Shown here piece after piece: positions 1-64,000 of a DNA stretch of 64,000 nucleotides (positions are counted from its first letter, which is position 1; each line of letters begins with the position of its first letter). The position numbers and the translations under genes are program-made. The stretch spans positions 1,736,001 to 1,800,000 of the forward strand of contig NZ_JACBZP010000001.1 in the NCBI RefSeq assembly GCF_013409065.1, read 5' to 3'. The stretch comes from Spelaeicoccus albus (GTDB lineage Bacteria > Actinomycetota > Actinomycetes > Actinomycetales > Brevibacteriaceae). The notes beneath the pieces are model-generated. The model saw only the letters and a program-made list of their open reading frames with translations, was not told the origin of the DNA and made no database searches.

Positions 1-213
1 CTCGTCGACGTGGCGCGTCAAGGGTGGGCGGCCGACGACGGCGAGTTCGAAGACTTCGTCAATTGCGTCGCCGTCCCGATTCACAGCTCGGTCGGCGTCG
101 TCGGCGCGCTGTCGTTGACCGCGATCCGGATGCGCGAAGACCTCGACCAACTCAAAACCCGCATCCCGCTGATGCAACAAACCGCCGCGCGCATCTCGCG
201 TGAGTTGGGATAA
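1..213 (+). CDS. IclR-family transcriptional regulator, C-terminal fragment
   Basis: Only the last 70 codons are inside the window; the reading frame is open from base 1 to the TAA at 211-213, so the gene starts upstream. The segment FVNCVAVPIHSSVGVVGALS followed by a helix ending in ISRELG is typical of the end of the IclR effector-binding domain, where the ligand pocket closes and the final helix packs. The DNA-binding half is not visible. It is followed 68 bases later by ridA on the same strand, so the regulator may control ridA or a metabolic gene upstream of the window. The family assignment is reasonable; the ligand cannot be guessed. Confidence 0.7.
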   Translation, partial: LVDVARQGWAADDGEFEDFVNCVAVPIHSSVGVVGALSLTAIRMREDLDQLKTRIPLMQQTAARISRELG

Positions 214-281
214 ACTCGCTCGCCGCCCCCAGCGGCATCGAGACCCGGAGAAAATGACAAGCCACCAGGAAAGGAAAACCC

Positions 282-665
282 ATGGCTAAATCAGCAACGC
301 ACACAGCAAACGCCCCGCAGCCGGCCGGCCCGTACAGCCAGGGCATCGAGGCGAACGGATTCTTCTATACTGCCGGATTCGGGCCCCAGGTGCCGAGCAC
401 CGGTGAGGTCGCCGATTCGGTCGGCGACCAGACGCGGCAGGTATTGAACAACGTGAAAGCAGTCCTGGTCGAGCGCGGACTCAGCCTGGACGACTGCGTC
501 AAAATGACGGTGCACTTGTCGGACCTGGCGAACTTCGCGGAGTTCAACGAAGCGTACAAGGAGTTCTTTTCCGAGCCGTATCCGGTTCGCACGACCGTGG
601 GGTCGCAATTGGCGAACATCCTCGTGGAAATCGACGCGGTTGCCGCAATCCCCGACGGACGGTAA
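282..665 (+). CDS. ridA: RidA family enamine/imine deaminase
   Basis: A 127-residue protein, the normal length for the RidA/YjgF/UK114 family, which hydrolyses reactive enamine and imine intermediates released by PLP enzymes to keto acids and ammonia, acting as a cytosolic trimer. The N-terminal AGPYSQGI block, the YTAGFGPQVP turn, Arg103 in YPVRTTVG and Glu116 in LVEIDAVA match the active-site frame; the usual LP after the arginine loop is replaced by LA, so substrate range may differ from classic RidA. An AGGAAAGG ribosome site lies about 6 bases before the ATG. A strong hairpin downstream ends the transcript. Confidence 0.9.
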   Translation: MAKSATHTANAPQPAGPYSQGIEANGFFYTAGFGPQVPSTGEVADSVGDQTRQVLNNVKAVLVERGLSLDDCVKMTVHLSDLANFAEFNEAYKEFFSEPYPVRTTVGSQLANILVEIDAVAAIPDGR

Positions 666-701
666 TTACCCGACGTCGAGACTTCCGTTCATCATGGTGC
701 C

Positions 702-741
702 CCGGCTTCCGTCGGCTTCTTAAGAGGCTGACGGAAGCCGG
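702..741. terminator. Bidirectional intrinsic terminator hairpin between ridA and the MHS transporter
   Basis: CCGGCTTCCGTC (702-713) pairs with GACGGAAGCCGG (730-741). The stem extends inward with G-T pairs to about 19 bp around a TAAG loop. It lies between two convergent genes and has no long T-run, so it probably serves both strands. Confidence 0.7.
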
Positions 742-758
742 AGCACTCGCCCGGTGAG

Positions 759-2093
759 TCAGGCGACCTCGTGCAACCGAGCCGCGCCGGCGATGTCCGG
801 TCGGAACGAGGCATAAGCTGTGGCAACCACGCCGATGAGGGCGATCACCGCCACGTAGACCACTACCGGCCAGATGCTGCCTGCCGCGGTGGCCAGCGCA
901 ACGCAGATCAGCGGAGCGAAGCCGCCGCCAAGCGTATTGGAGATCTGGTAGCCGATGTTGACGCCGGTGGTGCGGGCTTCGACGTCGAACATCTCGCTGA
1001 GCATCGTTTGCAGCGTTCCTTGCATGCAGACGCCCGGGATGACGAAACCGATGACCATGCCGAGCCAGATGAGTACAGCGACTTCCGTGCTGTAGAGCGC
1101 AAGCACCGGATATATCAAGAGCGCGAATGTCGCACAGGCGCCGATGTAGAGCTTTCGTCGCCCGATCTTGTCGGACAGGCTGCCCCAGAGCGGCGCCGCG
1201 AAGATTTGCAAGACGCCGACAATCATCGTGCCGATGAATCCGACTTGCGCCTCGGTGCCCTTGGAGACCATGTATGCCAGCCCGAACGTCAGAACGACGT
1301 AGCCGGCGATGCTTTGCGGCAGGCCGATCAGAATGCCGAGGATCGTGTTCTTCGGGTGCCGGAATACTTCCCGCAACGGGAACTTGCGGCGTGTCTGCTT
1401 GGTTTTGCTCTTGGCCGAGAACTCCTTGAACTCGTCGGATTCTTCCAGCTTCGATCGCAGGATAACGGCGATCACGGCAAGCACCAGCGCAAAGACAAAC
1501 GGTATGCGCCATCCCCAGGTCATGAAGAAGGAGTGTGAGCCTGTGCCGAGCGCGGCCATGAATCCGGCGGATGCGACGTTGGCGATGCCGGCGCCGCTGA
1601 TCAGCAGTGCGCCGAACAGGCCGCGCCGTCCGACGGGTGCGTGTTCGACGACGAGAGCCGCCGCGCTGCCCATCTCACCGCCCACGAACAATCCCTGCAG
1701 CATTCGGAACGTTAAAAGAAGTATCGGCGCGGCAATCCCGATGGACGACGCGGACGGAATCAACCCGATGGCTGCCGTCGACAATCCCATGCCGATGACG
1801 GTGATCATCAGAGAGGCCTTACGTCCCAGCCGGTCGCCGATATCGCCGAAGACGAGGCCGCCGATTGGTCGTAGTAGAAAGCCGAAGGCAAAACTGGCGA
1901 ATGATTCAAGAGTTCCGGTCACGGCGCTCTCGCTCGGGAAAAACACGGCGGGGAATACTGTGGCCGAGGCGAGCCCGTAGAGGTAATAGTCGTAGTACTC
2001 CATCAGTGTGCCGATCGCGCCGCCGACAACCGCGCGGCGCCGTCGTGGCGGTATTGCCGACCTCAATGAAGCCGATTTTTCTACCTGGCCCAT
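759..2093 (-). CDS. MFS transporter, metabolite:H+ symporter (MHS) family
   Basis: A 444-residue protein with about twelve hydrophobic segments. The signatures are the EYYDYYLYG start of the first membrane helix, GDIGDRLGRKASL in loop 2-3, and R-M-LQGLFVGGEMGSAA in helix 4, typical of the MHS branch that moves shikimate, alpha-ketoglutarate, proline/betaine and similar organic acids with protons. The ATG at 2091-2093 is chosen because AAGGAGG sits 7 bases upstream; an in-frame extension 16 codons longer lacks one. The gene diverges from a DauR-like regulator across a palindrome, suggesting local control. The substrate is not predictable; nearby ridA hints at an amino acid or its keto acid. 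Confidence 0.88.
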   Translation of the reverse strand: MGQVEKSASLRSAIPPRRRRAVVGGAIGTLMEYYDYYLYGLASATVFPAVFFPSESAVTGTLESFASFAFGFLLRPIGGLVFGDIGDRLGRKASLMITVIGMGLSTAAIGLIPSASSIGIAAPILLLTFRMLQGLFVGGEMGSAAALVVEHAPVGRRGLFGALLISGAGIANVASAGFMAALGTGSHSFFMTWGWRIPFVFALVLAVIAVILRSKLEESDEFKEFSAKSKTKQTRRKFPLREVFRHPKNTILGILIGLPQSIAGYVVLTFGLAYMVSKGTEAQVGFIGTMIVGVLQIFAAPLWGSLSDKIGRRKLYIGACATFALLIYPVLALYSTEVAVLIWLGMVIGFVIPGVCMQGTLQTMLSEMFDVEARTTGVNIGYQISNTLGGGFAPLICVALATAAGSIWPVVVYVAVIALIGVVATAYASFRPDIAGAARLHEVA

Positions 2094-2203
2094 CAGAGCC
2101 TCCTTACTCTTGGTGCGTATCTGCGGAATGCTGCAGTGCATTCGCTGGACGGCGTCGGCGGCCCAGGATGTTCGGGGTGGAGCACTGTTAGACTAGACGT
2201 TCT

Positions 2204-2220
2204 ATAGACATAATGTCTAT
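2204..2220. promoter_or_regulatory. Perfect palindrome, probable operator between MHS transporter and DauR-like regulator
   Basis: ATAGACAT-A-ATGTCTAT, an 8-1-8 perfect inverted repeat, lies 44 bases before the regulator start and 111 bases before the transporter start. Partial copies of the half-site (TAGAC, GTCTA) flank it. Its position in the divergent promoter makes it the best candidate binding site for the adjacent regulator. Confidence 0.6.
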
Positions 2221-2263
2221 GTCTAATACAAAAAGTTCGAGTCGTGCGTTAAAGGAAGGTTGC

Positions 2264-2995
2264 ATGTCCACCGGATCCGAAGTGACGCCGTCCGCTCATT
2301 CGCCGTATGCCCGCACCTACGAGTCCACGGACGAGGTGATCGAGGTGTTCCGTCCGGTTATGCGCGCCATCGCGGCGGCCGGCGGGCCGTCTTGCGAGGT
2401 CGTGTTGCATGATTTGTCAGGTGCAGATGTCGACCTGGGGCATACGATCATCGCGATCGAGAACGGGCAGGTCACCGGTCGTGACGTGGGCGGGCCCTCC
2501 ACAAACCTCGGCGTAGGAGTACTTCACGATCAATCGGCCGATCACGACGCTTTCGGTTACCGTGGAGTTGCCCGGGACGGGCGGGAGCTGCGCTGTTCGT
2601 CGATCTACTTCCGCAACACGTCGGGCGCCGTCATTGCGGCGCTGTGCATCAATGTCGATCTCAGCCCGATACAACAGGCGAAGGCGCTGCTCGACGGCCT
2701 GGCCCCGTCGGATCCGCCCGGTGCGGGTGACCGGCCGCATGAGTTCATCGAGAGCGATTTGGTATCCGTCATGGACGCCATGATCGCCGAGGCGATCCGT
2801 CTCGTCGGCAAGCCCGTCGAGCAGATGAACCGGGACGACCGCATGAACGTGCTGATGCGACTCGATAAGCAAGGCGCGCTGCAGATGAAGAAATCGGTTG
2901 AGCGCATCGGCGCCCGGCTTGGAATCTCACGCGTTACCGCGTACGCGTACCTCGACGAGGCACGGAATCGAACTAGTGCGGTGTCCGGGGACTGA
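2264..2995 (+). CDS. YheO/DauR-type PAS and helix-turn-helix transcriptional regulator
   Basis: A 243-residue cytosolic regulator. Residues about 20-135 form a YheO-like PAS domain (CEVVLHDLS, a conserved glycine-rich strand, then SSIYFRN and AALCINVDLS). Residues about 175-235 end in the DauR-like HTH (MKKSVERIGARLGISRVTAYAYLDEAR). Relatives include DauR, which represses D-arginine catabolism and transport genes. The start at 2264 is supported by AAAGGAAGG 5-8 bases upstream; an in-frame ATG at 2213 overlaps the palindrome. Divergent organisation with the MHS transporter suggests the regulator controls that transporter and itself. The ligand is unknown. Confidence 0.85.
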   Translation: MSTGSEVTPSAHSPYARTYESTDEVIEVFRPVMRAIAAAGGPSCEVVLHDLSGADVDLGHTIIAIENGQVTGRDVGGPSTNLGVGVLHDQSADHDAFGYRGVARDGRELRCSSIYFRNTSGAVIAALCINVDLSPIQQAKALLDGLAPSDPPGAGDRPHEFIESDLVSVMDAMIAEAIRLVGKPVEQMNRDDRMNVLMRLDKQGALQMKKSVERIGARLGISRVTAYAYLDEARNRTSAVSGD

Positions 2996-3026
2996 GGGAC
3001 TACTGTCCTGTCTGCTGACGGTCCCG

Positions 3027-4532
3027 CTACAAGAAGAGCGCGATCAGCGAGACGAGCCCGAGCCCGACCACCGAGATCAGCGTTTCCATGACCGACCAGG
3101 TCTTGATGGTCTGGCCGACAGTCATGCCGAAGTACTCCTTCACCAGCCAGAAGCCCGCGTCGTTCACGTGCGAGAAGAACAGCGATCCGGCGCCGACCGC
3201 GAGGACGACGAGAGCCAAGTGCGTGGGCGGCAGCGTCGAGGCGAGCGGGGCAACGATTCCGGATGCCGTGACGGTTGCCACGGTGGCCGAACCGGTCGCC
3301 AAGCGGATCATGACGGCAACCAGCCAGCCCAACAGGATTACCGAAAGGCTCGCGGCGATGGCGATCTTGCCGATGGCCACGCCGGTGCCGCCGTCCACCA
3401 GCACCTGTTTGAAGCCGCCGCCGGCGCCGACGATGAATGTGGCCGACACGATCGGCATCAGGCTTTTGCTCATCCTGTCGGCAATCGACGATCCACTGAA
3501 GCCGACCGACGTGCCGAACGTGATCATGGCAAGGAGGACGGCGATGAGAAGCGCAACGACCGGCTCGCCGACGAACTCGATCAGCGGATAGATCCATGCC
3601 TTGTCGCTCATCCAGACTTCAGCGGCCGCACGCACGAGCATCAAGAAGACGGGGGAGAGGATAGTGATCAGCGTCCACGTGAACGTGGGGCTGCGCTTGG
3701 CCTCCGGGTCGCGGCTGCCGCGGGTGGATTGAACTTCTGTGGTGTCGGTATCGTCGCGTTGGCTGCCGGTTCCGCCGCCGTTGCCGGCTGTCGCGCCGAC
3801 CAGGGCTCCGCCGGCTCCCGCGGCGCCGATGGGCACCCATTTCGCTGCCACGAGTGAAAACAGCGGTCCCGCGATGATGACGGTGGGAACTGCGATGGCC
3901 AGTCCGATGGCAAGGGTGATGCCGAGATCCGCGTGCAAATTGGCGATCGCGGCGAGGGGCCCCGGGTGTGGCGGGATGAACCCGTGCAGCACGGATAGGC
4001 CGGCCAGCGCCGGAATGGCCAGCAGCATGGCCGGGCGCTTGGCACGCTTGACGGCCAGCATGATGACGGGAATCAGCAGAACCAAGCCGATCTCGAAGAA
4101 CATGGGAATGCCGATGATGAACGCGACAAGCGCCATCTTCCACGGTAGGGATCTCCCGCCGCCCTTGAGCAGCGTGTCGACTATCTCGTCGGCGCCGCCG
4201 GAATCGGCAAGGAGCTTGCCGAGAATTGCTCCCAGCACGATCAGGACGCCAACATTGCCGAGTACCGCCCCGACTCCCGTTTCATAGGAGGTTGCGACGT
4301 CCGTCAATCCGATGCCAGACCCGATGCCGACGAACAGCGAGCCGATAGTCAGCGCCAAGAATGCGTGCATCTTCAGCCACACGATCAGCAAGACGACGAT
4401 GGCGATGCCAAGGGCTGCGATGATCAGGACTTGGGTGTCGTGCGAAGCCCAAGGCTGGTGCAGTTGCTTGACTGTGTTGTCGTCGGCGGCCAGGTAGGAC
4501 GCCGCCGCGTTGACGCGGCCGAGAGTACCCAA
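3027..4532 (-). CDS. GntP-family gluconate/organic acid:H+ permease
   Basis: A 501-residue integral membrane protein with the GntP features: GIPMFFEIGLVLLIPV, LSVLHGFIPPHPGPLAAIANL and a C-terminal SHVNDAGFWLVKEYFGM block. These families import gluconate, ketogluconates, D-serine or similar hydroxy acids with protons. Between the two halves, near residues 240-295, is a glycine-rich, polar cytoplasmic loop (GNGGGTGSQRDD) longer than in enterobacterial members. The start is a TTG with AAGGAG 6 bases upstream; no better ATG is in frame. It converges with the DauR-like regulator and no kinase or dehydratase for gluconate is adjacent, so the true substrate is open. Confidence 0.87.
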   Translation of the reverse strand: MGTLGRVNAAASYLAADDNTVKQLHQPWASHDTQVLIIAALGIAIVVLLIVWLKMHAFLALTIGSLFVGIGSGIGLTDVATSYETGVGAVLGNVGVLIVLGAILGKLLADSGGADEIVDTLLKGGGRSLPWKMALVAFIIGIPMFFEIGLVLLIPVIMLAVKRAKRPAMLLAIPALAGLSVLHGFIPPHPGPLAAIANLHADLGITLAIGLAIAVPTVIIAGPLFSLVAAKWVPIGAAGAGGALVGATAGNGGGTGSQRDDTDTTEVQSTRGSRDPEAKRSPTFTWTLITILSPVFLMLVRAAAEVWMSDKAWIYPLIEFVGEPVVALLIAVLLAMITFGTSVGFSGSSIADRMSKSLMPIVSATFIVGAGGGFKQVLVDGGTGVAIGKIAIAASLSVILLGWLVAVMIRLATGSATVATVTASGIVAPLASTLPPTHLALVVLAVGAGSLFFSHVNDAGFWLVKEYFGMTVGQTIKTWSVMETLISVVGLGLVSLIALFL

Positions 4533-4777
4533 AAGGTTCTCCTTCTATGGATGCGTGCGGGCTTTGGGCTGGTATGAGTTTTTTGCCGTCGAGCAGCCGT
4601 GCTGTCGATCATGACGTGCAGTTGGGATTCGGGGATTCCGGATCCCATCCTGCCACGCCCGGCTCGGTCGTGGGGATATATCCGATATTTTTCCGCGGTT
4701 TTTCCGAAAATTGGAACCGTTATTGTTTTGTGATGTTGGGTTGGGTAAATCGGCTGTTTTCGTCGGGGTGACTGTCA
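4533..4777. other. Divergent intergenic region, no gene seen
   Basis: About 245 bases, more AT-rich than the surroundings (ATATATCCGATATTTTT near 4675-4691), between the GntP permease (minus) and the DUF222 protein (plus). It should hold both promoters, but no palindrome or convincing -35/-10 pair stands out. No small open frame with a ribosome site is visible. Confidence 0.4.
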
Positions 4778-6496
4778 GTGCGGGCCCGTATCGTGTGCAG
4801 TATGAAGAAGGCAGGCGGTGTTCCCGGCCCCGAGCACTCGGCCGATATGCCCGATGCGAGCATGTTCGCCGGGGTTGCGGATGTCAACGTTGCAACCCTG
4901 GATGCCGGGGAGTGCCTGGAATATGCGGGTCGGTGTGCACAGTTGGCGGCGTTCGTCCAGGCGCGGCAGACGGAGTTTCTTGCCGCGTTCGGCTCGTATC
5001 GTACGGATCCGGATAAGGCGTTTGACGCGGACGGGGCGTTCACTGAGGCGTCGGGCGTCCCAGGCACGGACGATGACAAACCCGCTGCGAGCAGTCCCGA
5101 AACGACGAACGCCGGCGCGGCAGACGCCGACACTTCCAGGGCCCGTGCGGCGAACGCCGGCGTGGCGAATGCCGGCGTGGCTGATCCGATCGCTGCGGCG
5201 AACGCTGTCGGCCCGGCCGACTGTGCGGGAATCACTGCTCGTGACATTTTTGCCGAGAGTCTGGTCCGGTGGGCTGGGGACGAGGTCGGGTGTGAGCTCG
5301 ATATTGCCGGGCGGACCGGAGCGTCTCGGCTCATCGAGTCGGAATTGGCCGTGATGTGTCTGCCGCGCACGCTGGCAGCGTTCAAGGCCGGGCGGATCTC
5401 GGCGCGCCGGTACCGGAAGATCCTCGACCAGGCCGGGCACCTTCCCGCGGCCTTGGCCCGGCAGCTGGACGACACGGTCGACGGGTGGGATGACGGAATT
5501 AGTTTCGACGCGTTTTCTCGGCGGCTCAAACGGTGGATCATGGCCCACCAGCCCGACCGGACTGAAGAGGATCACGCGCGCGTAATCACCGACCGGCGCG
5601 TGGAGTTCATGCCCGACGCTGCCGGCGCGGCCTGGTTGATGGCGTACGGGCCGGCCGACCGTCTCGCCCTGCTCTACCGGCGCCTCGACAAGGCCGCGCA
5701 CGCCACCGACGGCGCCGACACGCGCACGAGCCCGCAAAAACGCTTCGACCTCCTCGCCGGCACCCGCCCCAGCGCCGACGAGGATACCGGCGCCGACGAG
5801 AGTACGAGCGACGATAACTCGGTCGCGGACGGGTCGCGGTGGCGGATCGGCGTGACCATCCCGGTCACCACGCTCCTCGGCGGCACGCTACCCGGGCACA
5901 TGAACGGGTACGGGCCGATCCCCGCGGCCATGGCCCGCCGCCTGGCCGCCGGAGCCGGATGGATCGAACGCATCCTCACCGACCCGATCACCAGCAGGCC
6001 CATCGACGCCGAACGCGGCCACTACCGACTCACGACCGGCGCGCAACAATACATCCGCGCCCGCAACACCACCTGCACCCTCCCGGCCTGCAGCAAACCC
6101 GCCGAACAATGCGAACTCGACCATCTGAAACCCTGGCCCGAAGGCGACTCGGACCCGGACAACCTTCAACCGGTCTGCAAATCACATCACCAAGCCAAAA
6201 CAACACGCCGATTCCACTCGATACCCCTCCCGCCGGACACCCCCGGCGGACCACGAATCATCCGCTGGACCCTGCCCACCGGACACCAATACGACACCTA
6301 CGAAGACACCGACCCCGACGCCACCGCCGAAGAACTCGCCTACCTCGACTTCGTCGCAACCCAAGCCGACAAAACCATCGCCAAACAAGACCACGCCCGC
6401 CGCCACCACGCCAAACGCCGCAATGAACTACGTCGCCGCAACAAACTACGAGCCAAAAGTCGAGGCGCCGGCTACCTGAGAGAAGAAAGCACATGA
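4778..6496 (+). CDS. DUF222 domain protein with C-terminal HNH endonuclease motif
   Basis: A 572-residue protein of the actinobacterial 13E12-repeat/DUF222 type. Residues about 30-400 contain the DUF222 region (ALIAxxQAR-like helices, IESELAVMCLPRTLAAFKAG) interrupted by a low-complexity Ala/Asp/Gly stretch at about 95-140. The C-terminus has a complete HNH motif: C-TLPAC, CELDHLKPW, then NLQPVCKSHHQAK. The GTG at 4778 has GGGGTGA 6 bases upstream; an ATG at 4802 is the alternative. Members are abundant in actinobacterial genomes and their role is unresolved. The stop overlaps the next start as ATGA, so it is translationally coupled to an oxidoreductase, which is odd for this family. Confidence 0.85.
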   Translation: MRARIVCSMKKAGGVPGPEHSADMPDASMFAGVADVNVATLDAGECLEYAGRCAQLAAFVQARQTEFLAAFGSYRTDPDKAFDADGAFTEASGVPGTDDDKPAASSPETTNAGAADADTSRARAANAGVANAGVADPIAAANAVGPADCAGITARDIFAESLVRWAGDEVGCELDIAGRTGASRLIESELAVMCLPRTLAAFKAGRISARRYRKILDQAGHLPAALARQLDDTVDGWDDGISFDAFSRRLKRWIMAHQPDRTEEDHARVITDRRVEFMPDAAGAAWLMAYGPADRLALLYRRLDKAAHATDGADTRTSPQKRFDLLAGTRPSADEDTGADESTSDDNSVADGSRWRIGVTIPVTTLLGGTLPGHMNGYGPIPAAMARRLAAGAGWIERILTDPITSRPIDAERGHYRLTTGAQQYIRARNTTCTLPACSKPAEQCELDHLKPWPEGDSDPDNLQPVCKSHHQAKTTRRFHSIPLPPDTPGGPRIIRWTLPTGHQYDTYEDTDPDATAEELAYLDFVATQADKTIAKQDHARRHHAKRRNELRRRNKLRAKSRGAGYLREEST

Positions 6497-7485
6497 AGAT
6501 TGGCCTGATTGGTGCCGGCGGAATCGCGACTGCCCACCTGCCCGCGTGGGTGGAGCAAGGGCACGACGTGCGGGTCTACACGGCGGATGGTAAAGCCGCC
6601 GACCTCGTCGGGCGTTTTGGCGGAACCGTCGCAGACTCGTTCGATGACGTGCTGGCGTGGTGCGACGCCGCCGATGTCTGCACGCCGACGCCCACCCATC
6701 GCGCGATAGTCGAACAAGCGGCGGCGGCCGGCGTACACGTCATGTGTGAAAAGCCGCTGGCTCGGACGTCGGCGGATGCCCGGGCCGCGGTAGCAGCGTG
6801 TGCCGAGGCCGGCGTCCTGCTATTCCCCGCCCACGTCGTCCGGTTCTTTCCCGCTTACCGCGCAGCGAACGAGGCAGTTCAGCGCGGCGATATCGGTGCT
6901 CCGGGAGTTCTACGTTTCAGCCGCATTGCGGAGTTTCCGGGCCGCTCGGGCTGGTACGCCGACGAGGCACAGTCCGGAGGCATCCTCATGGACCTGATGA
7001 TCCACGACCTTGATCAGGCGCGCCGTCTTGCGGGGCCCGCCGCCTCGATCTATGCCGTTCGCCGTCAGCGCGGGGCCGGCGATCGGATAGTCGGCGCCGC
7101 GCATGCCGTTGTCACTCACGCCTCCGGTGCCATCAGTCATTGTGCAAGCGTGTGGTCGCCGCCGGGCACGACGTTCAGGACGACGTTCGACCTCGCGGGC
7201 TCGGACGGGATTCTGTCGTACGATTCGACGGCCCATCCCGGACTGGAGTTCGACGGCGCGCGATCCTCCGAGCGGCCGGAGACGGCATATCTGCCGCCGA
7301 TGACGAGTGCCGAGACTCCGTACGCGGCCGAGATCAGGGAATTCGCTACGGCGATCACGACGGGGGCGGCGGTGTCGGTCACTGCCGCCGATGGAATCGC
7401 GGCCGTCGATTTGGCTCTCGCCGGAATGAAGTCGCTGGAAACCGGGCAACGCATCGAGCTCGCAGAGCAGGAGGTAGCGACATGA
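6493..7485 (+). CDS. Gfo/Idh/MocA family NAD(P)-dependent oxidoreductase
   Basis: A 330-residue protein with an N-terminal Rossmann domain (GLIGAGGIATAHLP at residues 4-17), the family signature CEKPLA at 85-90 and a conserved MIHDLDQARRL helix in the substrate domain. The family oxidises sugars, inositols and related polyols at a hydroxyl next to a carbonyl or hemiacetal. Its first codon overlaps the DUF222 stop and its own stop overlaps the next oxidoreductase as ATGA, so three genes are translationally linked. The substrate cannot be assigned; an alditol oxidase-like flavoprotein and a small kinase nearby favour a sugar or polyol route. Confidence 0.88.
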   Translation: MKIGLIGAGGIATAHLPAWVEQGHDVRVYTADGKAADLVGRFGGTVADSFDDVLAWCDAADVCTPTPTHRAIVEQAAAAGVHVMCEKPLARTSADARAAVAACAEAGVLLFPAHVVRFFPAYRAANEAVQRGDIGAPGVLRFSRIAEFPGRSGWYADEAQSGGILMDLMIHDLDQARRLAGPAASIYAVRRQRGAGDRIVGAAHAVVTHASGAISHCASVWSPPGTTFRTTFDLAGSDGILSYDSTAHPGLEFDGARSSERPETAYLPPMTSAETPYAAEIREFATAITTGAAVSVTAADGIAAVDLALAGMKSLETGQRIELAEQEVAT

Positions 7486-8510
7486 CCGGCATTCCCAACA
7501 CCAAGATCGGCATCATGTCGTTCGCCCATCACCATGCGGCCGGGTACGCGGCGGTGCTGCGCGAGATGACCGGCGTCGAAGTGCGTGCGGCGGACCCGTC
7601 CACTGACGAAGCCGACGCGGCCGGGGGCGAGAAGCGCGGCCGCGAACTCGCAGCCGACCTGGGCATCGACTACGCGGAGACGTACGGCGAGCTGCTGGCA
7701 TGGAAGCCGGACGGCGTCATCATCGCAACCGAAAACTCCAGGCACCTCGACGCGATCCGCTTGGCGGCCGGAGCGGGCGCTCAGATCTTGTGCGAAAAAC
7801 CACTTGCCACGACGGTGCATGATGCGAGAGCCGCCCGGGAAATCTGCAACGGGGCAGGCGTCAACCTGATGGTCGCGTTTCCGGTGCGTTTCAATCCGGA
7901 CTTCAGCGACCTGCGCTCTGCTGTCGACGCCGGCCGGTTGGGGGACATTGTTGCCGTGTCGGGCACCAACAACGGCCGGATCCCCATCGACACGCGGCGT
8001 TGGTTCATCGACAAAGAACTCGCCGGCGGGGGAGCGATCATCGACCACACCGTGCATATCGCCGATCTGGTCGATGCGCTGTTCGGACTGGCCCCGGTAC
8101 GCGTGCACGCTGTTGCCAATCACCTGTTCGGCGAGCACGAAGTCGAGACCGGCGGTGTGGTCACTATTGACTACGAGGACGGGCTGATCGCCACCATCGA
8201 TTGCAGCTGGTCGCGGCCCCGCCACTACCCAACGTGGGGCGGCTTGACCATGCACGTCACGGGAACCGGCGGTCTCGCCGCACTTGACGCGTTCGCCGCG
8301 CGCGTCGAAGGATTCACCGAATCCGGACGCCGGCCGGTCTGGCTTCCGTTCGGCACCGACGTCAATTCTTTGATGCTCGCCGAATTCGTGAGTGCCGTCC
8401 GAGAAGGCCGTGTCGCCGAACCGGGCTTCGGGTCCGGCATTCGTACGACTCAAATCGTTGAGGCCGCCTATCTCTCCGTGCAATCCGGCCAGCCGGTCGC
8501 CGTGGCTTAG
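7482..8510 (+). CDS. Gfo/Idh/MocA family oxidoreductase, atypical nucleotide loop
   Basis: A 342-residue protein starting at 7482 with CAGGAGG 7 bases upstream. Instead of the classic GxGxxG it begins GIMSFAHHHAAGY (residues 10-22), a His-rich variant seen in some Gfo/Idh members; CEKPLAT at 104-110 and the DHTVHIADLVDALF helix (active-site His) are present. It shares the fold but only distant sequence with the gene before it, so the two are probably different steps or subunits of one sugar pathway rather than recent duplicates. Its stop overlaps by a few bases the stop of a convergent flavoprotein gene. Confidence 0.86.
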   Translation: MTGIPNTKIGIMSFAHHHAAGYAAVLREMTGVEVRAADPSTDEADAAGGEKRGRELAADLGIDYAETYGELLAWKPDGVIIATENSRHLDAIRLAAGAGAQILCEKPLATTVHDARAAREICNGAGVNLMVAFPVRFNPDFSDLRSAVDAGRLGDIVAVSGTNNGRIPIDTRRWFIDKELAGGGAIIDHTVHIADLVDALFGLAPVRVHAVANHLFGEHEVETGGVVTIDYEDGLIATIDCSWSRPRHYPTWGGLTMHVTGTGGLAALDAFAARVEGFTESGRRPVWLPFGTDVNSLMLAEFVSAVREGRVAEPGFGSGIRTTQIVEAAYLSVQSGQPVAVA

Positions 8511-9736
8511 CCGAACAGCGCCCGCGCGAACTGGTTGTCGAACTTGCCCCTGGGGTCGAGCTGTTCTCGCAGTGCCAGGAAGTCCGCGAATCGGGGGTAG
8601 AGATCGGCGATTTGCCCTGGGCGGACGTGAAAGGCCTTGCCCAGGTGCGGCCGCGCACCGAATGGCCGAAGCACGTCGTCCAGCGCCGGAAGGACGGCGG
8701 CTACCGCGTCGGCGTCCGGTCTCCACGTGAAGTGAAATGCAGCGCTGTCGCGGCCATGCGCCGGGCTCATCCATTGCCGGTCGGCCGCTACCGTGCGCAC
8801 CTCGCTGACGAAGAGCACGTTCGCCAGGCGAGGGCCGAGCCGTTCAAGTGCCGATATCGCGTCCGGCGCGTATCGCCGGGGCAGCAGGTATTCGGTCTGG
8901 ATCTCCCGGCCACTGCTGGGAGTGAAGTCCGGCCGGAAATGCGGAAGTCGGTAATGCCACGCGCCGGGCACGCCGAGCTGTTCGGTACACCCTTCTGCGG
9001 GCGCACCGGCCACCGGATGCACCGGGATGGAGGCCGCGCGGGCACCGAACGATTCCACGGCGGTAGAACTCACTGATTTCACCCAGAGCCGGCTGAATGC
9101 GTCGCCGGACCAATCGGTCATGAGGCTCACGCTGTACCCCGATGCCATCACGCCGTCGAACGACTCGCAGGCAATTTTCCGGGGCAAATCCAGGAAAACA
9201 TGCTGGCACACGTCGAACGCCGGCACGACGTCCAGCGTCAACCGTGTGACAACGCCGAGCAAGCCCAGATTCACCACCGCTCCAGCCAACTCCGGATCAT
9301 CCGCGCCAATGCGCACCAGATCGCCGTCCGCCGTCACCAAGTCGATGCTGCGGACGGCGTCCGACAACGGTGGCTGCGTGCTCCCGGACCCGTGCGTGCC
9401 GGTTGCGCAGGCTCCCGCCACGGTGACGTGCGGCAGTGACGCCAAGTTGGCAAGCGCGAGTCCGCGCTCGTGCAGCGCTGCCGCCAGTTCGCCGTAGCGC
9501 ACCCCGCCCGAGACGCTCACGGCCCGGCCGACCTCGTCGATCTCGATCTTGGTGCGCATCCGCTCCAACGAAATCTGCACTCCGGACGTGTCCGCGATTC
9601 CATTGAACGAATGCCGCGACCCCAGCGCCTTGACGTGTCGGGCGCCGCGCACCAGTTCACGCAGCGCATCGGGCGTTTCCGGATAGTCGCGCCGGGCGGC
9701 TGCGTACTTCACGGTGCCGCCCCAGTTGGTGTCCAC
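8507..9736 (-). CDS. Alditol/xylitol oxidase-like FAD-linked oxidoreductase
   Basis: A 409-residue cytosolic VAO-family flavoprotein. ALGSRHSFN with His42 matches the covalent FAD-binding histidine loop of AldO-type alditol oxidases; GACATGTHGSG follows, and the C-terminal half resembles the D-arabinono-lactone oxidase domain. These enzymes oxidise xylitol, sorbitol and similar alditols at C1 with O2, giving the aldose and hydrogen peroxide. The GTG at 9734-9736 is preferred because AAGGAGA is 7 bases upstream and the N-terminus TNWGGTVKY aligns with the family; a longer open frame overlaps the divergent gene. It converges with the Gfo/Idh pair and diverges from a kinase gene. Confidence 0.85.
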   Translation of the reverse strand: MDTNWGGTVKYAAARRDYPETPDALRELVRGARHVKALGSRHSFNGIADTSGVQISLERMRTKIEIDEVGRAVSVSGGVRYGELAAALHERGLALANLASLPHVTVAGACATGTHGSGSTQPPLSDAVRSIDLVTADGDLVRIGADDPELAGAVVNLGLLGVVTRLTLDVVPAFDVCQHVFLDLPRKIACESFDGVMASGYSVSLMTDWSGDAFSRLWVKSVSSTAVESFGARAASIPVHPVAGAPAEGCTEQLGVPGAWHYRLPHFRPDFTPSSGREIQTEYLLPRRYAPDAISALERLGPRLANVLFVSEVRTVAADRQWMSPAHGRDSAAFHFTWRPDADAVAAVLPALDDVLRPFGARPHLGKAFHVRPGQIADLYPRFADFLALREQLDPRGKFDNQFARALFG

Positions 9737-9793
9737 AGATAGTCTCCTTGAAGGAAACTGTAGCGTCGAGCGCCGATCAGGAAGGCGGGCAGC

Positions 9794-10441
9794 ATGGCCG
9801 AGCCCGAGCAATTGAACTACGACATCGACGAGCTCGTGCGGCGCGCAAAGGCCATGATCGTTCCGGGCGCCCGGAACATCCTGGGAATCACCGGGGCGCC
9901 GGGATCGGGCAAGTCGACACTTGCTGCCGACCTAGTGGGGCGACTTGGGCCGGACTCGGCCCGACTGGTGGCCATGGACGGATTTCACCTGGCCGACAGC
10001 CTGCTTGCCGAGTTCGGCCGGGCCGAGCGGAAAGGGGCACCCGACACGTTCGACGCGGCCGGATATGCAGTGATGCTCGGCCGCATTCGCCGCGGCGATC
10101 CGGTCGTCGTTCCGGAGTTTCGGCGCGACATCGATGAACCTCTCGCGGCCGCCCGCTACGTGCCCGCCGAAATCCCGCTCGTCGTCACGGAGGGAAATTA
10201 CCTCTTGCTCGAGGGCGAGGGCGAGGGGGAGTGGCGGGCGGCCAGGTCCGCAATCGATACCGTCTGGCATTTGGAGCTGGACGGCGTGGAGCGGCGTCGC
10301 CGGCTCGAGGCACGTCACATCCGGTTCGGTAAATCTCCGGCGGCAGCTCGCGAATGGACAAATGGCAGCGACGAGGCAAATGCCGTGCTGATCGAGGCCG
10401 CTGCCCGTCGAGCGGATCTGATTGTGCACATGCCGCGCTGA
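9794..10441 (+). CDS. Uridine/pantothenate kinase-like P-loop kinase (FrcK-type)
   Basis: A 215-residue P-loop kinase of the nucleoside/nucleotide kinase group. Walker A is GAPGSGKST at residues 34-42, followed by VAMDGFHLADS, the substrate-binding segment, and VVTEGNYLLL before a lid-like region with ERRRRLEARHIRFGKSP. The group includes uridine kinase, bacterial pantothenate kinase and FrcK of fructose-transport loci. Since the divergent gene is an alditol oxidase-like protein, phosphorylation of a sugar product is plausible, but this is inference. GGAAGG lies before the ATG; a strong hairpin follows the stop. Confidence 0.82.
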   Translation: MAEPEQLNYDIDELVRRAKAMIVPGARNILGITGAPGSGKSTLAADLVGRLGPDSARLVAMDGFHLADSLLAEFGRAERKGAPDTFDAAGYAVMLGRIRRGDPVVVPEFRRDIDEPLAAARYVPAEIPLVVTEGNYLLLEGEGEGEWRAARSAIDTVWHLELDGVERRRRLEARHIRFGKSPAAAREWTNGSDEANAVLIEAAARRADLIVHMPR

Positions 10442-10450
10442 AAACACGCG

Positions 10451-10486
10451 CAGGGGCCGGGTCCGCTGGAGCGGGCCCGGCCCCTG
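10451..10486. terminator. Bidirectional intrinsic terminator between kinase and sedolisin genes
   Basis: CAGGGGCCGGGTCCGC and GCGGGCCCGGCCCCTG form a 16-bp stem (one G-T pair) with a TGGA loop. On the minus strand it is followed by CGCGTGTTTT, which suits the end of the sedolisin transcript. Confidence 0.8.
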
Positions 10487-10504
10487 TCAATTGAAACCGG
10501 CGGT

Positions 10505-12412
10505 TCAGCTCATCAACTTGAAGAACTTCCTGCCGTGCGGAGCGCCGACCCCCGTCACGTTGTCGAAGCCGACAGTTGATTGCAGCGTTTGCAGTCCGCG
10601 GTCAAAGGCGATGTATGCGAGACTGCCATCGGCCGCGTGGCCCCATTCGGCGGCGTTGTACTGACGCGGATCGCTCAGAGCCTTCGTCTTGTACAGCTGG
10701 AACAGGCGCGGATTGGCCAGGCCCCAGTGCGAATGGTGCTTGACCTTTGCCAGGCCGACCATGGCGGCCAGCAACGGCGAGGCGAGGCTGGTGCCGCCCC
10801 AACTTTCGTATTTGCCGGTCTGCTTCTTGTAGTTCCCGGTTTGGTAGTCCAAGAAGCCCGTGTACGGATCGGCCAAGGCGGCGGCAGTCGGGATGGCGAG
10901 CTGCTTTACGTCGGTGACCATGTACTGGTAGCCCGGCGCCTTGTTCAGCGTCGACAAGCCGCCGCCGGCGCCGAAGACGAACGTTGCGTTCTTCTTCTTG
11001 CCGTTCGAGCTCTGATCGTCTTCCCAACCGGTCCGCACAACGGTCTTGCCGTGCTTGTTCAAGCCGACCGACGTACCGCCGACCGAGGTGACCCACGGGC
11101 TGTTTGCCGGGGCCGACGACGCCATCGGCTTGTAGCCCAATGCCGAGTAATCGCCGTCATCGCCGGAGGAGGCGAAAATGCTGACGCCGAGCACCGACGC
11201 GGTCTGACCGATCATGTTGAACGTGCGATTTTCGGCTTTGCTCTCGTTGGCTTCGATATCGCCGTAGGAATTGCTGACGGTCGTGACTTCGCCGGACACG
11301 ATGGCCTGGTACAAGGCCGTGTCCAGATCGGCGTTGTATGCGGCAGGTGCGCCCCAGTAGTGAATCGTCGCGTTCGGTGCGACGGCGAACGACGACTGCA
11401 CGTCAAGAATCTGCTCGCCGTACCAGCCACTGTTCGCCTTGACCTTGGCAGGCGTGTGATCGACGTACTGATCCCACTTCGGCGGTTTGAGACCCAGGCC
11501 CTTGAAGTACTTGCGCGTGTCCTTCATGGTCTGCTTCTTGTCGCCCTTTACGCCGTCCTTCGTCTGGGGAACGGTGTTGATGCCGTCATAGGCATCGACG
11601 ATGCCCAGGGTTGGCGACTTCTTTTGCAGCTTCGTCGGAATGCCGTAGATCTTCTTGATGTCGGCCGGACGGTAGCCCGACAAGATCCGGCTCTGATGGT
11701 CGAATTTGGCCTTTTTGCCCTTCGGCTTGGCCTGCTTCCAATACTGCGTACCCTGCTTGGGGGGCTTGGCGGCCGACGGCTGCGACTTGCCGTTGCGGTC
11801 AACATGCTTCGAGACGCGCATGGTGTGCACCGGATTCTGAGTCAAGCCGGTGATGGTGGAGATCAACGGCGCAATCGACGACTTCACGCGTGCGTTCTTC
11901 GTGGCGGTCACGATCTTCTTGCCGTGGTTCGATACGCGCTTGATGGGTGTGCGGAACGCCTTGGCCACGCGCGTGCTCGGTGCCGTGACTTGGATAGCGG
12001 CGCGGTGCGGCAACACCGTGGCGTTCTTGAGCCCCTGTTTGGCCAGGTACTTCTCGACCTTGGCGACACTGGACTTTGTGGGGGCGAACTCCTTTTGGTA
12101 CGTCGACAGCGACACTGAACGGCCGTATTGCGGACTGTCCGGATCGGCGAACGCTGAAGCGAGCTTCGCTAACTTTGCCCGGTGACGCTGCGGCAACCAC
12201 ACTTGAACACGCATTGTGGCTTTCGTCTGCTGGCCGGCGCGTAAATCACGCGGGGACACAGTGCCGTTTTGACTCGGTGCAGCCCACGATGGCGCGGTGC
12301 CGGCGAGCGGAACGTATCCGTCGTCAGATGCGGCAGCTGCCATCGTGGGCCCCATTGTCGAGACGACGAACGCGCCGACGACCGCGGCGGCGAGTTTAGC
12401 CTTCACTCCCAT
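10505..12412 (-). CDS. Secreted S53 (sedolisin-type) serine-carboxyl peptidase
   Basis: A 635-residue pre-pro-protease. Residues 1-28 are a signal peptide ending in an Ala-rich stretch. Residues about 60-210 form the S53 pro-domain (VWLPQRHRAKLAKLASAFAD and QKEFAP). The catalytic residues are visible: Glu333 and Asp337 in YGEQILDVQ, oxyanion Asp418 in SSGDDGDYS and nucleophile Ser542 in GGTSLASP, with the expected spacing. A Lys-rich segment at about 205-265 links pro-domain and enzyme. The ATG at 12410-12412 fits the signal peptide and has GAGGG upstream; a 29-codon longer frame gives a poor leader. Sedolisins usually act at acid pH. The gene stands alone between terminators. Confidence 0.9.
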   Translation of the reverse strand: MGVKAKLAAAVVGAFVVSTMGPTMAAAASDDGYVPLAGTAPSWAAPSQNGTVSPRDLRAGQQTKATMRVQVWLPQRHRAKLAKLASAFADPDSPQYGRSVSLSTYQKEFAPTKSSVAKVEKYLAKQGLKNATVLPHRAAIQVTAPSTRVAKAFRTPIKRVSNHGKKIVTATKNARVKSSIAPLISTITGLTQNPVHTMRVSKHVDRNGKSQPSAAKPPKQGTQYWKQAKPKGKKAKFDHQSRILSGYRPADIKKIYGIPTKLQKKSPTLGIVDAYDGINTVPQTKDGVKGDKKQTMKDTRKYFKGLGLKPPKWDQYVDHTPAKVKANSGWYGEQILDVQSSFAVAPNATIHYWGAPAAYNADLDTALYQAIVSGEVTTVSNSYGDIEANESKAENRTFNMIGQTASVLGVSIFASSGDDGDYSALGYKPMASSAPANSPWVTSVGGTSVGLNKHGKTVVRTGWEDDQSSNGKKKNATFVFGAGGGLSTLNKAPGYQYMVTDVKQLAIPTAAALADPYTGFLDYQTGNYKKQTGKYESWGGTSLASPLLAAMVGLAKVKHHSHWGLANPRLFQLYKTKALSDPRQYNAAEWGHAADGSLAYIAFDRGLQTLQSTVGFDNVTGVGAPHGRKFFKLMS

Positions 12413-12537
12413 GATTGCCCTCAATTCATCGTTGATGCCGACAGAGCGATGCTGCCCGGCCGGTTCGGGTGACTGCTTGGGGTAGGCAGCCGTGTTCATT
12501 ATTGACGGCTGAAAGCTATCTGTGAAGTGCGTAATAG

Positions 12538-12578
12538 GAAAAAAGCGGGAGGCCCGCCTGGTGGGCGGACCTCCCGCT
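12538..12578 (-). terminator. Intrinsic terminator of the hsp20 gene
   Basis: AGCGGGAGGNCCGCC (12544-12558) pairs with GGGCGGACCTCCCGCT (12563-12578); the six A residues at 12539-12544 become a U-run in the minus transcript immediately after the stem. This is a classic Rho-independent terminator directly after the hsp20 stop. Confidence 0.85.
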
Positions 12579-12592
12579 GGAGGAATTGAACT

Positions 12593-13042
12593 TTACGCGT
12601 CGGCGTCGGCGTGCTCGACGCTCGCGACCGGCGTCTCGATGCCGCGTGCCGAACCCTCCGAGACGGCGATCTTGCGCGGCTTGGCCTTCTCGCTGACCGG
12701 GATGATGACGCCCAGCACACCGTTTTCATAGTGCGCGGTGATCTTCTCGGTGTCGACTCCCTGTCCGAGATTGAGCTGGCGCAGGAACGACCGGTTCTGG
12801 CGCTCGCGCACTATCCACTTGGCGCCTTCCGGATTGCCGACGGTTCGCTCGGCGCGGATGCTCAGCAACTGACCATCGACGTCGATGTCCACCGAACCCG
12901 GATCGATTCCGGGAAGTTCGGCGTTCAGGACGTAGTGGTCGCCGTCCCGGTAGAGGTCCATCGGCATTTGCCGTGGCCCGCTACGGGTATCCAGCACTGT
13001 GCCGGCCAAACGGTCCAGTTCGCGGAACGGATCAAAAGTCAT
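12593..13042 (-). CDS. Hsp20/alpha-crystallin family small heat-shock protein
   Basis: A 149-residue ATP-independent holdase. The N-terminus MTFDPFRELDRLAG and the alpha-crystallin domain (about residues 28-125: MDLYRDGDHYVLNAELPG, a DVDGQLLSIRAER strand and ENGVLGVIIPVSE) are typical of the actinobacterial Hsp18/Acr group that binds unfolding proteins in the cytoplasm. AAGGAG lies 8 bases before the ATG at 13042, so an upstream in-frame GTG inside the ribosome site is rejected. An exact HAIR operator 37 bases upstream predicts repression by HspR and heat induction. Transcription ends at a strong intrinsic terminator. Confidence 0.93.
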   Translation of the reverse strand: MTFDPFRELDRLAGTVLDTRSGPRQMPMDLYRDGDHYVLNAELPGIDPGSVDIDVDGQLLSIRAERTVGNPEGAKWIVRERQNRSFLRQLNLGQGVDTEKITAHYENGVLGVIIPVSEKAKPRKIAVSEGSARGIETPVASVEHADADA

Positions 13043-13078
13043 GTCGTTCACTCCTTAGAGTTCGTACTGCTGAATAAT

Positions 13079-13099
13079 CTTGAGTTTAACACACTCAAG
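13079..13099. promoter_or_regulatory. HAIR element (HspR-binding inverted repeat)
   Basis: CTTGAGT-N7-ACTCAAG, matching the published HAIR consensus at all 14 defined positions. It is placed 37 bases before the hsp20 start and 122 bases before the divergent SNF2 start, so HspR bound here could act on both promoters. Confidence 0.92.
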
Positions 13100-13220
13100 T
13101 AATCTGATGCCAGTTGTAACCACGGGGCTGTCGGTGCTATTCCCGTGCACTGATTTCGGCGGCTGTCGGTCCGCGGCGATATCGTTGCCCGAGGAAACGG
13201 CGATCGTGGGTGGGGGTGCA

Positions 13221-16200
13221 ATGGACTTCGGAATGATCGCTCGGCTGCTGGGCCGCGAGACGGCCGAGCGCGGTCTGCGGTATGCGGAACAAAATCGCGT
13301 GACCGAAGTGAAATGGGACGACGACCGTCTCGTGTTGCGCTCGCTGGTGAAGGGTACGGAGGCAAAGCCGTATCGGGCCATGGCCAAATTCAACGCTCGC
13401 GCCGGCGGCCCGCTCGAATACAACTTCGGTCATTGCAGCTGTCCCGTCACTATCAACTGCAAGCACGTGGCAGCCATGCTCTTCGACACGAGTGACTACT
13501 ACGAAGCCGGGTACAACGGCATGCCTGCGGAGTTGCATGCGCAATCCTCGCCGGCCTCGGCCGACCCCGCCCCGTGGGAACGCCGTCCCGAAGCCGCCCG
13601 GCGCGAAGCAGCCCGACACGAAGCAGCCCAGCCCGAGTCGGCCCAGCCCGAAAAGGCAATCTCGTGGCGGCAGGCGCTCGACAGCCTGCTCGCCCCGAGC
13701 ACGGCCACCACCGTGCCGTTGGCACTGCAGTTCGAGCTTGTCGAACGTCCGGGCAACCGGTGGCGGCGCAGCAGCGAACCGGTGCCGCGGTGGCGGCTCG
13801 GTGTGCGTCCGGCCCGGAAGGGCGACGCCGGCCGGTGGGTCGTCGGCGGAGTGTCGTGGCGCGAGCTGAACTATTACGGAGGCTCGGCGAATTACCGGCC
13901 GGACCACTTCCGCTGGTTCACCGAGTTCTACGCCTTGTTCAAATCGCAAGCCAGCGTCTACTACCCCAACGAACAACGCTTGTTCCTTGACGACTTCGCC
14001 AACCCCAAACTGTGGCAGATGCTCGCCGAAGCAGCCGAGATCGGCGTCGAACTCATCAGCACAAAGTCCAGGGGGTCCGTGACGGTCCACGAGCCCACCG
14101 CCCCGACCTTCGATATCAGACGCGGCGCCGAGCTGACGGTGTCGCCGACAGTCATGATGGCCGGTGCGCCGGTGGCGCCCGACCGGCTCGGATTCATCGG
14201 CGGTACGGCGCACGGAATCTATACGTGGCAGCCGGACAACGCCGCGCAAATCGAAGTTGCTCCGCTGAGCAATCCCATCTCGTCCGACGTCATGTCGCTC
14301 TTGCTCACCGGGGCAGCACTCCGCGTCCCGCCCGACGATGAGCCGGATTTCGCGACCCGTTATTACCCCGTCTTGTCGCAGCGGCTCGACGTCATCAGCA
14401 GCGACGATTCGTATCAGGCTCCGGACGTCGTCCTTCCGGTGCTCCTGCTTGAAGCGGCTTACGTCGACAGCCGGAAACTCGAGCTGAACTGGAGCTGGAT
14501 CTACTCGGGCGACGTGAAGAAATCACTGCGGCCGAGGCCGGGCGAATTCCGGATGACCGACTTCGAACAATCCGTCCTCGGATCGCTGCCGATCCCGTCC
14601 GAGAAGCTCGTCCCCGAACAAACGCTCACCGGCACCCACGCCATCGACTTCACCCGCGACGTCCTGGACAAGCTCATCGACCTCGAGCACGTGCGCGTCG
14701 AGATCACCGGCGAGCGGCCCGACTACCACCCGGCCGAAAGTGCCCCGCTCGTGCACGTCGAGCAAAAGACCGAAGCGGAAGACGGAGACTGGCTCGATCT
14801 GACCGTCACGGTGTCCATTGACGGCGAGATCGTTGCCTTCGCCTCGCTCTTCGAAGCCCTGTCGGCCAGACGCCATAATTTCATCTTGCCCAGCGGTAAA
14901 TACTTCCCGCTGAACGTCCCCGAACTTGCGCGGCTGCGCGAACTAATCGACGAAGCCGCCACGTTGGAAGACCAACCACCGGACGGCATGCGGATCAGCA
15001 AATTCCAGGCCGGGCTCTGGGAAGAATTTGAAAAACTGGGCATCATCGAACAGCAGACTTCCGTATGGCGTGATTCGCTGAAACAGCTGGCCGGCATGAC
15101 GGACATGCCCGAGGCGGCGGTTCCGGACGGTCTGGACGCCACGCTGCGTCCCTATCAGCTCGAGGGATTCCGTTGGCTTGCCATGCTGTGGCGCTACCGG
15201 CTCGGAGGCGTGCTGGCCGATGATATGGGTCTCGGTAAAACGCTCCAAGCGCTCGCGCTTATCCAACATGCCAAATCCACGTCCGCCGAAGCCCGACCGT
15301 TCCTCGTGGCCGCACCCACTTCGGTGGTGTCCGGCTGGGCATCGGAAGCGGAGAAATTCACCCCCGGCCTTCGCGTCGTCGCAATCGGGGAGACGTCGAC
15401 GAAGCGTGGCTCGTCTCTGGCGGACCTGATTCGCGGCGCCGATGTAGTCGTCACGTCGTACACGCTCTTTCGGCTCGACTTCGATGAATACCGTGCCGAA
15501 GACTGGGCGGGCCTCATCCTCGATGAAGCGCAAGCGGCCAAGAATCATCAAGCGCGTCTTTATCAATGCGCGCGCCGCCTCGATACCCGGTTCAAAATTG
15601 CGATCACCGGCACCCCCATGGAGAACAACTTGATGGAGTTGTGGTCGATCTTTTCCATCGTCGCCCCCGGCCTACTCCCGGGAAACAAGGACTTCGCCCA
15701 CTACTACCGCAGGGCAATCGAGAAGAACGGCGACGCCGAGCGGCTGGCCCGGTTGCGCAGGCGGATCCGGCCGTTCATCATGCGCCGCCGGAAGCAGCAA
15801 GTCGTCACGGACCTTCCCGAAAAGCAAGAACAGGTCATTGAACTCGACCTCGACACGGCCCATCGGCGCCTTTATCAAACGCACCTGCAGCGCGAACGCA
15901 AAAAGGTGCTCGGCCTGATCGCCGATATGGACAAGAACCGGGTAGCCATCTTCCGGTCGCTGACGTTACTGCGGCAGCTGAGCCTGGCGCCCGTCCTGAT
16001 CGACGACGACCACGCCGGGGTGCCGTCCGCCAAGATCGACGCCCTGCTCGAGCAATTGGGCGATCTCGCCGCCGAAGGGCATCGCGCCCTCGTGTTCAGC
16101 CAGTTCACCGGGTTTCTCGGGCTCATCAAGTCTCGTCTCGAAGCCGAAGGCATTGCGTACAGCTACCTGTCCGGCAGCACCCGGAACCGAAAGACCGTCA

Positions 16201-16532
16201 TCGACGGGTTCAAGAACGGCGATAACCCCGTCTTCCTCATCAGCCTCAAGGCCGGCGGCGTCGGCCTCAACCTCACCGAAGCCGATTACTGCTTCATCAT
16301 GGATCCCTGGTGGAATCCGGCCACCGAAGCGCAAGCCGTCGACCGCACGCACCGGATCGGCCAGACCAAGAACGTCATGGTCTACCGTCTCGTCGCCTCC
16401 GACACCATCGAAGACAAGGTGATGGAGCTCAAGGAACGCAAGGCCAAGCTGTTCGCCGGCGTGCTCGACGACGGCGAGTTCCTGTCGAACAAGCTAACTG
16501 CGGACGACGTGCGCGGGCTGTTCGAGGGCTGA
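13221..16532 (+). CDS. SWIM zinc-finger and SNF2-family DNA helicase/translocase
   Basis: A protein of about 1103 residues. Residues about 70-95 hold a SWIM zinc finger (CSCPVTINCKHVAAML, a CxC...CxH pattern). A middle region of unclear fold contains an Arg/Ala/Glu-rich linker near 115-150. The SNF2 ATPase occupies about 640-1090: DDMGLGKT (Walker A), LDEAQAAKNH (DEAQ box), ITGTPMENN (motif III), and the C-terminal helicase half with VFSQFTGFL, KAGGVGLNLTEAD and DRTHRIGQTKNV. It is probably a DNA-repair or chromatin-remodelling translocase; the exact role in bacteria is unknown. The ATG at 13221 follows GGGTGGGGG; upstream in-frame starts run into the HAIR element. Confidence 0.88.
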   Translation: MDFGMIARLLGRETAERGLRYAEQNRVTEVKWDDDRLVLRSLVKGTEAKPYRAMAKFNARAGGPLEYNFGHCSCPVTINCKHVAAMLFDTSDYYEAGYNGMPAELHAQSSPASADPAPWERRPEAARREAARHEAAQPESAQPEKAISWRQALDSLLAPSTATTVPLALQFELVERPGNRWRRSSEPVPRWRLGVRPARKGDAGRWVVGGVSWRELNYYGGSANYRPDHFRWFTEFYALFKSQASVYYPNEQRLFLDDFANPKLWQMLAEAAEIGVELISTKSRGSVTVHEPTAPTFDIRRGAELTVSPTVMMAGAPVAPDRLGFIGGTAHGIYTWQPDNAAQIEVAPLSNPISSDVMSLLLTGAALRVPPDDEPDFATRYYPVLSQRLDVISSDDSYQAPDVVLPVLLLEAAYVDSRKLELNWSWIYSGDVKKSLRPRPGEFRMTDFEQSVLGSLPIPSEKLVPEQTLTGTHAIDFTRDVLDKLIDLEHVRVEITGERPDYHPAESAPLVHVEQKTEAEDGDWLDLTVTVSIDGEIVAFASLFEALSARRHNFILPSGKYFPLNVPELARLRELIDEAATLEDQPPDGMRISKFQAGLWEEFEKLGIIEQQTSVWRDSLKQLAGMTDMPEAAVPDGLDATLRPYQLEGFRWLAMLWRYRLGGVLADDMGLGKTLQALALIQHAKSTSAEARPFLVAAPTSVVSGWASEAEKFTPGLRVVAIGETSTKRGSSLADLIRGADVVVTSYTLFRLDFDEYRAEDWAGLILDEAQAAKNHQARLYQCARRLDTRFKIAITGTPMENNLMELWSIFSIVAPGLLPGNKDFAHYYRRAIEKNGDAERLARLRRRIRPFIMRRRKQQVVTDLPEKQEQVIELDLDTAHRRLYQTHLQRERKKVLGLIADMDKNRVAIFRSLTLLRQLSLAPVLIDDDHAGVPSAKIDALLEQLGDLAAEGHRALVFSQFTGFLGLIKSRLEAEGIAYSYLSGSTRNRKTVIDGFKNGDNPVFLISLKAGGVGLNLTEADYCFIMDPWWNPATEAQAVDRTHRIGQTKNVMVYRLVASDTIEDKVMELKERKAKLFAGVLDDGEFLSNKLTADDVRGLFEG

Positions 16533-16548
16533 ATCGTCGCGGTACCCG

Positions 16549-16578
16549 GGCTCTTGCCGTCAACCGCGTTCAAGAGCC
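16549..16578. terminator. Hairpin between convergent SNF2 and murQ genes
   Basis: GGCTCTTG (16549-16556) pairs with CAAGAGCC (16571-16578) around a 14-base loop that includes the murQ stop codon. There is no T-run, so terminator function is only likely from position. Confidence 0.45.
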
Positions 16579-17492
16579 GTTCGGAGATTCCCGCCGGCCC
16601 TGTCGAGAGCGGCCCGGGCAGCGGGAGCATCGAGCCCGCCCAGCGTCATGGCAATAGCGAGCTTGACCGAACCGCCGGCCCGTCCGAGCACCTCGGACGC
16701 CGAAGCGGCGTCCACCCCCGTGACCTCCATGACGGTGCGTTCCGACCGGGCGCGCAACTTGGCGTTCGTCGCCTGCAAGTCGACCATGACGGTGCCGTAC
16801 GTTTTTCCCAGCTTGACCATGGTGAGGGTGCTGAGCATGTTCAACACGAGTTTTTGCGCGGTGCCGGCCTTGAGCCTCGTCGAGCCTGCCACGAACTCGG
16901 GTCCCACGACGACTTCGATGCCGATATCGGCGTTCGCCGACAGCACGGCGCCCGGATTCGATGCCACGCCGACCGTCAACGCACCGACCGACCGGGCGAA
17001 TTCGAGCGCCGCCGTCACGTACGGGGTGCGACCGGACGCCGACAGACCGACAACGGCGTCACGCTCGGTCAGCCCCAAAGCACGTAGATCGTCGGCGCCG
17101 GCAGCCGTGTCGTCTTCGGAATTCTCGACGGCGGTTCGGACGGCCCGATCGCCGCCCGCAATGACGCCGACCACCAGCTCCGGATCGGTGCCGAAAGTCG
17201 GCGGGCACTCGCTGGCGTCGAGGATCCCAAGACGCCCGGGAGTTCCGGCGCCCACATAGATGAGCCGGCCACCGCGTCGCATTCGCGCGGTGATGCCGTC
17301 GACGGCGTCCGCAATCCGGTCGGCCGCGACCGCGACGGCCGCCGGCACAGCGGAGTCCCGTTCGTTCATGGCCCGCACCATGTCGATTGTCGGCCACGTG
17401 TCCACGTCGGCCAGGTCGGCATCAATGCGTTCGGTCGAGAAGCTGAAGAGTTGGGAACGGAGGGCGTCGTTATCGGCTGGAGTCACGGTCAA
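16560..17492 (-). CDS. murQ: N-acetylmuramic acid 6-phosphate etherase
   Basis: A 310-residue SIS-fold enzyme that removes D-lactate from MurNAc 6-phosphate to give GlcNAc 6-phosphate in cell-wall recycling. YVGAGTPGRLGILDASECPPTFG (residues about 79-101) carries the sugar-phosphate loop and Glu95; the later ENSEDD segment supplies the second acidic residue. The loop reads GTPGRLG where Escherichia coli has GTSGRLG. VGLSASGRTPYV and KAGTAQKLVLNMLST complete the SIS signature. It diverges from a BadF-type amino-sugar kinase that could supply or use its substrate. No PTS gene for MurNAc is adjacent. Confidence 0.92.
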   Translation of the reverse strand: MTVTPADNDALRSQLFSFSTERIDADLADVDTWPTIDMVRAMNERDSAVPAAVAVAADRIADAVDGITARMRRGGRLIYVGAGTPGRLGILDASECPPTFGTDPELVVGVIAGGDRAVRTAVENSEDDTAAGADDLRALGLTERDAVVGLSASGRTPYVTAALEFARSVGALTVGVASNPGAVLSANADIGIEVVVGPEFVAGSTRLKAGTAQKLVLNMLSTLTMVKLGKTYGTVMVDLQATNAKLRARSERTVMEVTGVDAASASEVLGRAGGSVKLAIAMTLGGLDAPAARAALDRAGGNLRTALERG

Positions 17493-17563
17493 AGAACATC
17501 ACCGAGCACCGGGGCAGTCAATCCGGCCTGCCGATAGAGTCGTGGCCACGGGAAAGGAATCAC

Positions 17564-18523
17564 ATGAGCATTTGTGCCATCGACGTCGGCGGCACCGGCA
17601 GCCGCATCCGCATCGACGGCGGTGCGGGTCGTCGGATCGAATTCGCCGGGCCGGGCATTCACGTCGCTGCCGGCGGCCCCGATATAGCCGGCCTGGTTGC
17701 CGCGTTGCGGCAGCCTGTCCGCGACGCTCTGGATCGACTGGCGCTGCGCGCCGTCGACGCTGCGGCGGTCGGACAAAGCGGCCTGCTCATGTTGGGCCGG
17801 CGCAGCCCGGACGTGCATGCCGGGCTGGCCCGGATCACGGGAGCCCGGGTGACGGTCGTGGCCTCGGACGCGCTGACTTCGCTGGTGGGGGCCGTCGGCT
17901 ACCGGCCCGGCGCCGTCGTGGCGGCCGGTACCGGATGTATCGGCTTCGGCACCGACCTGGCAAGCGTATGGAACCGCGTCGACGGATGGGGCCATGTGCT
18001 GGGTGACGAAGGCGGCGGTAGCTGGATCGGCAAAAAGGGCCTGCAAGCAGCACTTCGCGCTCACGACGGCCGGCCGGACGGATCGCCCGAGTTGCGCCGT
18101 TGCATGCTTGAACGGTTCGGCCCGCCGGACGCACTCACGTCCGCCTTGTACTCGGCGACGGACCGGGCCGGCATGCTTGCCGCGTTTGCCACCGACACGG
18201 CGGATGCCGCCCGGGCCGGCGACGACGCGGCTCGGCGGATCTGGGCGGAGGCCGGGGTCCGGCTGGCCCGGTGCGCGGCGGCGGCATTGAACGGCGGCGT
18301 CGCTCCCATCGTCGCGTTCACCGGCGGCATCACCGGCTCGAGCGACTTGTACGCCGACGCGCTGGCCGGGGAACTCTCCGAACGACGCCCGGACGCCGAC
18401 GTCGTCGACGCGGCGGGATCGGCACTCGATGGCGCCGCGGCACTTGCCGAGCGGTCCGCGGAACGGCCGGACGATCCGGTCGAGCATGCGCCGTACGTCA
18501 CGACATTCAGACGGCAGGCGTAA
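17564..18523 (+). CDS. BadF/BadG-type N-acetylglucosamine (or MurNAc) kinase
   Basis: A 319-residue ASKHA-fold kinase. CAIDVGGTGSRI at residues 4-15 is the phosphate-1 loop, VAAGTGCIGFGT the phosphate-2 loop, and GWGHVLGDEGGGSWIGKKGL the conserved NAGK-like sugar-binding stretch. Actinobacterial members phosphorylate GlcNAc, MurNAc or glucosamine with ATP. Divergent pairing with murQ makes an amino sugar from cell-wall turnover the likely substrate, MurNAc being attractive because its 6-phosphate is the MurQ substrate; this is inference. AAAGGA lies 7 bases before the ATG. Confidence 0.85.
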   Translation: MSICAIDVGGTGSRIRIDGGAGRRIEFAGPGIHVAAGGPDIAGLVAALRQPVRDALDRLALRAVDAAAVGQSGLLMLGRRSPDVHAGLARITGARVTVVASDALTSLVGAVGYRPGAVVAAGTGCIGFGTDLASVWNRVDGWGHVLGDEGGGSWIGKKGLQAALRAHDGRPDGSPELRRCMLERFGPPDALTSALYSATDRAGMLAAFATDTADAARAGDDAARRIWAEAGVRLARCAAAALNGGVAPIVAFTGGITGSSDLYADALAGELSERRPDADVVDAAGSALDGAAALAERSAERPDDPVEHAPYVTTFRRQA

Positions 18524-18565
18524 AGCGTTCGCAAAGTTCTCAGGTTCGATGGGCAGAATGGCACT

Positions 18566-19243
18566 ATGACTTTCGGAAACCAGGGTGGGCCTGTGCACGA
18601 AAAGCGCAAGGTCGGCCGGCCGGCGATGATCACGCTTGATCAGATCGCCGATGCGGCGATACTCGAGCTGGACGGCATCACGTCGACGAAGGTGGCTGAA
18701 CGGCTCGGAGTCGGCCAAAGCTCCCTGTACCGGCACATCACCCGCAGCGACGATCTTGCGCGACTGGCAGTGGACAAGGCGCTCGACGCCCATCAATGGC
18801 CGGCGAAGGAAGGCGCGTGGCGGGACTTTCTGGAGCGCACCGCCGATGCGTTCTTGGATTTCCTCACCCAGTACCCGGGATCGTGCCGGGCGCTGCTCGA
18901 ACTGAACCCGTCGCCGACCGCGCTGGTGAACATCGCCACGATCACCGCCGAATACGTCGTCAAGCAGGGCTTGTCGCCGCGCGAGGCAAACGTCGCGGTC
19001 AACCTGATTTCCGTGATCTGTCTCGATACCGTCGACAGGCTCGACAAGAACGAGCAGCCCATGCCGGATGGCCAAGGCAAAATGATCGCCGCGCAACAGC
19101 GGAAATGGGAAAGCCAAGCGAACCACGAACTGCGCGAGGACATGCAGCAACTGCTGCATGCCAAGGCACGCACCTGGATGCACGAACGATTCGACATCGT
19201 CCTCGACGGCCTGGCCGGCCGATTGGAAAAGCGCGCAGTATGA
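18566..19243 (+). CDS. TetR/AcrR-family transcriptional regulator
   Basis: A 225-residue repressor-type protein. After a basic leader (EKRKVGRPAM) comes a TetR HTH: ITLDQIADAAILEL then VAERLGVGQSSLYRHI, with the final helix typical of the family. The C-terminal ligand domain is not close to a known group, so the inducer is unknown. The ATG at 18566 has no clear ribosome site; a GTG at 18593 preceded by AGGGTGG is an equally good start and would give 216 residues. Its stop overlaps the start of a small macro-like protein (ATGA), so the two are translationally coupled and probably functionally linked. Confidence 0.83.
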   Translation: MTFGNQGGPVHEKRKVGRPAMITLDQIADAAILELDGITSTKVAERLGVGQSSLYRHITRSDDLARLAVDKALDAHQWPAKEGAWRDFLERTADAFLDFLTQYPGSCRALLELNPSPTALVNIATITAEYVVKQGLSPREANVAVNLISVICLDTVDRLDKNEQPMPDGQGKMIAAQQRKWESQANHELREDMQQLLHAKARTWMHERFDIVLDGLAGRLEKRAV

Positions 19244-19611
19244 CTCCCGACCGTCCCCGGGTCACGCCGGACCGGATCAGCGAACTGGCGCCGGGCGAGA
19301 TCTTCGTTTTCGGCTCGAATGCGGCAGGCACGCACGGGGCCGGGGCGGCGCTCGTGGCGTACGAGAAGTTCGGCGCCGAATGGGGAGTGGGCGCCGGGCT
19401 GACGGGGCGGACCTACGCGTTGCCGACGATGGGCGGGCGGAGCGAGCTCCAGCGAGAAGCGGCGGCGTTCGTCGACTTCGCCGGTCGGCACCCGGAACTG
19501 ACGTTCTACCTGACGAAGGTCGGCTGCGGCATCGCCGGGTACACCGAAGAGGAAGTCGCTCCGCTGTTCGCCGGTACACCGCCGAACGTCATCAAGCCGG
19601 CCGGCTGGTGA
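19240..19611 (+). CDS. Small macrodomain-like protein related to phage non-structural A1S_2505 family
   Basis: A 123-residue protein beginning at the ATG that overlaps the TetR stop. FVFGSNAAGTHGAGAA (about residues 22-37) followed by a GxGxGLTGRTYALPT stretch and FYLTKVGCGIAGYTEEEVAPLF near the end is the pattern of a conserved family often seen in phages and occasionally in bacterial genomes; the first motif resembles the ADP-ribose loop of macrodomains. Binding of ADP-ribose or a related nucleotide is a reasonable guess only. There are no membrane segments or signal. The coupling to a TetR regulator is unusual. Confidence 0.65.
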   Translation: MTPDRPRVTPDRISELAPGEIFVFGSNAAGTHGAGAALVAYEKFGAEWGVGAGLTGRTYALPTMGGRSELQREAAAFVDFAGRHPELTFYLTKVGCGIAGYTEEEVAPLFAGTPPNVIKPAGW

Positions 19612-19649
19612 CCGGAGCGCTACCGGTGCCGCGGTGATAGCGTGCCGTC

Positions 19650-20900
19650 ATGAGCGTCGACCATGAAGCAGCAGCCCAAACAGTGATCTTCCGGAACGGC
19701 ACCGTGTTCGATGGTGAGGTCTTCCGCCTCGACCCATGCGATGTGGTCGTCACGGACGGAACCGTGACGGGGGTGTACCCCGGCGGCACCGCCGACGCGG
19801 GCGAATCCGACGAGGTAGTCGATTGCACCGGGAAGACGGTACTGCCGGGATTCATCGACTGCCATATTCACAGCCTCGTCGGCATCGCCGGTCCGTTCGA
19901 AAACGCCGTCAAGCCGTTTTCGCTGCCGTACTACGACGCCATCGGTCGTTTGAAGGACACGCTGGCCTGCGGCATCACGACCGCGCGGGACGCCGGCGGC
20001 GCCGATCTGGGTGTGAAAACGGCTCTTGAGCAGGGGCTCATCGCCGGGCCGCGGCTGCAGATCGCCGTCACCATCATGAGTCAGACCGGCGGGCACGGCG
20101 ACGGGCACCTGCCGTCGGGCACCGAAGTGCCGCTGCTACCTTCACATCCGGGTCGGCCGTCCGGCATTGCCGACGGCCCGGACGAGGCCCGCCGCACGGC
20201 GCGAACCCTGTTGCGGGCCGGCGCCGATCAGATCAAGATCTGTTCGACCGGTGGTGTGCTCTCGCCGTCCGACGATCCACGGCATTCGCAGTTCACGCGG
20301 GCGGAGATCGAAGTGATAGTCGAAGAGGCCGCCACGCAGGGCACGTACGTGATGGCGCACGCACAAGGGAATGCGGGAATTAAAAATGCCCTCGTATCGG
20401 GGGTGCGGTCCATTGAGCACGGGATCTACCTTGACGACGAAGCGATCGAGATGATGATCCAAAACGACTCGTATCTGGTGCCCACTCTTGTCGCGCCGCT
20501 CGCCGTCATGCGGGCTGCCGAAGCCGGCAACTCGATTCCGCCGGCCATGCTGGAAAAGGCCGTGCGCGTAGCGGGCGATCACAAGAACTCGTTCGCCAAG
20601 GCCGCGGCGTCCGGCGTCAAGATCGCGATGGGCACCGACTCCGGCGTCGGACCGCACGGACAAAACCTCGAAGAGCTGCAGCTGATGGCCGACGGGGGCA
20701 TGGACCTCGAACAGGTGCTTGCCGCGACCACGTCGGTGGCCGGAGAACTCCTCGGCGAGCAGCTGCGGGTCGGCCGCCTGGCCGAGGGCTTCCGCGGCGA
20801 CGTGGTAGTTGTCGACACGAAGCTGATCGGCAACGATCAGCTGGCCACGTTACGGGAGCACATCGACGGCGTGTATCAGGACGGCGTGCGCGTCGCCTAA
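19650..20900 (+). CDS. Metal-dependent amidohydrolase (imidazolonepropionase/prolidase-like)
   Basis: A 416-residue amidohydrolase-superfamily enzyme with a full set of candidate binuclear metal ligands: His72 and His74 (DCHIHS), Lys196 (QIKICSTGG), His237 (MAHAQG), His257 (SIEHGIY) and Asp330 (GTDSG). The arrangement matches the group containing Xaa-Pro dipeptidases of the Sgx/Cc families and other cyclic-amide or ester hydrolases. The exact substrate cannot be read. There is no signal peptide, so it should be cytosolic. Its final bases overlap the stop of a convergent DksA/TraR gene. Confidence 0.83.
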   Translation: MSVDHEAAAQTVIFRNGTVFDGEVFRLDPCDVVVTDGTVTGVYPGGTADAGESDEVVDCTGKTVLPGFIDCHIHSLVGIAGPFENAVKPFSLPYYDAIGRLKDTLACGITTARDAGGADLGVKTALEQGLIAGPRLQIAVTIMSQTGGHGDGHLPSGTEVPLLPSHPGRPSGIADGPDEARRTARTLLRAGADQIKICSTGGVLSPSDDPRHSQFTRAEIEVIVEEAATQGTYVMAHAQGNAGIKNALVSGVRSIEHGIYLDDEAIEMMIQNDSYLVPTLVAPLAVMRAAEAGNSIPPAMLEKAVRVAGDHKNSFAKAAASGVKIAMGTDSGVGPHGQNLEELQLMADGGMDLEQVLAATTSVAGELLGEQLRVGRLAEGFRGDVVVVDTKLIGNDQLATLREHIDGVYQDGVRVA

Positions 20901-21316
20901 GACGCCTCGCGGTACCGCTTTGCCGCACACGTCATGCACAGCGCAACGCCGGGGAGCGCTTCGAGACGCGCCTGCGGGATCGTGTCGCCGCATTCGCGGC
21001 ATATGCCGTAGCCGCCGGCATCCAAAGCAGTCAACGCGTCGTCGATTTCCAACAGTTCGCGCTGGGATTCGTGCAACAGCGAATCGATTTGCGCGCGTTC
21101 GAAAGCGACGGTCACTCCCTCGGGGTCGTGCTCATCGTCATTCGGGGCATCGGCTGCCGAGGCGACCAGGTCGTCGTGGCTGCGCTGCAACGCGGTGATC
21201 CGTGCCTCGACATCGGCGCGGGCCGATTTGAGCCGCGTGCGCGATTGCTCCGCCTCGGCCGGTCGGGCTGCAGGCGCCTGTGTCTGAGACTTTGTTGACT
21301 GCTGGCGTGTGGACAT
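20897..21316 (-). CDS. TraR/DksA-type C4 zinc-finger protein
   Basis: A 139-residue protein. After a Gln/Ala-rich leader there is a coiled-coil region (about 30-95) with acidic residues, then a C4 finger, CRECGDTIPQARLEALPG with CMTCA (CxxC-N17-CxxC), near the C-terminus. DksA/TraR proteins enter the secondary channel of RNA polymerase and modulate initiation; actinobacterial versions are poorly characterised. The ATG at 21316 lies only 4 bases after the stop of the upstream GCS2 ligase gene on the same strand, so they share a transcript; the ribosome site (AAGG) overlaps that stop. Confidence 0.82.
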   Translation of the reverse strand: MSTRQQSTKSQTQAPAARPAEAEQSRTRLKSARADVEARITALQRSHDDLVASAADAPNDDEHDPEGVTVAFERAQIDSLLHESQRELLEIDDALTALDAGGYGICRECGDTIPQARLEALPGVALCMTCAAKRYREAS

Positions 21317-21320
21317 GCCC

Positions 21321-22823
21321 TTACAACGTGTGGGAGACCGAATGTGTTCCCGGAATCTTCCAGGCGTGGACGGGCTCGTTCGAATGCATGCCGCGCGCGT
21401 AATCGGCGACCATCGAGTGCACGGCGCTGTCGCGGTTGTGGCCCTCGCGTTCATACGCGGCTATGGTTTCCAGCTGCCATCCCGCGCCGTTCTGGTTGCT
21501 GGTGGCGCGTTCGCGCAGTACATCCATGTACCTGTCGCGGGTACCGCTGTCGACGTGTAGCCTGTCGAGCCCCTCGGCCGCCAACGGCAGTAGCCGGCGC
21601 ACTATCAACTCGTCGACGGGCACGTCGCCGGCGCCCGGCCAATATACTTGCGCCTCCAAGCCGTGCTTGGCGCATGCATAGAAGTTGTCGGCGGCGGTGG
21701 AGAACGCCATGCGCGACCACAACGGACGGTCGGCCGCCTGCAGGATTTCGACCAGTCCGTAGTAGAAGGCGGCGTTCGCCACCGTGTCGATGACCGTCGG
21801 GCCGGCCGGCAGTAGGCGATTCTCCACGCGCAAATGCGGAAGTTTGCCGTGCGGGTCGTAGATCGGTCGGTTCCATCGCCACACCGTGCCGTTGTGCAAC
21901 CGCAACTCGTACAGGCTCGGCGGGCCGTCCAGCCGGCCGGGCTGGTGTTTGCCGGCCTCGGCCATTTCCGGAATCAGCGCCGGGAAGTATCGTACGTTTT
22001 CTTCGAACAGATCGAAGATGGACGTGATCCAGCGCTCGCCGAACCACGCTCGCGGCCGGACGCCCTGATTGCGCATTTCGGGCGGACGGGAGTCGACGGC
22101 TTGACCGAACAATTCAATGCGCGTCTCGTGCCACAGTTTCTTGCCGATGAATGTGGGCGAATTCGCGGCAAGCGCGATTTGCGGCCCCGCAATGATCTGC
22201 GCCGCGTTCCACGCCGAAGCGAACCCGCCCGGGGAGACCTGCACGTGCAGCTGGACGCTTGTGCAGGCGGCTTCCGGTGCCAGGCTCTGCACGTACAGGT
22301 GCAACGACTCGTGTCCTTCGATGTCGAGCAGTACGTCTTCGCCGCGGGCCTGCAATACCGATTCGTTCAGCGCGGCATACCGGGTCTCCGGGCTCATCCA
22401 CGCGTCGTCGGCGAGCAGGTTCTCGTCGATGGTCGGCAGGATTCCGGTCATCAGGAGATGGGCGCCGACGGCACGGGCCCGCTCGTCGGCGGCATCGAGC
22501 CTGCTCCGCAGGCCGTCTTCCAGCCGGCGCAACCCATCGCATTCGATCGCCAACGCCGGGTAGTTCAGCTCGATATTGTAGGCGCCGATCTCGGTTTGGA
22601 ATGACGGATCGGCCACGCTGGCCAACACGTCGGCATTGCGCAGCGCCGGGTCGAAGTGCTCGTCGGTGAGGTTCAGTTCGACTTCCAGCCCTATTGACCG
22701 GTCATCGGCGAAATGCGCGTTCGACAGGTATTCGTCGAACGTGTCGAGGTTTTGCAACAACCGCTCACGGTAGCGCCGCCGGTCTTCGCGGCTGAACGAT
22801 TCGGCGGCGATTTCCTCTCCCAT
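21321..22823 (-). CDS. GCS2-family glutamate-cysteine ligase-like carboxylate-amine ligase
   Basis: A 500-residue protein with the GCS2 fold. IGLEVELNLTDE near residue 45 holds the metal-binding glutamates, FQTEIGAYNIELN the substrate loop and TSVQLHVQVSP a core strand; RLHNGTVWRWNRP and HLRVENRLLPAGPT come later. The family joins glutamate to an amine such as cysteine with ATP; this long form is common in Actinobacteria and its true product is not established, so gamma-glutamylcysteine synthesis is only one option. The ATG at 22823 is chosen because the conserved region begins soon after; the ribosome site is weak. It leads a transcript with the DksA/TraR gene. Confidence 0.78.
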   Translation of the reverse strand: MGEEIAAESFSREDRRRYRERLLQNLDTFDEYLSNAHFADDRSIGLEVELNLTDEHFDPALRNADVLASVADPSFQTEIGAYNIELNYPALAIECDGLRRLEDGLRSRLDAADERARAVGAHLLMTGILPTIDENLLADDAWMSPETRYAALNESVLQARGEDVLLDIEGHESLHLYVQSLAPEAACTSVQLHVQVSPGGFASAWNAAQIIAGPQIALAANSPTFIGKKLWHETRIELFGQAVDSRPPEMRNQGVRPRAWFGERWITSIFDLFEENVRYFPALIPEMAEAGKHQPGRLDGPPSLYELRLHNGTVWRWNRPIYDPHGKLPHLRVENRLLPAGPTVIDTVANAAFYYGLVEILQAADRPLWSRMAFSTAADNFYACAKHGLEAQVYWPGAGDVPVDELIVRRLLPLAAEGLDRLHVDSGTRDRYMDVLRERATSNQNGAGWQLETIAAYEREGHNRDSAVHSMVADYARGMHSNEPVHAWKIPGTHSVSHTL

Positions 22824-22900
22824 TCCCAAACTCAACCACAATCGCCCGGGAAAGGGTAGAGATCGGACCGGCCCATTTCGGCAGGTCATCGGCGCGCGCG

Positions 22901-23506
22901 TCAGGCGTACGTGACGCCGCCGAGCTCGATCGACGCGGTTCCGGCAGACAGATCGCGCAACCGGGCGCGTGCGGCGTCCGGATCTCCGGGCACGCCGAGG
23001 CGCATCGTCACACTCGCGCCGTACTGTGCGCCGAGAACGCGCCACGGATTCCCGGCGGCTTCCACCCGTGCCGCTATCGCGTAGTCCACGACCACGGTGA
23101 GCGTCTGCAAGCGAGTCAAGTCACGGAGGGACGCCGCTGCCAGCGCCTCCCGCACGGCGCCGCTGTACGCCCGGACCAGCCCGCCGGTTCCCAGCAGGAC
23201 ACCGCCGAAATACCGCGTCACGACCGCTACGGCATTGACGACGTGTGCGCCGTCCAGCGCGCCGAGCATCGGGCCGCCGGCAGTGCCGGCGGGTTCGCCG
23301 TCGTCGTCCGAACGTTCGACGCTTCCGTCCGCGACTCGGAAAGCCGAACAATGATGACGGGCCCGCGGATGCGCCAGCCGTTGCTCGGCGATCCGGCGCC
23401 CGGCGGCGTCCTCGTCCTGCGCCGGGCCGACCACCGCGATGAACCGGGATCGTTTGACCTCGATCTCGGCCTCGGCGAGCGCAACGGGCGTGCGAAGAAA
23501 CTCCAC
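22901..23506 (-). CDS. YigZ/IMPACT (UPF0029) family protein
   Basis: A 201-residue protein. EVKRSRFIAVVGP at the start, then HPRARHHCSAFRV, DDDGEPAGTAGGPML and VTRYFGGVLLGTGGLVRAYSGAV are the signature of the YigZ/IMPACT family, followed by a small ferredoxin-like C-terminal domain. Relatives regulate eIF2-alpha kinases in eukaryotes; the bacterial function is not known. The start is a GTG at 23504-23506 picked by alignment because no canonical ribosome site is visible; the open frame continues upstream but that part is over a different gene. Confidence 0.85.
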   Translation of the reverse strand: MEFLRTPVALAEAEIEVKRSRFIAVVGPAQDEDAAGRRIAEQRLAHPRARHHCSAFRVADGSVERSDDDGEPAGTAGGPMLGALDGAHVVNAVAVVTRYFGGVLLGTGGLVRAYSGAVREALAAASLRDLTRLQTLTVVVDYAIAARVEAAGNPWRVLGAQYGASVTMRLGVPGDPDAARARLRDLSAGTASIELGGVTYA

Positions 23507-23587
23507 CGGACAACAGTACCGGGCCGGGCGGCCGGTGGCCGGAAGTCGATCGGCCGGTAATCTTGAACCGGCAGCGACTGAAGAAGG

Positions 23588-23971
23588 ATGTGGAATCAGC
23601 AGGTGACCCCGCGGTGGCGTGAGCAAGGAGACGATCCGGACTACCGGTTCACCTTGGCCAACGAGCGCACCTTTCTGTCGTGGATCCGCACGGCCCTGGC
23701 GCTGTTGGCCGGCGCCGTCGCCATCGACCAGTTCGCCGGCGGGCTCGCTCCCCGATGGATCATCGTCGCGCTGGCCGTGGGCCTCGGGCTGCTGGCCATC
23801 TTGCTCAGCGCCGTTGCCTACGTCCGATGGAAGGCCAACGAGATCGCCATGCGCCGGCGGCGGGCGATGCCGCACAGTCCCGTCCTGTCCATCCTGGCCG
23901 GTGCCGCACTTGCCATCGGCGTCGTGTTTGTGGCGGTCATCTTGTTACGGCCCGTGCTGATGCAGGGGTAA
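23588..23971 (+). CDS. DUF202 small membrane protein
   Basis: A 127-residue protein with three predicted membrane helices (about 35-55, 62-82, 100-122). RFTLANERTFLSWIRTALAL at residues 20-39 is the DUF202 (YidH-like) signature. The function of the family is unknown. The ATG at 23588 directly follows AGAAGG, which is rather close; a GTG at 23603 is an alternative. It is followed 7 bases later by a second DUF202 gene, a common tandem arrangement suggesting a two-subunit membrane complex. Confidence 0.82.
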   Translation: MWNQQVTPRWREQGDDPDYRFTLANERTFLSWIRTALALLAGAVAIDQFAGGLAPRWIIVALAVGLGLLAILLSAVAYVRWKANEIAMRRRRAMPHSPVLSILAGAALAIGVVFVAVILLRPVLMQG

Positions 23972-23978
23972 TGCGGCA

Positions 23979-24308
23979 ATGAGCAAAAACCGTGATCCGG
24001 GCCTGCAACCCGAACGGACTGCGCTTGCCTGGAATCGGACGGCATTGGCCATCGGCGTGAACAGTGCGCTGTTGCTGCGCAGCGGCATCACCGGCCACAA
24101 CGGGTTCATCACGACGGCAGCCCTGGCGCTCGGACTTCTGGCGGCCGGCGTCACCTTATACTCCTCGCACCGACGCAACCACTTCCGGGAAGCGCCGTCC
24201 GAACATTCCGAGAGCCGGGCGGCCGGAAACCCGCTGCCGCATGCCGCAATATCGCTCATGGTGGTCGGGGCCGCGCTCGTGGCGATGGCGAGCATCGTGC
24301 TGACCTGA
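23979..24308 (+). CDS. DUF202 small membrane protein, second of a pair
   Basis: A 109-residue protein with a short N-terminal LQPERTALAWNRTALAIGVN motif (the DUF202 signature in shortened form) and three hydrophobic segments. It follows the first DUF202 gene with a 7-base gap, AGGGG lying within it. The two proteins differ in length and sequence, which fits heteromeric rather than duplicated function. No substrate or partner is known. Confidence 0.8.
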   Translation: MSKNRDPGLQPERTALAWNRTALAIGVNSALLLRSGITGHNGFITTAALALGLLAAGVTLYSSHRRNHFREAPSEHSESRAAGNPLPHAAISLMVVGAALVAMASIVLT

Positions 24309-24401
24309 CGGTGGCTTTCTGCCGGCGACCGCCCGTACGACTATCGTTTGTCTGCCGTGATGTGGTTCACTTGAAGAATCCAATTTCATAGCCGACAAAT
24401 C

Positions 24402-24592
24402 GAAGCGGGAGAGTCCGTGCCAGCCAGGTGACGGACGCCGTAGGAGCAACTCCTCCCCGGGAATCTCTCAGGCACACGTACCGTTTCGACCAGGCAACTC
24501 TGAAGAGCAGCCGGCTTCGCCGGCTCACCGACGGTGCAAGCGCCAGTGCAATATGACGCAAATCTCTCAGGTTCGATACAGAGGGGGGAGGA
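24402..24592 (+). promoter_or_regulatory. Tandem glycine riboswitch upstream of gcvT
   Basis: Two aptamers in series. The first (about 24404-24500) has GCGGGAGAG, CCGTAGGAGCAACTCC and AATCTCTCAGGCA. The second (about 24501-24588) has GAAGAGC, CACCGACGGTGCAAGC and AAATCTCTCAGG, closing with ACAGAGG. These are the conserved blocks of glycine riboswitches, which as tandem pairs usually switch on glycine cleavage genes when glycine is high. The second aptamer ends about 54 bases before the gcvT start. Of the 337-base gap between the DUF202 pair and gcvT, the first 90 bases show no other feature. Confidence 0.95.
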
Positions 24593-24645
24593 ATCAGTCA
24601 CGCGCGTTAGTCTGATCCGATAGCCCCGACAGTTTGAGAGCCGAA

Positions 24646-25761
24646 ATGAGTAAGCACACGCCGCTGCATGCCGAGCACGAAAAGCTCGGCGCATCGTTCA
24701 CCGATTTCGGCGGCTGGGAGATGCCGCTGAAATACGACAGCGAACTTGCCGAGCACCGTGCCGTCCGCACGGCCGCCGGCGTCTTCGACCTCAGCCACAT
24801 GGGCGAAGTGCGCGTGAGTGGACCGGCCGCAGCCGAATACCTGGACTACGCGCTTGCCGGCAAGATGTCGGCGATGAAGGTCGGCCGTGCCAAATATTCG
24901 TTCGTCCTGACGCCGGGCGGCGGCATCGTCGACGACCTCATCACGTACCGGCTGGCCGACGACGAGTTCCTGATAGTGCCGAACGCGTCGAACGTCGACG
25001 CCGTCACGGCGGCTTTGACCGAGCGTGCCGCGAACTTCGATGTGCAAGTCGTCAACGAATCCGAAGACACCGCGCTGGTGGCGATCCAAGGCCCCGAGGC
25101 CGAAAAGATCCTGCTGCGTCTCACCAATGACACCGACGCCGACGCCGTGACCGGGCTTCGCTATTACGCGGGCATCCGCCTGCAGGTCGCCGGCCATGAC
25201 GCATTGCTGGCGCGCACCGGATACACCGGCGAGGACGGCTTCGAGATCTACGTGCCGAATGCGGACGCCGGCGATCTATGGCGGAAGGCGTTGGAAGCCG
25301 GCGCGGACGTCGGGGCCGCCCCCGCCGGTCTGGCCAGTCGCGACTCGCTGCGCCTCGAGGCCGGGATGCCGCTCTACGGCCATGAACTGACAGTCGACCT
25401 GACGCCGTTCGCCGCCGGACTCGGCAAGGTCGTCAGTATGGCCAAGCCCAGCGACTTCGTCGGACGATCCGCGCTTGAAAAGCTCAAGGACGACGTGCCG
25501 GCCCGGGTGCTCGTCGGCCTGAAAAGCGCGGGGCGACGGGCCGGACGCGCAGGGTACGCGGTACAGTCGGCCACCGACGGCAACAGGATCGGCGAAGTCA
25601 CGTCCGGTGCGCCGTCGCCGACTCTGGGGTACCCGATAGCACTTGCGTACGTCGACGTTGCGCACAGCGAGCCCGGCACGGCCGTCAACGTCGACTTGCG
25701 CGGCAAACCCCAACCGTTCGAAGTCACAGCACTGCCGTTCTATTCCAGAAAGAAGGACTGA
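24646..25761 (+). CDS. gcvT: Glycine cleavage system T protein (aminomethyltransferase)
   Basis: A 371-residue tetrahydrofolate-dependent enzyme that takes the aminomethyl group from the lipoyl H protein and releases ammonia and methylene-THF. The N-terminal [16 protein letters not shown], the [13 protein letters not shown] block and [15 protein letters not shown] are family signatures; the C-terminal barrel domain ends [10 protein letters not shown]. The ATG at 24646 is preferred over a TTG four codons earlier because a purine-rich GAGAG lies before it. It heads gcvT-glyA-sdaA, controlled by the glycine riboswitch; the P and H proteins of the cleavage system are not in the window and must be encoded elsewhere. 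Confidence 0.96.
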
Positions 25762-25763
25762 GC

Positions 25764-27044
25764 ATGACCGATCTGAATTCGCCGTTGTCGGAGATCGATC
25801 CCGAAGTTGCCCGCGAGATCGATGCCGAGCTTGCACGTCAACGAGACGGCCTGGAGATGATCGCCTCGGAAAACCATGCGGCGGCCGCCGTGATGGCGGC
25901 GCAGGGGTCGGTACTGACGAATAAGTACGCGGAAGGATATCCGGGTCGCCGGTATTACGGCGGGTGCGAGCACGTTGACGTGATTGAACGGTTGGCCATT
26001 CAGCGGATCAAGGACCTGTTCGGAGCGGGGTTCGCTAATGTGCAGCCGCATTCGGGTGCGCAGGCCAATGCTGCGGCCATGGCCGCATTGCTGAAGCCGG
26101 GGGATACGATCCTGGGCCTTGATTTGGCTCATGGCGGGCATTTGACGCACGGCATGCGGATCAATTTCTCCGGCAAGCTCTACAACGTGGTGGCGTATCA
26201 CGTGGCTGATTCGGACTACCGGGTGGACATGGCCGAGGTCGAGCGGCTGGCGGTGGAGAATGAGCCGAAGTTGATCATCGCGGGCTGGTCGGCGTATCCG
26301 CGGCAGTTGGACTTTGCCGAGTTCCGGCGGATCGCCGACAAGGTCGGGGCTTATCTGATGGTGGACATGGCCCATTTCGCCGGGCTGGTGGCGGCCGGGC
26401 TGCATCCGAACCCGGTGCCGCATGCGCATGTGACGACGTCGACGACGCATAAGACGCTTGGCGGGCCGCGCGGCGGGTTCATCCTGACGAACGAGGCGGA
26501 TCTGGCCAAGAAGATCAACTCGGCGGTGTTCCCGGGCCAGCAGGGCGGGCCCCTCGAACATGTGATCGCTGCGAAGGCCACGGCGTTCAAGATCGCTTCC
26601 GAGCCCGGTTTCGCCGACCGGCAACGCCGGTGTCTGGACGGCGCCGGCATCCTTGCCGAGCGTTTGACGGCCGATGATGTGACGGACGCCGGCATCACCG
26701 TGCTGACGGGCGGCACCGACGTGCACCTCGTGCTGGTGGACTTGCGCGACTCCGAACTGGACGGGCAACAGGCCGAGGATCGGCTTGCCCGGATCGGCAT
26801 CACCGTCAACCGCAACGCCGTCCCGTTCGACCCGCGCCCGCCCATGGTCACGTCGGGCCTGCGGATTGGCACGCCGGCACTGGCCACCCGCGGATTCGAC
26901 ACCGACGCGTTCAAAGAAGTCGCCGACATCATTGCGCAGTGCTTGCTGGGCGACGACATCGAAGCGCTGTCCGGTCGCGTGGCGAAGCTGGCCGCCGACC
27001 ACCCGCTGTATTCCACTATCGAACCATTGAGCGAGGCCCAATAA
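25764..27044 (+). CDS. glyA: Serine hydroxymethyltransferase
   Basis: A 426-residue PLP enzyme interconverting serine and glycine with tetrahydrofolate. [31 protein letters not shown] and [12 protein letters not shown] are intact, and the PLP lysine is Lys230 in [15 protein letters not shown]. The gene starts 2 bases after gcvT and ends 2 bases before sdaA. In this operon it most likely runs from glycine plus methylene-THF (the GcvT product) to serine, so that excess glycine becomes serine. Because it shares the riboswitch it may be a catabolic copy; a second, constitutive glyA elsewhere would be expected. Confidence 0.96.
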
Positions 27045-27046
27045 CC

Positions 27047-28456
27047 ATGGCAGTAGGCGTCTTCGACCTGTTCTCCATCGGGATCGGACCGTCGAGTTCA
27101 CACACGGTCGGTCCCATGCGCGCGGCCGCGACATTTGCCGATGAGGTCACGAGCCTCGGCGTCGTCGGCGACGCGGCATCGATCCGCATCGACCTGTACG
27201 GCTCATTGGCGGCGACCGGTCGCGGCCACGGTACGTTGACCGCGGTGTTGCTGGGCCTGGAGGGGCGGCACCCGGAGACGATCCTCCCGGACCAGGTCGA
27301 GTCGCGGCTGGCTGCAATCCGCGACACCGGAAAGATCGAATTCGCCGGTTCCCGCACGATCGCAGCCGGCGAAGACGCCATTGAGCTGCACCCGCGCACT
27401 GTGCTCGAACGGCACACCAACGGGGTCACCTTCACCGTGGCGGACGCCGCGGGTACCGAGCTGCATGCGGCAACCTACTTCTCGGTCGGCGGCGGCTTCG
27501 TCGAACGCGACGGCGAATTCACTTCCGCGCCGGGGCCGCAGGAAAGCGTCGGCGTCGGGTCGCTGCCCGAACCTCCGTACCCGTTCCGCACGGCGTCCGA
27601 ACTGCTCGGCCACTGCGCCGACACGGGCCTGCCGATCTCGCAGATCATGTTGGCGAACGAGTTGGCCGCCCGGTCCGAGGACGACGTCCGGGCGGGTTTG
27701 ATCGAGATCTGGCACGTGATGGAGGAATGCATGAACATCTCCGTCACGCGCACCGGCGATCTGCCCGGCGGCCTGACGGTGCGGCGGCGGGCCAAGGGCT
27801 GGTACGACAAGCTGAAAGCCGAAGACCCCGACCGCGATCCGAGCCTTTACCTGGACTGGGTCAACCTTGCCGCGCTGGCCGTCAACGAAGAGAACGCCTC
27901 GGGCGGCAGGGTCGTCACGGCCCCGACGAACGGCGCGGCAGGTATCGTGCCGGCAGTGCTGTTCTACGCCACCCGGTACGTGCGCGGCCTGCGCGGCAGC
28001 GATATGGACACCCGGATGGACGGCGTCGTCCGGTTTCTGCTGACGGCGGGTGCCATCGGCGTGCTCTACCGCGAGCAGGCGTCCATTTCGGGAGCCGAAG
28101 TCGGCTGCCAGGGCGAGGTCGGATCGGCGTCCAGCATGGCCGCCGCCGGACTTGCCGAACTGCTGGGCGGCAACCCGGCGCAAGTCGAGAACGCGGCCGA
28201 GATCGCCATGGAGCACAACCTCGGACTGACGTGCGACCCCATTGGGGGACTCGTGCAGATCCCGTGCATCGAACGCAATGCGATAGGCGCCGGCAAGGCG
28301 ATCAACGCGGCGACAATGGCGCTGCGGGGCGACGGCGTGCACCGCGTGTCGCTTGATCAGGTGATCGAGACGATGCGGCAGACCGGCGCCGATATGTCGT
28401 CGAAATACAAGGAAACCGCGATGGGCGGCCTCGCCGTCAACGTGGTGGAGTGTTAG
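27047..28456 (+). CDS. sdaA: L-serine ammonia-lyase, iron-sulfur dependent, single chain
   Basis: A 469-residue [4Fe-4S] serine dehydratase converting serine to pyruvate and ammonia. The beta domain starts [20 protein letters not shown]; the alpha domain carries [15 protein letters not shown] and the three cluster cysteines Cys354 ([12 protein letters not shown]), Cys396 (TCDPIGG) and Cys407 ([11 protein letters not shown]). The ATG at 27047 begins this conserved block and lies 2 bases after the glyA stop. As last gene of the riboswitch operon it completes a route glycine to serine to pyruvate. Its 3 prime end overlaps a convergent peptidase gene by 20 bases. Confidence 0.95.
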
Positions 28457-29777
28457 CCGACCTCAAGAACTCGGCCGCGGCAAGCCCGAGGAAGTAGGGA
28501 TCCGTGACGGCCGTGAGTTCGCGCGCCGAATGCATGGACAATAGCGGCACCCCGACATCGATGGTGCGGATGCCGATGCGGGTGGCCGTCAACGGTCCGA
28601 TGGTCGACCCGCACGGAACCTGGTTGTTCGACACGAACTCTTGAGTCGGAACGCCGGCTGCCGCACACACCCGCTGCCAGATGGCGGCGCCGGGCCCATC
28701 GGTGGCGTAACGCTGATTGGCGTTGATCTTCAGCAGGGGGCCGCCGCCGGCTATCGGCAGGTTTGCCGGATCATGATGCCCCGGGTAGTTCGGGTGCACC
28801 GAATGCCCGGCGTCTGCCGATACGCAGACCGACGACGCCAGCGCTTGCCGGTACTGCGCGTCGGTGGCGCCGAGCCCGCCGGAGATGCGGCTCAGGACGT
28901 CGTCGAGGAACGGCCCGCACGCGCCCGACCGGGACGAGCTTCCGACTTCCTCGTGATCGAATGCGGCGAGCACGGCGATCCGGTCGGCGCTCTCGACGTC
29001 CAGCGCTTCCAGGGCCCGCACGCCGGCATGCACCGATGAAAGATTGTCCAACCGGCTGGAGGCCAGGAATTCGTTCTCGCCGCCGAACAGCCTGGGAGCC
29101 TGCGTATCCGCGAGAACCACGTCGTAGCCGGCCACATCGCTCGGGTCGACGTCGGCGTGCTCGGCAAGCACCCCGACCAGGTCGGCCTCGGACGGATCGC
29201 CGAGCCCCCACACCGGGTTCATATGCTGTTGTTTGTCGAGTTTCAGACCATCGTTCGCGCCGCGATCCAAATGGATCGCCAGCTGCGGGAAACGCAGCAG
29301 CGGCCCGGTGCGGGTCAAATGCCGTACGCCGGCGCGCGTGACGATGCTGCCGGCCAACGCCAGCTCGCGATCCAGCCATGAATTGAGCAGCGGGCCGCCG
29401 TAGACCTCGACGCCTGCTTGCAGCCACCCGTATTTGCCGGTGGTCGGTCGCGGTTTGAGCTTGAACGTGGGGGAATCGGTGTGCGAGCCCAGCACGCGGA
29501 ACCCGGTCCGCGCGCTCGCGGCGTCCGGCACTGCCCAGGCGATGATCGCGCCGTCCCGCACACAATAAAAGCGCCCGGATCGCGGCCACTCGTCCGTCTC
29601 GGACACCCGTACGAACCCGGCAGCCGAAAGCCGCCGGGCCGCTTCGGCCGCGGCATGGAACGACGAAGGCGACGATGAAACGAAGTCGCCCAAGTCGATG
29701 GCGTGGGCGTGAGCAGGGGAGTCGTTGGGGCTGAAAGTCGGCATGGCATCGGTATTGGGCGCATCGGTATTAGGCAT
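28437..29777 (-). CDS. M18 family aminopeptidase
   Basis: A 446-residue binuclear zinc aminopeptidase of the aspartyl aminopeptidase family. Metal and catalytic segments are visible: [42 protein letters not shown], and [17 protein letters not shown]. These cytosolic dodecamers remove N-terminal acidic residues from peptides. The N-terminus has a small perfect repeat ([10 protein letters not shown]) from a 15-base tandem duplication near 29746-29777; an internal ATG eleven codons later could also be the start. The ribosome site is weak. The last 20 bases overlap the convergent sdaA gene, so both transcripts would need to terminate inside the neighbour or be balanced. Confidence 0.9.
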
Positions 29778-29857
29778 ACGACCATTCTGCCCGGGGCACC
29801 TCGGACCGCGACAGAGGGAAGGCGCGGACAACCCGGAAAACGCGTAATCTTGACACC

Positions 29858-30376
29858 GTGGAAGCGCAGAACCACGCTGCCGCACCGTTGCGGTCCGATA
29901 CTGCCCGGCAGAGCACTGCCCGCCAGGTCGTCGTGGCGTGCCTGATCGTCGCGGCAGCGGTCGGTGCCATCACGTTCGTCCGCGCTGCCACCACCGTTCG
30001 GGTGCGCCTGGACAATGTGCAGACCAGGCATGTCGTCAACTATCACTCGGGTGTGGGCACCTGCAGGCCGTCAACGGCGGACGGCGGCTGCCCGGGGGTG
30101 TTCGTGCGCTTGCTGCCGCAGATCGAGACGCCGGACGACGTGCCCGAAGACGTGGTTGCCGCAAAACTCGGCATCGAGCTGCCCGGACAGGTCGACGTCT
30201 CCGCGGTGTGCGGCTCGTCCGGGAACGGCATCACGGAGATCTTGTACCCCACCGGCACCAGATACACGTACCGGGTGCGTACGTCGCCGCCGTTCTTCCG
30301 TCAGGCCGTCACCAGCCGGGTCATGACGTCGTTCGTGCCCGATGGCCGGGTGGAATGCCTCCCTGCGGCCGGCTGA
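29858..30376 (+). CDS. Hypothetical membrane-anchored protein
   Basis: A 172-residue protein that I do not recognise. Residues about 20-44 form a single membrane segment (VVVACLIVAAAVGAITFV) after a short polar leader, so the rest, with four cysteines (GTCRPS, GGCPG, AVCGSS, VECLP), should lie outside the membrane and may form disulfides. The GTG at 29858 lacks a ribosome site, but TAATCT ends 7 bases before it, which would fit a -10 box and a leaderless transcript. It is followed by a 95-base gap and the FMN riboswitch; no functional tie to the riboflavin transporter is evident. Confidence 0.65.
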   Translation: MEAQNHAAAPLRSDTARQSTARQVVVACLIVAAAVGAITFVRAATTVRVRLDNVQTRHVVNYHSGVGTCRPSTADGGCPGVFVRLLPQIETPDDVPEDVVAAKLGIELPGQVDVSAVCGSSGNGITEILYPTGTRYTYRVRTSPPFFRQAVTSRVMTSFVPDGRVECLPAAG

Positions 30377-30471
30377 CGCCCTGCCCGTCCTCCCGTCACT
30401 CGGCGCTGGGCGGGCACCATTCGCCGCCACTCGGCGCGGAGCGGTGGCACGGGTGGGGGTAGAATAGGGAC

Positions 30472-30598
30472 GCAAATACGTGCTCCGGGGTCGGTGAGAA
30501 TCCGAACCGGCGGTGATAGTCCGCGACCCGCCCCATGGCGGTTGACTCGGTGGAATTCCGGGACCGACGGTAATAGTCCGGATGGGAGGAAGCACGGC
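30472..30598 (+). promoter_or_regulatory. FMN riboswitch (RFN element)
   Basis: All conserved RFN blocks occur in order: GGGGTCGGTGAGAATCC, ACCGGCGGTGATAGTCCGCG, CGGTGGAATTCCGGGACCG and ACGGTAATAGTCCGGATGGG, closed by the CGTGCT/AGCACG stem. FMN binding normally shuts off riboflavin synthesis or uptake genes. There is no terminator after it; instead CCCC at 30646-30649 can pair with GGGG at 30662-30665 of the next gene's ribosome site, so control is probably at translation. A possible ATG inside the aptamer (30582) is not a start. Confidence 0.96.
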
Positions 30599-30674
30599 GA
30601 GTACGGCTCGTCCATTGACGCGCCGCCTCGCATTGGCTGCCGTCGCCCCGGAAATTGTGAAGGGGAAGGACGAG

Positions 30675-31475
30675 GTGGCCACCATTCGAGCCTCGGGCAA
30701 GACCACCCGGACGACCCGGGCAGCCAGGGTCCTGGCACCGGTCGTCCTGGGAATCGTCGTGCTTGCGGTCTGGCAAGCAGTGACCGGCAGCGGCGTCGTC
30801 TCGGCTTATTTCCTCCCGTCGCCGGTGGCCATCGCGGGGGAATTCGTCGGGCAAGTGGCGCACAGCTCGCTCTTGACGTTCACCGGCCGCACACTGGTCG
30901 AAAGCTTGGCCGGCAGCGCACTGGGAATAATCGTCGCCTTGCCGCTGGGATATCTCGTGGCGCGCAAGCCGTTGTTCTCCGCAGCCGTCGAACCGTATTT
31001 CGCCGCTTCCCAGGCGATCCCGGCGGTCGCGCTGGCGCCGTTGCTCGTGTTGTGGCTCGGATACGGCCTCTTCCCGATTGCGATCTTGTGTGCGCTGCTC
31101 GTCTTCTTCCCGATCTATGTCACGACCGTGCTCGGTCTGCAAACACTTGACCGGGAAGTGCTCGACGCCGCCCGTATGGACGGCGTGAGCGCCGCCTCGA
31201 TGTTGTGGTACATCGAGTTCCCGCTGGCCATGCCCAGTGTGCTTGCCGGCGTCCGTAACGGCCTGACGTTGTCGGTCACGGGCGCGGTCGTCGGCGAATT
31301 CGTGATGGGCGGCGATGGGCTCGGCTTACTGCTCAACGCACAGCGGGACAGCGTCGACACGGTGGGCTTGTTCGCCACGCTCGTGATGCTCTCGGCGCTG
31401 GCGATAGCGATGTATCTGCTCGTGCGACTGTTCGAACGGCGTGTGCGGGCACTTGTGGGACTGACCGAGGAATAG
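30675..31475 (+). CDS. ABC transporter permease, RibX-like (riboflavin uptake)
   Basis: A 266-residue permease of the SsuC/ThiX type with about six membrane helices and the binding-protein-dependent EAA loop (LDAARMDGVSAASMLWYIEFPLAMPS). The GTG at 30675 is preferred because AAGGGGAAGG is just upstream and earlier in-frame starts fall inside the FMN riboswitch. Position directly behind an FMN riboswitch and in front of an NMT1-like binding lipoprotein is the arrangement described for RibXY riboflavin importers. No ATPase gene accompanies it, so a shared ATP-binding subunit elsewhere is needed. Confidence 0.85.
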   Translation: MATIRASGKTTRTTRAARVLAPVVLGIVVLAVWQAVTGSGVVSAYFLPSPVAIAGEFVGQVAHSSLLTFTGRTLVESLAGSALGIIVALPLGYLVARKPLFSAAVEPYFAASQAIPAVALAPLLVLWLGYGLFPIAILCALLVFFPIYVTTVLGLQTLDREVLDAARMDGVSAASMLWYIEFPLAMPSVLAGVRNGLTLSVTGAVVGEFVMGGDGLGLLLNAQRDSVDTVGLFATLVMLSALAIAMYLLVRLFERRVRALVGLTEE

Positions 31476-31481
31476 GACGAG

Positions 31482-32504
31482 ATGAACACGATATCCAGGC
31501 GCCTGATGCTGCTGGCCGCTGCGACAGGGCCGTTCACATTAGCCGCATGCTCGAATTCTCCGGCAGGACGGAAGGAGAACTCGCCGACCGGCGGCACAAC
31601 GGGCGGGCACTCCTCCGTCACGGTCGGGCTGACCTACACGCCCAACATCCAATTCGCGCCGTTCTACGCAGCCAAATCTCTCGGCTACTATTCCGACGCG
31701 GGCCTCGACGTGACGCTACGCCACCATGGTGCCTCGGAAAGCGAATTCGGGGCATTGAGTTCGGGCGCCGAGGACTTCATCAACGCGGGCGGCGACGAAA
31801 TCATGCAAGCCCGAGCCGCCGGCACCCCGGTGGTGGACATCGCCACTCTGTACGCCAAATATCCCGTCGCCCTGATCGTGCCGGCCGATTCGCCCATCAA
31901 GAAGGCCGCCGATATGAAAGGACGCACGATTGGCACGCCCGGCCCGTATGGGGAGACGTATTTTGCGCTGCTGGCGATGCTGCGTCAGGCCGGGTTGTCA
32001 AAAAAAGACGTCACCGTCAAATACATCGGATTCACGCAGCAAGCTGCGCTGGCCGGGCACAAGGTCGACGGCGTGATGGGATTTGTCAACAATGACGCCG
32101 TCCAATTCAAACTGGCCGGAATCCGGACGCGTTCGATAGGTCCGGACGGCTCGGGGCAGTTGCCACTGGTCGGACTCGGCATCGGCGCCATGGAAAAAAC
32201 GTTGAAGCAGCGGCCGCGGCAAGCACGCCGGTTCGTCCTGGCGACGCTGAAGGGTGTCGACTTCATGACGCGTCATCCGACCAAAACCGTGGACTTGAGC
32301 GCCAAGTTCGTCCCGACCATGACGGACGAGAAGGCGAAGTCCGACGCGCTGGCCACACTGAGAGCGACGATCCCGCTAGTGCGCGGCACCACCGGGCACA
32401 ACGATCCGTCGGAGTGGCGTGACATGGCCGCGTTCATGCACAAAGCCGGTCTCGTCAAGCATCCCGTGAAAGCGTCGGACGCGTATTCGAACGACTTCGT
32501 TTAA
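31482..32504 (+). CDS. NMT1/THI5-like substrate-binding lipoprotein, RibY-like
   Basis: A 340-residue periplasmic-type binding protein anchored by lipid. The signal peptide MNTISRRLMLLAAATGPF ends in the lipobox LAAC with Cys23. The mature part begins after a Gly/Ser/Thr-rich spacer with VGLTYTPNIQFAPFYAAKSLGYY and DVTLRHHGAS, characteristic of the NMT1/THI5-like fold that binds pyrimidine or flavin-like rings. It begins 6 bases after the permease. The upstream FMN riboswitch indicates riboflavin or a precursor as ligand rather than a thiamine pyrimidine. Its 3 prime end overlaps a convergent TetR gene by 4 bases. Confidence 0.87.
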   Translation: MNTISRRLMLLAAATGPFTLAACSNSPAGRKENSPTGGTTGGHSSVTVGLTYTPNIQFAPFYAAKSLGYYSDAGLDVTLRHHGASESEFGALSSGAEDFINAGGDEIMQARAAGTPVVDIATLYAKYPVALIVPADSPIKKAADMKGRTIGTPGPYGETYFALLAMLRQAGLSKKDVTVKYIGFTQQAALAGHKVDGVMGFVNNDAVQFKLAGIRTRSIGPDGSGQLPLVGLGIGAMEKTLKQRPRQARRFVLATLKGVDFMTRHPTKTVDLSAKFVPTMTDEKAKSDALATLRATIPLVRGTTGHNDPSEWRDMAAFMHKAGLVKHPVKASDAYSNDFV

Positions 32505-33118
32505 GCGAACGCGAGGGGAGTGCCGAGTCCGGCAGCGAGCATGCGGGCGACATCACGCAGACGCGCCGAACTCTGCCTGGGAAGACCGTCCAGATCGGCC
32601 AGCCGGTCTGCGCTGGCGAAGGCGTATACGGCGGCGGCCCACGCGGATGCGCACGCTGCAATGGCCTTGCGGTTCGCTTTGCCGCCCAGGCATGCGGTCA
32701 GGACGGCGGCGATATCGTGCTCCACGTTGGCTTGAACTTTGCGCAATCGGCTACGCACGTGCGGGTGGGTCTCGGCCTCGCGCCACAGAATGACGCGCAA
32801 CACCCCGGAGTCGTGATCGCTGAGGTTGAGACGCGTGTACGTGGCAAGCAGGCTGGCGGCCGGATCTCCCGGGACCGCGAGTTCATTGGCGTCAAGGCGT
32901 TCTGCCGGAAGTCTCTCGGTGATGAGAGCCGTGAGGATCTCCGGCTTGCTGGGGAAATAGTAGAAAAGCAGGCCCTTGGGCACATCGGCTGATTTGGCGA
33001 TGGCCGACGTCGACGTGGCGTCGAAGCCGCCTCGAGCAATCAAATCCTCGGCGGCGTCCAAAATCAATTCGCGAGCCTCGCCGTCGGCCTTTGCCGATCG
33101 GCGATGCGAATGTCTCAT
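32501..33118 (-). CDS. TetR-family transcriptional regulator
   Basis: A 205-residue regulator with a clear N-terminal TetR HTH: ILDAAEDLIARGGFDATST, IAKSADVPKGLLFYYFPSK. The C-terminal domain is all helical with many alanines and no recognisable ligand signature. AGGAGG lies 6 bases before the ATG. The gene points towards, and overlaps by 4 bases, the RibY-like gene, and is upstream of nothing divergent; its target could be the SPW-repeat gene behind it on the same strand start side or a distant locus. No palindrome near its own promoter stands out. Confidence 0.85.
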   Translation of the reverse strand: MRHSHRRSAKADGEARELILDAAEDLIARGGFDATSTSAIAKSADVPKGLLFYYFPSKPEILTALITERLPAERLDANELAVPGDPAASLLATYTRLNLSDHDSGVLRVILWREAETHPHVRSRLRKVQANVEHDIAAVLTACLGGKANRKAIAACASAWAAAVYAFASADRLADLDGLPRQSSARLRDVARMLAAGLGTPLAFA

Positions 33119-33177
33119 GTCGGCCTCCTAGCGGGGCGCCGAACGACGCCCCGCCTCCATGATGCGTCCGATCACCG

Positions 33178-33540
33178 TCAGGCCGAAACCGGACGGTGAT
33201 GGCTTCCGTGCAATTTCATCGCGCTCGGTACCGCCCAAGCACCCACAATGATCGTAATCGCTCCGACGACCCATGCGGTGGTGGCGACGCCCGTCATCCC
33301 GGAGAATCCCATCACCCACGGCGAGATGAACATCAAGATGCCGAAGGCCACTTCGACCCATTCGGTAGTACGAACTCCCGGCTGCGACAGATTCGACAGC
33401 GCCGCGAGTATGGTCAGGACGCCCAGCACTATCAGTACGGTTGTCGCTGTTGTGTCAGTAGCCGTCCAGATCGGCGATAGCGCCGCATAGAGCCCGACGA
33501 CTACGGCTACCCAGTCTTGCCAGCGTGCCCATTTCTTCAT
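33178..33540 (-). CDS. SPW-repeat integral membrane protein
   Basis: A 120-residue protein with four hydrophobic helices arranged as two repeats, each holding an SPW-type motif (LSPIWT near residue 25 and FISPWVMGFSG near 75). The family is common in Actinobacteria and soil proteobacteria and has no known function. The ATG at 33538-33540 is chosen for AGGAGG 9 bases upstream; a TTG 13 codons earlier lacks one. The first helix starts right after MKKWARWQDW, which is the usual family start. Confidence 0.85.
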   Translation of the reverse strand: MKKWARWQDWVAVVVGLYAALSPIWTATDTTATTVLIVLGVLTILAALSNLSQPGVRTTEWVEVAFGILMFISPWVMGFSGMTGVATTAWVVGAITIIVGAWAVPSAMKLHGSHHRPVSA

Positions 33541-33763
33541 CTTTCCCAACCTCCTCGTGAAGGTTCCTTTTGCTGACAAGTCCCGGTTTACTCTTGATTG
33601 ACCGCCCGGTCAATAGTTGAGATGAAAGTGCAATGAATTCCCGCGTCGTCGCCGGGCTCTTCTCGTTTCGCGCCCCGCCGCGTTCCTGTTCCCGTCCCGC
33701 TCCCGTCCCTGTTTCCGTCCCGCTTCCGTCCCACCACTCGGCGCGGGGGCAACAGGGAATGGG
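33541..33763. repeat. Intergenic region with two 23-base G-rich repeats
   Basis: Between the SPW gene and the SRPBCC gene, both on the minus strand. Two copies of a 23-base unit, 33687-33709 and 33710-33732, differ at two positions; on the minus strand they read as four runs of the type GGGACGG(G/A)A. This strand is rich in GGG runs and could fold into a G-quadruplex. The unit sits just after the SRPBCC stop codon. No gene with a ribosome site is visible here. Confidence 0.6.
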
Positions 33764-34765
33764 CTAGTGCGGCTCGGGGATTTGTGCCAGATACCGAGGA
33801 TGAAGCTCTTCGTACCGGGTTTGCCACCCGGAGGGCTCCCGACCCGCGAGCACGACATCCAGGTGGTCGAGAAATGTGTGCCACCCGGCACCGTACTGCG
33901 ACAAATCCGCCCGGCGCAGTCGCGTGTGGCTGAGCGTCACGAGCGTGCCGTCGTCCATGGCAGTCAGTGTCGCTTCGAGTCTCGTCGTGCCTTCGCCCGG
34001 GAATTCCCATGTGACTTCGAGTCGCGAGGGTTTTTCGCAGGCGACAACCCGCCCGGCCGCCTCGTCGCCGTCGCCGAAATCGAGCCGGTAGCGTCCGCCC
34101 GTCCGGAGGTCGCCGGTCACGGTACCGAGCCACCGGGCGAGCCGGTTCGACTCGGTCAGGGCCGACCAGACGTCCTCGGGCGGGGCTTCGTATGTGCGCT
34201 CGAATCGGACCGATCCGTGCTGCCCGCCGCTCGGGTCGTCATCCAGACCGGCGTCAAGGACGCCGAGTGCGTTCAGCTGATCGTCGTACACGCAGTAAGC
34301 GGCCGAATACGCGTCGAGGAACGACACTGCCGAACCGGTGTCGAGCATCTCGCCCAGCCTGTCGAAGAACACGTGCCAGCCGGCCGAGTAGCCGGCTGGA
34401 GCGTCGGCCATGGCGATTCCCCGGTTTTCCAGCGTGAGCCGTGTCTTGCCGGGGCCGGCATCTTCCAGCAGCGCTTCGAGTTCGGTCTCCTGGCCGCCGA
34501 CGAACTGCCATGACGCGAGCAGGCGCGATTCCGGCTCGCAAATGAGAATCCGCCCGGTCGATGTGCCTACCTCGGTGCCGAGCTCGGCGCGATACGTACC
34601 GCCGACGCGAAGATCGCCGGAGAGGTCGCCGAGCCATCCGGCCAATCGGCGCGGGTCCGTCAACGCCGACCAGAGCTCGGCGGCCGAATAGTTGTAAATG
34701 CGTTCAATACGGACGTCGGCGCTCGTGGTCTTGCGGGTGACGACGCCGTAAAGGGTGTTGGTCAT
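33764..34765 (-). CDS. Two-domain SRPBCC (AHSA1/START-like) protein
   Basis: A 333-residue protein made of two homologous SRPBCC halves. Half one, about 15-150, begins VRIERIYNYSAAELWSALTD and has RLAGWLGDLSGDLRVGGTY; half two, about 185-325, begins VRFERTYEAPPEDVWSALTE and has RLARWLGTVTGDLRTGGRY. Each half ends with an AGWHxF helix (SAGWHVFFDRL, GAGWHTFLDHL). Such domains form hydrophobic cavities for small ligands or bind Hsp90; none is identified here. The ATG overlaps the stop of the ArsR gene by ATGA, so both are translated together, a common ArsR-SRPBCC pairing in Actinobacteria. Confidence 0.88.
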   Translation of the reverse strand: MTNTLYGVVTRKTTSADVRIERIYNYSAAELWSALTDPRRLAGWLGDLSGDLRVGGTYRAELGTEVGTSTGRILICEPESRLLASWQFVGGQETELEALLEDAGPGKTRLTLENRGIAMADAPAGYSAGWHVFFDRLGEMLDTGSAVSFLDAYSAAYCVYDDQLNALGVLDAGLDDDPSGGQHGSVRFERTYEAPPEDVWSALTESNRLARWLGTVTGDLRTGGRYRLDFGDGDEAAGRVVACEKPSRLEVTWEFPGEGTTRLEATLTAMDDGTLVTLSHTRLRRADLSQYGAGWHTFLDHLDVVLAGREPSGWQTRYEELHPRYLAQIPEPH

Positions 34766-35154
34766 GATCGAATCTCCGGGAGAGCGGGAGTGGAACCCGG
34801 GGTGGATTCCGGGTTGTGATGGTCGCGCGCTGCCGAGTTTCTGCGGCCGCGGCGAAGCTCGGTGTCCAGGGCATCGAGACGTTGATTCCAAAACGCGCGG
34901 ACGTCGCTCAGCCAATCGGCGATCTCGTCGAGCGGCTCGCGCTGCAGCGAATACTGCCGTTGCTGGCCGTTGACCGCGCTGGCGACAACTCCGCTTTCGC
35001 GCAAGATGCGAAGATGCCGGGACGTTGCCGGCTGGCTGATGCCGTATTCGTCGCCGACGGCGCGGGCCAGATCGCCGGCGGTTCGTTCACCGTCGGTCAG
35101 CAGTTCGACGATACGCCGGCGAACCGGGTCTCCAATGGCTTCGAGCGCGTCCAT
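34762..35154 (-). CDS. ArsR-family winged-helix regulator
   Basis: A 130-residue regulator: LEAIGDPVRRRIVELLTDGE, then GISQPATSRHLRILRESGVV (recognition helix) and a wing ending RQYSLQREPLDEI. No cysteine metal-binding motif is present, so it is not a classical metal sensor. No ribosome site precedes the ATG; an AT-rich stretch (TATATAACTCAATGTGTAAATAAT on its strand) ends only a few bases before it, so the mRNA may be leaderless. It is coupled to the SRPBCC gene, which may be its target or helper. Confidence 0.88.
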   Translation of the reverse strand: MDALEAIGDPVRRRIVELLTDGERTAGDLARAVGDEYGISQPATSRHLRILRESGVVASAVNGQQRQYSLQREPLDEIADWLSDVRAFWNQRLDALDTELRRGRRNSAARDHHNPESTPGSTPALPEIRS

Positions 35155-35155
35155 G

Positions 35156-35177
35156 ACTCATTATTTACACATTGAGT
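35156..35177. promoter_or_regulatory. Imperfect dyad at the ArsR promoter
   Basis: ACTCATT and ATTGAGT separated by 8 bases, in the AT-rich 58-base gap between the ArsR start and the GNAT gene stop. It overlaps the probable -10 region and begins just before the ArsR ATG, which would suit autoregulation by ArsR. One mismatch between half-sites. Confidence 0.4.
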
Positions 35178-35212
35178 TATATAAAACAAGAGTTATTTAA
35201 AGAATCTTTTGT

Positions 35213-35707
35213 TTACAGCGAGAGTTCCCGTTCGTGTTCGGCAAGGTTTCGGGGCGGGGGAAACATGCCGGTGCGGCCGGTCGGCGTGAAGCCGCACTTG
35301 TCGTAAAAGGCGTTTGCCCGTGCGTTGCCGTCGAGGACCCACAACGTGACCCGCCGGGCGCCCGCTCCACGGGCGAAGTCGACAGCCGCAGTCACAAGCT
35401 CGCGGGCGGCCGCGGATCCCCTTGCCTCGGCCGCCACCCACATGCTCGACAGGTCGTAGTCGAGTGGGTCCGCAGAGACGTTCCAGGACGGCGGGCCGAT
35501 GCTGACCAGCCCCACGTCCGCGCCACCGCCGGACGTCGCCACGAAAGTTGCACGCCCCTCATTGGCCAGGCGCGACGTCCACTGCTCCGGCGAGAATGCT
35601 TCTTCTTCGGCGGCGGTGCGCCAAAACGGGTCCGGGTCGCTGGTGAGCGCGCGCAGCCGGATCGCCTTGTACCGGCCGACGTGTGCGACGGTGAGCCGTT
35701 CGATCAT
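35213..35707 (-). CDS. GNAT-family N-acetyltransferase
   Basis: A 164-residue acetyltransferase. DYDLSSMWVAAEARGSAAAREL carries the acetyl-CoA pyrophosphate loop (R-G-S-A-A), and RVTLWVLDGNARANAFYDKCGF is the typical fourth motif. The N-terminus IERLTVAHVGRYKAIRLRAL resembles acetyltransferases acting on small amines or antibiotics, with no specific hint. The ATG at 35707 overlaps the stop of the AhpD-like gene (ATGA) and has GGAGAAG just before it, so the two genes are co-translated. Confidence 0.87.
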   Translation of the reverse strand: MIERLTVAHVGRYKAIRLRALTSDPDPFWRTAAEEEAFSPEQWTSRLANEGRATFVATSGGGADVGLVSIGPPSWNVSADPLDYDLSSMWVAAEARGSAAARELVTAAVDFARGAGARRVTLWVLDGNARANAFYDKCGFTPTGRTGMFPPPRNLAEHERELSL

Positions 35708-36279
35708 TTCTTCTCCCGCGGAACGCGGCCCATCAGGTAGAACTCTGGGTTCGGTGCGATGCCGAAGACGCTGGAGATACGGTTCGACAATCCGAAGAAT
35801 GCGGTGATCGAGGCGATGTCCCAAGCGTCCTCGTCGTCAAAGCCGTGCTGGGCGAGCTGCGCGAAGTCGTCATCCGTCACGGCGTCCGATTCGGCCTGCA
35901 CCTTGAAGGCGAAATCCAGCATGGCGCGCTGGCGACCCGTGATATCGGCCGTGCGGTAATTGACGGCGACCTGGTCGGCCACCAGCGGGTTCTTTTCTCG
36001 GATTCGCAACACCGCGCCGTGGGCGACCACGCAGTACAGGCATTTGTTGCGGGCCGACGTGGCCGTCACGATCATTTCGCGATCGGCCTTCGTCAGCGAT
36101 CCGGTCTCGGACTCCATCAACGCGTCGTAATAAGCGAAGAACGCACGCCATTCGGCAGGACGACGCGCCAGTGCCAGGAAGACGTTCGGAATGAACCCGG
36201 TCTTTTCCTGCACGTGCAGGATGCGATCCCGGATATCGGCGGGGACCTCGTCGATGGACGGGCTGGGGTAGCGGGACAT
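35704..36279 (-). CDS. AhpD/carboxymuconolactone decarboxylase-like peroxidase-related protein
   Basis: A 191-residue all-helical protein with the CMD/AhpD active-site motif CLYCVVAHG (CxxC...H) near residue 80 and flanking SLTKADREMIVTATSARNK. Proteins of this peroxidase-related group use the CxxC pair for thiol-dependent reduction of hydroperoxides. GAGGAGAAGC lies directly before the ATG. Translational coupling to a GNAT enzyme is seen here; a shared role in detoxification is conceivable but unproven. Confidence 0.86.
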   Translation of the reverse strand: MSRYPSPSIDEVPADIRDRILHVQEKTGFIPNVFLALARRPAEWRAFFAYYDALMESETGSLTKADREMIVTATSARNKCLYCVVAHGAVLRIREKNPLVADQVAVNYRTADITGRQRAMLDFAFKVQAESDAVTDDDFAQLAQHGFDDEDAWDIASITAFFGLSNRISSVFGIAPNPEFYLMGRVPREKK

Positions 36280-36310
36280 GAGCTTCTCCTCGTGGATGTC
36301 TCAACTCTTC

Positions 36311-37660
36311 TTAGGTGCCGTAGCGCTTGAGTAGTTCTTCTTCGCACCACGTGACGGCGTCGGCGAGTTCGGTGAAGGCATTGGAATCGTCGATGTCCTC
36401 CTCATCGACGAGCCGGTTTTCCGGGTCGACGAGGATGCCGGTCTTTCCTTCGACGGCAAGGGCGCCTCGGGCGTCGAGCAGGAGCCGCCGCGCGACGTCC
36501 GAGATTTGGTCGACGCCGCCGATCTCGATGACGACGATATCGAAGGAGCCGGCCTCGTCGGCAAGGCCGCGCGCGACCGCCTCGGCGCCGCCAAAGAGCA
36601 GGTCGCCGTGCAGCTCGAAAAATTGGACGCGATCGCCGTGTGCTGCCAAGATGCCGCGCTGGGCCGGCGTACGGGCAGCAGTCGACGTCCGGCGTTTCAA
36701 GTCGTAGCGGGCGCGCACTATCGACCGCGATCCGCGCGTGACGTTGAGGAAGTGAAGGTCGAAAGTGTCCGAGAGCGCGCGGCACGCCTTCACGCCGCGG
36801 ACGCTGTGGCTGTGTCTGTCGATCCGCGGCGAGTACGCCGCAATGCCGATCTGGCCGGGCAACACGGCCAGGATGCCGCCGCCCACGCCGCTCTTCGCCG
36901 GAAGACCGACGGCGCTCACCCAGTCGCCGGCGGCGTCGTACATGCCGCACGTCGTCATGACGGACAGCACGCGCCGCACCAGCTGCGGAGAAAGCACTTG
37001 CTCGCCGGTGAGCGGCTGCATTCCGGTATTGGCGAGCGTTGCGGCCATCAGTGCGAGATCCCGCGCCGTGACCTGCACCGAGCATTGCCGGAAGTACACG
37101 TCGAGCGCGTCCTCCGGCAGCTGGTCGAGGACGCCGACCGTGCGCAGCATGTACGCGATGGCACGGTTGCGGTCGCCGGCGTCGTGCTCGGAGGTGAATA
37201 CGTTGTAATCCAGCGGCAGCTCGCGGCCGGCGAACCGGGAGTAGAAATCCCGCAGCCGTTCGAACTGCTCTTCCGGCTCGGCACCGTTCACCAGCGACGC
37301 CGCCAGGATGGCACCGGCGTTGATCATGGGATTGAGCGGACGGCCGGTGCCGCGCTCCAGACTGATCTCGTTGTACGCGTCCCCCGACGGTTCGACGTCG
37401 ATCTTGGCGTCCACGGCCTGTTCCCCGTTGTCGGCAAGCGCCATTCCGTAAGTGAACGGTTTCGACACCGACTGGATGGTGAACGGCCATTCCGCGTCGC
37501 CGACCTCGTACACGGTGCCGTCGATGGTGGCGATGCAAATGCCGAATTTCTCCGGGTTGACCACTGCGAGTTCCGGAATGTAATCGGCGAGCCAGCCGGA
37601 CGAATCGGGAAGCACCGAGGAATAGATCTGCTCGAGATACTTCTGCACCAGGGACTGCAT
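36311..37660 (-). CDS. glsA: Glutaminase A with C-terminal STAS domain
   Basis: A 449-residue protein. Residues 1-310 are a serine-dependent glutaminase converting glutamine to glutamate and ammonia: the catalytic Ser-Lys in TIQSVSKPFTYGMAL, then GRPLNPMINAGAI, the Asn/Tyr positions in SEHDAGDRNRAIAYML, and a late SGVGGGILAVLPG loop. Residues about 345-445 form a STAS domain (VQFFELHGDLLFGGAEAV, FDIVVIEIGGVDQISDVA, GKTGILV), as in anti-sigma antagonists, probably for dimerisation or regulation. The fusion is found in several Actinobacteria. The ribosome site is weak but the start fits the family N-terminus. Confidence 0.93.
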   Translation of the reverse strand: MQSLVQKYLEQIYSSVLPDSSGWLADYIPELAVVNPEKFGICIATIDGTVYEVGDAEWPFTIQSVSKPFTYGMALADNGEQAVDAKIDVEPSGDAYNEISLERGTGRPLNPMINAGAILAASLVNGAEPEEQFERLRDFYSRFAGRELPLDYNVFTSEHDAGDRNRAIAYMLRTVGVLDQLPEDALDVYFRQCSVQVTARDLALMAATLANTGMQPLTGEQVLSPQLVRRVLSVMTTCGMYDAAGDWVSAVGLPAKSGVGGGILAVLPGQIGIAAYSPRIDRHSHSVRGVKACRALSDTFDLHFLNVTRGSRSIVRARYDLKRRTSTAARTPAQRGILAAHGDRVQFFELHGDLLFGGAEAVARGLADEAGSFDIVVIEIGGVDQISDVARRLLLDARGALAVEGKTGILVDPENRLVDEEDIDDSNAFTELADAVTWCEEELLKRYGT

Positions 37661-37772
37661 GTGTGAAGACTAACCGGTCGCGGGCACGGCGCCTTCGAGC
37701 CGGTACACTGGGACGCAGTCATCCAGGGTCGGCGCTTCGGGGGTGGGACGGGCGCAGAGCAAGTGAGCAGAC

Positions 37773-39017
37773 GTGCCCGAAACCGACCTGAAATCCCCGC
37801 CGCGCAACCCCTTCAAATCGCTCGTCGACATTTCCGGCGCGCTCTTTTTCCCCGTCGCATTCCTCGGCAGGCTGCCGCTGGCCATGACCGTCGTCGGCGT
37901 GTTGACGCTCGTGGCCGGCGTGCGTGAATCGTATTCGCTTGCCGGTCTGACGTCCGGAGTCGTCGGTTTTGGATCGGCGGTATTCGGACCATTCGTCGGC
38001 GCCGCAGCCGACAAATGGGGACAGCGGATCGTGATGAGCGCATGCGCGATTGCCAACACCGCTTTTCTGTTGGCGATCGTGTGGTTGGCTTATGCGGGTG
38101 ACGGCGTGATCATGTTGCTGGTTGCGGCATTCCTGACCGGTGCCAGCGCCCCGCAGGTCGGACCGCTGGCGAGAGCCCGATGGCTGGCCCTGATCCCGAA
38201 GCATCTGCCGGGTCATCGGGCCGCTAAACCGCTCAGTGCCGCCATGAGCTATGAATCGATGGCCGATGAGCTCGTCTTCGTATTGGGTCCGGTCCTGGTC
38301 GGGGTGCTCGCATGGGCGGTGTCGCCGGGCACCCCCGTCATTGTGGCGGCCGGCGTCGTGTTCGTCTTCGTTGGCTGGTTGGCGCTGCACCGCACCGCCA
38401 ACGAAGCGCACATCGAAAACCATCGTGCGGCCGGCCCCGCCAGGAGCGGCAAACTCTTGACGATCCGGGTGCTGCTTCCTGCGTTCGGCATGACGGCGAT
38501 CGGGTTGTTCTTCGGGTCGACGCTGACCGCATTGACGGCCTTCATGGGGGATTTCGGGCAAGAGCCGAAGACCGGAATCCTGTACGGCGCCATGGGCGTC
38601 GGCTCTGCGATATGCGCCCTGGCGGTCGCTGCTCTTCCGGAACGCTTCGAATTGCGTCAGCGCTGGATCGCCGCAGCAGCACTGCCGTTCGTTGCTTCGT
38701 TGATCTACCCGTGGATCGGATCGATCGGAGCGATGATTCCGGCGCTCGTGTTGGCCGGGGTCGGCATCGGCCCCAGCCTCGTCACCCTGTTCTCGATCGG
38801 CTCCAAGGTCGCGCCGGTCGGCAAGTCGACGACGGTGATGACAATGCTCTCCACCGGAGTCGTCATCGGGCAGGCCATTGCCTCGACCGTGACCGGGACC
38901 ATCGTCCAAACCTACGACGCACGGGCCGGCTTCTTCACGGTGATAGTGGCGACCGGTCTCCTGGCGGCGCTTGCGGGGCTCGGCCTCGCCGTCTACCGGC
39001 CGCGGCAAGCACGGTAG
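37773..39017 (+). CDS. MFS transporter
   Basis: A 414-residue membrane protein with about twelve helices. A conserved GSAVFGPFVGAAADKWGQR loop corresponds to the MFS loop 2-3 motif. The protein resembles drug-efflux-type MFS members of Actinobacteria and has no substrate hint. The start is a GTG at 37773; the ribosome site is poor (GAGCAAGTGAGCA). It diverges from the glutaminase gene and ends at a strong hairpin before the urate permease. Confidence 0.82.
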   Translation: MPETDLKSPPRNPFKSLVDISGALFFPVAFLGRLPLAMTVVGVLTLVAGVRESYSLAGLTSGVVGFGSAVFGPFVGAAADKWGQRIVMSACAIANTAFLLAIVWLAYAGDGVIMLLVAAFLTGASAPQVGPLARARWLALIPKHLPGHRAAKPLSAAMSYESMADELVFVLGPVLVGVLAWAVSPGTPVIVAAGVVFVFVGWLALHRTANEAHIENHRAAGPARSGKLLTIRVLLPAFGMTAIGLFFGSTLTALTAFMGDFGQEPKTGILYGAMGVGSAICALAVAALPERFELRQRWIAAAALPFVASLIYPWIGSIGAMIPALVLAGVGIGPSLVTLFSIGSKVAPVGKSTTVMTMLSTGVVIGQAIASTVTGTIVQTYDARAGFFTVIVATGLLAALAGLGLAVYRPRQAR

Positions 39018-39050
39018 GGCTCAGCCCATCTGAGCCCCACCGTGCTTGCC
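39004..39050. terminator. Bidirectional terminator between MFS and purine permease genes
   Basis: GGCAAGCACGGTAGGGCTCA (39004-39023) pairs with its complement at 39031-39050 with a single mismatch, a 20-bp stem around GCCCATC. The stem includes the MFS stop codon. It separates two convergent genes and marks the left edge of the purine island. Confidence 0.75.
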
Positions 39051-39063
39051 GACCATTCGGCGC

Positions 39064-40539
39064 TCAAACGTCATCGACCACCGGTACCTCTTCGCCGTCC
39101 GCATCGATGAGCTTGCCGTCCTTGACGTGGTCGCCGTCGACCAGGTTTGCGACGTCGGCCGGGCAGACTGTGCGTGCGCTTCCGGCCGCCACGAATACCG
39201 ATTGGTCGTCGGTGTTGCCGGCCCTGAGGTGGTTGAACAGCAGATTGAGCACGATTGCCATGATCGCTGCCGAACTGATTCCCGAGTCGAAGATGGTGGC
39301 GAACCAGTCGGGGAACTTGTCGTAGAAATCGGGGTTGGCGATCGGGATCATGCCGAATCCGATCGACGACGCCACGATTATCAAGTTCATGGTGTTGTCG
39401 TACTTCACGGTGCTCAGCGTGCGGATGCCGCTTGCTGCGACGGTACCGAACAACACGAGCCCCGCCCCACCAAGAACCGGCATCGGCACGTCGGCCACCA
39501 CACGCCCGAGAACCGGGAAGAGACCGATGGCGATCATGATGAGGCCGCCGGCCGCTACGACGAAGCGGCTCTTGATCTTGGTGACGGCCACGAGTCCGAC
39601 GTTTTGCGCAAACGCCGTCTGCGTGAACGAGCCGAAGATCGGGGAGATCGTGCTGGAGAGCATATCGGCGCGCAGGCCGTTGGCAATGCGGCGCGAGTCG
39701 ACCTTGGTGCCGACGATCTCGCCGATAGCGAGAAGATCGGCAGTGGTCTCCGTCAGCGTGACGATGACCACTATGACCATGGAGATGATGGCCGAGACGT
39801 GGAATGTCGGCGCCCCGAAGTGGAACGGCGTCGGGAACGCAAAGATCGCGCCTTCCCCGACGTCCGAGAAATCCGTCATCCCGAACGCCACGGCAATGAG
39901 CGTGCCCAGCACCATCGCCAGCAAGATCGACAGGCGCGAGATGGCGGCGCTCTTGACCTTGCTGAGCGCCAACACGATGGCGAGTGTCAGCCCGGCCAAG
40001 CCGATGTTGCCCATGCTGCCGTAACCCGTGGCGTCCGCGTCGCCGCCCATCGCCCAGTTTCCGGCCGTCGGCAGCAGCGACAGTCCGATAGTGGCGATGA
40101 CGCTGCCCGTGACCACGGGAGGGAAGAATCGGACGACCTTGGAAAAGTATGGGGCGATCACGAAGCCGAACGCGGCCGAGACGAGGATGGCGCCGAAGAC
40201 CGACGGCAGGCCGCCGCCCTTCGTCACGATCGCCAGCATCGTCGCCACCGATGCGAACGTGACTCCCTGCACCAGCGGCAGCTTGGCACCGAGGAACGGC
40301 ACGCCCAGCGATTGCAGCAGCGTGGCCAGACCGCACATGAACAGTGCTGCCGCAATCAGAATGCCGGTGTCGGCGCCGCTCAGCCCGGCCGCCTGACCGA
40401 TGATGAGCGGCACCGCAATGATGCCGCCGTACATGGTCAGGACGTGTTGGAAGCCGTAGGCGAAACTCGCGCCGATCCCCAATCGCTCATCCTCGGGGCG
40501 GTGCGGTGGCGGACGGCCGTGTGCATTTGACAGTTTCAT
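39064..40539 (-). CDS. NCS2-family urate/xanthine permease
   Basis: A 491-residue nucleobase:cation symporter-2 protein with about 12-14 membrane segments. SFAYGFQHVLTMYGGIIAVPLIIG at the start, VTLTETTADLLAIGEIVG in the middle, and FAQNVGLVAVTKIKSRFV (the NAT signature region) mark the urate/xanthine branch. It is the last gene of the uraD-uraH-uox operon, so urate is the most likely substrate. The C-terminal 40 residues are polar and cytoplasmic. The start at 40539 fits the family; the ribosome site before it is weak. Confidence 0.9.
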   Translation of the reverse strand: MKLSNAHGRPPPHRPEDERLGIGASFAYGFQHVLTMYGGIIAVPLIIGQAAGLSGADTGILIAAALFMCGLATLLQSLGVPFLGAKLPLVQGVTFASVATMLAIVTKGGGLPSVFGAILVSAAFGFVIAPYFSKVVRFFPPVVTGSVIATIGLSLLPTAGNWAMGGDADATGYGSMGNIGLAGLTLAIVLALSKVKSAAISRLSILLAMVLGTLIAVAFGMTDFSDVGEGAIFAFPTPFHFGAPTFHVSAIISMVIVVIVTLTETTADLLAIGEIVGTKVDSRRIANGLRADMLSSTISPIFGSFTQTAFAQNVGLVAVTKIKSRFVVAAGGLIMIAIGLFPVLGRVVADVPMPVLGGAGLVLFGTVAASGIRTLSTVKYDNTMNLIIVASSIGFGMIPIANPDFYDKFPDWFATIFDSGISSAAIMAIVLNLLFNHLRAGNTDDQSVFVAAGSARTVCPADVANLVDGDHVKDGKLIDADGEEVPVVDDV

Positions 40540-40569
40540 CAGTGTCCTCGCTTTGCTGTGGCGATCGAC

Positions 40570-41472
40570 TCAGCAGAATCCGGCAATGCCTTCCCAGGCC
40601 TCGGGCTGGGGTGGCATACCTTCGCGTTGCACTGTGCCTTCAATCAGCCCGTAGGGTCGGTCGGCGGCAAAGAACACCTCATTCGGGTTGTCCTGGCCGA
40701 ACGGCGACAGATCCACGAGGAAATGGTGCTTGTTCGGCATCGAGAACTTGATCTCGTCGATCGAATCGTGCGCTTCGAGCACCTTGCTGCCCATTTGATA
40801 CAGGGTGTTCTGCAACGCCGACGAGTAGCCGTCCGAGAAGCCTTCGAGCAAGAGGGCCGTCACGCTGTCGAACGTCTTGTTGAAGTCGACGTCCGCGCCG
40901 GCGTTGCGGTACCGCCATTTTGCTGCCACATCGGTGGCAAGGATCCGGTCCGTCGTTTCCGGAAGCGTCGTGTATTTGTCCTTCGGGTACCCGACGAATC
41001 CGGATTCGGTGGATTTCAGCACCGTGAGACCCTTCACCCCGCCGAGCAGCCAGTCCCTGTCGCCGTCCCGGGTCAGAGTGGCGGTACGCACGCAGCGACC
41101 ATTCCGCACGAACGAGTGGTCGTGCGATGCGCCGTGGGCGTCGATCCGGTCCCAGGCGTACGACTCGGCCGACCAGCGACCGCCGCGTACCCAGTCGAAA
41201 TCTCCGGTGAAGTGATCGGCAAGCCGGCGCAAAAACTCCTCGGGAGAGCCCACGCCGTCGCGTGCAAACGAGTAGATGGTGTTCTTTTGCGTGTCCGTGG
41301 CAATCACGTGGGCGTTGTCGCCGTCCAAATGCGCAGCTTCGAAGTCGCCGCGTAACTCGGAGGTGACGGACAGGTCCTCGATCGTGTGGCGAGCGGTATC
41401 GCGGGTGACTTTGACGAGGCGGACCTCGGCTTTTCCGTACTGGTTCGGGCCCAGAACGATCTTGGAATTCAT
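40570..41472 (-). CDS. uox: Urate oxidase (uricase)
   Basis: A 300-residue cofactor-free oxidase that converts urate and O2 to 5-hydroxyisourate and hydrogen peroxide. IATDTQKNTIYSFARD supplies the catalytic Thr-Lys region, GLTVLKSTESGFVGYPKDKYT is a family signature, and SMPNKHHFLVDLSPFG near the end carries the urate-binding region. GGGAG precedes the ATG by about 10 bases. It lies between the permease and uraH in one operon. The enzyme is cytosolic here, as no signal is present; the hydrogen peroxide produced might be handled by the nearby Bcp peroxiredoxin. Confidence 0.96.
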   Translation of the reverse strand: MNSKIVLGPNQYGKAEVRLVKVTRDTARHTIEDLSVTSELRGDFEAAHLDGDNAHVIATDTQKNTIYSFARDGVGSPEEFLRRLADHFTGDFDWVRGGRWSAESYAWDRIDAHGASHDHSFVRNGRCVRTATLTRDGDRDWLLGGVKGLTVLKSTESGFVGYPKDKYTTLPETTDRILATDVAAKWRYRNAGADVDFNKTFDSVTALLLEGFSDGYSSALQNTLYQMGSKVLEAHDSIDEIKFSMPNKHHFLVDLSPFGQDNPNEVFFAADRPYGLIEGTVQREGMPPQPEAWEGIAGFC

Positions 41473-41478
41473 GGTGAT

Positions 41479-41805
41479 TCAGCTCCCTCGGTAGGTGGAA
41501 TAGGCAAATGGACTCAGCAGCAACGGCACGTGGTAGTGCTGGCTCGAATCCGTGAGCAGGAAATCGATGGTGACGCTGGGAAAGAAGGAATCGACACCGC
41601 ATGCGCGAAAATAGGAGGCGGTGTCGAAGGCGATCCGGTAGGTGCCGGGCGGCACCGCGTCCGGACCGAGATCCGGCACGCGGCCATCGTCGTTCGTGAT
41701 CGCCTCGGCCAGGACCCTGCCGTCCGTCGTCAGCAGCGTGACGGGTACTCCTCGGGCAGGCGTGCCGGACGCCGTGTCGAGCACATGGGTGGTGATCTGA
41801 CTCAT
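41479..41805 (-). CDS. uraH: 5-hydroxyisourate hydrolase (transthyretin-like)
   Basis: A 108-residue transthyretin-related enzyme that hydrolyses 5-hydroxyisourate to OHCU. ITTHVLDTASGTPARGVPV holds the first active-site histidine, SFFPSVTIDFLLTDSSQHYHVPLLLSPF the second His region, and the C-terminal YRGS tetrapeptide is the diagnostic end of true HIU hydrolases as opposed to transthyretins. It starts in the last bases of uraD (ATGA overlap) and ends 6 bases before uox. Confidence 0.96.
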   Translation of the reverse strand: MSQITTHVLDTASGTPARGVPVTLLTTDGRVLAEAITNDDGRVPDLGPDAVPPGTYRIAFDTASYFRACGVDSFFPSVTIDFLLTDSSQHYHVPLLLSPFAYSTYRGS

Positions 41806-42296
41806 TGAAACAGTCCTCCCAGTCGGAGCACGGCGATCTGGCGGAGTTGCTCGGCCATGACCTCGCGCTCGGTTGCCGGATCGTTGGTCATGCGTTCACT
41901 CAGATTGGCGAGAATCTCCGCCCGCGTCCGGCCGGCAGCGCGAATCAAGAACACGTGCCCGAATTTGTCCTCGTAGGCGGCGTTACCCGCGTCGAGTCGG
42001 GCAGCCAGGTCGGCATCGGTATCGCCGAGAGACCCCTGTTCGGCCCGGGAGAGTGCTGCTTCGGCACTGTCGCCGTCGGCGCGCCGTCCGATCGGAGGGT
42101 GGTGGGTGAGCGCCTTGTCGAGTTCGGCGTCGGTCCACGGTTGGGCGGCCGTGCGGCCGGCCCGGGAGACGTCGTCCGGACCGGTATAGGGTCGCCGGTC
42201 GGCGACCTCGGCCGCCCAGCGTTCGATGTCGACGCACGGCAATAAAAGTGAAATCACCTCGCTGCGGGGCATCGCGTTGAACTCGTCGACTTGCAT
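41802..42296 (-). CDS. uraD: OHCU decarboxylase
   Basis: A 164-residue enzyme that decarboxylates OHCU to S-allantoin, preventing racemic product. LTHHPPIGRR contains the catalytic histidine and SLGDTDADLAARLDAGNAAYEDKFGHVFLI is the conserved core. The ATG at 42296 is selected by GGAGG 6 bases upstream; the open frame runs further upstream but that part crosses an intrinsic terminator and lacks similarity. First gene of the uraD-uraH-uox-permease operon; its leader contains a terminator-like hairpin 49 bases before the start. Confidence 0.95.
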   Translation of the reverse strand: MQVDEFNAMPRSEVISLLLPCVDIERWAAEVADRRPYTGPDDVSRAGRTAAQPWTDAELDKALTHHPPIGRRADGDSAEAALSRAEQGSLGDTDADLAARLDAGNAAYEDKFGHVFLIRAAGRTRAEILANLSERMTNDPATEREVMAEQLRQIAVLRLGGLFQ

Positions 42297-42344
42297 GAAG
42301 CCTCCAACCCGGGACGTTTGTGGATGGACCCGTGCCGGCCCAAT

Positions 42345-42384
42345 AAAAAAGAGCCGACATCGGTGTGATGTCAGCTCATTTTTT
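42345..42384 (-). terminator. Intrinsic terminator in the uraD operon leader (probable attenuator)
   Basis: On the minus strand GAGCTGACAT-CACACCG-ATGTCGGCTC is followed by TTTTTTATT, a 10-bp stem with one G-U pair and a perfect U-run. It ends about 49 bases before the uraD start with only the ribosome site between, leaving no room for a downstream promoter. The loop ATCACAC could pair with GTGTGAT further upstream (42430-42436 region) as an anti-terminator. On the plus strand the same hairpin is followed by ATTTTTTCC, so it could also work in the other direction. Confidence 0.75.
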
Positions 42385-42496
42385 CCCTGCCCGCTGCTCC
42401 CAGGGTCGCGGCGAACCGCGAACGTGGTGATCACACTAGCCCACATTTCTCCGTGGCGCACGTCACATTGCAAAAAATTTTTCCGTCGACCGGTGG
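42385..42496. other. uraD leader and divergent promoter region
   Basis: Part of the 307-base gap between uraD (minus) and the small gene at 42604. It would be the transcribed leader of the uraD operon if the promoter lies near the operator-like site at 42549. Apart from GTGTGAT complementary to the terminator loop no known riboswitch is recognised. Confidence 0.4.
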
Positions 42497-42525
42497 TTGA
42501 CCGCAGCGAGTGTCGCGTTTAACCT
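42497..42525 (+). promoter_or_regulatory. Promoter for the small gene at 42604
   Basis: TTGACC (42497-42502) and TAACCT (42520-42525) separated by exactly 17 bases, matching the actinobacterial TTGACN and TANNNT consensus. It predicts a start of transcription near 42532 and a leader of about 70 bases containing the operator-like site. Confidence 0.65.
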
Positions 42526-42548
42526 AATTTCAACCGAAGAAAATTAAT

Positions 42549-42563
42549 TATCACAATACGAAA
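42549..42563. promoter_or_regulatory. Predicted IclR operator, site A
   Basis: TATCACAATACGAAA, nearly the palindrome TTTC-N7-GAAA. It shares CACAATACG with site B before the malic enzyme operon. It lies just downstream of the plus-strand promoter and in the region expected for the minus-strand uraD promoter (TTGATA and TAATTT around it), so it could repress both. Confidence 0.6.
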
Positions 42564-42603
42564 TATCAAGCTGGAGATCGGCTGAACGGCAAGGAGGTCC
42601 GAC

Positions 42604-42771
42604 ATGACGGTAACCGGTTGCAACGAAGACTCGCCGGAGCTGGAGGAATCCGAAATCTTTGTCTCCGAGATTTATGGCTCGGTCAATGCCGATCCGGATT
42701 TAAGTGTGCCGGTTCGAGAAGAGTCGCGAACCTGGCGACGCGTCCTGCGGGCTTTCACCTCGCCCCGATGA
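42604..42771 (+). CDS. Small 55-residue protein, unknown, inside the purine island
   Basis: A 55-codon frame beginning MTVTGCNEDSPELEESEIFV and ending in RTWRRVLRAFTSPR. It has a textbook AAGGAGGT 5 bases before the ATG and a good promoter 80-110 bases upstream, stronger signals than most genes here. The first half is acidic (E/D-rich), the last 15 residues basic, with no membrane segment; I recognise no family. It diverges from uraD and shares the predicted IclR site, so a regulatory or partner role in purine use is conceivable. Being below usual size cut-offs it would be missed by many annotations. Confidence 0.6.
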   Translation: MTVTGCNEDSPELEESEIFVSEIYGSVNADPDLSVPVREESRTWRRVLRAFTSPR

Positions 42772-42838
42772 GGCAATCGAATTCAGCGTGCCCCTCCGGC
42801 TAGGGTTGGAATGAGCAGTCCGCACGAAGAGGAGTCCC

Positions 42839-43615
42839 ATGAGCCAGCCCGACGCGTCACCGGACGCCTACTATCCGAAAGTCGCAGTCGTCACGGGGGC
42901 CGGTACGGGAATAGGCCGAGCCGTCGCCCGGGAACTCTTGGCCGGTGGCTGGAAAGTGGCGTTGGCCGGGCGCAGGGCCGAGCCGCTGGACGAGGCGGCC
43001 GCCTCGAACCGCGATGCCATCACGGTGCCGACGGACATCACCGACGAGGCATCTGTTGCCGCGCTGTTCGGAGCCGTCGCGGACGCGTGGGGCGTGCTCG
43101 GCCTGCTGTTCAACAACGCCGGCGGATTCGGCGAGGCCGCCCGCATCGACGGAATCGATGCGACGGACTGGCGTCGAACCGTCGAAGTGAACCTCACCGG
43201 CACGATGTTGTGCTCGAAATACGCCTTCGCCGCGATGGCCGCCCAGGATCCTTCCGGGGGACGGATCATCAACAACGGCTCGGTCTCGGCACATGCGCCC
43301 AGACCGCTCTCGGCCGCGTACACCGCCACCAAGCACGCCGTCACGGGGCTGACCAAATCGATCGATCTGGACGGGCGGGCCTTGGGGATCCAAGCGGGCC
43401 AAATCGATATCGGCAATGCGGCAACCGACATGATGGCGGGAATCGGATCCGGGGCCGGGGCGTTGCAGCCGGATGGAGGGCGGCGGCTTGAGCCGACGTT
43501 CGACGTGGCCGACGCGGCTCGCACCGTGGCCATGATGGCCTCGCTGCCGCGCGCGGCGACAATCCACGAATTGACGATCACCGCCACCGGGATGCCGTTC
43601 CGGGCACGCGGGTGA
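42839..43615 (+). CDS. SDR-family NAD(P)-dependent oxidoreductase
   Basis: A 258-residue classical short-chain dehydrogenase. VVTGAGTGIGRAVARE (residues 17-32) is the nucleotide loop, LFNNAGGFGEAA the NNAG motif, NNGSVSAHAP the catalytic Ser strand and YTATKHAV the Tyr-xxx-Lys pair. GAGGAG lies 6 bases before the ATG. The substrate is unknown; it lies inside the purine island between the small gene and a peroxiredoxin but no step of ureide catabolism needs an SDR. Confidence 0.88.
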   Translation: MSQPDASPDAYYPKVAVVTGAGTGIGRAVARELLAGGWKVALAGRRAEPLDEAAASNRDAITVPTDITDEASVAALFGAVADAWGVLGLLFNNAGGFGEAARIDGIDATDWRRTVEVNLTGTMLCSKYAFAAMAAQDPSGGRIINNGSVSAHAPRPLSAAYTATKHAVTGLTKSIDLDGRALGIQAGQIDIGNAATDMMAGIGSGAGALQPDGGRRLEPTFDVADAARTVAMMASLPRAATIHELTITATGMPFRARG

Positions 43616-43657
43616 TTCCCGTAAGAGTACGACGACAGCTCGATGAAGGAGAAACGG

Positions 43658-44125
43658 ATGACACAGCAGTTGGCAGTTGGGGACAAGGCGCCGGCATTTT
43701 CGCTGGAGAATGCGGACGGCGAGACGGTATCGCCGGCCGACTATGCCGGACGGAACGTCGTCGTCTACTTTTATCCAAAAGCCGGTACTCCCGGATGTAC
43801 GACCGAAGCCTGTGACTTCCGTGACAATCTGGCCTCGCTGTCCGCGATCGGCTACGACGTCGTCGGCATCTCACCGGACGACCGGGCGTCGATCGCCGAA
43901 TTCGCCCGGAACGAGCACCTGACGTTCCCGCTGCTCGCCGATCCCGATGCATCGGTGGCCAAGGCCTATGGTGCGTACGGCGAGATGACGTTCGGCGACA
44001 AGACGTTCAATGGCGTCCTTCGCTCGACGTTCGTCATCGGCTCGGACGGCAGGGTGGCCCGGGCGGAATACCGCGTCGATGCCAATGGTCACGTAGCTCG
44101 GCTACGTGAGCAGCTTGCGGCGTAG
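43658..44125 (+). CDS. bcp: Thiol peroxidase of the Bcp/PrxQ type
   Basis: A 155-residue peroxiredoxin. NVVVYFYPKAGTPGCTTEACDFRD holds the peroxidatic Cys (GTPGC) and resolving Cys five residues later (EAC), the PrxQ arrangement. It reduces hydrogen peroxide and organic hydroperoxides with electrons from thioredoxin. AAGGAG lies 7 bases before the ATG at 43658, chosen over an ATG five codons earlier. Its position among uricase and xanthine dehydrogenase genes fits a role in removing the peroxide they form. Confidence 0.93.
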   Translation: MTQQLAVGDKAPAFSLENADGETVSPADYAGRNVVVYFYPKAGTPGCTTEACDFRDNLASLSAIGYDVVGISPDDRASIAEFARNEHLTFPLLADPDASVAKAYGAYGEMTFGDKTFNGVLRSTFVIGSDGRVARAEYRVDANGHVARLREQLAA

Positions 44126-44200
44126 CTCGCTGCCCGGCCCGGCGCACAACTGCGCCCCGGCGCTCGCGGTGGCGCTACGCGTGGTTCAATCGCCGGCGCT

Positions 44201-44764
44201 TTAAAAGGGCAGAGGGCCGTGGTCCGTCGGCACGAGCAAGACGCCGACGACGCTGAGGCGGTCATTCACCGCGACGCGTCCGACAATTTCGCCGGCCTCG
44301 CATTCGAGAATCGTTTGCCCGATGACGACGCCGCCCAGAATCTCTTCGTCGACCTCGATCAGGGTCCCGTCGGGAAGCTCGGCACGGGTGTTGCGACATG
44401 CCTGCAGTGTTCCGACCTCGCTGAGGACCTTCTGCCACGTTTCGGACAGCAGCGAGGCGGGGAGCTCCTCGCGTGTGCGCGGTTCCATGAGCCCGTGCAC
44501 ACGCCGATAGTCGCCCTGTGACATCAGCTGCATCACCTGCTCGGTCACATCGATGACCGCGGCAACGGAGCGTCGGGCAATTTCGGCGCCGCTGACGGGA
44601 TCGATGGGTTTGCCGAACCGTTTAAACGCTGCCTGTCGAGTCATACCAAGTACCTTTCCGATTTCGGCCCATGTCTGTCCTTGATCGCGAGCTTCACCCA
44701 CGGCCTCGTTTAACCGGCGTCGGGCTGCCTCGACGGCTGCTTGTGCTTCGCGGATCGTGTTCAT
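44201..44764 (-). CDS. HTH protein with C-terminal DUF3887-like domain
   Basis: A 187-residue protein. A coiled start (REAQAAVEAARRRLNEAV) leads to a sigma-like HTH, QTWAEIGKVLGMTRQAAFKRFGKP, at about residues 28-52. After a linker comes a domain of about 100 residues (VMQLMSQGDYRRVHGLM, LPDGTLIEVDEEILG, VGVLLVPTD) resembling DUF3887-type or NTF2-like folds. It is probably a DNA-binding regulator of unknown ligand. Two near-identical palindromes begin 8 bases before its ATG and could be its own operators. The ATG is directly preceded by TTGCGGC, with no clear ribosome site. Confidence 0.75.
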   Translation of the reverse strand: MNTIREAQAAVEAARRRLNEAVGEARDQGQTWAEIGKVLGMTRQAAFKRFGKPIDPVSGAEIARRSVAAVIDVTEQVMQLMSQGDYRRVHGLMEPRTREELPASLLSETWQKVLSEVGTLQACRNTRAELPDGTLIEVDEEILGGVVIGQTILECEAGEIVGRVAVNDRLSVVGVLLVPTDHGPLPF

Positions 44765-44771
44765 GCCGCAA

Positions 44772-44811
44772 GTCAACCATTGGTTGACGCATCTGTCAAC
44801 CAATGGTTAAC
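44772..44811. promoter_or_regulatory. Two repeated palindromes, operators at the HTH/GNAT promoter
   Basis: GTCAACCA-T-TGGTTGAC (44772-44788) is a perfect 17-base palindrome and GTCAACCA-A-TGGTTAAC (44795-44811) a near-copy; their centres are 23 bases apart, about two helical turns. They fill most of the divergent promoter between the HTH gene and the GNAT gene. Confidence 0.7.
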
Positions 44812-44842
44812 AATCGCGGGTCCGGTATGCAAGGATGACCGA

Positions 44843-45385
44843 GTGGTTCCCGTCGAGCATGATCTTCATCCCGAAACCGCCGTACGCTTACGCCCCTTGG
44901 GGGTGGACGATGAGCACGCCGTGCGCACGGCGCAGTTATCGATGGCGCGAGAAGGCTTCGAGTTCGCCTTCGGCCTTACCGACGAGACCGACTGGCCGAG
45001 CTACGTCACCGAACTCTCACATCGTCAATTCGGCATCGATCTCCCACCGGGCTCGGTGCCGGCCAGCTTCCTGGCGGCAGTCAGTGATGGCGTGGTTGTC
45101 GGCCGCAGTTCAATCCGACACCGTCTCAATGACGAGCTCCGCATTGTCGGGGAACATGTCGGTTACTGTGTTTTGCCCCAATTTCGACGTCAAGGTTTTG
45201 CCACCGAGATCTGCCGGCAGTCAGTGATCATCGCTCGTGCGTTCGGCGTCGATGGCGTCCTTCTCACGTGCGATGCGGACAACGTCGCGTCAAAGACCGT
45301 GATTGAACGCTGCGGCGGCATTCTCGACAGCGACTGGCCGCTGACCGGCACGGCACCGTCCAAATACCGCTATTGGATCAAGTAG
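44843..45385 (+). CDS. GNAT-family N-acetyltransferase
   Basis: A 180-residue acetyltransferase: VRLRPLGVDDEHAVRTAQ at the start, VGYCVLPQFRRQGFATEICRQ with the acetyl-CoA loop QFRRQGFA, and a late LLTCDADNVASKTVIERCGG. The RimJ/GCN5 group with an unknown acceptor. The GTG at 44843 has AAGGATGA 7 bases upstream. It diverges from the HTH regulator across the double palindrome, which may therefore regulate it. The stop is part of a terminator hairpin before allB. Confidence 0.84.
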   Translation: MVPVEHDLHPETAVRLRPLGVDDEHAVRTAQLSMAREGFEFAFGLTDETDWPSYVTELSHRQFGIDLPPGSVPASFLAAVSDGVVVGRSSIRHRLNDELRIVGEHVGYCVLPQFRRQGFATEICRQSVIIARAFGVDGVLLTCDADNVASKTVIERCGGILDSDWPLTGTAPSKYRYWIK

Positions 45386-45413
45386 GCACCGGATTCGGTC
45401 CAAAACCGGTGCC
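45385..45413. terminator. Hairpin between GNAT and allantoinase genes
   Basis: GGCACCGG (45385-45392) pairs with CCGGTGCC (45406-45413), eight base pairs around a 13-base loop containing CCAAAA. It lies between convergent genes, beginning at the last base of the GNAT stop codon. Confidence 0.55.
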
Positions 45414-45434
45414 GGGGTAGCCAAATCCGGCTCG

Positions 45435-46790
45435 TTACCGGCGGAGCAGGGTGCCGGACGGCGTCCGGAAATCCACTTCCCGTCCCCGCACGAACGTGCG
45501 TTGCACAACGCCGCTGAGTTCGAGCCCGTCGTACGGTGTCACGGCGTTCTTGTGCAGAAGGGCCTCCGCATCGACTGTCAGGGTGTGGTCGTCGGCGAAC
45601 ACCGAGAAGTCGGCGTCGTAACCGACGGCGAGACGTCCCTTGCCCCGGACGCCCGCCACTCCCGCCGGGCCGCTGCCCATCCAGCCGGCCACCCGGGCCA
45701 AATCGAAGCCGCGACGCCTGGCCTCGGACCAGATCAGCGGCAAGCCCAGCTGTAGCGAGGACACCCCGCCCCAGGCAGTGCCGAAATCGCCGTCCGGGGG
45801 ATTCTTCAGTTCAACGGTGCTGGGCGAGTGGTCGGAGACTATCGAGTCGATCACGCCGTCGCCGAGTGCCTGCCACAGCGCCTCCCGGTTCGCCTGACCG
45901 CGGATCGGCGGACAGCATTTGTAGGCCGTCGCGCCGTCCGGGACCCGCTCGGCGTCCAGCGTCAAATAGTGCGGGCACGTCTCGACGGTGAGCTGCACGC
46001 CGTCCCGCTTGGCTCGAGCGATCTCGGGCAGCGCATCGGACGACGACAAGTGCAGAATGTGCGCGCGAGCACCGGTACGGCGGGCCGTCTCGATGACAGT
46101 GGCAATGGCACTGTCCTCGGCCTCGTGCGGGCGCGAGCCCAGGAACGACGCGTACTTGCGGCCGGACGGCGGCGGCGAACTTGCAATGACGCGGGCGTTC
46201 TCGGCGTGCACGATCACCATCGAGCCGATGCGAGCGATCTCGGCCATATCGCGTTCCAGCTCAGTGTCGCCGATCGGCGGGAATTCCGGAACTCCGGAAT
46301 CGATGAGGAAGCATTTGAAGCCGAACACGCCGGCGTCGTCGAGTTCGGCGAGACGCCGGGTATTTCCCGGAACCGCCCCGCCCCAGAACCCGACGTCGAC
46401 GAATACCTGATCGCGGGCGACGGCGCGCTTGGCGGCCAGCGCCGGCACGTCGACGGTTGGCGGGATCGAGTTGAGCGGCATGTCCACTATCGTCGTCACG
46501 CCGCCGGCCGCGGCCGCACGGGTCGCCGACGCGAAACCCTCCCACTCGGTGCGGCCCGGCTCGTTGACGTGCACGTGCGCATCGACAAGGCCCGGCATCA
46601 GGACGGCGTCGGCGCCGACCTCGACCGCGCGCCGGCCGGCCAGGCCCGCGCCGGCCGGCGCTATTACAGTGATCACCCCGTCATCGACCCCGACCTCGAG
46701 GGGCCGGACGCCGTCCGGACCGAGCACGCGCGGCCCGCGTGCCACGAGATCGTGGACGGCTCCGGATTCTTCGGGGGAGTCGCTTTGCAT
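45435..46790 (-). CDS. allB: Allantoinase
   Basis: A 451-residue cyclic amidohydrolase opening allantoin to allantoate. Metal ligands are visible: His72 and His74 (DAHVHVNEPG), carboxylated Lys159 (VFGFKCFLIDSG), the HAEN histidine, HILHLSS histidine and the aspartate of VSDHSPS. AAGGAG lies 6 bases before the ATG at 46790, which lies 14 bases after the gcl stop; a longer open frame continues upstream over gcl but has no family similarity. It is the last gene of the hyi-glxR-gcl-allB operon, joining ureide opening with glyoxylate use. Confidence 0.95.
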   Translation of the reverse strand: MQSDSPEESGAVHDLVARGPRVLGPDGVRPLEVGVDDGVITVIAPAGAGLAGRRAVEVGADAVLMPGLVDAHVHVNEPGRTEWEGFASATRAAAAGGVTTIVDMPLNSIPPTVDVPALAAKRAVARDQVFVDVGFWGGAVPGNTRRLAELDDAGVFGFKCFLIDSGVPEFPPIGDTELERDMAEIARIGSMVIVHAENARVIASSPPPSGRKYASFLGSRPHEAEDSAIATVIETARRTGARAHILHLSSSDALPEIARAKRDGVQLTVETCPHYLTLDAERVPDGATAYKCCPPIRGQANREALWQALGDGVIDSIVSDHSPSTVELKNPPDGDFGTAWGGVSSLQLGLPLIWSEARRRGFDLARVAGWMGSGPAGVAGVRGKGRLAVGYDADFSVFADDHTLTVDAEALLHKNAVTPYDGLELSGVVQRTFVRGREVDFRTPSGTLLRR

Positions 46791-46804
46791 GATCACTCCT
46801 TGCG

Positions 46805-48571
46805 CTACACGGTCAGCGGCGTCAGCGCCGTCGGCGCGTCGGCAGCCGTGCCGGCGAGTTCTTCGATCTCGTTGACGTTGTCCAGCTCGGTTCCCATCGA
46901 GATGTTCGTGATGCGTTCCAAGATGACCTCGACGATAACCGGCACCTCGAACTCGTGCGCCAGCGCGGTCGCTTTTTCCAGTGCCGCGGCCAGATCGGTG
47001 GGGTCCTTCACGCGCACGGCCTTGCAGCCGAGCCCCTCGGCAACCTTCACATGGTCGACACCGTAGCCGTCCACGTCCGGAGAGTTCACGTTCTCGAACG
47101 CGAGGGACACCTGATAATCCATGTCGAACGCGCGTTGCGACTGACGGATCAGCCCCAAATACGAGTTGTTCACGACCACGTGCACGTAGGGAAGCCGGAA
47201 CTGCGCGCCGACGGCCAGTTCCTCGATCATGAACTGGAAATCGTAATCGCCCGACAGTGCCACGACAGTTTCTTTCGGCTTGGCCCGGACGACGCCGAGA
47301 GCTGCCGGCACCGTCCAGCCGAGCGGCCCGGCCTGGCCGGCATTGATCCACTTGCGCGGGCCGAACACGTGCAGCATTTGCGCGCCGGCGATTTGCGACA
47401 AGCCGATGGTGGACACATAGGTCGTGTCCGGGCCGAATGCTCGATTCATTTCTTCGTACACGCGTTGCGGTTTGATCGGAACGGTGTCGAAATGTGTCTT
47501 CCGCTGCAGGGTGCCCTTGCGAGCAGCGCAGTCGCCGGCCCAGCCGGAATAGTCCGGCAGAGTCCGCTTGCGCGCAGCCGCGATGAGTTCGTCAAGTGCG
47601 GCGCCGGCGTCCGACGTAATGCCGAAGTCCGGTGCGAACACGCGGCCGATCTGCGTCGGCTCGATATCAATGTGCACAAAGGTGCGCCCGGCCCGGTACG
47701 TGTCGAGTCCGCCGGTGTGGCGATTGGCCCACCGGTTGCCGATGCCCAGAACGAAGTCCGAAGCCAGCATCGATTCGTTGCCGTACCGGTGTGCCGTTTG
47801 AATTCCCACCATTCCGGCATTGAGCGGATGATCATCGGCCAGCGCACCCCACCCCATCAGGGTCGGCACGACGGGCACGCCAAGCAGTTCGGCAAACTGG
47901 ACGAGCTTGTCGGAGGCGTCCGAATTGACGACGCCGCCGCCGGCCACGATGAGCGGTCGCTCGGCTGCCAGCAGCATGTCGAGCGTCTTCTCGGCCTGGG
48001 CGCGGGTTGCCCGCGGTTTCGCCGGCGTCAGCGGCGCATAGGCGTCGGGATCGAAGTCGATTTCGGCCATTTGGACGTCGAGCGGCAGATCGATCAGCAC
48101 GGGCCCGGGGCGGCCCGATCGCATCAGACCGAACGCCTTTTGCAGGGCGCCGGGCACCTGGGCCGGCTCCAGCACAGTCATCGCCATCTTCGTCACGGGG
48201 GTGGCGATGGACTGGATGTCGACGGCTTGGAAATCCTCTTTGTGCAGTTTGGCCACCGGGGCTTGGCCGGTGATGGCGAGGATCGGGATCGAATCTGCCC
48301 ATGCGGCGTACAAACCGGTGATCATATCGGTGCCCGCCGGCCCGGACGTTCCCAGGCACACCCCGATGTTGCCGGGGCCGCTGCGACTGTAGCCGTCGGC
48401 CATGTGCGCGGCGCCTTCAACGTGCCGGGCGAGCGTGTGCCGGAGGCCGCCGTGGGCCTTCATCGCTGCGTACAGGGGATTGATGGCGGCGCCGGGTAAG
48501 CCGAAAGTTTCGGTGGCACCTTCTTTTTCGAGGATCAGGACGGCAGCGTCAACGGTGCGCATCTTTGTCAT
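46805..48571 (-). CDS. gcl: Glyoxylate carboligase
   Basis: A 588-residue thiamine diphosphate enzyme joining two glyoxylates to tartronate semialdehyde with CO2 release. The diagnostic point is Val51 in [15 protein letters not shown], where nearly all ThDP enzymes have a catalytic glutamate; this Val is the mark of glyoxylate carboligase. The [16 protein letters not shown] and [12 protein letters not shown] blocks form the ThDP-binding region. AGGAG lies 6 bases before the ATG. Within the operon it stands after glxR, whose enzyme reduces its product. Confidence 0.96.
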
Positions 48572-48595
48572 TGTCTTCTCCTATGCGTGAATGGA

Positions 48596-49474
48596 TTATT
48601 GGCGCCCGGACGTGCGTGCGACCTCGGTCAAGAGACCCGAGTGGTCGAGCCCGCCGTCTCCTTGAGCGACGATGTTGCCGACCAGCCCGGCGACCGTCGA
48701 TCCGAGAGGGATGGCGACGCCCGCCTCGCGGGCGGCGGCGTTGACGATACCGAGATCCTTGTGATGCAACTGCAAGCGGAAGCCCGGCTTGAAGTCGCGG
48801 TCAAGCATTTTTTGTCCCTTTTGGTCAAGCACTTTGGAGCCGGCCAGTCCTCCGCCGAGCACCTTCAGCCCGGCTTCGGTGTCGACGCCGTACGCCTCCA
48901 GGAACACGACCGCCTCGGCAAGTGCCTCGATATTGGCCGCAACGATCAGCTGGTTAGCCGCTTTCACCGTTTGGCCCGAGCCGGAGGGGCCGACGTGCAC
49001 GATTGTGGTGCCGACCGCGTCGAAGACCTCGCCGGCAGCGTCGAAGTCTTCCGGGGCGCCGCCGACCATCACCGACAGGGCGCCGTCGATGGCTCCGGCT
49101 TCGCCGCCCGATACCGGCGCGTCCAGTGGGCGAACGCCGGCGTCCCTGGCCCGTGCGGCGAGGTTCGTTGCCACATCGGGCCGGATGGTGGAGAAATCGA
49201 TCCACAATGCGCCGGCCCCGGCATGGGCTAAGGCGCCGTCGTCGCCCGTGACGACCGCCTCGACGTCGGGGGAGTCGGGCACCATCGTGACAATGACGTC
49301 GGCGCCGTCCACCGTTTCGGCGATGCTGCGGGCAGCCTTGCCGCCGGCAGCCTTGAACTTCTCGGTCTTTTCCGGCGAGCGGTTGTAGCCGGTCACGTCG
49401 TGCCCGGCGTTGGCGAGGTTGGTGGCCATCGGCAGGCCCATAATGCCCAGACCGATGAACGCGATGGATGTCAT
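48596..49474 (-). CDS. glxR: Tartronate semialdehyde reductase (2-hydroxy-3-oxopropionate reductase)
   Basis: A 292-residue beta-hydroxyacid dehydrogenase that reduces tartronate semialdehyde to D-glycerate with NAD(P)H. GLGIMGLPMATNLANAGHDV (residues 7-26) is the nucleotide loop, DAPVSGGEAGA the substrate loop and GQTVKAANQLIVAAN the helix with the catalytic lysine. Located between hyi and gcl in one operon, it takes the carboligase product to glycerate, which the glycerate kinase at the window end would phosphorylate. Confidence 0.95.
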   Translation of the reverse strand: MTSIAFIGLGIMGLPMATNLANAGHDVTGYNRSPEKTEKFKAAGGKAARSIAETVDGADVIVTMVPDSPDVEAVVTGDDGALAHAGAGALWIDFSTIRPDVATNLAARARDAGVRPLDAPVSGGEAGAIDGALSVMVGGAPEDFDAAGEVFDAVGTTIVHVGPSGSGQTVKAANQLIVAANIEALAEAVVFLEAYGVDTEAGLKVLGGGLAGSKVLDQKGQKMLDRDFKPGFRLQLHHKDLGIVNAAAREAGVAIPLGSTVAGLVGNIVAQGDGGLDHSGLLTEVARTSGRQ

Positions 49475-49505
49475 GGGAATGTCTCCTTCAGCTGTGGGTG
49501 AGGTG

Positions 49506-50318
49506 CTATCGGGCGCCGGAATGGCCGGCGACCGGGCAATCGGCGACCCAGGCGAACGCCTCGGCCTTTGGCGCTTTGTATTCCAGGCCGATGAAGCCTT
49601 CGTAACCGCCTCGATGGGCCTTCTCGACCCAGTCGTGCAAGGGCAGTGATCCGGTGCCGGGCGCCCCGCGACCGGGGTTGTCGGCGATCTGGATATGAGC
49701 GAACGCCGCAGCGTGGTTCGCGATTGCGGCTTCGACGTCGTCGCCGTTGACTGCCAGGTGGTAGAAATCGGCCAAGAGACCGATGTTCGCGGCGCCGGTG
49801 GAGCGTACGGTCTCGATCACGCTCAGGGCATCGGCCACGGTGGTGATCGGATAGGCGGGCGCTCCGCTGACGGGCTCGAGCAGCACTGTGCCGCCGATGG
49901 CAGCGATGGCCTTGCCGGCCAGGGAGAGGTTTTCGATCGCCAGGAGGTCCTGATCGGCGTCGGACGCATCGTCCGTGCGGTTGCCGTAGAGTGCGTTGAA
50001 ACCCGTGCAGCCGAGCTGACCGCCGATGCCGGCCACGACGTCCAGATTGTCGCGGAATTCCGTCGACCGGCTCGGAATCGAGACCAGGCCGCGCTCGCCG
50101 GCCGGCATGTCGCCGGCGTTGAAATTCAGGCCCGTCAGCTGCACTCCGGCATCGCGAACGGCCGACGTGAATTCGTCCACCTCACGGTCCGTCGGCACCG
50201 ACGAGGAAAACGGCCACCAGAATTCGACGTTGTCGAATCCGGCCGCCTTGGCAGCTGCCGGGCGCTGCAGCAAGGGCAACTCGGTCAGCAGGATTGAACA
50301 GTTCACCGTGTACGTCAT
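49506..50318 (-). CDS. hyi: Hydroxypyruvate isomerase
   Basis: A 270-residue TIM-barrel isomerase interconverting hydroxypyruvate and tartronate semialdehyde. AAAKAAGFDNVEFWWPF, VLLEPVSG and HIQIADNPGRGAPGTG are family blocks; metal-binding acidic residues are in IGLLADFYHL and EGFIGLEYKA. The ATG at 50318 has AAGGGAGATG directly upstream. It is the first gene of the operon hyi-glxR-gcl-allB, read from a strong promoter (TTGACA/TACGCT) with a predicted IclR site between -10 and start. Confidence 0.94.
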   Translation of the reverse strand: MTYTVNCSILLTELPLLQRPAAAKAAGFDNVEFWWPFSSSVPTDREVDEFTSAVRDAGVQLTGLNFNAGDMPAGERGLVSIPSRSTEFRDNLDVVAGIGGQLGCTGFNALYGNRTDDASDADQDLLAIENLSLAGKAIAAIGGTVLLEPVSGAPAYPITTVADALSVIETVRSTGAANIGLLADFYHLAVNGDDVEAAIANHAAAFAHIQIADNPGRGAPGTGSLPLHDWVEKAHRGGYEGFIGLEYKAPKAEAFAWVADCPVAGHSGAR

Positions 50319-50333
50319 CGCATCTCCCTTAAA

Positions 50334-50348
50334 TTTCGTAGAATGAAA
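50334..50348. promoter_or_regulatory. Predicted IclR operator, site C
   Basis: TTTCGTAGAATGAAA, an imperfect palindrome of the TTTC-N7-GAAA type, 15 bases before the hyi start codon and downstream of its promoter. A weaker half-match, TGTTGCGATATGAAA, lies at 50355-50369. Confidence 0.55.
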
Positions 50349-50369
50349 AAATAATGTTGCGATATGAAA

Positions 50370-50399
50370 AGCGTAGAGGGAGTGCAGTGATCGTGTCAA
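50370..50399 (-). promoter_or_regulatory. Promoter of the hyi-glxR-gcl-allB operon
   Basis: On the minus strand TTGACA (50399-50394) and TACGCT (50375-50370) are separated by 18 bases. TTGACA is a full -35 match and TACGCT fits TANNNT. The predicted transcript starts near 50363 and passes through the operator. Confidence 0.7.
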
Positions 50400-50401
50400 G
50401 C

Positions 50402-50445
50402 AAAAAACTCGCCGAGTGGTGGATGGCATCCATCCACCACTCGGC
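50402..50445 (-). terminator. Intrinsic terminator after allE
   Basis: GCCGAGTGGTGGATGG (50411-50426) and CCATCCACCACTCGGC (50430-50445) form a perfect 16-bp stem with a CAT loop; on the minus strand GAGTTTTTT follows. It ends the malic enzyme-aceB-DUF6986-allE transcript and separates it from the hyi promoter just downstream. Confidence 0.9.
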
Positions 50446-50464
50446 AACAGGGAGAGGAGGGGAA

Positions 50465-51286
50465 TTAGAGCGTCACATGGCGATTGACGTCCTTGTAGAG
50501 CAAGTACCGGAACTCGCCGGGGCCGCCGGCGTAACAGGCCTGCGGGCAAAAGGCGCGCAGCGAGAGGTAGTCACCCGCCTCGACCTCCACCCAGTCGTCG
50601 TTCAGCCGGTAAACGGCCTTACCCTCCAGTACGTACAGTCCGTGCTCCATCACGTGGGTCTCGGCGAACGGGATGACGGCGCCCGGCGAGAACGTCACAA
50701 CGTTGACGTGCATATCGAACGACAAATCGTCCGGCGCGAGCATTCGGGTGGTCCGCCAGGTTCCGTTCGTCTCCGGCATCGATGCGGGTTCGATCTCGCG
50801 CTCATTGCCGACCACCGCGTGCGGGGGGTGCCCGTCCAACGGCTCGTAGCGCTTGCGGATCCACTGGAACGTCGCCGCCCGATCGCCTGCCCGGATGGAC
50901 CAGTCGGTGCCGGGCGGCACGAACGCGAAACCGCCCGGTGCCAGGTCATGAGCAGCCCCGTCCAGTATCACGCTCACGGTGCCGGCGAGCACGAAAAGGA
51001 ACCCCTCGACCTCCGGCTGCGGCTCCGGATCGGTCGAACCGCCGCCGGGGCCCAGCTCGACGAGATACTGCGCGAAAGTGGTGGCGCCGCCGGAAACCGG
51101 GCGGTTCAAGATCCACGTACGCGCCGACGTCCAGCCCGGCAGGACGCTCGTGACGATATCGCGCAGGACGCCGCGCGGGATGACCGTGTAGCCTTGCGTC
51201 ACCACGGCCCGGGAGGTCAACAGCTCGGTCTGACCCGGTAGGCCCCCGGTCGGGCTGTAATACTGCGGGCCGGCGCCGTCGGTCAT
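50465..51286 (-). CDS. allE: (S)-ureidoglycine aminohydrolase
   Basis: A 273-residue bicupin manganese enzyme that releases ammonia from S-ureidoglycine to give S-ureidoglycolate. YYSPTGGLPGQTELLTSRAVVT at the N-terminus and FAETHVMEHGLYVLEGKAVYRLN in the second cupin, with its Glu/His metal ligands, are typical. The last gene of the malic enzyme-aceB-DUF6986-allE operon; its ATG overlaps the stop of the DUF6986 gene. The enzymes just before and after it in the pathway, allantoate amidohydrolase and ureidoglycolate lyase, are not in the window. Confidence 0.93.
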   Translation of the reverse strand: MTDGAGPQYYSPTGGLPGQTELLTSRAVVTQGYTVIPRGVLRDIVTSVLPGWTSARTWILNRPVSGGATTFAQYLVELGPGGGSTDPEPQPEVEGFLFVLAGTVSVILDGAAHDLAPGGFAFVPPGTDWSIRAGDRAATFQWIRKRYEPLDGHPPHAVVGNEREIEPASMPETNGTWRTTRMLAPDDLSFDMHVNVVTFSPGAVIPFAETHVMEHGLYVLEGKAVYRLNDDWVEVEAGDYLSLRAFCPQACYAGGPGEFRYLLYKDVNRHVTL

Positions 51287-52542
51287 GATTGTCCTTTCGT
51301 CGTTCCGATCCCGGACAGATCGCCTGCCGGAATGCCCACCTTATCGGCGATTTCGGCCTCGCCCACGGCGCCGCACGAGACGCCGCGGCGCAGGAAGTCC
51401 GCAAGCGCCTTGGCCGTTGCCGGCTCGTCGAGTACCGCGCCGGCCACTTGATGAATGTAATCGTGCAGCCTGCCGGCAGCCGCTTCGAATCCGGACCGGT
51501 AAAACCGGTAGGTGGCAAGATACCTGGTGAGAAGCTGTGCCGGGTGCATGTCCCAGCCCTGGTAGAAGCCCGCCGCCAATGACCGGCCGACAAGCCGACC
51601 GTGCAGCCGCCACGCTGCGGCGACGGCGTCCGGATCGCCTACCGGCAGCACATTGGACGACCCGTCGGACAGCCGGACGCCGGTACCGGCCGCGACCACT
51701 TGCATGATCTGCTTGGCGAAATCGGCGGCTGGATGGTCCATGGACTGGTGCCCGGCTGCAATCTGCAGCGAGGCGCTGTAGTCGTACGTGCCGTAGTGCA
51801 GGCCGCTGACCCTCCCGTTGCCGGCGTGCACGGCGCGAGCCAGCGGAACGGTGCCGTCGGCCCCGAGGATCAGCTGCGGCGTCTCGACCTGCACCTCGAA
51901 CCGGAGCCGGCCGTGGTCCAGGCCGTGTGCCGCTTCAAGGGCGGCGCAGACCGCGACCATCGCCTCGACCTGTGCGCCGGTACTGACTTTCGGAAGGGTC
52001 AACACGAGCCCGTCCGGCAGGCCCCCGGCGTCCATCAGTGCGGAAATGAACAGATCAAGAGTGCGAAGGCCACGCCGCCGGGTCGGCTCCTCGAAGCATT
52101 TGAACCGGATGCCGATGAAGGGCGGGGTCGTGCCGGCGCACACCGCTTCGGCCACCCCGGCGGCCGCTCTCTCGGCGTCATCGTCCTCGACGGCGTCACC
52201 CCGGTCCCCGTACCCGTCCTCGAAATCCAGCCGCAAATCCTCGATGGGTTCGGTTTCGAGCTTGCGCCGGACGGCGTCGGCAACGGCGTCCGGCGTCTCG
52301 ATGGCCGCCGCCCGGGAAACGCCGCCGATCCCGCCGTGACCGTCCGCGACGGCCAGCGCGTCCCGGCCCCACTCGGCGCAAAGTCCCGGGTGGAACTGAT
52401 CGGCCGGCACGTAGACCGTGTGCACGGGCTGACGCGATCCGCGCTCGCCCGGGTATGCGGTGCTCAGCAGTTCATCGGTGTCGGCCAACCGGGCATCGAT
52501 CTCTGCCGCGATCGAGTCGGTCAAAACCGTGTGTGCTCCCAT
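51283..52542 (-). CDS. DUF6986 HpcH/HpaI aldolase-like protein
   Basis: A 419-residue TIM-barrel protein related to citrate lyase beta subunit/HpcH-HpaI enzymes. DLRLDFEDGYGDRG and LTLPKVSTGAQVEAM correspond to metal- and substrate-binding strands, and RFEVQVETPQLILG has the conserved glutamate of the superfamily; HYGTYDYSASL follows. The DUF6986 group is regularly found with malate synthase and ureide genes but has no proven reaction. Here it lies exactly between aceB (0-base gap) and allE (ATGA overlap). It might cleave or form a beta-hydroxyacid with glyoxylate; this is inference. Confidence 0.85.
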   Translation of the reverse strand: MGAHTVLTDSIAAEIDARLADTDELLSTAYPGERGSRQPVHTVYVPADQFHPGLCAEWGRDALAVADGHGGIGGVSRAAAIETPDAVADAVRRKLETEPIEDLRLDFEDGYGDRGDAVEDDDAERAAAGVAEAVCAGTTPPFIGIRFKCFEEPTRRRGLRTLDLFISALMDAGGLPDGLVLTLPKVSTGAQVEAMVAVCAALEAAHGLDHGRLRFEVQVETPQLILGADGTVPLARAVHAGNGRVSGLHYGTYDYSASLQIAAGHQSMDHPAADFAKQIMQVVAAGTGVRLSDGSSNVLPVGDPDAVAAAWRLHGRLVGRSLAAGFYQGWDMHPAQLLTRYLATYRFYRSGFEAAAGRLHDYIHQVAGAVLDEPATAKALADFLRRGVSCGAVGEAEIADKVGIPAGDLSGIGTTKGQS

Positions 52543-54141
52543 TTACGGCACCATCTCATACGCCGGCAGCGTGAGGAAGTCCGTGAACTCGTCGTCAGTG
52601 ACAAGCCGGCGCACCAGATCGGCGGCCGGAACGTAGTACTCGTCGAACAGTGCACCGTCGACCTCGCCGCGAAGCCGTTCGGTCTCCTCCTCCAAGAGCC
52701 TCGAGACCAGATCGATGGTCACCTTCTCGCCGGTGTCGGCCAGCGCCACATTATTGTGCAGCTGCTGCCACACCTGGCTGCGTGAGATCTCGGCCGTTGC
52801 GGCGTCCTCCATCAGATTATGGATGGCCACGGCGCCGTTGCCCGACAGCCAGACCGCGATATACGCCACCGCCACGTACAGATTGAGCCGGACGCCGGCC
52901 TCCGTGACGCTGCCGCCGGCCGATTGGAAGTCCAGCAAATCATCCGGCGCGACCGTGACGTCATCGCGCTTCTTGGCTACCTGGTTCGGCTCATCGCCCA
53001 GGACGTCGTCGAACACCTCCCGGCAGATCGGCACCAGATCCGGGTGAGCCACCCATGAGCCGTCGAAACCGTCGCGGGCTTCGCGCAACTTGTCCTCGCG
53101 CACCTTGTCGAATGCCGCGGCAGTCACTTCCGGTTCCCGGCGATTCGGGATGAACGCGGCCATGCCGCCCATGGCATGGGCGCCGCGGGCGTGGCAGACC
53201 TTGACGAGCTGCTCGGTGTACGCGCGCATGAACGGCGCGGTCATCGACACGTCCGACCTGTCGGGCAACACGAACTTCTCGCCCGACGTCCGGAAATATT
53301 TGATGATGCTGAACAGGTAGTCCCACCGGCCGGCGTTGAGCCCGGACGCGTGCTCGCGCAGCTCGTAGAGAATCTCCTCCATCTGAAATGCGGCAGGAAT
53401 CGTCTCGATCAGCATTGTGGCCCGGATCGTGCCGTGCGGGATGCCCAACTCGTCCTCGGCGAACGAGAAGACGTCGTTCCACAAGCGTGCCTCGAGGTAG
53501 CTCTCCGTCTTCGGCAGGTAGTAATAGGGGCCCGAACCCGATTCGAGCAGCGCCTGCGCATTGTGAAAGAAGTGCAGGCCGAAATCGACCAGCGCGCCCA
53601 CGGTGGGTTTGCCGTCGACGAGCACATGCCGCTCGGGCAGGTGCCAACCGCGCGGGCGCATGACGACAGTTGCCAGCGGGGCATCGGTGCGCAGCGAATA
53701 GATCTTGCCGGCGTCGCTGGTGAAGCTCAAATCCCCGCGGGCGGCGCGGTACAGGTTGTATTCGGCGTCGACGACTCCCGGCCAGGACGGCGTGGACGCG
53801 TCTTCGAGGTCGGCCAACCACACTTTGGCGCCGGAGTTCAGCGCATTGATCGCCATTTTCGCGGGGGTGGCCGGTCCGGTCATCTCGACCCGCCGGTCGC
53901 GCAGCGCCTCGGGCGTCTCGGCGACCGTCCAGTCCCCGTCGCGGACGTCGGCGGTTTCGGGTAAGAAGTCCAGCCGGCCGGTGCGGGCGGCGGCTTCGCG
54001 ATCGGTCGCGCGCTTCGTCAAGAGTTCGTCGCGGGTGGCGGCGAAATTCCGCTGCAGTTTCTCGACGAACGCCAAGGCGTCGTCGGTCAGGATGGTGTCG
54101 GCGCCCGGAGTGGGATTGATATCGGTGACGGTGATGGGCAT
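52543..54141 (-). CDS. aceB: Malate synthase A
   Basis: A 532-residue enzyme condensing glyoxylate with acetyl-CoA to malate. LADLEDASTPSW, MRPRGWHLPERHVLVDG (catalytic Arg), FHNAQALLESGSGPYYYLPK and a C-terminal RSQVWQQLHN are malate synthase A signatures. With the malic enzyme gene immediately upstream in the operon, it forms a route from glyoxylate to pyruvate, alternative to the glyoxylate carboligase branch. No isocitrate lyase is near, so this copy serves ureide-derived glyoxylate rather than the glyoxylate shunt. Confidence 0.96.
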   Translation of the reverse strand: MPITVTDINPTPGADTILTDDALAFVEKLQRNFAATRDELLTKRATDREAAARTGRLDFLPETADVRDGDWTVAETPEALRDRRVEMTGPATPAKMAINALNSGAKVWLADLEDASTPSWPGVVDAEYNLYRAARGDLSFTSDAGKIYSLRTDAPLATVVMRPRGWHLPERHVLVDGKPTVGALVDFGLHFFHNAQALLESGSGPYYYLPKTESYLEARLWNDVFSFAEDELGIPHGTIRATMLIETIPAAFQMEEILYELREHASGLNAGRWDYLFSIIKYFRTSGEKFVLPDRSDVSMTAPFMRAYTEQLVKVCHARGAHAMGGMAAFIPNRREPEVTAAAFDKVREDKLREARDGFDGSWVAHPDLVPICREVFDDVLGDEPNQVAKKRDDVTVAPDDLLDFQSAGGSVTEAGVRLNLYVAVAYIAVWLSGNGAVAIHNLMEDAATAEISRSQVWQQLHNNVALADTGEKVTIDLVSRLLEEETERLRGEVDGALFDEYYVPAADLVRRLVTDDEFTDFLTLPAYEMVP

Positions 54142-54156
54142 TGTGTGATCGCCTTT

Positions 54157-55551
54157 CTAATTCGCGGTAGTTGGGCCGGCGGCATTCGCCACTGCGGCGG
54201 CCACGTCGGCTGCCACCTGTGGATCGAACACGCTCGGGATGATGTAGCCGGGCATGAGCTCGTCCGGGCCGATCCTGTCGGCGATGGCCGCTGCCGCCGC
54301 AGTGAGCATCTCCGGCACGATGTCGGTGGCGTCGGCATCGAGAAGGCCGCGGAAGAACCCGGGGAACGCCAGTACGTTGTTGATTTGGTTGGGAAAGTCG
54401 CTGCGTCCCGTGGCGACGACCGCCGCATGCTTCGACGCGGCGAGCGGATCGATTTCCGGGTCCGGATTGGCCATGGCGAACACGATGGCGCCCGGGGCCA
54501 TCGAAGCGACGTGTTCTTCGGTGAGGACGTTCGGCGCGCTCACGCCAATGAACACGTCGGCGTCCACGAGTGCTTCGTGCAGCGTGCCCGTGAAGTTCCG
54601 CGGGTTCGTCGTCTCGGCAAGCCTGGCCCGTTGCGGGTCGTCGTAGGTCTCGTGGTGGTTCAAGGCGCCGCTGCGCCCGCCGGCGATGATGTCGGTGGCG
54701 CCGCGGGCCTGGAGCAGTTCGACGACTGCCGAACCCGCCGCGCCGACGCCCGAAACGACTACCCGCACGTCGGCGATCTTCTTGTTCACGACGCGCAGCG
54801 CATTCGTCAACGCCGCAAGGGTCACGATGGCGGTGCCGTGCTGATCGTCGTGGAAGACCGGGATATCGAGTTCATCGCGCAAGCGCGCCTCGATCTCGAA
54901 GCACCGGGGCGCTGCGATGTCCTCGAGGTTGATTCCCCCGTACACCGGAGCGACGGCCTTGGCCACGGCAATGATCTGCTCAGTGTCCTGGGTGTCCACG
55001 CACACCGGCCATGCATCGACATCGGCAAACTGCTTGAACAGCGCCGCCTTGCCCTCCATTACGGGGAGGGCGGCGGCCGGGCCGATATTGCCGAGACCGA
55101 GCACTGCGGAACCGTCGGTGAGCACGGCAATCGTGTTGCGTTTGATGGTCAGCCGTTTGGCATCGTCCGGGTTGTCGGCGATGGCGCGGCACACTCGCGC
55201 CACCCCGGGCGTGTACGCACGGGATAAATCGTCGCGACCCAGCAGCGTGACCTTTGGCGTGACTTCGAGCTTTCCGCCCACATGCAGCAAAAACGTCCTG
55301 TCGCTCGTCTTGCGAACGCTCACGCCGTCCAGCTCATCGAGTTTCCCGGCAATCTGCTCGGCGTGCCGGGTGTCTCCGGCATCGGCGCTCACATCGACGA
55401 CGAGCGAGCGGTGGCTCGACTCGATCACGTCGAGTGCCGTGATCGAGCCGCCCGCCGAGGCGACGGCCGCGGCTATCTGCGTGGTGGCGTTGTAACTGGG
55501 CGGGGCCTCGAGCCGCATGGTGATCGAGTAGCCGGGACTGGGGTTGGCCAT
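54157..55551 (-). CDS. NAD(P)-dependent malic enzyme with N-terminal ACT domain
   Basis: A 464-residue protein. Residues about 5-80 form an ACT-like domain (ITMRLEAPPSYNATT, ITALDVIES). The malic enzyme core follows with SRAYTPGVARVCRAI (catalytic Tyr), KRNTIAVLTDGSAVLGLGNIG (lysine region), VFHDDQHGTAIV and VSGVGAAGSAVVE (nucleotide loop). It oxidatively decarboxylates malate to pyruvate. The ATG at 55551 is chosen because GGAGG precedes it by 5 bases; a 16-codon extension passes into the promoter. First gene of the operon leading to aceB, DUF6986 and allE. Confidence 0.93.
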   Translation of the reverse strand: MANPSPGYSITMRLEAPPSYNATTQIAAAVASAGGSITALDVIESSHRSLVVDVSADAGDTRHAEQIAGKLDELDGVSVRKTSDRTFLLHVGGKLEVTPKVTLLGRDDLSRAYTPGVARVCRAIADNPDDAKRLTIKRNTIAVLTDGSAVLGLGNIGPAAALPVMEGKAALFKQFADVDAWPVCVDTQDTEQIIAVAKAVAPVYGGINLEDIAAPRCFEIEARLRDELDIPVFHDDQHGTAIVTLAALTNALRVVNKKIADVRVVVSGVGAAGSAVVELLQARGATDIIAGGRSGALNHHETYDDPQRARLAETTNPRNFTGTLHEALVDADVFIGVSAPNVLTEEHVASMAPGAIVFAMANPDPEIDPLAASKHAAVVATGRSDFPNQINNVLAFPGFFRGLLDADATDIVPEMLTAAAAAIADRIGPDELMPGYIIPSVFDPQVAADVAAAVANAAGPTTAN

Positions 55552-55593
55552 GGAGCCTCCGTCGTTGTCGAGAGCCCTCTCGGAGCTTATAAA

Positions 55594-55608
55594 TTTCACA
55601 ATACGGAT
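55594..55608. promoter_or_regulatory. Predicted IclR operator, site B, at the malic enzyme promoter
   Basis: TTTCACAATACGGAT shares CACAATACG with site A. On the minus strand a promoter TTGTGA-N17-TAATAT lies just upstream, so a repressor here would block the start of the malic enzyme-aceB-DUF6986-allE transcript. Confidence 0.6.
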
Positions 55609-55638
55609 ATTATTATCTACAAAGTGAAATCACAACCT

Positions 55639-55704
55639 TTTCGTCTGGTGAAAATCTCGGTAGGGGTTGCGGTATGTTGGAATTGAATTTCCGCGCGTCG
55701 GAAA
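55639..55704. promoter_or_regulatory. Predicted IclR autoregulatory sites
   Basis: TTTCGTCTGGTGAAA (55639-55653) has perfect outer arms of the TTTC-N7-GAAA type. TTTCCG-N5-CGGAAA (55688-55704) is a second perfect inverted repeat with different spacing. Both lie 30-95 bases before the IclR gene start. Confidence 0.5.
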
Positions 55705-55732
55705 ACGAACCAAGGAACTGGAGAGTATCGAT

Positions 55733-56491
55733 ATGGCGCAAAACGGTGCCCGTGGGGTGCAGTCCGTTGAGCGGGCGCTGGAAATCCTCGAGCTCATCAC
55801 CGATGTGGGCGGGGAAGTGACGTTGAGCGAGTTGTCCGCGCATACGGATCTGCCGTTGCCGACCATTCACCGGCTGCTTCGTACGCTTGTTGGGCGAGGA
55901 TATGCCCGCCAGCTTCCCAACCGGCGCTATTCGCTCGGGGCCAAGCTGATCCGGCTGGGCGAGGTGGCGGGCAGTCAGTTGGGCGGGGCCGCTACACCGT
56001 ACCTCAAGGAAATCGTCGACACGCTTGATGAAACGGCGAACATGGCGATTTTGGAATCCGACATGGTCGTCTACATCGCTCAAGTGCCATCGAAGCATTC
56101 GATGCGGATGTTCACCGAGGTCGGGCACCGTGCTCACCTGCACGACACCGGCGTGGGCAAGGCAATTTTGGGTGAACTCGACGATGCCGAAGTGCGCCGC
56201 ATTGTCGAGCGCACCGGCATGCCGACTCCCACTCCCAAGAGTCTGGGCACCATCGATGCTTTGCTGGATGAACTGGCTCGCGTGCGCGAACGCGGGTACT
56301 CGATCGATGAAGAAGAACAAGAACTCGGCGTCCGCTGCTTTTCCATGATCGTGCCGGACGCCCCGACGCCGATGGCGATTTCGGTGTCGGGGCCCGTTTC
56401 CCGCGTCGACGACACATTTGCCGAGCGGGCAGTGCCGACCCTGCGTGACGCCGCCGCCAAGATCTCGAAGACCCTGGCTCAACAGGGGTAA
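55733..56491 (+). CDS. IclR-family regulator of the purine/glyoxylate island (AllR-like)
   Basis: A 252-residue regulator. HTH: SVERALEILELITDVGGEVT, then LSELSAHTDLPLPTIHRLLRTLVGRGY; effector domain from about residue 85 with VYIAQVPSKHSMRMF, HDTGVGKAIL and the conserved late GVRCFSMIV. AllR-type members bind allantoin or glyoxylate and repress ureide genes. The ATG at 55733 is preferred (GGAG 9 bases upstream); an earlier frame start would run through the probable operators. It diverges from the malic enzyme operon and is the best candidate for the factor binding the shared TTTC-N7-GAAA sites. Confidence 0.87.
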   Translation: MAQNGARGVQSVERALEILELITDVGGEVTLSELSAHTDLPLPTIHRLLRTLVGRGYARQLPNRRYSLGAKLIRLGEVAGSQLGGAATPYLKEIVDTLDETANMAILESDMVVYIAQVPSKHSMRMFTEVGHRAHLHDTGVGKAILGELDDAEVRRIVERTGMPTPTPKSLGTIDALLDELARVRERGYSIDEEEQELGVRCFSMIVPDAPTPMAISVSGPVSRVDDTFAERAVPTLRDAAAKISKTLAQQG

Positions 56492-56511
56492 GCGGCGTCG
56501 CAGCAGTGAAA

Positions 56512-58053
56512 TCAGCTGATCCCGAGGATTTGTTGGATCGGTCCGACACAGAAGTACACGACGAACGCGGCCGACACCACCCACATCAGCGGATGGACCT
56601 CTCGGGCGCGACCCTGAACTGTCCGAATGATCGAGAACGCGATGAATCCGGCGCCCAACCCGTTTGCGATCGAATAGGTGAACGGCATCAGGGTGAACGT
56701 GAGAAACGCCGGGAGCGTGATCCCGATATCGGACCAATCGATGGTGCGGATTTGCGACACCATCATGAAGCCGACGACCACCAGAGCCGGCGCCACCGCT
56801 TCGAACGGCACTACCGACACCAGCGGTGCGATGAAGGCCGACGCCAGGAACAACAGCCCCGTGACGACGCTGGCGAACCCCGTGCGGGCACCCTCGGCGA
56901 TGCCTGCCGCGGACTCGACGAAGATCTCGTTCGAGGACACCGAGCCGAACCCGCCGGACATGGACCCGATGGCATCGACCAGCAGTACGCGGTTGGCATT
57001 CGGGAAGTTATTGTCCTTGTCGAGCAGATGCGCTTCGCTGGCCAGGCCCGTCATCGTGCCCATAGCGTCGAAGAAAACGCTGAGCAGAATGGTGAACGTC
57101 AACAGCACGGCCGAGATGAATCCGATGTCGGCAAACGCGCCGAACAGACTGATCTTTCCGAACAAGGACAGGTCCGGGACTGAAAAGAAGTCGTGCGGCA
57201 TGTTCGGCACCATGAGCGACCAACCGCTCGGGCTTTGCGAACTCGGCGGAGTGTCGGTGAGCGCCTGCAGGATCATGGCGAACACCGTCGACGCCACGAT
57301 GCCGATCAAAATGGCGCCCTTGATCTTGCGAACCTGCAAAATGATGGTGAGTACCAGCCCGAAGACGAAGACGAGGGTCGGCCAACCCACGAGCAGCCCG
57401 CTTTGCCCGAGTTGCACCGGAACCGTCGTCCCGGCGGCGTCCGGGACCCGGCGGACGAAGCCGGCGTTCACCAGGCCGATAATCGCCACAAACAAGCCAA
57501 TCCCGACTACTATGGCGGTCTTCAGCCCGGCCGGTACCGCTCTGAAAACCGCTTCGCGGAATCCACTGAGCACCAAGAGGAACATGATGACGCCCGAGAT
57601 CAACACGAGACCCATCACATCCGGCCAGGTCAGTCCCTTGGTGGTGGCGATTGTCGCCGAAACGAAGGCCGTCACCCCCAACCCGGCCGCCAGTGCGAAC
57701 GGATACCTGGCCCATGCACCCATCAGGATCGTCGTCACGCCGGCAACAATGGCAGTGACCGCTGCCACCTGCGGGACGCCGAGAGTCTGACCCGATCCGT
57801 CCGGCCCGCTCAAGATGAGGGGATTGAGCACCACGATGTAGCACATCGCAAAGAACGTGGCCAAGCCTCCGCGTATCTCGCGGAAGAACGTCGAGCCGAG
57901 CTCGGTGATCTTGAAATATCTGTCGATCGGTCCGGGGCGCTTGGTCTTCCGGCCCGGGTCGTTTGATGCGGGGTCCTTTGATGCGGGGTCGAAAGATTCC
58001 GGGGCGGACGGCCCGGCGTTCGGCGAGCCGGACGAACGTGATGTCAATGCCAT
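56512..58053 (-). CDS. AzgA-type NCS2 purine permease
   Basis: A 513-residue permease with about 13 membrane helices. TFFREIRGGLATFFAMCYIVVLNP (AzgA family start), FVESAAGIAEGARTGFASVVTG and DAMGTMTGLASEAHL are signatures of the hypoxanthine/adenine/guanine branch of NCS2. A 30-residue repeat-like leader rich in DPAS/N precedes it (FDPASKDPASNDPGRK). AAGGGGGTC precedes the ATG. It is 12 bases downstream of the guanine deaminase gene on the same transcript, so guanine or hypoxanthine import is likely. Opposite orientation to the IclR gene. Confidence 0.9.
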   Translation of the reverse strand: MALTSRSSGSPNAGPSAPESFDPASKDPASNDPGRKTKRPGPIDRYFKITELGSTFFREIRGGLATFFAMCYIVVLNPLILSGPDGSGQTLGVPQVAAVTAIVAGVTTILMGAWARYPFALAAGLGVTAFVSATIATTKGLTWPDVMGLVLISGVIMFLLVLSGFREAVFRAVPAGLKTAIVVGIGLFVAIIGLVNAGFVRRVPDAAGTTVPVQLGQSGLLVGWPTLVFVFGLVLTIILQVRKIKGAILIGIVASTVFAMILQALTDTPPSSQSPSGWSLMVPNMPHDFFSVPDLSLFGKISLFGAFADIGFISAVLLTFTILLSVFFDAMGTMTGLASEAHLLDKDNNFPNANRVLLVDAIGSMSGGFGSVSSNEIFVESAAGIAEGARTGFASVVTGLLFLASAFIAPLVSVVPFEAVAPALVVVGFMMVSQIRTIDWSDIGITLPAFLTFTLMPFTYSIANGLGAGFIAFSIIRTVQGRAREVHPLMWVVSAAFVVYFCVGPIQQILGIS

Positions 58054-58065
58054 GATCCGACCCCC

Positions 58066-58557
58066 TTAGTATGCGGTCCGCGTGGCCGAAGCATTCCATT
58101 CATCGAATGGCGCTACTGCCGGGATGTCGTCGGGAACCGCGCGCGTGACCTGTAGCGATCGCTCTTCCACGGGAGTGTCGAAGTAGTCGTAAAAGACCGC
58201 GTCGTCAAAGCCCCCGGCCGCGGCGTCGTGCCTGTCGGCCGCAAAGACTATGCCGTCCACCCGGGCCCACAGTGACGACGCCAGGCACATGGGGCACGGT
58301 TCGCAGCTCGTATAGAGCATGGCTCCGGAGAGATCGAATGTGCCAAGTGCCGCGCACGCATTGCGGATTGCCGAGACTTCGGCGTGGGCGGTCGGATCGT
58401 TATTGGCCGTGACACGATTCGTGCCTTCGAAAACTCGGCCGGAGGCGTCGACGACGACTGCTCCGAACGGTCCGCCGTCATTGCGGACGTTTTCGACGGC
58501 CAAGTGCACGGCCCGGGCCAAATGCGATTCGGCCCCGGGATCGGTGGTGTTCATCAT
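58066..58557 (-). CDS. guaD: Guanine deaminase (CDA-type)
   Basis: A 163-residue zinc deaminase of the cytidine deaminase fold converting guanine to xanthine. His58 and Glu60 in PTAHAEVSAI and Cys88/Cys91 in CEPCPMCLASSLWARVDG are the zinc and proton-shuttle residues; a C-terminal FDEWNASATRTAY resembles the C-terminal tail that completes the active site in B. subtilis GuaD. The start at 58557 uses AAGGAAG 6 bases upstream. It leads the guaD-permease transcript, whose leader carries the minus copy of the paired RNA-like element. Confidence 0.9.
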   Translation of the reverse strand: MMNTTDPGAESHLARAVHLAVENVRNDGGPFGAVVVDASGRVFEGTNRVTANNDPTAHAEVSAIRNACAALGTFDLSGAMLYTSCEPCPMCLASSLWARVDGIVFAADRHDAAAGGFDDAVFYDYFDTPVEERSLQVTRAVPDDIPAVAPFDEWNASATRTAY

Positions 58558-58631
58558 GGCGACTTCCTTGCCTCGGGGCAGGGCCGGGGCGGAGGCGGCC
58601 AAAGCGCCGGCATCGCTACGACCCTGCACGT

Positions 58632-58684
58632 GGTGTAGGTCCAGTTACGCCTGGTAGATAGCACCGGGTCTAGCGGTGCCCGCC
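58632..58684 (-). promoter_or_regulatory. Candidate structured leader RNA, minus copy (upstream of guaD)
   Basis: On the minus strand GGCGGGCACCG (58684-58674), loop CTAGACC, then CGGTGC and TATCTACC, followed by AGGCGTAACTGG and ACCTAC. GCACCG/CGGTGC is a 6-bp stem; CCAG/CTGG a second hairpin; CGTGG and CCACG further out could close the whole. A TAGTGT box lies 13 bases before GGCGGGC, so the element would begin the transcript. It ends about 75 bases before the guaD start. The J2/3-like TATCTACC recalls purine riboswitches, but the rest does not match them. Confidence 0.5.
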
Positions 58685-58744
58685 GTGGGCTGCCACGACA
58701 CTAGCAGCGAAATGTGAGCTGCGCCATAGTAAAAAGCGAAATTT

Positions 58745-58760
58745 TGAAATATGTACTTCA
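58745..58760. promoter_or_regulatory. Dyad in the guaD-xdhA intergenic region
   Basis: TGAAATATGTACTTCA, symmetric except at one pair, lies centrally between the two RNA-like elements. A partial match to the IclR-type sites (CTTCACATGGTGGAA) overlaps its right end. It is the likely protein-binding site for both divergent promoters. Confidence 0.4.
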
Positions 58761-58777
58761 CATGGTGGAAATTGTGG

Positions 58778-58806
58778 TTGTCGGGAGTCGGGTGTGATGC
58801 TAATCT
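58778..58806 (+). promoter_or_regulatory. Promoter of the xdhABC operon
   Basis: TTGTCG (58778-58783) and TAATCT (58801-58806) with a 17-base spacer; TAATCT fits TANNNT. The predicted start of transcription is near 58813, just before the plus copy of the RNA-like element. Confidence 0.55.
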
Positions 58807-58819
58807 CAAATAAGCCTAA

Positions 58820-58893
58820 GGCGGGCTCTTTCGATGACGGAGAGCTATCTACCGGGCGCACTTAATCGAGAACTACTAAGTAGCGGCCGGTTC
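58820..58893 (+). promoter_or_regulatory. Candidate structured leader RNA, plus copy (upstream of xdhA)
   Basis: GGCGGGCTCT, a loop, AGAGC, TATCTACC and GGGCGCACTTA. GCTCT/AGAGC replaces the GCACCG/CGGTGC stem of the minus copy with different bases that still pair. Downstream ACCGG-CG with CG-CCGGT and ACTTA/TAAGT can form a long hairpin (58851-58893) with loop ATCGAGAACTAC. It starts 13 bases after the -10 box and ends about 70 bases before the xdhA start. Together with the minus copy it fills most of the 404-base gap 58558-58961, which has no gene. Confidence 0.5.
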
Positions 58894-58961
58894 ACCGCGT
58901 GAGTGGGCGCGTCGGCGTTCGCCTGCGGCGGAGCGGCAGCTACCGGAAGATCGGAGTCGCC

Positions 58962-60416
58962 ATGGAACGCCCCAGTCTCACAGTGAACGGCCGGCTGCGA
59001 CGGGTCGACCCGGCCGGTGTTCATACGACGGCGCTGCAATGGCTGCGCTCGGACGGTCTCACGGGCGTCAAGGAAGGGTGCGCCGAGGGCGAATGCGGTG
59101 CGTGCGCCGTGATGGTCGCGACCCCGGACGGTGACGGCGGGACGGCATGGACGTCGATGAATGCGTGCCTGATCCCCATTGCCGCGCTCGACGGGCAAGA
59201 GATCGTCACGGCCGAAGGCGTCGGTACCTCCGAGCGTCTGCATCCGGTGCAAGAGGAGATGGCCGAGCGCGGCGGGTCCCAGTGCGGGTATTGCACGCCG
59301 GGATTCGTGTGCAGCATGGCTGCCGAGTTCTATCGCCCCGACCGGCAAAGCGACGCCATGGGCCGGCCCTGCAACGAGCACGGGCCCAACGGATTCGACC
59401 TCGAATCGCTCAGCGGCAACTTGTGCCGTTGCACCGGGTACCGGCCGATCCGCGACGCCGCGTACGCGCTGGGCGCGCCGGACGCCGGCGACGTGCTGGC
59501 GCGGCGGATGAACGACCCGGCCCCCGGGCCGGTAGGCACCGATCTGAAAAAGTCCGACGGCCGGTTCGTCCGCCCGGCCGGCCTGGAGAACGCGCTGACG
59601 CTGCTTGCCGACAACCCTGGTGCGCTCCCGGTCGCCGGGTGCACGGACTGGGGAGTCGACGTGAACATTCGCGGACGCCGCGAATCCCTCGTCGTCGCCA
59701 TCGACAGGCTGCCCGAGCTGTGCGCTATCGACGAGTCCGACACCCACGTCGATATCGGCGCTGCGGTGCCGTTGACGCAGATCGAGCAGTGGGCACACGG
59801 CCGCGTCCGGCTCCTGTCGCAACTTGTGCCGCAGTTCGCCTCCCGGCTCATTCGCAACCGTGCCACCCTGGGCGGCAATCTCGGCACCGGATCGCCGATC
59901 GGCGATACGCCGCCGGCTCTGCTGGCGCTTGGAGCATCCGTTGTGCTGGCATCGCGCGACGGCGAACGCGTCGTTCCGCTGGGCGATTACTTCACCGGGT
60001 ACCGGCAAACGGTACGAGCCGACGGAGAACTCATTCGCGCCGTCCGGATCCCGCTGCCGTGCGCACCGATGACGGCCTTCCACAAGGTCGCCAAGCGCAG
60101 GTTCGACGACATCTCCAGCGTCGCTATCGGGTTTGCGCTCGACATCGACGACGGGCAGATCACCGCCGCGCGAATCGGACTGGGCGGGGTGGCCGCCACG
60201 CCGATCCGGGCCGTGCACACCGAACAGGAGCTGGTCGGCCGCCCGTGGAACTCCGACACCGCTCGGGACGCCGCTGCCGCTCTCGGCCGCGAAGGCACGC
60301 CAATGAGCGACCACCGCGCCAGCAGCGAATATCGCAGCATCATGCTGTCGCAAGCCATGCTGAAATTCTTCGCGGAGTCAGGATCCGCACCGACAACGAT
60401 CGGAGTCACCCCATGA
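58962..60416 (+). CDS. xdhA: Xanthine dehydrogenase small subunit (Fe-S and FAD)
   Basis: A 484-residue subunit. Residues about 1-80 form the plant-type [2Fe-2S] domain (KEGCAEGECGACAVMV with Cys40/45/48), about 85-165 the second cluster (CGYCTPGFVC, LSGNLCRCTGYRPI), and about 190-480 the FAD domain (LVPQFASRLIRNRATLGGNL, GTGSPIGDTPPALLALG). It passes electrons from the molybdenum centre to NAD+. The ATG at 58962 has GGAG 6 bases before it; a longer frame begins at a GTG that overlaps the leader RNA. First gene of xdhABC. Confidence 0.96.
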   Translation: MERPSLTVNGRLRRVDPAGVHTTALQWLRSDGLTGVKEGCAEGECGACAVMVATPDGDGGTAWTSMNACLIPIAALDGQEIVTAEGVGTSERLHPVQEEMAERGGSQCGYCTPGFVCSMAAEFYRPDRQSDAMGRPCNEHGPNGFDLESLSGNLCRCTGYRPIRDAAYALGAPDAGDVLARRMNDPAPGPVGTDLKKSDGRFVRPAGLENALTLLADNPGALPVAGCTDWGVDVNIRGRRESLVVAIDRLPELCAIDESDTHVDIGAAVPLTQIEQWAHGRVRLLSQLVPQFASRLIRNRATLGGNLGTGSPIGDTPPALLALGASVVLASRDGERVVPLGDYFTGYRQTVRADGELIRAVRIPLPCAPMTAFHKVAKRRFDDISSVAIGFALDIDDGQITAARIGLGGVAATPIRAVHTEQELVGRPWNSDTARDAAAALGREGTPMSDHRASSEYRSIMLSQAMLKFFAESGSAPTTIGVTP

Positions 60417-62800
60417 GCGCCTTGTCCGAACGCCCAGACGGCGCCGTCGTCGGCACCCGTGAACCGCACGAAAGCGCGGATCTCCACGTGACGGGGCGTG
60501 CCCTCTACACCGACGACATCGCCATGGCCCGAAAAGACGCGTTGACCGCGTGGCCCGTGCAAGCGCCGCACGCCCACGCCGCTGTGACGGCGATCCGTAC
60601 CGAGGCCGCGCTCGCTGTCTCCGGCGTCGCGTACGTCTTGACGGCGTCCGACGTGCCGGGCGTCAATGATTCCGGGGTCTCCGGCGACGAACCGCTTTTC
60701 CCCGGAGAAGTGCGGTACTACGGCCAAGCGGTGTGCTGGGTTCTGGGGGAGACGGCCGAGTCGGCGCGGCTCGGCGCCGCCGCCGTCGAGGTCGACTACG
60801 ATCCGTTGCCGTCCATCATGACGCTTCCCGAAGCGATAGCGGCCGGCAGCTTCCAGGGAGCACACCGCGTGACTCGGCGCGGCGACGCCGACGAGGCGCT
60901 GGCGTCGGCCGCCCATGTCTTCGAGGGACTGACCGAGATGAGCGGCCAAGAGCATTTTTACCTCGAGACGCAGGCATCGCTCGCCTACGTCGACGAAGGC
61001 GGCCAAATGTACGTACAGGCCGGCACGCAGCACCCCACCGAGACGCAAGAGATCGTGGCGCACGTGCTTGGTCTGCCCAGCAACGCCGTCACCGTCCAAA
61101 ACGTGCGGATGGGCGGCGGGTTCGGCGGCAAGGAATGGCAGCCGCACGGGCTGGCCGCTGTCGCGGCGCTCGGGTCGATGTGCACGGGGCGTCCGGTCCG
61201 GCTGTCGCTGAACCGCAACCAGGACCTGACGATGACCGGCAAACGCCACGGCTTTCACGTGCCGTGGACGGCCGGTTTCGACGGTGACGGGCATATCGTC
61301 GCGCTCAAGGCCGAGTTGACGGCGGACGGCGGGTGGAGCCTGGACCTGTCCGAGCCGGTGCTCGCCCGGGCGCTTTGTCACCTGGACAATGCGTACTGGA
61401 TCCCGAACGTGGAAGCGTCCGGCCGAGTGGCCAAGACGAACAAGACCTCCCAAACGGCATTCCGCGGGTTCGGCGGGCCGCAAGGCGTCTTCGTGATCGA
61501 AGACATCCTCGGCCGGTGCGCGGCGCCCCTCGGTTTCGACCCGGCCGAACTGCGCCGCCGCAACTTCTACCGACCCGGCCAGACGACCCCGTACGGGCAG
61601 CCGGTCCGGCATGCGGCAAGGATGCACGACATCTGGTCGCAGCTGCTGGCCGACTCCGGCTTCGACCGGCGCAGCGCCGAGATCGAGGCGTTCAACGCCG
61701 GCAGTCCGCACACCAAGCGGGCGCTGGCAGTCACCCCCATCAAATTCGGCATTTCGTTCAACGTGGCCGCGTTCAATCAGGCCGGCGCGCTCGTACTCGT
61801 GTACAAGGACGGCTCGGTGTTGATCAATCACGGCGGCACCGAGATGGGGCAAGGGCTGCACACCAAGATGATCCAGGTGGCGGCCACGGCGCTCGGCGTC
61901 GAGCGGTCACGGGTGCGGCTGGTACCGACCAGAACCGACAAGGTGCCCAATACGTCGGCTACTGCCGCAAGCACCGGCGCCGATCTGAACGGGGGCGCCG
62001 TGAAGAACGCATGCGAACAGATCCGCGAACGCCTTGCCGGCGTGGCCGGCGGAATGCTCGGGGCGAATCCGTCCGACGTGCGGTTTTCCGGCGGAACTGT
62101 GATGGCACTGGGAGTGCACGACAAGGAGCTGAAATTCGACGACGTCGTGAACGCCGCCTATAACCAGCGGGTGCAACTGTCGGCGTCCGGCTACTACCGG
62201 ACCGAAGGGTTGCATTGGGACGCCGAGTCCTGGCACGGCTCGCCGTTCAAGTATTTCGCCTACGGGGCAGCGGCGTCCGAAGTCGAGGTCGACGGGTTCA
62301 CCGGGGCGTACCGGACCAGGCGCGTCGACATCGTGCACGACGTGGGCGACTCGCTGTCCCCGTTGATCGACATCGGCCAGGTCGAAGGCGGATTCGTGCA
62401 GGGCGCCGGCTGGCTTACGCTGGAAGACCTCCGATGGGACACCTCCGACGGCAACGGCCGCGGCAGGCTGCTCACCCAGTCGGCGAGCACGTACAAGCTG
62501 CCGAGCTTTTCCGAAATGCCCGGCGAATTCAATGTGACGCTCTTCGAACGGGCACATGAGGACGGCGTCGTCTACGGCTCCAAGGCCGTCGGGGAGCCGC
62601 CGCTCATGCTGGCGTTCAGCGTACGCGAAGCGTTGCGCCAGGCCGTCGCGGCATTTGGACCTGCCGGCCGGGAGACCGAGCTTGCGCACCCGACGACGCC
62701 CGAAGCCGTGTTCTGGGCGCTGCACGAGGCGCGCGGGGCCGCCGACCCGGCGGAAACGGAGGCGAGCAATGTCGGTGACGAAATCCTTGCCGGAGGCTGA
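60413..62800 (+). CDS. xdhB: Xanthine dehydrogenase large subunit (molybdenum cofactor)
   Basis: A 795-residue subunit that holds molybdopterin and oxidises hypoxanthine and xanthine to urate. Substrate residues known from bovine and Rhodobacter enzymes are visible: Glu180 in GQEHFYLE, Arg in TAFRGFGGPQG and the late Glu in VGEPPLML, so purines rather than other aldehydes are the likely substrates. GGGFGGKEWQPH and NHGGTEMGQGLHTKM bind the cofactor. The ATG at 60413 overlaps the xdhA stop. The last 32 bases overlap xdhC. Confidence 0.96.
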   Translation: MSALSERPDGAVVGTREPHESADLHVTGRALYTDDIAMARKDALTAWPVQAPHAHAAVTAIRTEAALAVSGVAYVLTASDVPGVNDSGVSGDEPLFPGEVRYYGQAVCWVLGETAESARLGAAAVEVDYDPLPSIMTLPEAIAAGSFQGAHRVTRRGDADEALASAAHVFEGLTEMSGQEHFYLETQASLAYVDEGGQMYVQAGTQHPTETQEIVAHVLGLPSNAVTVQNVRMGGGFGGKEWQPHGLAAVAALGSMCTGRPVRLSLNRNQDLTMTGKRHGFHVPWTAGFDGDGHIVALKAELTADGGWSLDLSEPVLARALCHLDNAYWIPNVEASGRVAKTNKTSQTAFRGFGGPQGVFVIEDILGRCAAPLGFDPAELRRRNFYRPGQTTPYGQPVRHAARMHDIWSQLLADSGFDRRSAEIEAFNAGSPHTKRALAVTPIKFGISFNVAAFNQAGALVLVYKDGSVLINHGGTEMGQGLHTKMIQVAATALGVERSRVRLVPTRTDKVPNTSATAASTGADLNGGAVKNACEQIRERLAGVAGGMLGANPSDVRFSGGTVMALGVHDKELKFDDVVNAAYNQRVQLSASGYYRTEGLHWDAESWHGSPFKYFAYGAAASEVEVDGFTGAYRTRRVDIVHDVGDSLSPLIDIGQVEGGFVQGAGWLTLEDLRWDTSDGNGRGRLLTQSASTYKLPSFSEMPGEFNVTLFERAHEDGVVYGSKAVGEPPLMLAFSVREALRQAVAAFGPAGRETELAHPTTPEAVFWALHEARGAADPAETEASNVGDEILAGG

Positions 62801-63608
62801 CTACGATTGGCTCGCTGCCGTCCGCGAACTGCGCGCGCGGCGGGAGCCCTGCGTGATAGTGACGCTGGCCGGCGTCCGCGGTCACAGTCCAAGGAATGCC
62901 GGCGCCAAGATGATCGTGTCGTCGGGCAGCGTCAGCGGCACCGTCGGCGGCGGTAACCTCGAGGCGACCACCATTGCGCGGGCCCGCAGCATGATCGCCG
63001 GCGGCGCCGTCGAGCCCGCGATGATGGTGATTCCGCTGAACGACAAGGTGCGTACCGAGTACGGCCGGCAATGCTGCGGAGGTGAGGTGACGATCATGCT
63101 CGAACCGGTGCGGGTTCCGCCGACCATCGCGATCTTCGGCGTCGGACACGTCGGCATCGAATTGGCAAGGATTTTGTCGCGGCACGAAATCGACTTGTTC
63201 CTTGTCGACTCGCGGGAGGACATGCTCACCGGGGAGCGGCTGGCTCCGATCATGGACGGTCCGGCCACTATCGAAGTACGCAACGCTCCGGTGCCCGAGT
63301 CCGTACTTGCCGAGCTGCCGGCGTCGGCGCACGTAGTCATCATGACGCATGATCACGCCGAGGACATCGCCGTGTGCGATGCAGCGTTGCGGCGGCCCGA
63401 CCTGGCATCGATCGGGCTCATCGGGTCGAGCGCGAAATGGGCACGTTTTCAGGTGCAGCTCCGGGCCGAAGGACATGGTGACGACGACTTGGCGCGGATC
63501 ACCACGCCGATCGGACGCCGCGACATCGCCGGTAAGGATCCCGCCGCGATAGCCGTGGGTGTGGCCGCCGAGCTACTGGCGGCCCTGACCGCATCCTCGG
63601 TCGGTTGA
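62769..63608 (+). CDS. xdhC: XdhC-type molybdenum cofactor insertion chaperone
   Basis: A 279-residue XdhC/CoxI protein that binds molybdenum cofactor, promotes its sulfuration and inserts it into the large subunit. VTLAGVRGHSPRNAGAKMIV, SGTVGGGNLEATT and RQCCGGEVTIMLEPV (the Cys-rich XdhC_CoxI motif) form the first domain, and IFGVGHVGIELARIL with a Rossmann fold the second; it ends IGRRDIAGKDPAAIAVGVAAELL. The ATG at 62769 has GGAGG 7 bases upstream and overlaps xdhB by 32 bases, so translation is coupled. Confidence 0.94.
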   Translation: MSVTKSLPEADYDWLAAVRELRARREPCVIVTLAGVRGHSPRNAGAKMIVSSGSVSGTVGGGNLEATTIARARSMIAGGAVEPAMMVIPLNDKVRTEYGRQCCGGEVTIMLEPVRVPPTIAIFGVGHVGIELARILSRHEIDLFLVDSREDMLTGERLAPIMDGPATIEVRNAPVPESVLAELPASAHVVIMTHDHAEDIAVCDAALRRPDLASIGLIGSSAKWARFQVQLRAEGHGDDDLARITTPIGRRDIAGKDPAAIAVGVAAELLAALTASSVG

Positions 63609-63619
63609 GCGAGCGCGCC

Positions 63620-64000
63620 TCACGCGCGCAGCTGCTCCCGGGCAATCCGCCGTCCCAGCTCGGTGAGTAGCCGGGTCGGCTCGGCCAAGCACACGTCGAG
63701 ATCCGGCTCGACGTCGACGAGCGAGTAGACGGCACGAATAGACGCGCCGGCCAGATCGTCATCACCCAGTTCATTGGCGCCGCACACCGCCACGACGGGG
63801 ACGCCGCGGTCTCGGGCAAACGCCGCGGCACCGGCAGGGGCCTTGCCGCTCAGGGTCTGGCGATCCAGTTTGCCTTCCCCCGTGACGAGCAGGTCGGCAC
63901 CGTCGAACTTCTCAGCGAACCCGACGAGCTCGAGCACGACGTCCACGCCCTGGCGCATAGTGGCACCGAGCACCGTCATGGCGGCGTACCCCATGCCCCC
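63620..64000 (-). CDS. glxK: Glycerate kinase, C-terminal part
   Basis: The reading frame is open to the window edge, so the N-terminal two thirds are missing. GGMGYAAMTVLGATMRQGVDVVLE, DADLLVTGEGKLDRQTLSGKAP (with the typical GEGxxDxQT signature) and GVPVVAVCG identify the GarK/GlxK glycerate kinase family, which phosphorylates D-glycerate at position 2 or 3 with ATP. It converges with xdhC and closes the route glyoxylate to tartronate semialdehyde to glycerate to phosphoglycerate. Operon partners, perhaps including the missing allantoate and ureidoglycolate enzymes, may lie beyond the edge. Confidence 0.9.
   Translation of the reverse strand, partial: GGMGYAAMTVLGATMRQGVDVVLELVGFAEKFDGADLLVTGEGKLDRQTLSGKAPAGAAAFARDRGVPVVAVCGANELGDDDLAGASIRAVYSLVDVEPDLDVCLAEPTRLLTELGRRIAREQLRA

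Follow-up and report, generated by a model that had tools for sequence, protein, structure and literature searches.

The uraD operon and its leader terminator

The window (the whole stretch of 64,000 nucleotides that was analyzed) carries on its minus strand a purine-catabolic operon comprising uraD (OHCU decarboxylase, 41802..42296; PF09349, TIGR03180), uraH (hydroxyisourate hydrolase, 41479..41805; PF00576, TIGR02962), uox (urate oxidase, 40570..41472; PF01014, TIGR03383) and a xanthine permease gene of the pbuX family (39064..40539; PF00860, TIGR03173); the Pfam and NCBIfam matches bear out the gene identities given in the original prediction. Divergent from uraD lies a 55-codon open reading frame (42604-42771, plus strand) with a good ribosome-binding site and no match in Pfam. 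A minus-strand open reading frame at 45435-49474 has Pfam amidohydrolase domains and is allantoinase-like, and the frames beside it appear by eye to be like glyoxylate carboligase and tartronate semialdehyde reductase; these genes are probably the remainder of the purine pathway.

Between uraD and its promoter region an intrinsic terminator occupies 42345..42377 on the minus strand, as identified by a terminator scan, by folding of the leader and by compensatory changes among the members of the family described below. The hairpin (42377-42351) reads GAGCTGACATC-ACACC-GATGTCGGCTC and forms 11 pairs, one of them U-G; TTTTTT follows directly on its 3' side (42350-42345), giving the G+C-rich hairpin with an immediate U run that characterizes Rho-independent terminators, and the uraD ATG (42296) comes 48 bases after the U run. 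The terminator originally described, with a stem of ten pairs, six U residues and a distance of 49 bases, is therefore real, with one more pair and one base less. In a scan of 8 kb it has the longest terminator-like stem and is the strongest site, the number of such sites alone (10, versus a shuffled mean of 6.3) being unremarkable, and the 90-nt leader folds with a z of -4.4, which none of 200 shuffles equaled. The same stem also makes a weaker terminator on the plus strand by way of the A run on its other side, as had been noted from the T-run there.

Upstream of the terminator, a -10-like box TAGTGT (42433..42438, minus strand) implies a transcription start at about 42426. Upstream of this promoter is an imperfect dyad, TGTGACGTGCGCCACG (42452..42467, minus strand), which is identical in G003, a genome of another genus in the same family, and which we take to resemble a CRP-type site.

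Distribution of the leader and its association with purine genes

A match to uraD was found in 58 of 99 related genomes, and of 29 non-self uraD loci only that of G003 has the same leader; there CCTGGGAGCAGCRGGCAGGGAAAAAATGAGCTGACATC is identical but for one base, while the upstream hairpin (P1) and the terminator loop differ. The conserved core is absent from all 28 other uraD loci (L004-L031), many of which show an operator-like palindrome instead. Such palindromes (TTCCAC-type) occur near the start of uraD or uox in L038 (7300-7400, minus strand), in uraD and uox leaders and in many of the core-less uraD loci, and they likely represent a second layer of control. In G003 a strong promoter-like pair, TTGTCG-17-TATAGT, lies between the terminator and uraD; its copy of the leader thus need not be the sole route to the operon. 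A scan of genome contigs for uraD yielded four distant loci, which were left out of further comparisons.

Searches that located the element by sequence or model, and not by gene, extended this distribution well beyond uraD. A DNA search found further copies before uricase in two genomes of another family, as well as a second copy in G003, where the gene that follows encodes 2Fe-2S domains and is like the small subunit of xanthine dehydrogenase. A covariance model built from five copies (R1) had matches at E <=1e-3 in 52 of the 245 genomes of this other family, with 36 places at E <1e-10; 20 secondary or weaker places were fetched and eight of them dropped as generic terminators. Nine weak R1 and R2 matches (L111, L114, L115, L116, L121, L123, L124, L125 and L132) were recognized as generic terminators when their sequences were read; they were dropped before any counts were made, and the place counts below refer to fetched loci. 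A further model (R2) had matches in 18 of the 396 genomes searched in the order, five of them through type B cores only (see below) and one (G418/L132) falsely, as judged on reading; at the level of the class it matched 5 of 394 genomes, all within that same order. In the uricase family a variable-gap pattern of the core was found in 36 of 168 genomes, and across the phylum in 2 of 296, as compared with 1/168 and 0/296 for the reversed pattern; the 36 genomes comprise 18 with both types, 3 with type A only, 14 with type B only and 1 false match. The type B pattern occurred in 2/120 and 5/24 genomes of two further families (reversed-pattern controls 0/120 and 0/24). In viral contigs a 21-base core pattern had no exact match, and in plasmids the 85-base leader of L077 had none, a protein search of plasmids for 8-oxoguanine deaminase returning 147 records.

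The fetched loci contain 75 distinct places that fit the core pattern, of which one (L170) lacks any of the genes listed below, was counted as unclassified and was treated as false. The remaining 74, from four bacterial families of one order as reached by these sequence-based searches, all lie on the sense strand just upstream of a gene. They fall into two types, assigned from sequence alone, with the downstream genes identified by blastx. The 39 places with the type A core, GGGAGCAGC, precede uricase (25), xanthine permease (pbuX; 5), a small open reading frame (sORF87; 5), uraD (2) and xanthine dehydrogenase (xdhA; 2), and all 35 places with the type B core, GGAUCAGC, precede 8-oxoguanine deaminase. 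The type B form, CCUGGAUCAGC-AGA-CAGG-nnnnn-ACUGAGCUGG, was seen before an amidohydrolase gene; in G003, where a type B core lies upstream, the homologue is an 8-oxoguanine deaminase (NF006055, 687.8 bits against a cut-off of 532). Relatedness makes these gene-context counts non-independent, but the division between A and B nonetheless holds within single genomes.

The small open reading frame behind the type A core, of about 87 residues, unknown function and no match in Pfam, was observed at L073 (2055-2318, minus strand) and in L112, L118, L119 and L144; the strong downstream hairpin is absent in three of its five cases. In L074 CTGACGAARYAAYGCCCGGGCCAACCCCGGAA is tandemly duplicated in the leader of a xanthine dehydrogenase gene (approximately 2560-2632, plus strand).

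Architecture of the leader RNA

The leader RNA consists of the P1 hairpin, the P2 stem-loop CCUG-GGAGCAGCRGG-CAGG, a linker of 7 nt and the strand UGAGCUGRC, whose bases are also the 5' arm of the terminator, which forms the 3' end of the leader RNA. P1 in the window is UCGCGG-UUCG-CCGCGA (42406..42421, minus strand); hairpins of other sequence stand at the same place in G003 (UGUGAC-GGAC-GUCACG), in L074 and in most members, and this sequence-variable hairpin is clear in type A, with a mean z of -1.5 (n=35), and less so in type B, with a mean of -0.8 (n=35). Most type A places (37 of 39, against 3 of 39 for a control interval) have a TANNNT motif 25-46 bases ahead of the core, and so do 16 of 34 type B places (control 1/34), a spacing which indicates that transcripts probably start just before P1. 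The dyad motif GTGN6GNCAC occurs no more than 95 bases ahead of the core in 26/39 type A and 0/35 type B places, a tally that includes dyads inside P1.

The core itself, CCUGGGAGCAGCGGGCAGGGAAAAAAUGAGCUGA in the window (type A, 42371..42404, minus strand), is conserved across members and runs on into the 5' arm of the terminator, and it is retained also where no terminator lies downstream. Within it P2 (42386..42404, minus strand) is formed by CCUG (42404-42401) and CAGG (42389-42386) around its loop, unchanged in all 28 aligned type A rows. The linker measures 7 nt in 38/39 type A and 27/35 type B places. In two members of type B it carries self-folding insertions, of 20 and 53 nt, that leave neither half of the core disrupted, which fits a loop in RNA and not a DNA operator.

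For the terminator, covariation is clear: across 28 type A rows 308 of 308 cells are paired (100%), 14 of them altered on both sides, a result that none of 500 shuffles matched and that a separate run with 32 rows reproduced in similar form. The pairing of the terminator is thus preserved through compensatory changes across members. Where a U-tract is present, a downstream complement to the 3' strand of the core that is better than 95% of shuffles was found in all 34 type A places and in 3 of 4 type B places; of the type B places that have no U-tract only 11 of 31 possess one, and of the sORF87 places only 2 of 5.

The strand GCUG (42372..42375, minus strand) is common to the core and the terminator, and the CAGC of the P2 loop (42393..42396, minus strand) is able to pair with it in 28/28 type A rows, in two of them by way of U-G. 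CAGC and GCUG may therefore be the 5' and 3' strands of a pseudoknot. The joint covariation score of P1, P2 and the pseudoknot in these 28 rows shows no excess over shuffles (86/500 as high), P2 and the pseudoknot being invariant apart from the one pseudoknot pair with a U-G variant, so that covariation cannot test them. Because the pairs of the pseudoknot show no covariation, mutual exclusion of the core and the expression platform is a proposal that we infer from the shared strand.

A candidate purine riboswitch

Regulated read-through is supported by the fact that the leader is conserved in its entirety, 5' arm of the terminator included, before purine-catabolism genes of related function in several genera, and that part of the attenuation originally suggested for this operon stands. 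We estimate the probability at roughly 60% that a conserved cis-acting leader RNA attenuates transcription of the uraD-uraH-uox-permease operon and is most likely a purine riboswitch not described before; its occurrence before other purine-breakdown genes in relatives points to a purine such as uric acid as the probable ligand. Transcription would start just upstream of P1. With no ligand, UGAGCUGACAUC would pair with GAUGUCGGCUC, and the terminator would halt RNA polymerase; with a purine bound (uric acid or xanthine in type A), an H-type pseudoknot would tie GCUG to the CAGC of the P2 loop, the terminator would be blocked and the operon read. The pairing potential of CAGC and GCUG suggests such an ON switch, which would suit a catabolic operon. 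Type B would act in the same way on 8-oxoguanine deaminase; some genomes would use a terminator for this, others possibly a different hairpin downstream. The fuller proposal, to be taken as tentative, is an undescribed class of small pseudoknot purine riboswitches in which the 3' strand of the pseudoknot is the 5' arm of the terminator, with two ligand-specific subtypes that can stand side by side in a genome, A for uric acid (or xanthine) before urate genes and B for 8-oxoguanine before its deaminase.

It is unlikely, though worth serious consideration, that the core RNA is recognized by a purine-responsive protein instead of a metabolite, the protein then preventing or promoting termination. 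The conservation and gene association would fit this equally well, and a short core (~34 nt) with hardly any variation is what leaders bound by proteins can show; however, an unsystematic look turned up no candidate RNA-binding protein beside the genes, and the two gene-sorted subtypes in the same genomes (18/36 carry both) would require two specificities. The inverted repeat CCTG-N-CAGG could also be taken for a DNA operator at which a repressor acts as a roadblock, the terminator being a plain one, and operator-like palindromes do lie nearby in several uraD and uox leaders; this is very improbable given the single orientation of the element (74/74), half-sites conserved despite the 20- and 53-nt linker insertions, and a core that lies downstream of the -10 box at a near-fixed distance and continues into the covarying arm of the terminator. 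A separate small RNA gene that has a promoter and terminator of its own and stands before purine genes by chance was at first favored on the strength of the promoter-like pair behind the G003 terminator, and the start and end of the transcript do appear well defined; it was dropped once copies emerged before the uricase, xanthine dehydrogenase, permease and 8-oxoguanine deaminase genes, and is now very improbable, as the element is associated with the gene immediately downstream, switches subtype with that gene (35/35 for type B) and in many type B copies has no terminator.

As to how read-through might be controlled, the original prediction was that an upstream GTGTGAT could pair with ATCACAC of the terminator to form an antiterminator. 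The seven bases exist (GTGTGAT at 42436-42430, minus strand, matching ATCACAC in the stem and loop), but they overlap the probable -10 box TAGTGT (42438-42433) and precede the implied start, and the bases of the stem-loop differ among the other members, so that the match is not conserved and this mechanism, unlike read-through control as such, is scarcely credible. Attenuation by a leader peptide or minimal open reading frame, AUG AGC UGA, is extremely improbable as well: AUGAGCUGA is present in the window and in G003 with AGGG upstream of it, but the AUG is a CUG in type B and the frame of many type A members reads AUG AGC UGG, with no stop, and the frame was rejected as not conserved in type B.

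The riboswitch reading can be set against known families. Rfam 15, which includes the NMT1 model, has no family that matches the element (window leader, L077 and L137), and no purine-riboswitch family matches at E up to 10; the statement in the original prediction that no known riboswitch is recognizable thus holds for Rfam 15, although the leader does resemble an undescribed one. At E up to 10 the only match to the window leader is the Threonine operon leader (RF00506, 27.6 bits versus a gathering score of 55 bits), a weak match that apparently comes from the shape of A-run, terminator and U-run, in an operon with no threonine genes. As riboswitches in general do, the element presents a conserved structured RNA in the 5' leaders of related genes across genera, and searches of open-licence PMC papers brought up no recognized description of it. 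The NMT1 motif, or xanthine riboswitch, is associated with purine oxidation and is described as sensing xanthine and uric acid by a two-stem junction, with 649 representatives in Proteobacteria, almost no terminators and OFF control (PMC7373994). The element shares the association with purine genes but has no NMT1 match, ends in a terminator in the window copy and is proposed to be an ON switch. Guanine-I riboswitch variants sense xanthine and 8-oxoguanine through a three-stem junction with a kissing loop (PMC9295807, PMC11625349); small sequence changes there shift specificity among purine ligands, and types A and B may behave likewise, whereas the element has neither the three-stem junction nor an Rfam match. 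The preQ1 class I riboswitch is described as a small H-type pseudoknot with pairing of a loop to a 3' strand and with terminator or ribosome-binding-site platforms, preQ1 promoting termination in B. subtilis (PMC11625349). The likeness would lie in the possible H-type pseudoknot (28/28 rows, with no covariation) and the A-rich linker of the window copy; consensus, gene context and proposed logic differ, and the element does not match the preQ1-I model of Rfam.

The riboswitch hypothesis can be tested directly with an RNA of ~85 nt. If it is true, actinobacteria-like genomes would have a riboswitch that responds to uric acid, xanthine or 8-oxoguanine and acts through a terminator, types A and B would offer a natural pair of related aptamers in which to study the change of purine specificity in RNA, and the element could serve to control bacterial uricases and urate sensors. 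Elsewhere in the window, on the plus strand, Rfam models identify tandem glycine riboswitch aptamers at 24396-24591 (63.2 and 40.7 bits) and an FMN riboswitch at 30477-30598 (93.1 bits).

Follow-up and report, generated by a model that had tools for sequence, protein, structure and literature searches.

A conserved two-helix leader RNA, probably a riboswitch, ahead of guanine deaminase and xanthine dehydrogenase genes in Spelaeicoccus albus and its relatives

The genes for guanine deaminase and xanthine dehydrogenase of Spelaeicoccus albus diverge from one intergenic region, and the question raised by this locus is what kind of element stands before both of them, once on each strand. In the window, by which we mean the whole stretch of 64,000 nucleotides analysed, the minus strand carries guaD (58066-58557), encoding a guanine deaminase-type zinc deaminase (dCMP_cyt_deam_1, MafB19-deam), and next after it an NCS2 purine permease gene (Xan_ur_permease; 56512-58053, minus strand); beyond the permease lies the gene of an IclR-type regulator (55733-56491). 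The plus strand carries xdhS (58962-60416; xanthine dehydrogenase small subunit, 2Fe-2S and FAD), xdhL (60413-62800; molybdopterin-binding subunit) and the gene of an xdhC-type accessory protein (62796-63608). These Pfam assignments agree with the enzymes named in a first-pass annotation of the same DNA, which had proposed two diverging copies of an undescribed structured leader RNA. Elsewhere in the window, a tandem glycine riboswitch with two RF00504 aptamers (24396-24591, plus strand) and an FMN riboswitch (RF00050; 30477-30598, plus strand) were recognised.

Both copies, of about 42 nt, are built as that annotation had described. On the minus strand, before guaD, TAGTGT is followed after 13 nt by GGCGGGC; on the plus strand, before xdhS, TAATCT stands at the same distance from the same heptamer, and the two copies share the block GCTATCTACC-R-GGCG behind the stem. 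The core of the guaD copy (58649-58690, minus strand; GCCCACGGCGGGCACCGCTAGACCCGGTGCTATCTACCAGGC) comprises P1 (GCC..GGC), the GG-CC pairs, the internal loop CG/AUCUA and P2 (GGCACCG..CGGTGCT), and P1, GG-CC and P2 are all present in its MFE fold. The core of the xdhS copy lies at 58814-58857 (plus strand; GCCTAAGGCGGGCTCTTTCGATGACGGAGAGCTATCTACCGGGC), and its P2 stem reads GCTCT/AGAGC as against GCACCG/CGGTGC in the guaD copy. A pattern search of the own genome returned exactly these two matches, and none with the reversed control. Covariance-model matches cover 58642-58694 (57.8 bits) and 58810-58864 (48.4 bits); in the 4.03-Mb genome, model R1 assigns them E-values of 1.3e-11 and 3.9e-9 with the next best match at E 7.4, and genome E-values of 1.5e-10 and 3.5e-8 were likewise obtained for the two copies by covariance model. 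The start codons are more distant than the 70-75 bases given at first: 91 nt separate the guaD copy from the guaD ATG (58557) and 104 nt the xdhS copy from the xdhS ATG (58962, Shine-Dalgarno GGAG), or 41 nt if an upstream GTG at 58899 is used.

Is the element peculiar to this genome? When 84,980 species genomes were scanned for the exact pattern, at least 118 stretches matched; among the matches listed, at least 104 scored ones lead to guaD, mostly over a distance of 87-125 nt, and nearly all hosts were Arthrobacter, Pseudarthrobacter, Paenarthrobacter, Glutamicibacter, Kocuria and their kin. Matches in Mesorhizobium, Dyella, Enterobacter, Chloroflexi and others stood without gene context and were dismissed as chance. 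Since conserved letters are built into such a pattern from the start, a covariance model was built and whole genomes were searched blind. The model located the element before guaD and xdh genes in relatives: 89 of 295 genomes of the Micrococcaceae, the Arthrobacter family, carry it, as do the window's genus, a sister genus, four genomes of another genus in the window's family and one genome of a third family. Within a class-wide sample of 395 genomes, no match at E 0.01 or better appeared outside the known groups. In all, roughly one hundred related soil bacteria have the element ahead of guaD or xdh genes.

The linkage to these genes is nearly exclusive. Chance matches aside, the readable downstream gene is always guaD, an xdh operon or, once, a purine permease, and divergent copies, down to 28 bits with the first model, precede guaD or xdh operons that start with xdhS or xdhC. 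Among the genomes covered by both searches, the element occurs in 43 of 73 guaD-bearing genomes versus none of 76 guaD-less ones; G168 was missed under the strict filters, and adding it gives 44 guaD-bearing genomes with the element. More than one copy, two or three, is present in several genomes; L198, L209 and L229 repeat the window's arrangement, a divergent guaD/xdhS pair in which each strand has its own element. Beside such a pair, a third copy at L197:1609-1658 (plus strand; G1000:C1:1666108-1666157) stands before a second guaD-like gene, and in Arthrobacter luteolus (L057:5079-5130 and L219:3080-3131, both minus strand) the element lies immediately 5' of an NCS2 permease gene with no intervening guaD. 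The matches that received no BLAST assignment are contig ends, xdhC-first or xdhS operons recognised by inspection, a chance match (L028) and L203:3366-3413 (minus strand; G827:C7), where an xdhS-like start is followed by a short frame, possibly a broken or misassembled xdhS. Two further groups of matches were rejected as chance: weak ones of 20-25 bits in another family, within coding sequence whose frame we read as pyruvate-dehydrogenase-like, and the match at L231, which sits in coding DNA that we take to be of the argininosuccinate-lyase type.

The fold common to these copies is a two-helix rod, 36-60 nt in length and mostly 40-45, with near-invariant internal loops GGCG / AUCUACC and the consensus GYC-(N2-3)-GG-CG-RGY-[P2]-RYY-AWCWA-CC-R-GGY. 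It consists of P1 (GYC/GGY), the GG-CC pairs, an internal loop (CG x AUCUA) that hardly varies and a variable, covarying P2; RNAalifold, unprompted, paired GYC with GGY, GG with CC and GGC with GCU. Among 73 distinct sequences, 94.5% of the cells are paired and 27 cells are changed on both sides (9.5 in shuffles); when the partner strand is slid, pairing falls to 31-50%. Three forms (G-U, A-U and G-C) occur at pair 15-37; in the outer part of P2, C-G, U-G, U-A and G-C are among the pairs found. P2 arms pair better with their own partners than with arms swapped between sequences (-8.9 vs -7.2 kcal/mol, p=5e-5), which bears out the covariation seen between the two window copies; this and the other p-values overstate independence, since the leaders are related. 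P1 shows one-sided changes only, and the GG-CC pairs, being invariant, count neither for nor against pairing. In the loop, written AWCWACC, two positions accept A in place of U. The length of P2 varies from about 15 nt to more than 60 nt (L161, L199); lengthened hairpins with the conserved loops kept were noted in L161:3121-3224 (>60 nt), L162, L199, L200 and L207. The refutation set beforehand, namely related leaders with conserved sequence and no conserved base pairs, failed on these pairs. Judged on its sequence comparisons, the element is almost certainly a real, conserved and structured leader RNA.

Its place in the transcript can be estimated from the promoters. An extended -10 element, TGNTANNNT, ends 6-11 nt 5' of P1 in 48 of 53 non-redundant elements from relatives; in the window its counterparts are TGCTAGTGT (58698-58706, minus strand) for guaD and TGCTAATCT (58798-58806, plus strand) for xdh. 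This spacing puts P1 at the very beginning of the mRNA or close to it, and the element should start the transcript, as had been supposed. Farther upstream of guaD, a conserved DNA-level block, ACTATGGCGCAGCTCACA (58713-58730, minus strand; consensus in relatives TgGcg..gctcaca), covers the -35 region and a possible operator. Most guaD promoters of the relatives show such a block 5' of the -10 (AAA..TTTCCAAAAA, TATGGCG..gcTCACA). Its conservation suggests a transcription-factor site that works alongside the RNA, for which the product of the neighbouring IclR gene is a candidate.

Downstream of the rod, the leaders contain strands that could provide an expression platform. In the guaD leader, strand 2 (GCAGGGTCG; 58619-58627, minus strand) can pair with strand 3 (CGGCCCTGC; 58578-58586, minus strand) in a 9-bp helix of -20.5 kcal/mol by stacking; strand 3 lies just 5' of the guaD ribosome-binding site, whose likely Shine-Dalgarno sequence is AAGGAAG (58563-58569, minus strand). 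In the xdh leader, strand 2 (CGGCCGGTT; 58884-58892, plus strand) is complementary to the core strand CTACCGGGC, and strand 3 (CTACCGG; 58939-58958, plus strand) mimics the 3' strand of the core and runs into the xdhS Shine-Dalgarno GGAG. Across the family, strand 2 is complementary to strand 1, the core 3' strand CUACCRGGC, with a mean stacking of -12.7 vs -9.2 (sd 0.35) in dinucleotide shuffles, and the variable R of strand 1 meets its partner as A-U 30 times, G-C 13 times and G-U four times, being unpaired four times. The pairing of strands 2 and 3 likewise exceeds that of swapped partners (-15.7 vs -13.1, p=5e-5; p=0.002 when strand 2 is limited to the stretch that pairs with strand 1 plus six bases on each side), and compensating changes occur (GAAGCCUGGUAGCC/GGUUACUGGGCUUC in L013 vs GGAAGUCUGGUC/GGCUGGACUUCC in L199). 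These two alternative pairings of strand 2 appear supported, more weakly than the core rod. In the window's family, four divergent Brevibacterium-like genomes have a core that ends near the start of xdhC, and a core-complementary strand 2 (GGUAGCCC) lies between the Shine-Dalgarno sequence and the xdhC start codon.

The layout of these strands favours, as a model, a translational ON switch. Strand 2 would pair with strand 1 and so disrupt the rod; a ligand that holds the rod would free strand 2 for pairing with strand 3, which would release the Shine-Dalgarno sequence and turn guaD translation on. When the rod is enforced in folding, 11 leaders gain more than 0.1 in predicted accessibility of the Shine-Dalgarno sequence and one loses accessibility (Wilcoxon p=0.006); in the two leaders of the window the predicted change is small, and many other leaders show none. 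In many Arthrobacter relatives, a strand 3 of GGCUUCC is able to mask the Shine-Dalgarno GGGAGUC. Sequestration as a family-wide rule was not supported by the swap control, in which this anti-Shine-Dalgarno pairing of strands 3 and 4 did not rise above swapped partners across the family (p=0.11) and was clear in some clades only. In the xdh leader, strand 3 is so near the xdhS Shine-Dalgarno sequence that control might have either sign.

Could the rod be a divergent member of a class already described? The metabolic niche is the same, and UCUACC also occurs in junction J2/3 of the purine riboswitch, a likeness that the first-pass annotation had pointed out for TATCTACC, while noting that the canonical loops are absent. 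Kinship on this ground was rejected: the element lacks the P1-P2-P3 junction and the loop-loop contact of RF00167, the strand 3' of the rod is a competitor for core bases and supplies no P3, the bases in question are not constant (UAUCAACC, UAACAACC), and scans at E up to 10 or up to 5 gave no match of the leaders to the RF00167 or xanthine-II covariance models. Xanthine-II, a variant of the guanine riboswitch with an architecture reported as consistent with an ON switch, also precedes xanthine dehydrogenase and other purine catabolic genes, but it is a three-way junction confined to Firmicutes (PMC9295807). Closer in shape is NMT1, or xanthine-I, likewise a small rod of two stems that has strongly conserved internal loops, accompanies purine-catabolism genes and controls translation, and for which a genome with a divergent pair has been published (PMC7373994). 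It is, however, a proteobacterial OFF switch found mostly with dioxygenase and transporter genes, its covariance model gave no match in the leaders (cmscan), and its conserved bases and loop sizes are others: the junction GAAGCG / AU with the C34 G35 bulge (G7 A8 A9 G10 C11 G12 / A39 U40; PMC8266621) does not correspond to WAW-GGCG / AUCUACC-R with a variable bulge. Across Rfam 15, no family matched the leaders beyond chance at gathering or permissive thresholds (E up to 5-10). A literature search over openly available main texts yielded no description of a guaD or xdh leader motif, and the main texts of two comprehensive ncRNA surveys mention neither guanine deaminase nor xdh. Membership in a known class is very improbable on these matches and folds, and within the texts searched the leader appears undescribed.

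A DNA operator for a transcription factor, the alternative named in the first-pass annotation, would fit the place of the block near a promoter, with the separate conserved block TATGGCG..TCACA just upstream. Such an operator would hardly sit downstream of the -10, have P2 arms that differ in sequence and length (about 15 to >60 nt) and yet pair, and be followed by more covarying pairs far down the leader; we consider it the least credible reading. Alternatively, the RNA might sense no small molecule itself and serve as the target of a regulatory protein that binds RNA, either a repressor or an antiterminator. A protein, too, could well recognise so compact a rod with its invariant internal loops, and so narrow a family is what a lineage-specific protein would produce, but co-conservation with a gene for such a protein is not evident, the IclR regulator encoded near guaD belongs to a DNA-binding type, and competing strands are a layout typical of riboswitches, which together leave this explanation unlikely. 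Slightly less unlikely is a riboswitch of the same class that turns expression off or acts through transcription termination, a reading that rivals the ON mechanism and not the RNA itself. Strand 3 of the xdh leader adjoins the Shine-Dalgarno sequence, so that its pairing with strand 2 could hinder translation, and the many leaders with no predicted change would fit; against it stand the net predicted direction, ON, and the lack of a U-run behind those leader helices that were read. Catabolic genes are, moreover, expected to be induced.

On balance, the element is probably an undescribed class of cis-regulatory leader RNA at the 5' end of guaD and xdh mRNAs, most likely a riboswitch. It shows general traits of riboswitches, namely a conserved structured domain in the 5' leader, with the transcript start placed by promoter consensus, and an association with the genes of one pathway across lineages. 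As to the ligand, a purine of the guanine-xanthine-urate route is the natural guess because of the genes downstream, with xanthine as the plausible first choice and guanine after it. Molybdopterin, put forward earlier as an alternative, is unlikely: the commonest target, guaD, encodes a zinc deaminase, an enzyme independent of the molybdenum cofactor. The Moco RNA motif resembles the element in preceding the gene of a molybdenum enzyme where xdh is the target, and differs in this same respect of the main target, and its covariance model did not match the leaders.

Altogether, we lean, by a modest degree, towards a new class in the Micrococcaceae, the window's family and relatives, in which a rod of two helices, with no relation to the folds of the purine, xanthine-I and xanthine-II riboswitches, would bind xanthine or guanine and switch guaD and xdh on together, in some genomes from both strands of a single intergenic region. 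If this holds, common soil bacteria would possess a further independent RNA solution for sensing an oxidised purine or guanine; its aptamer of about 45 nt would be small and suited to structure work and sensor design, and guanine deaminase and xanthine dehydrogenase may be co-regulated at the level of RNA.
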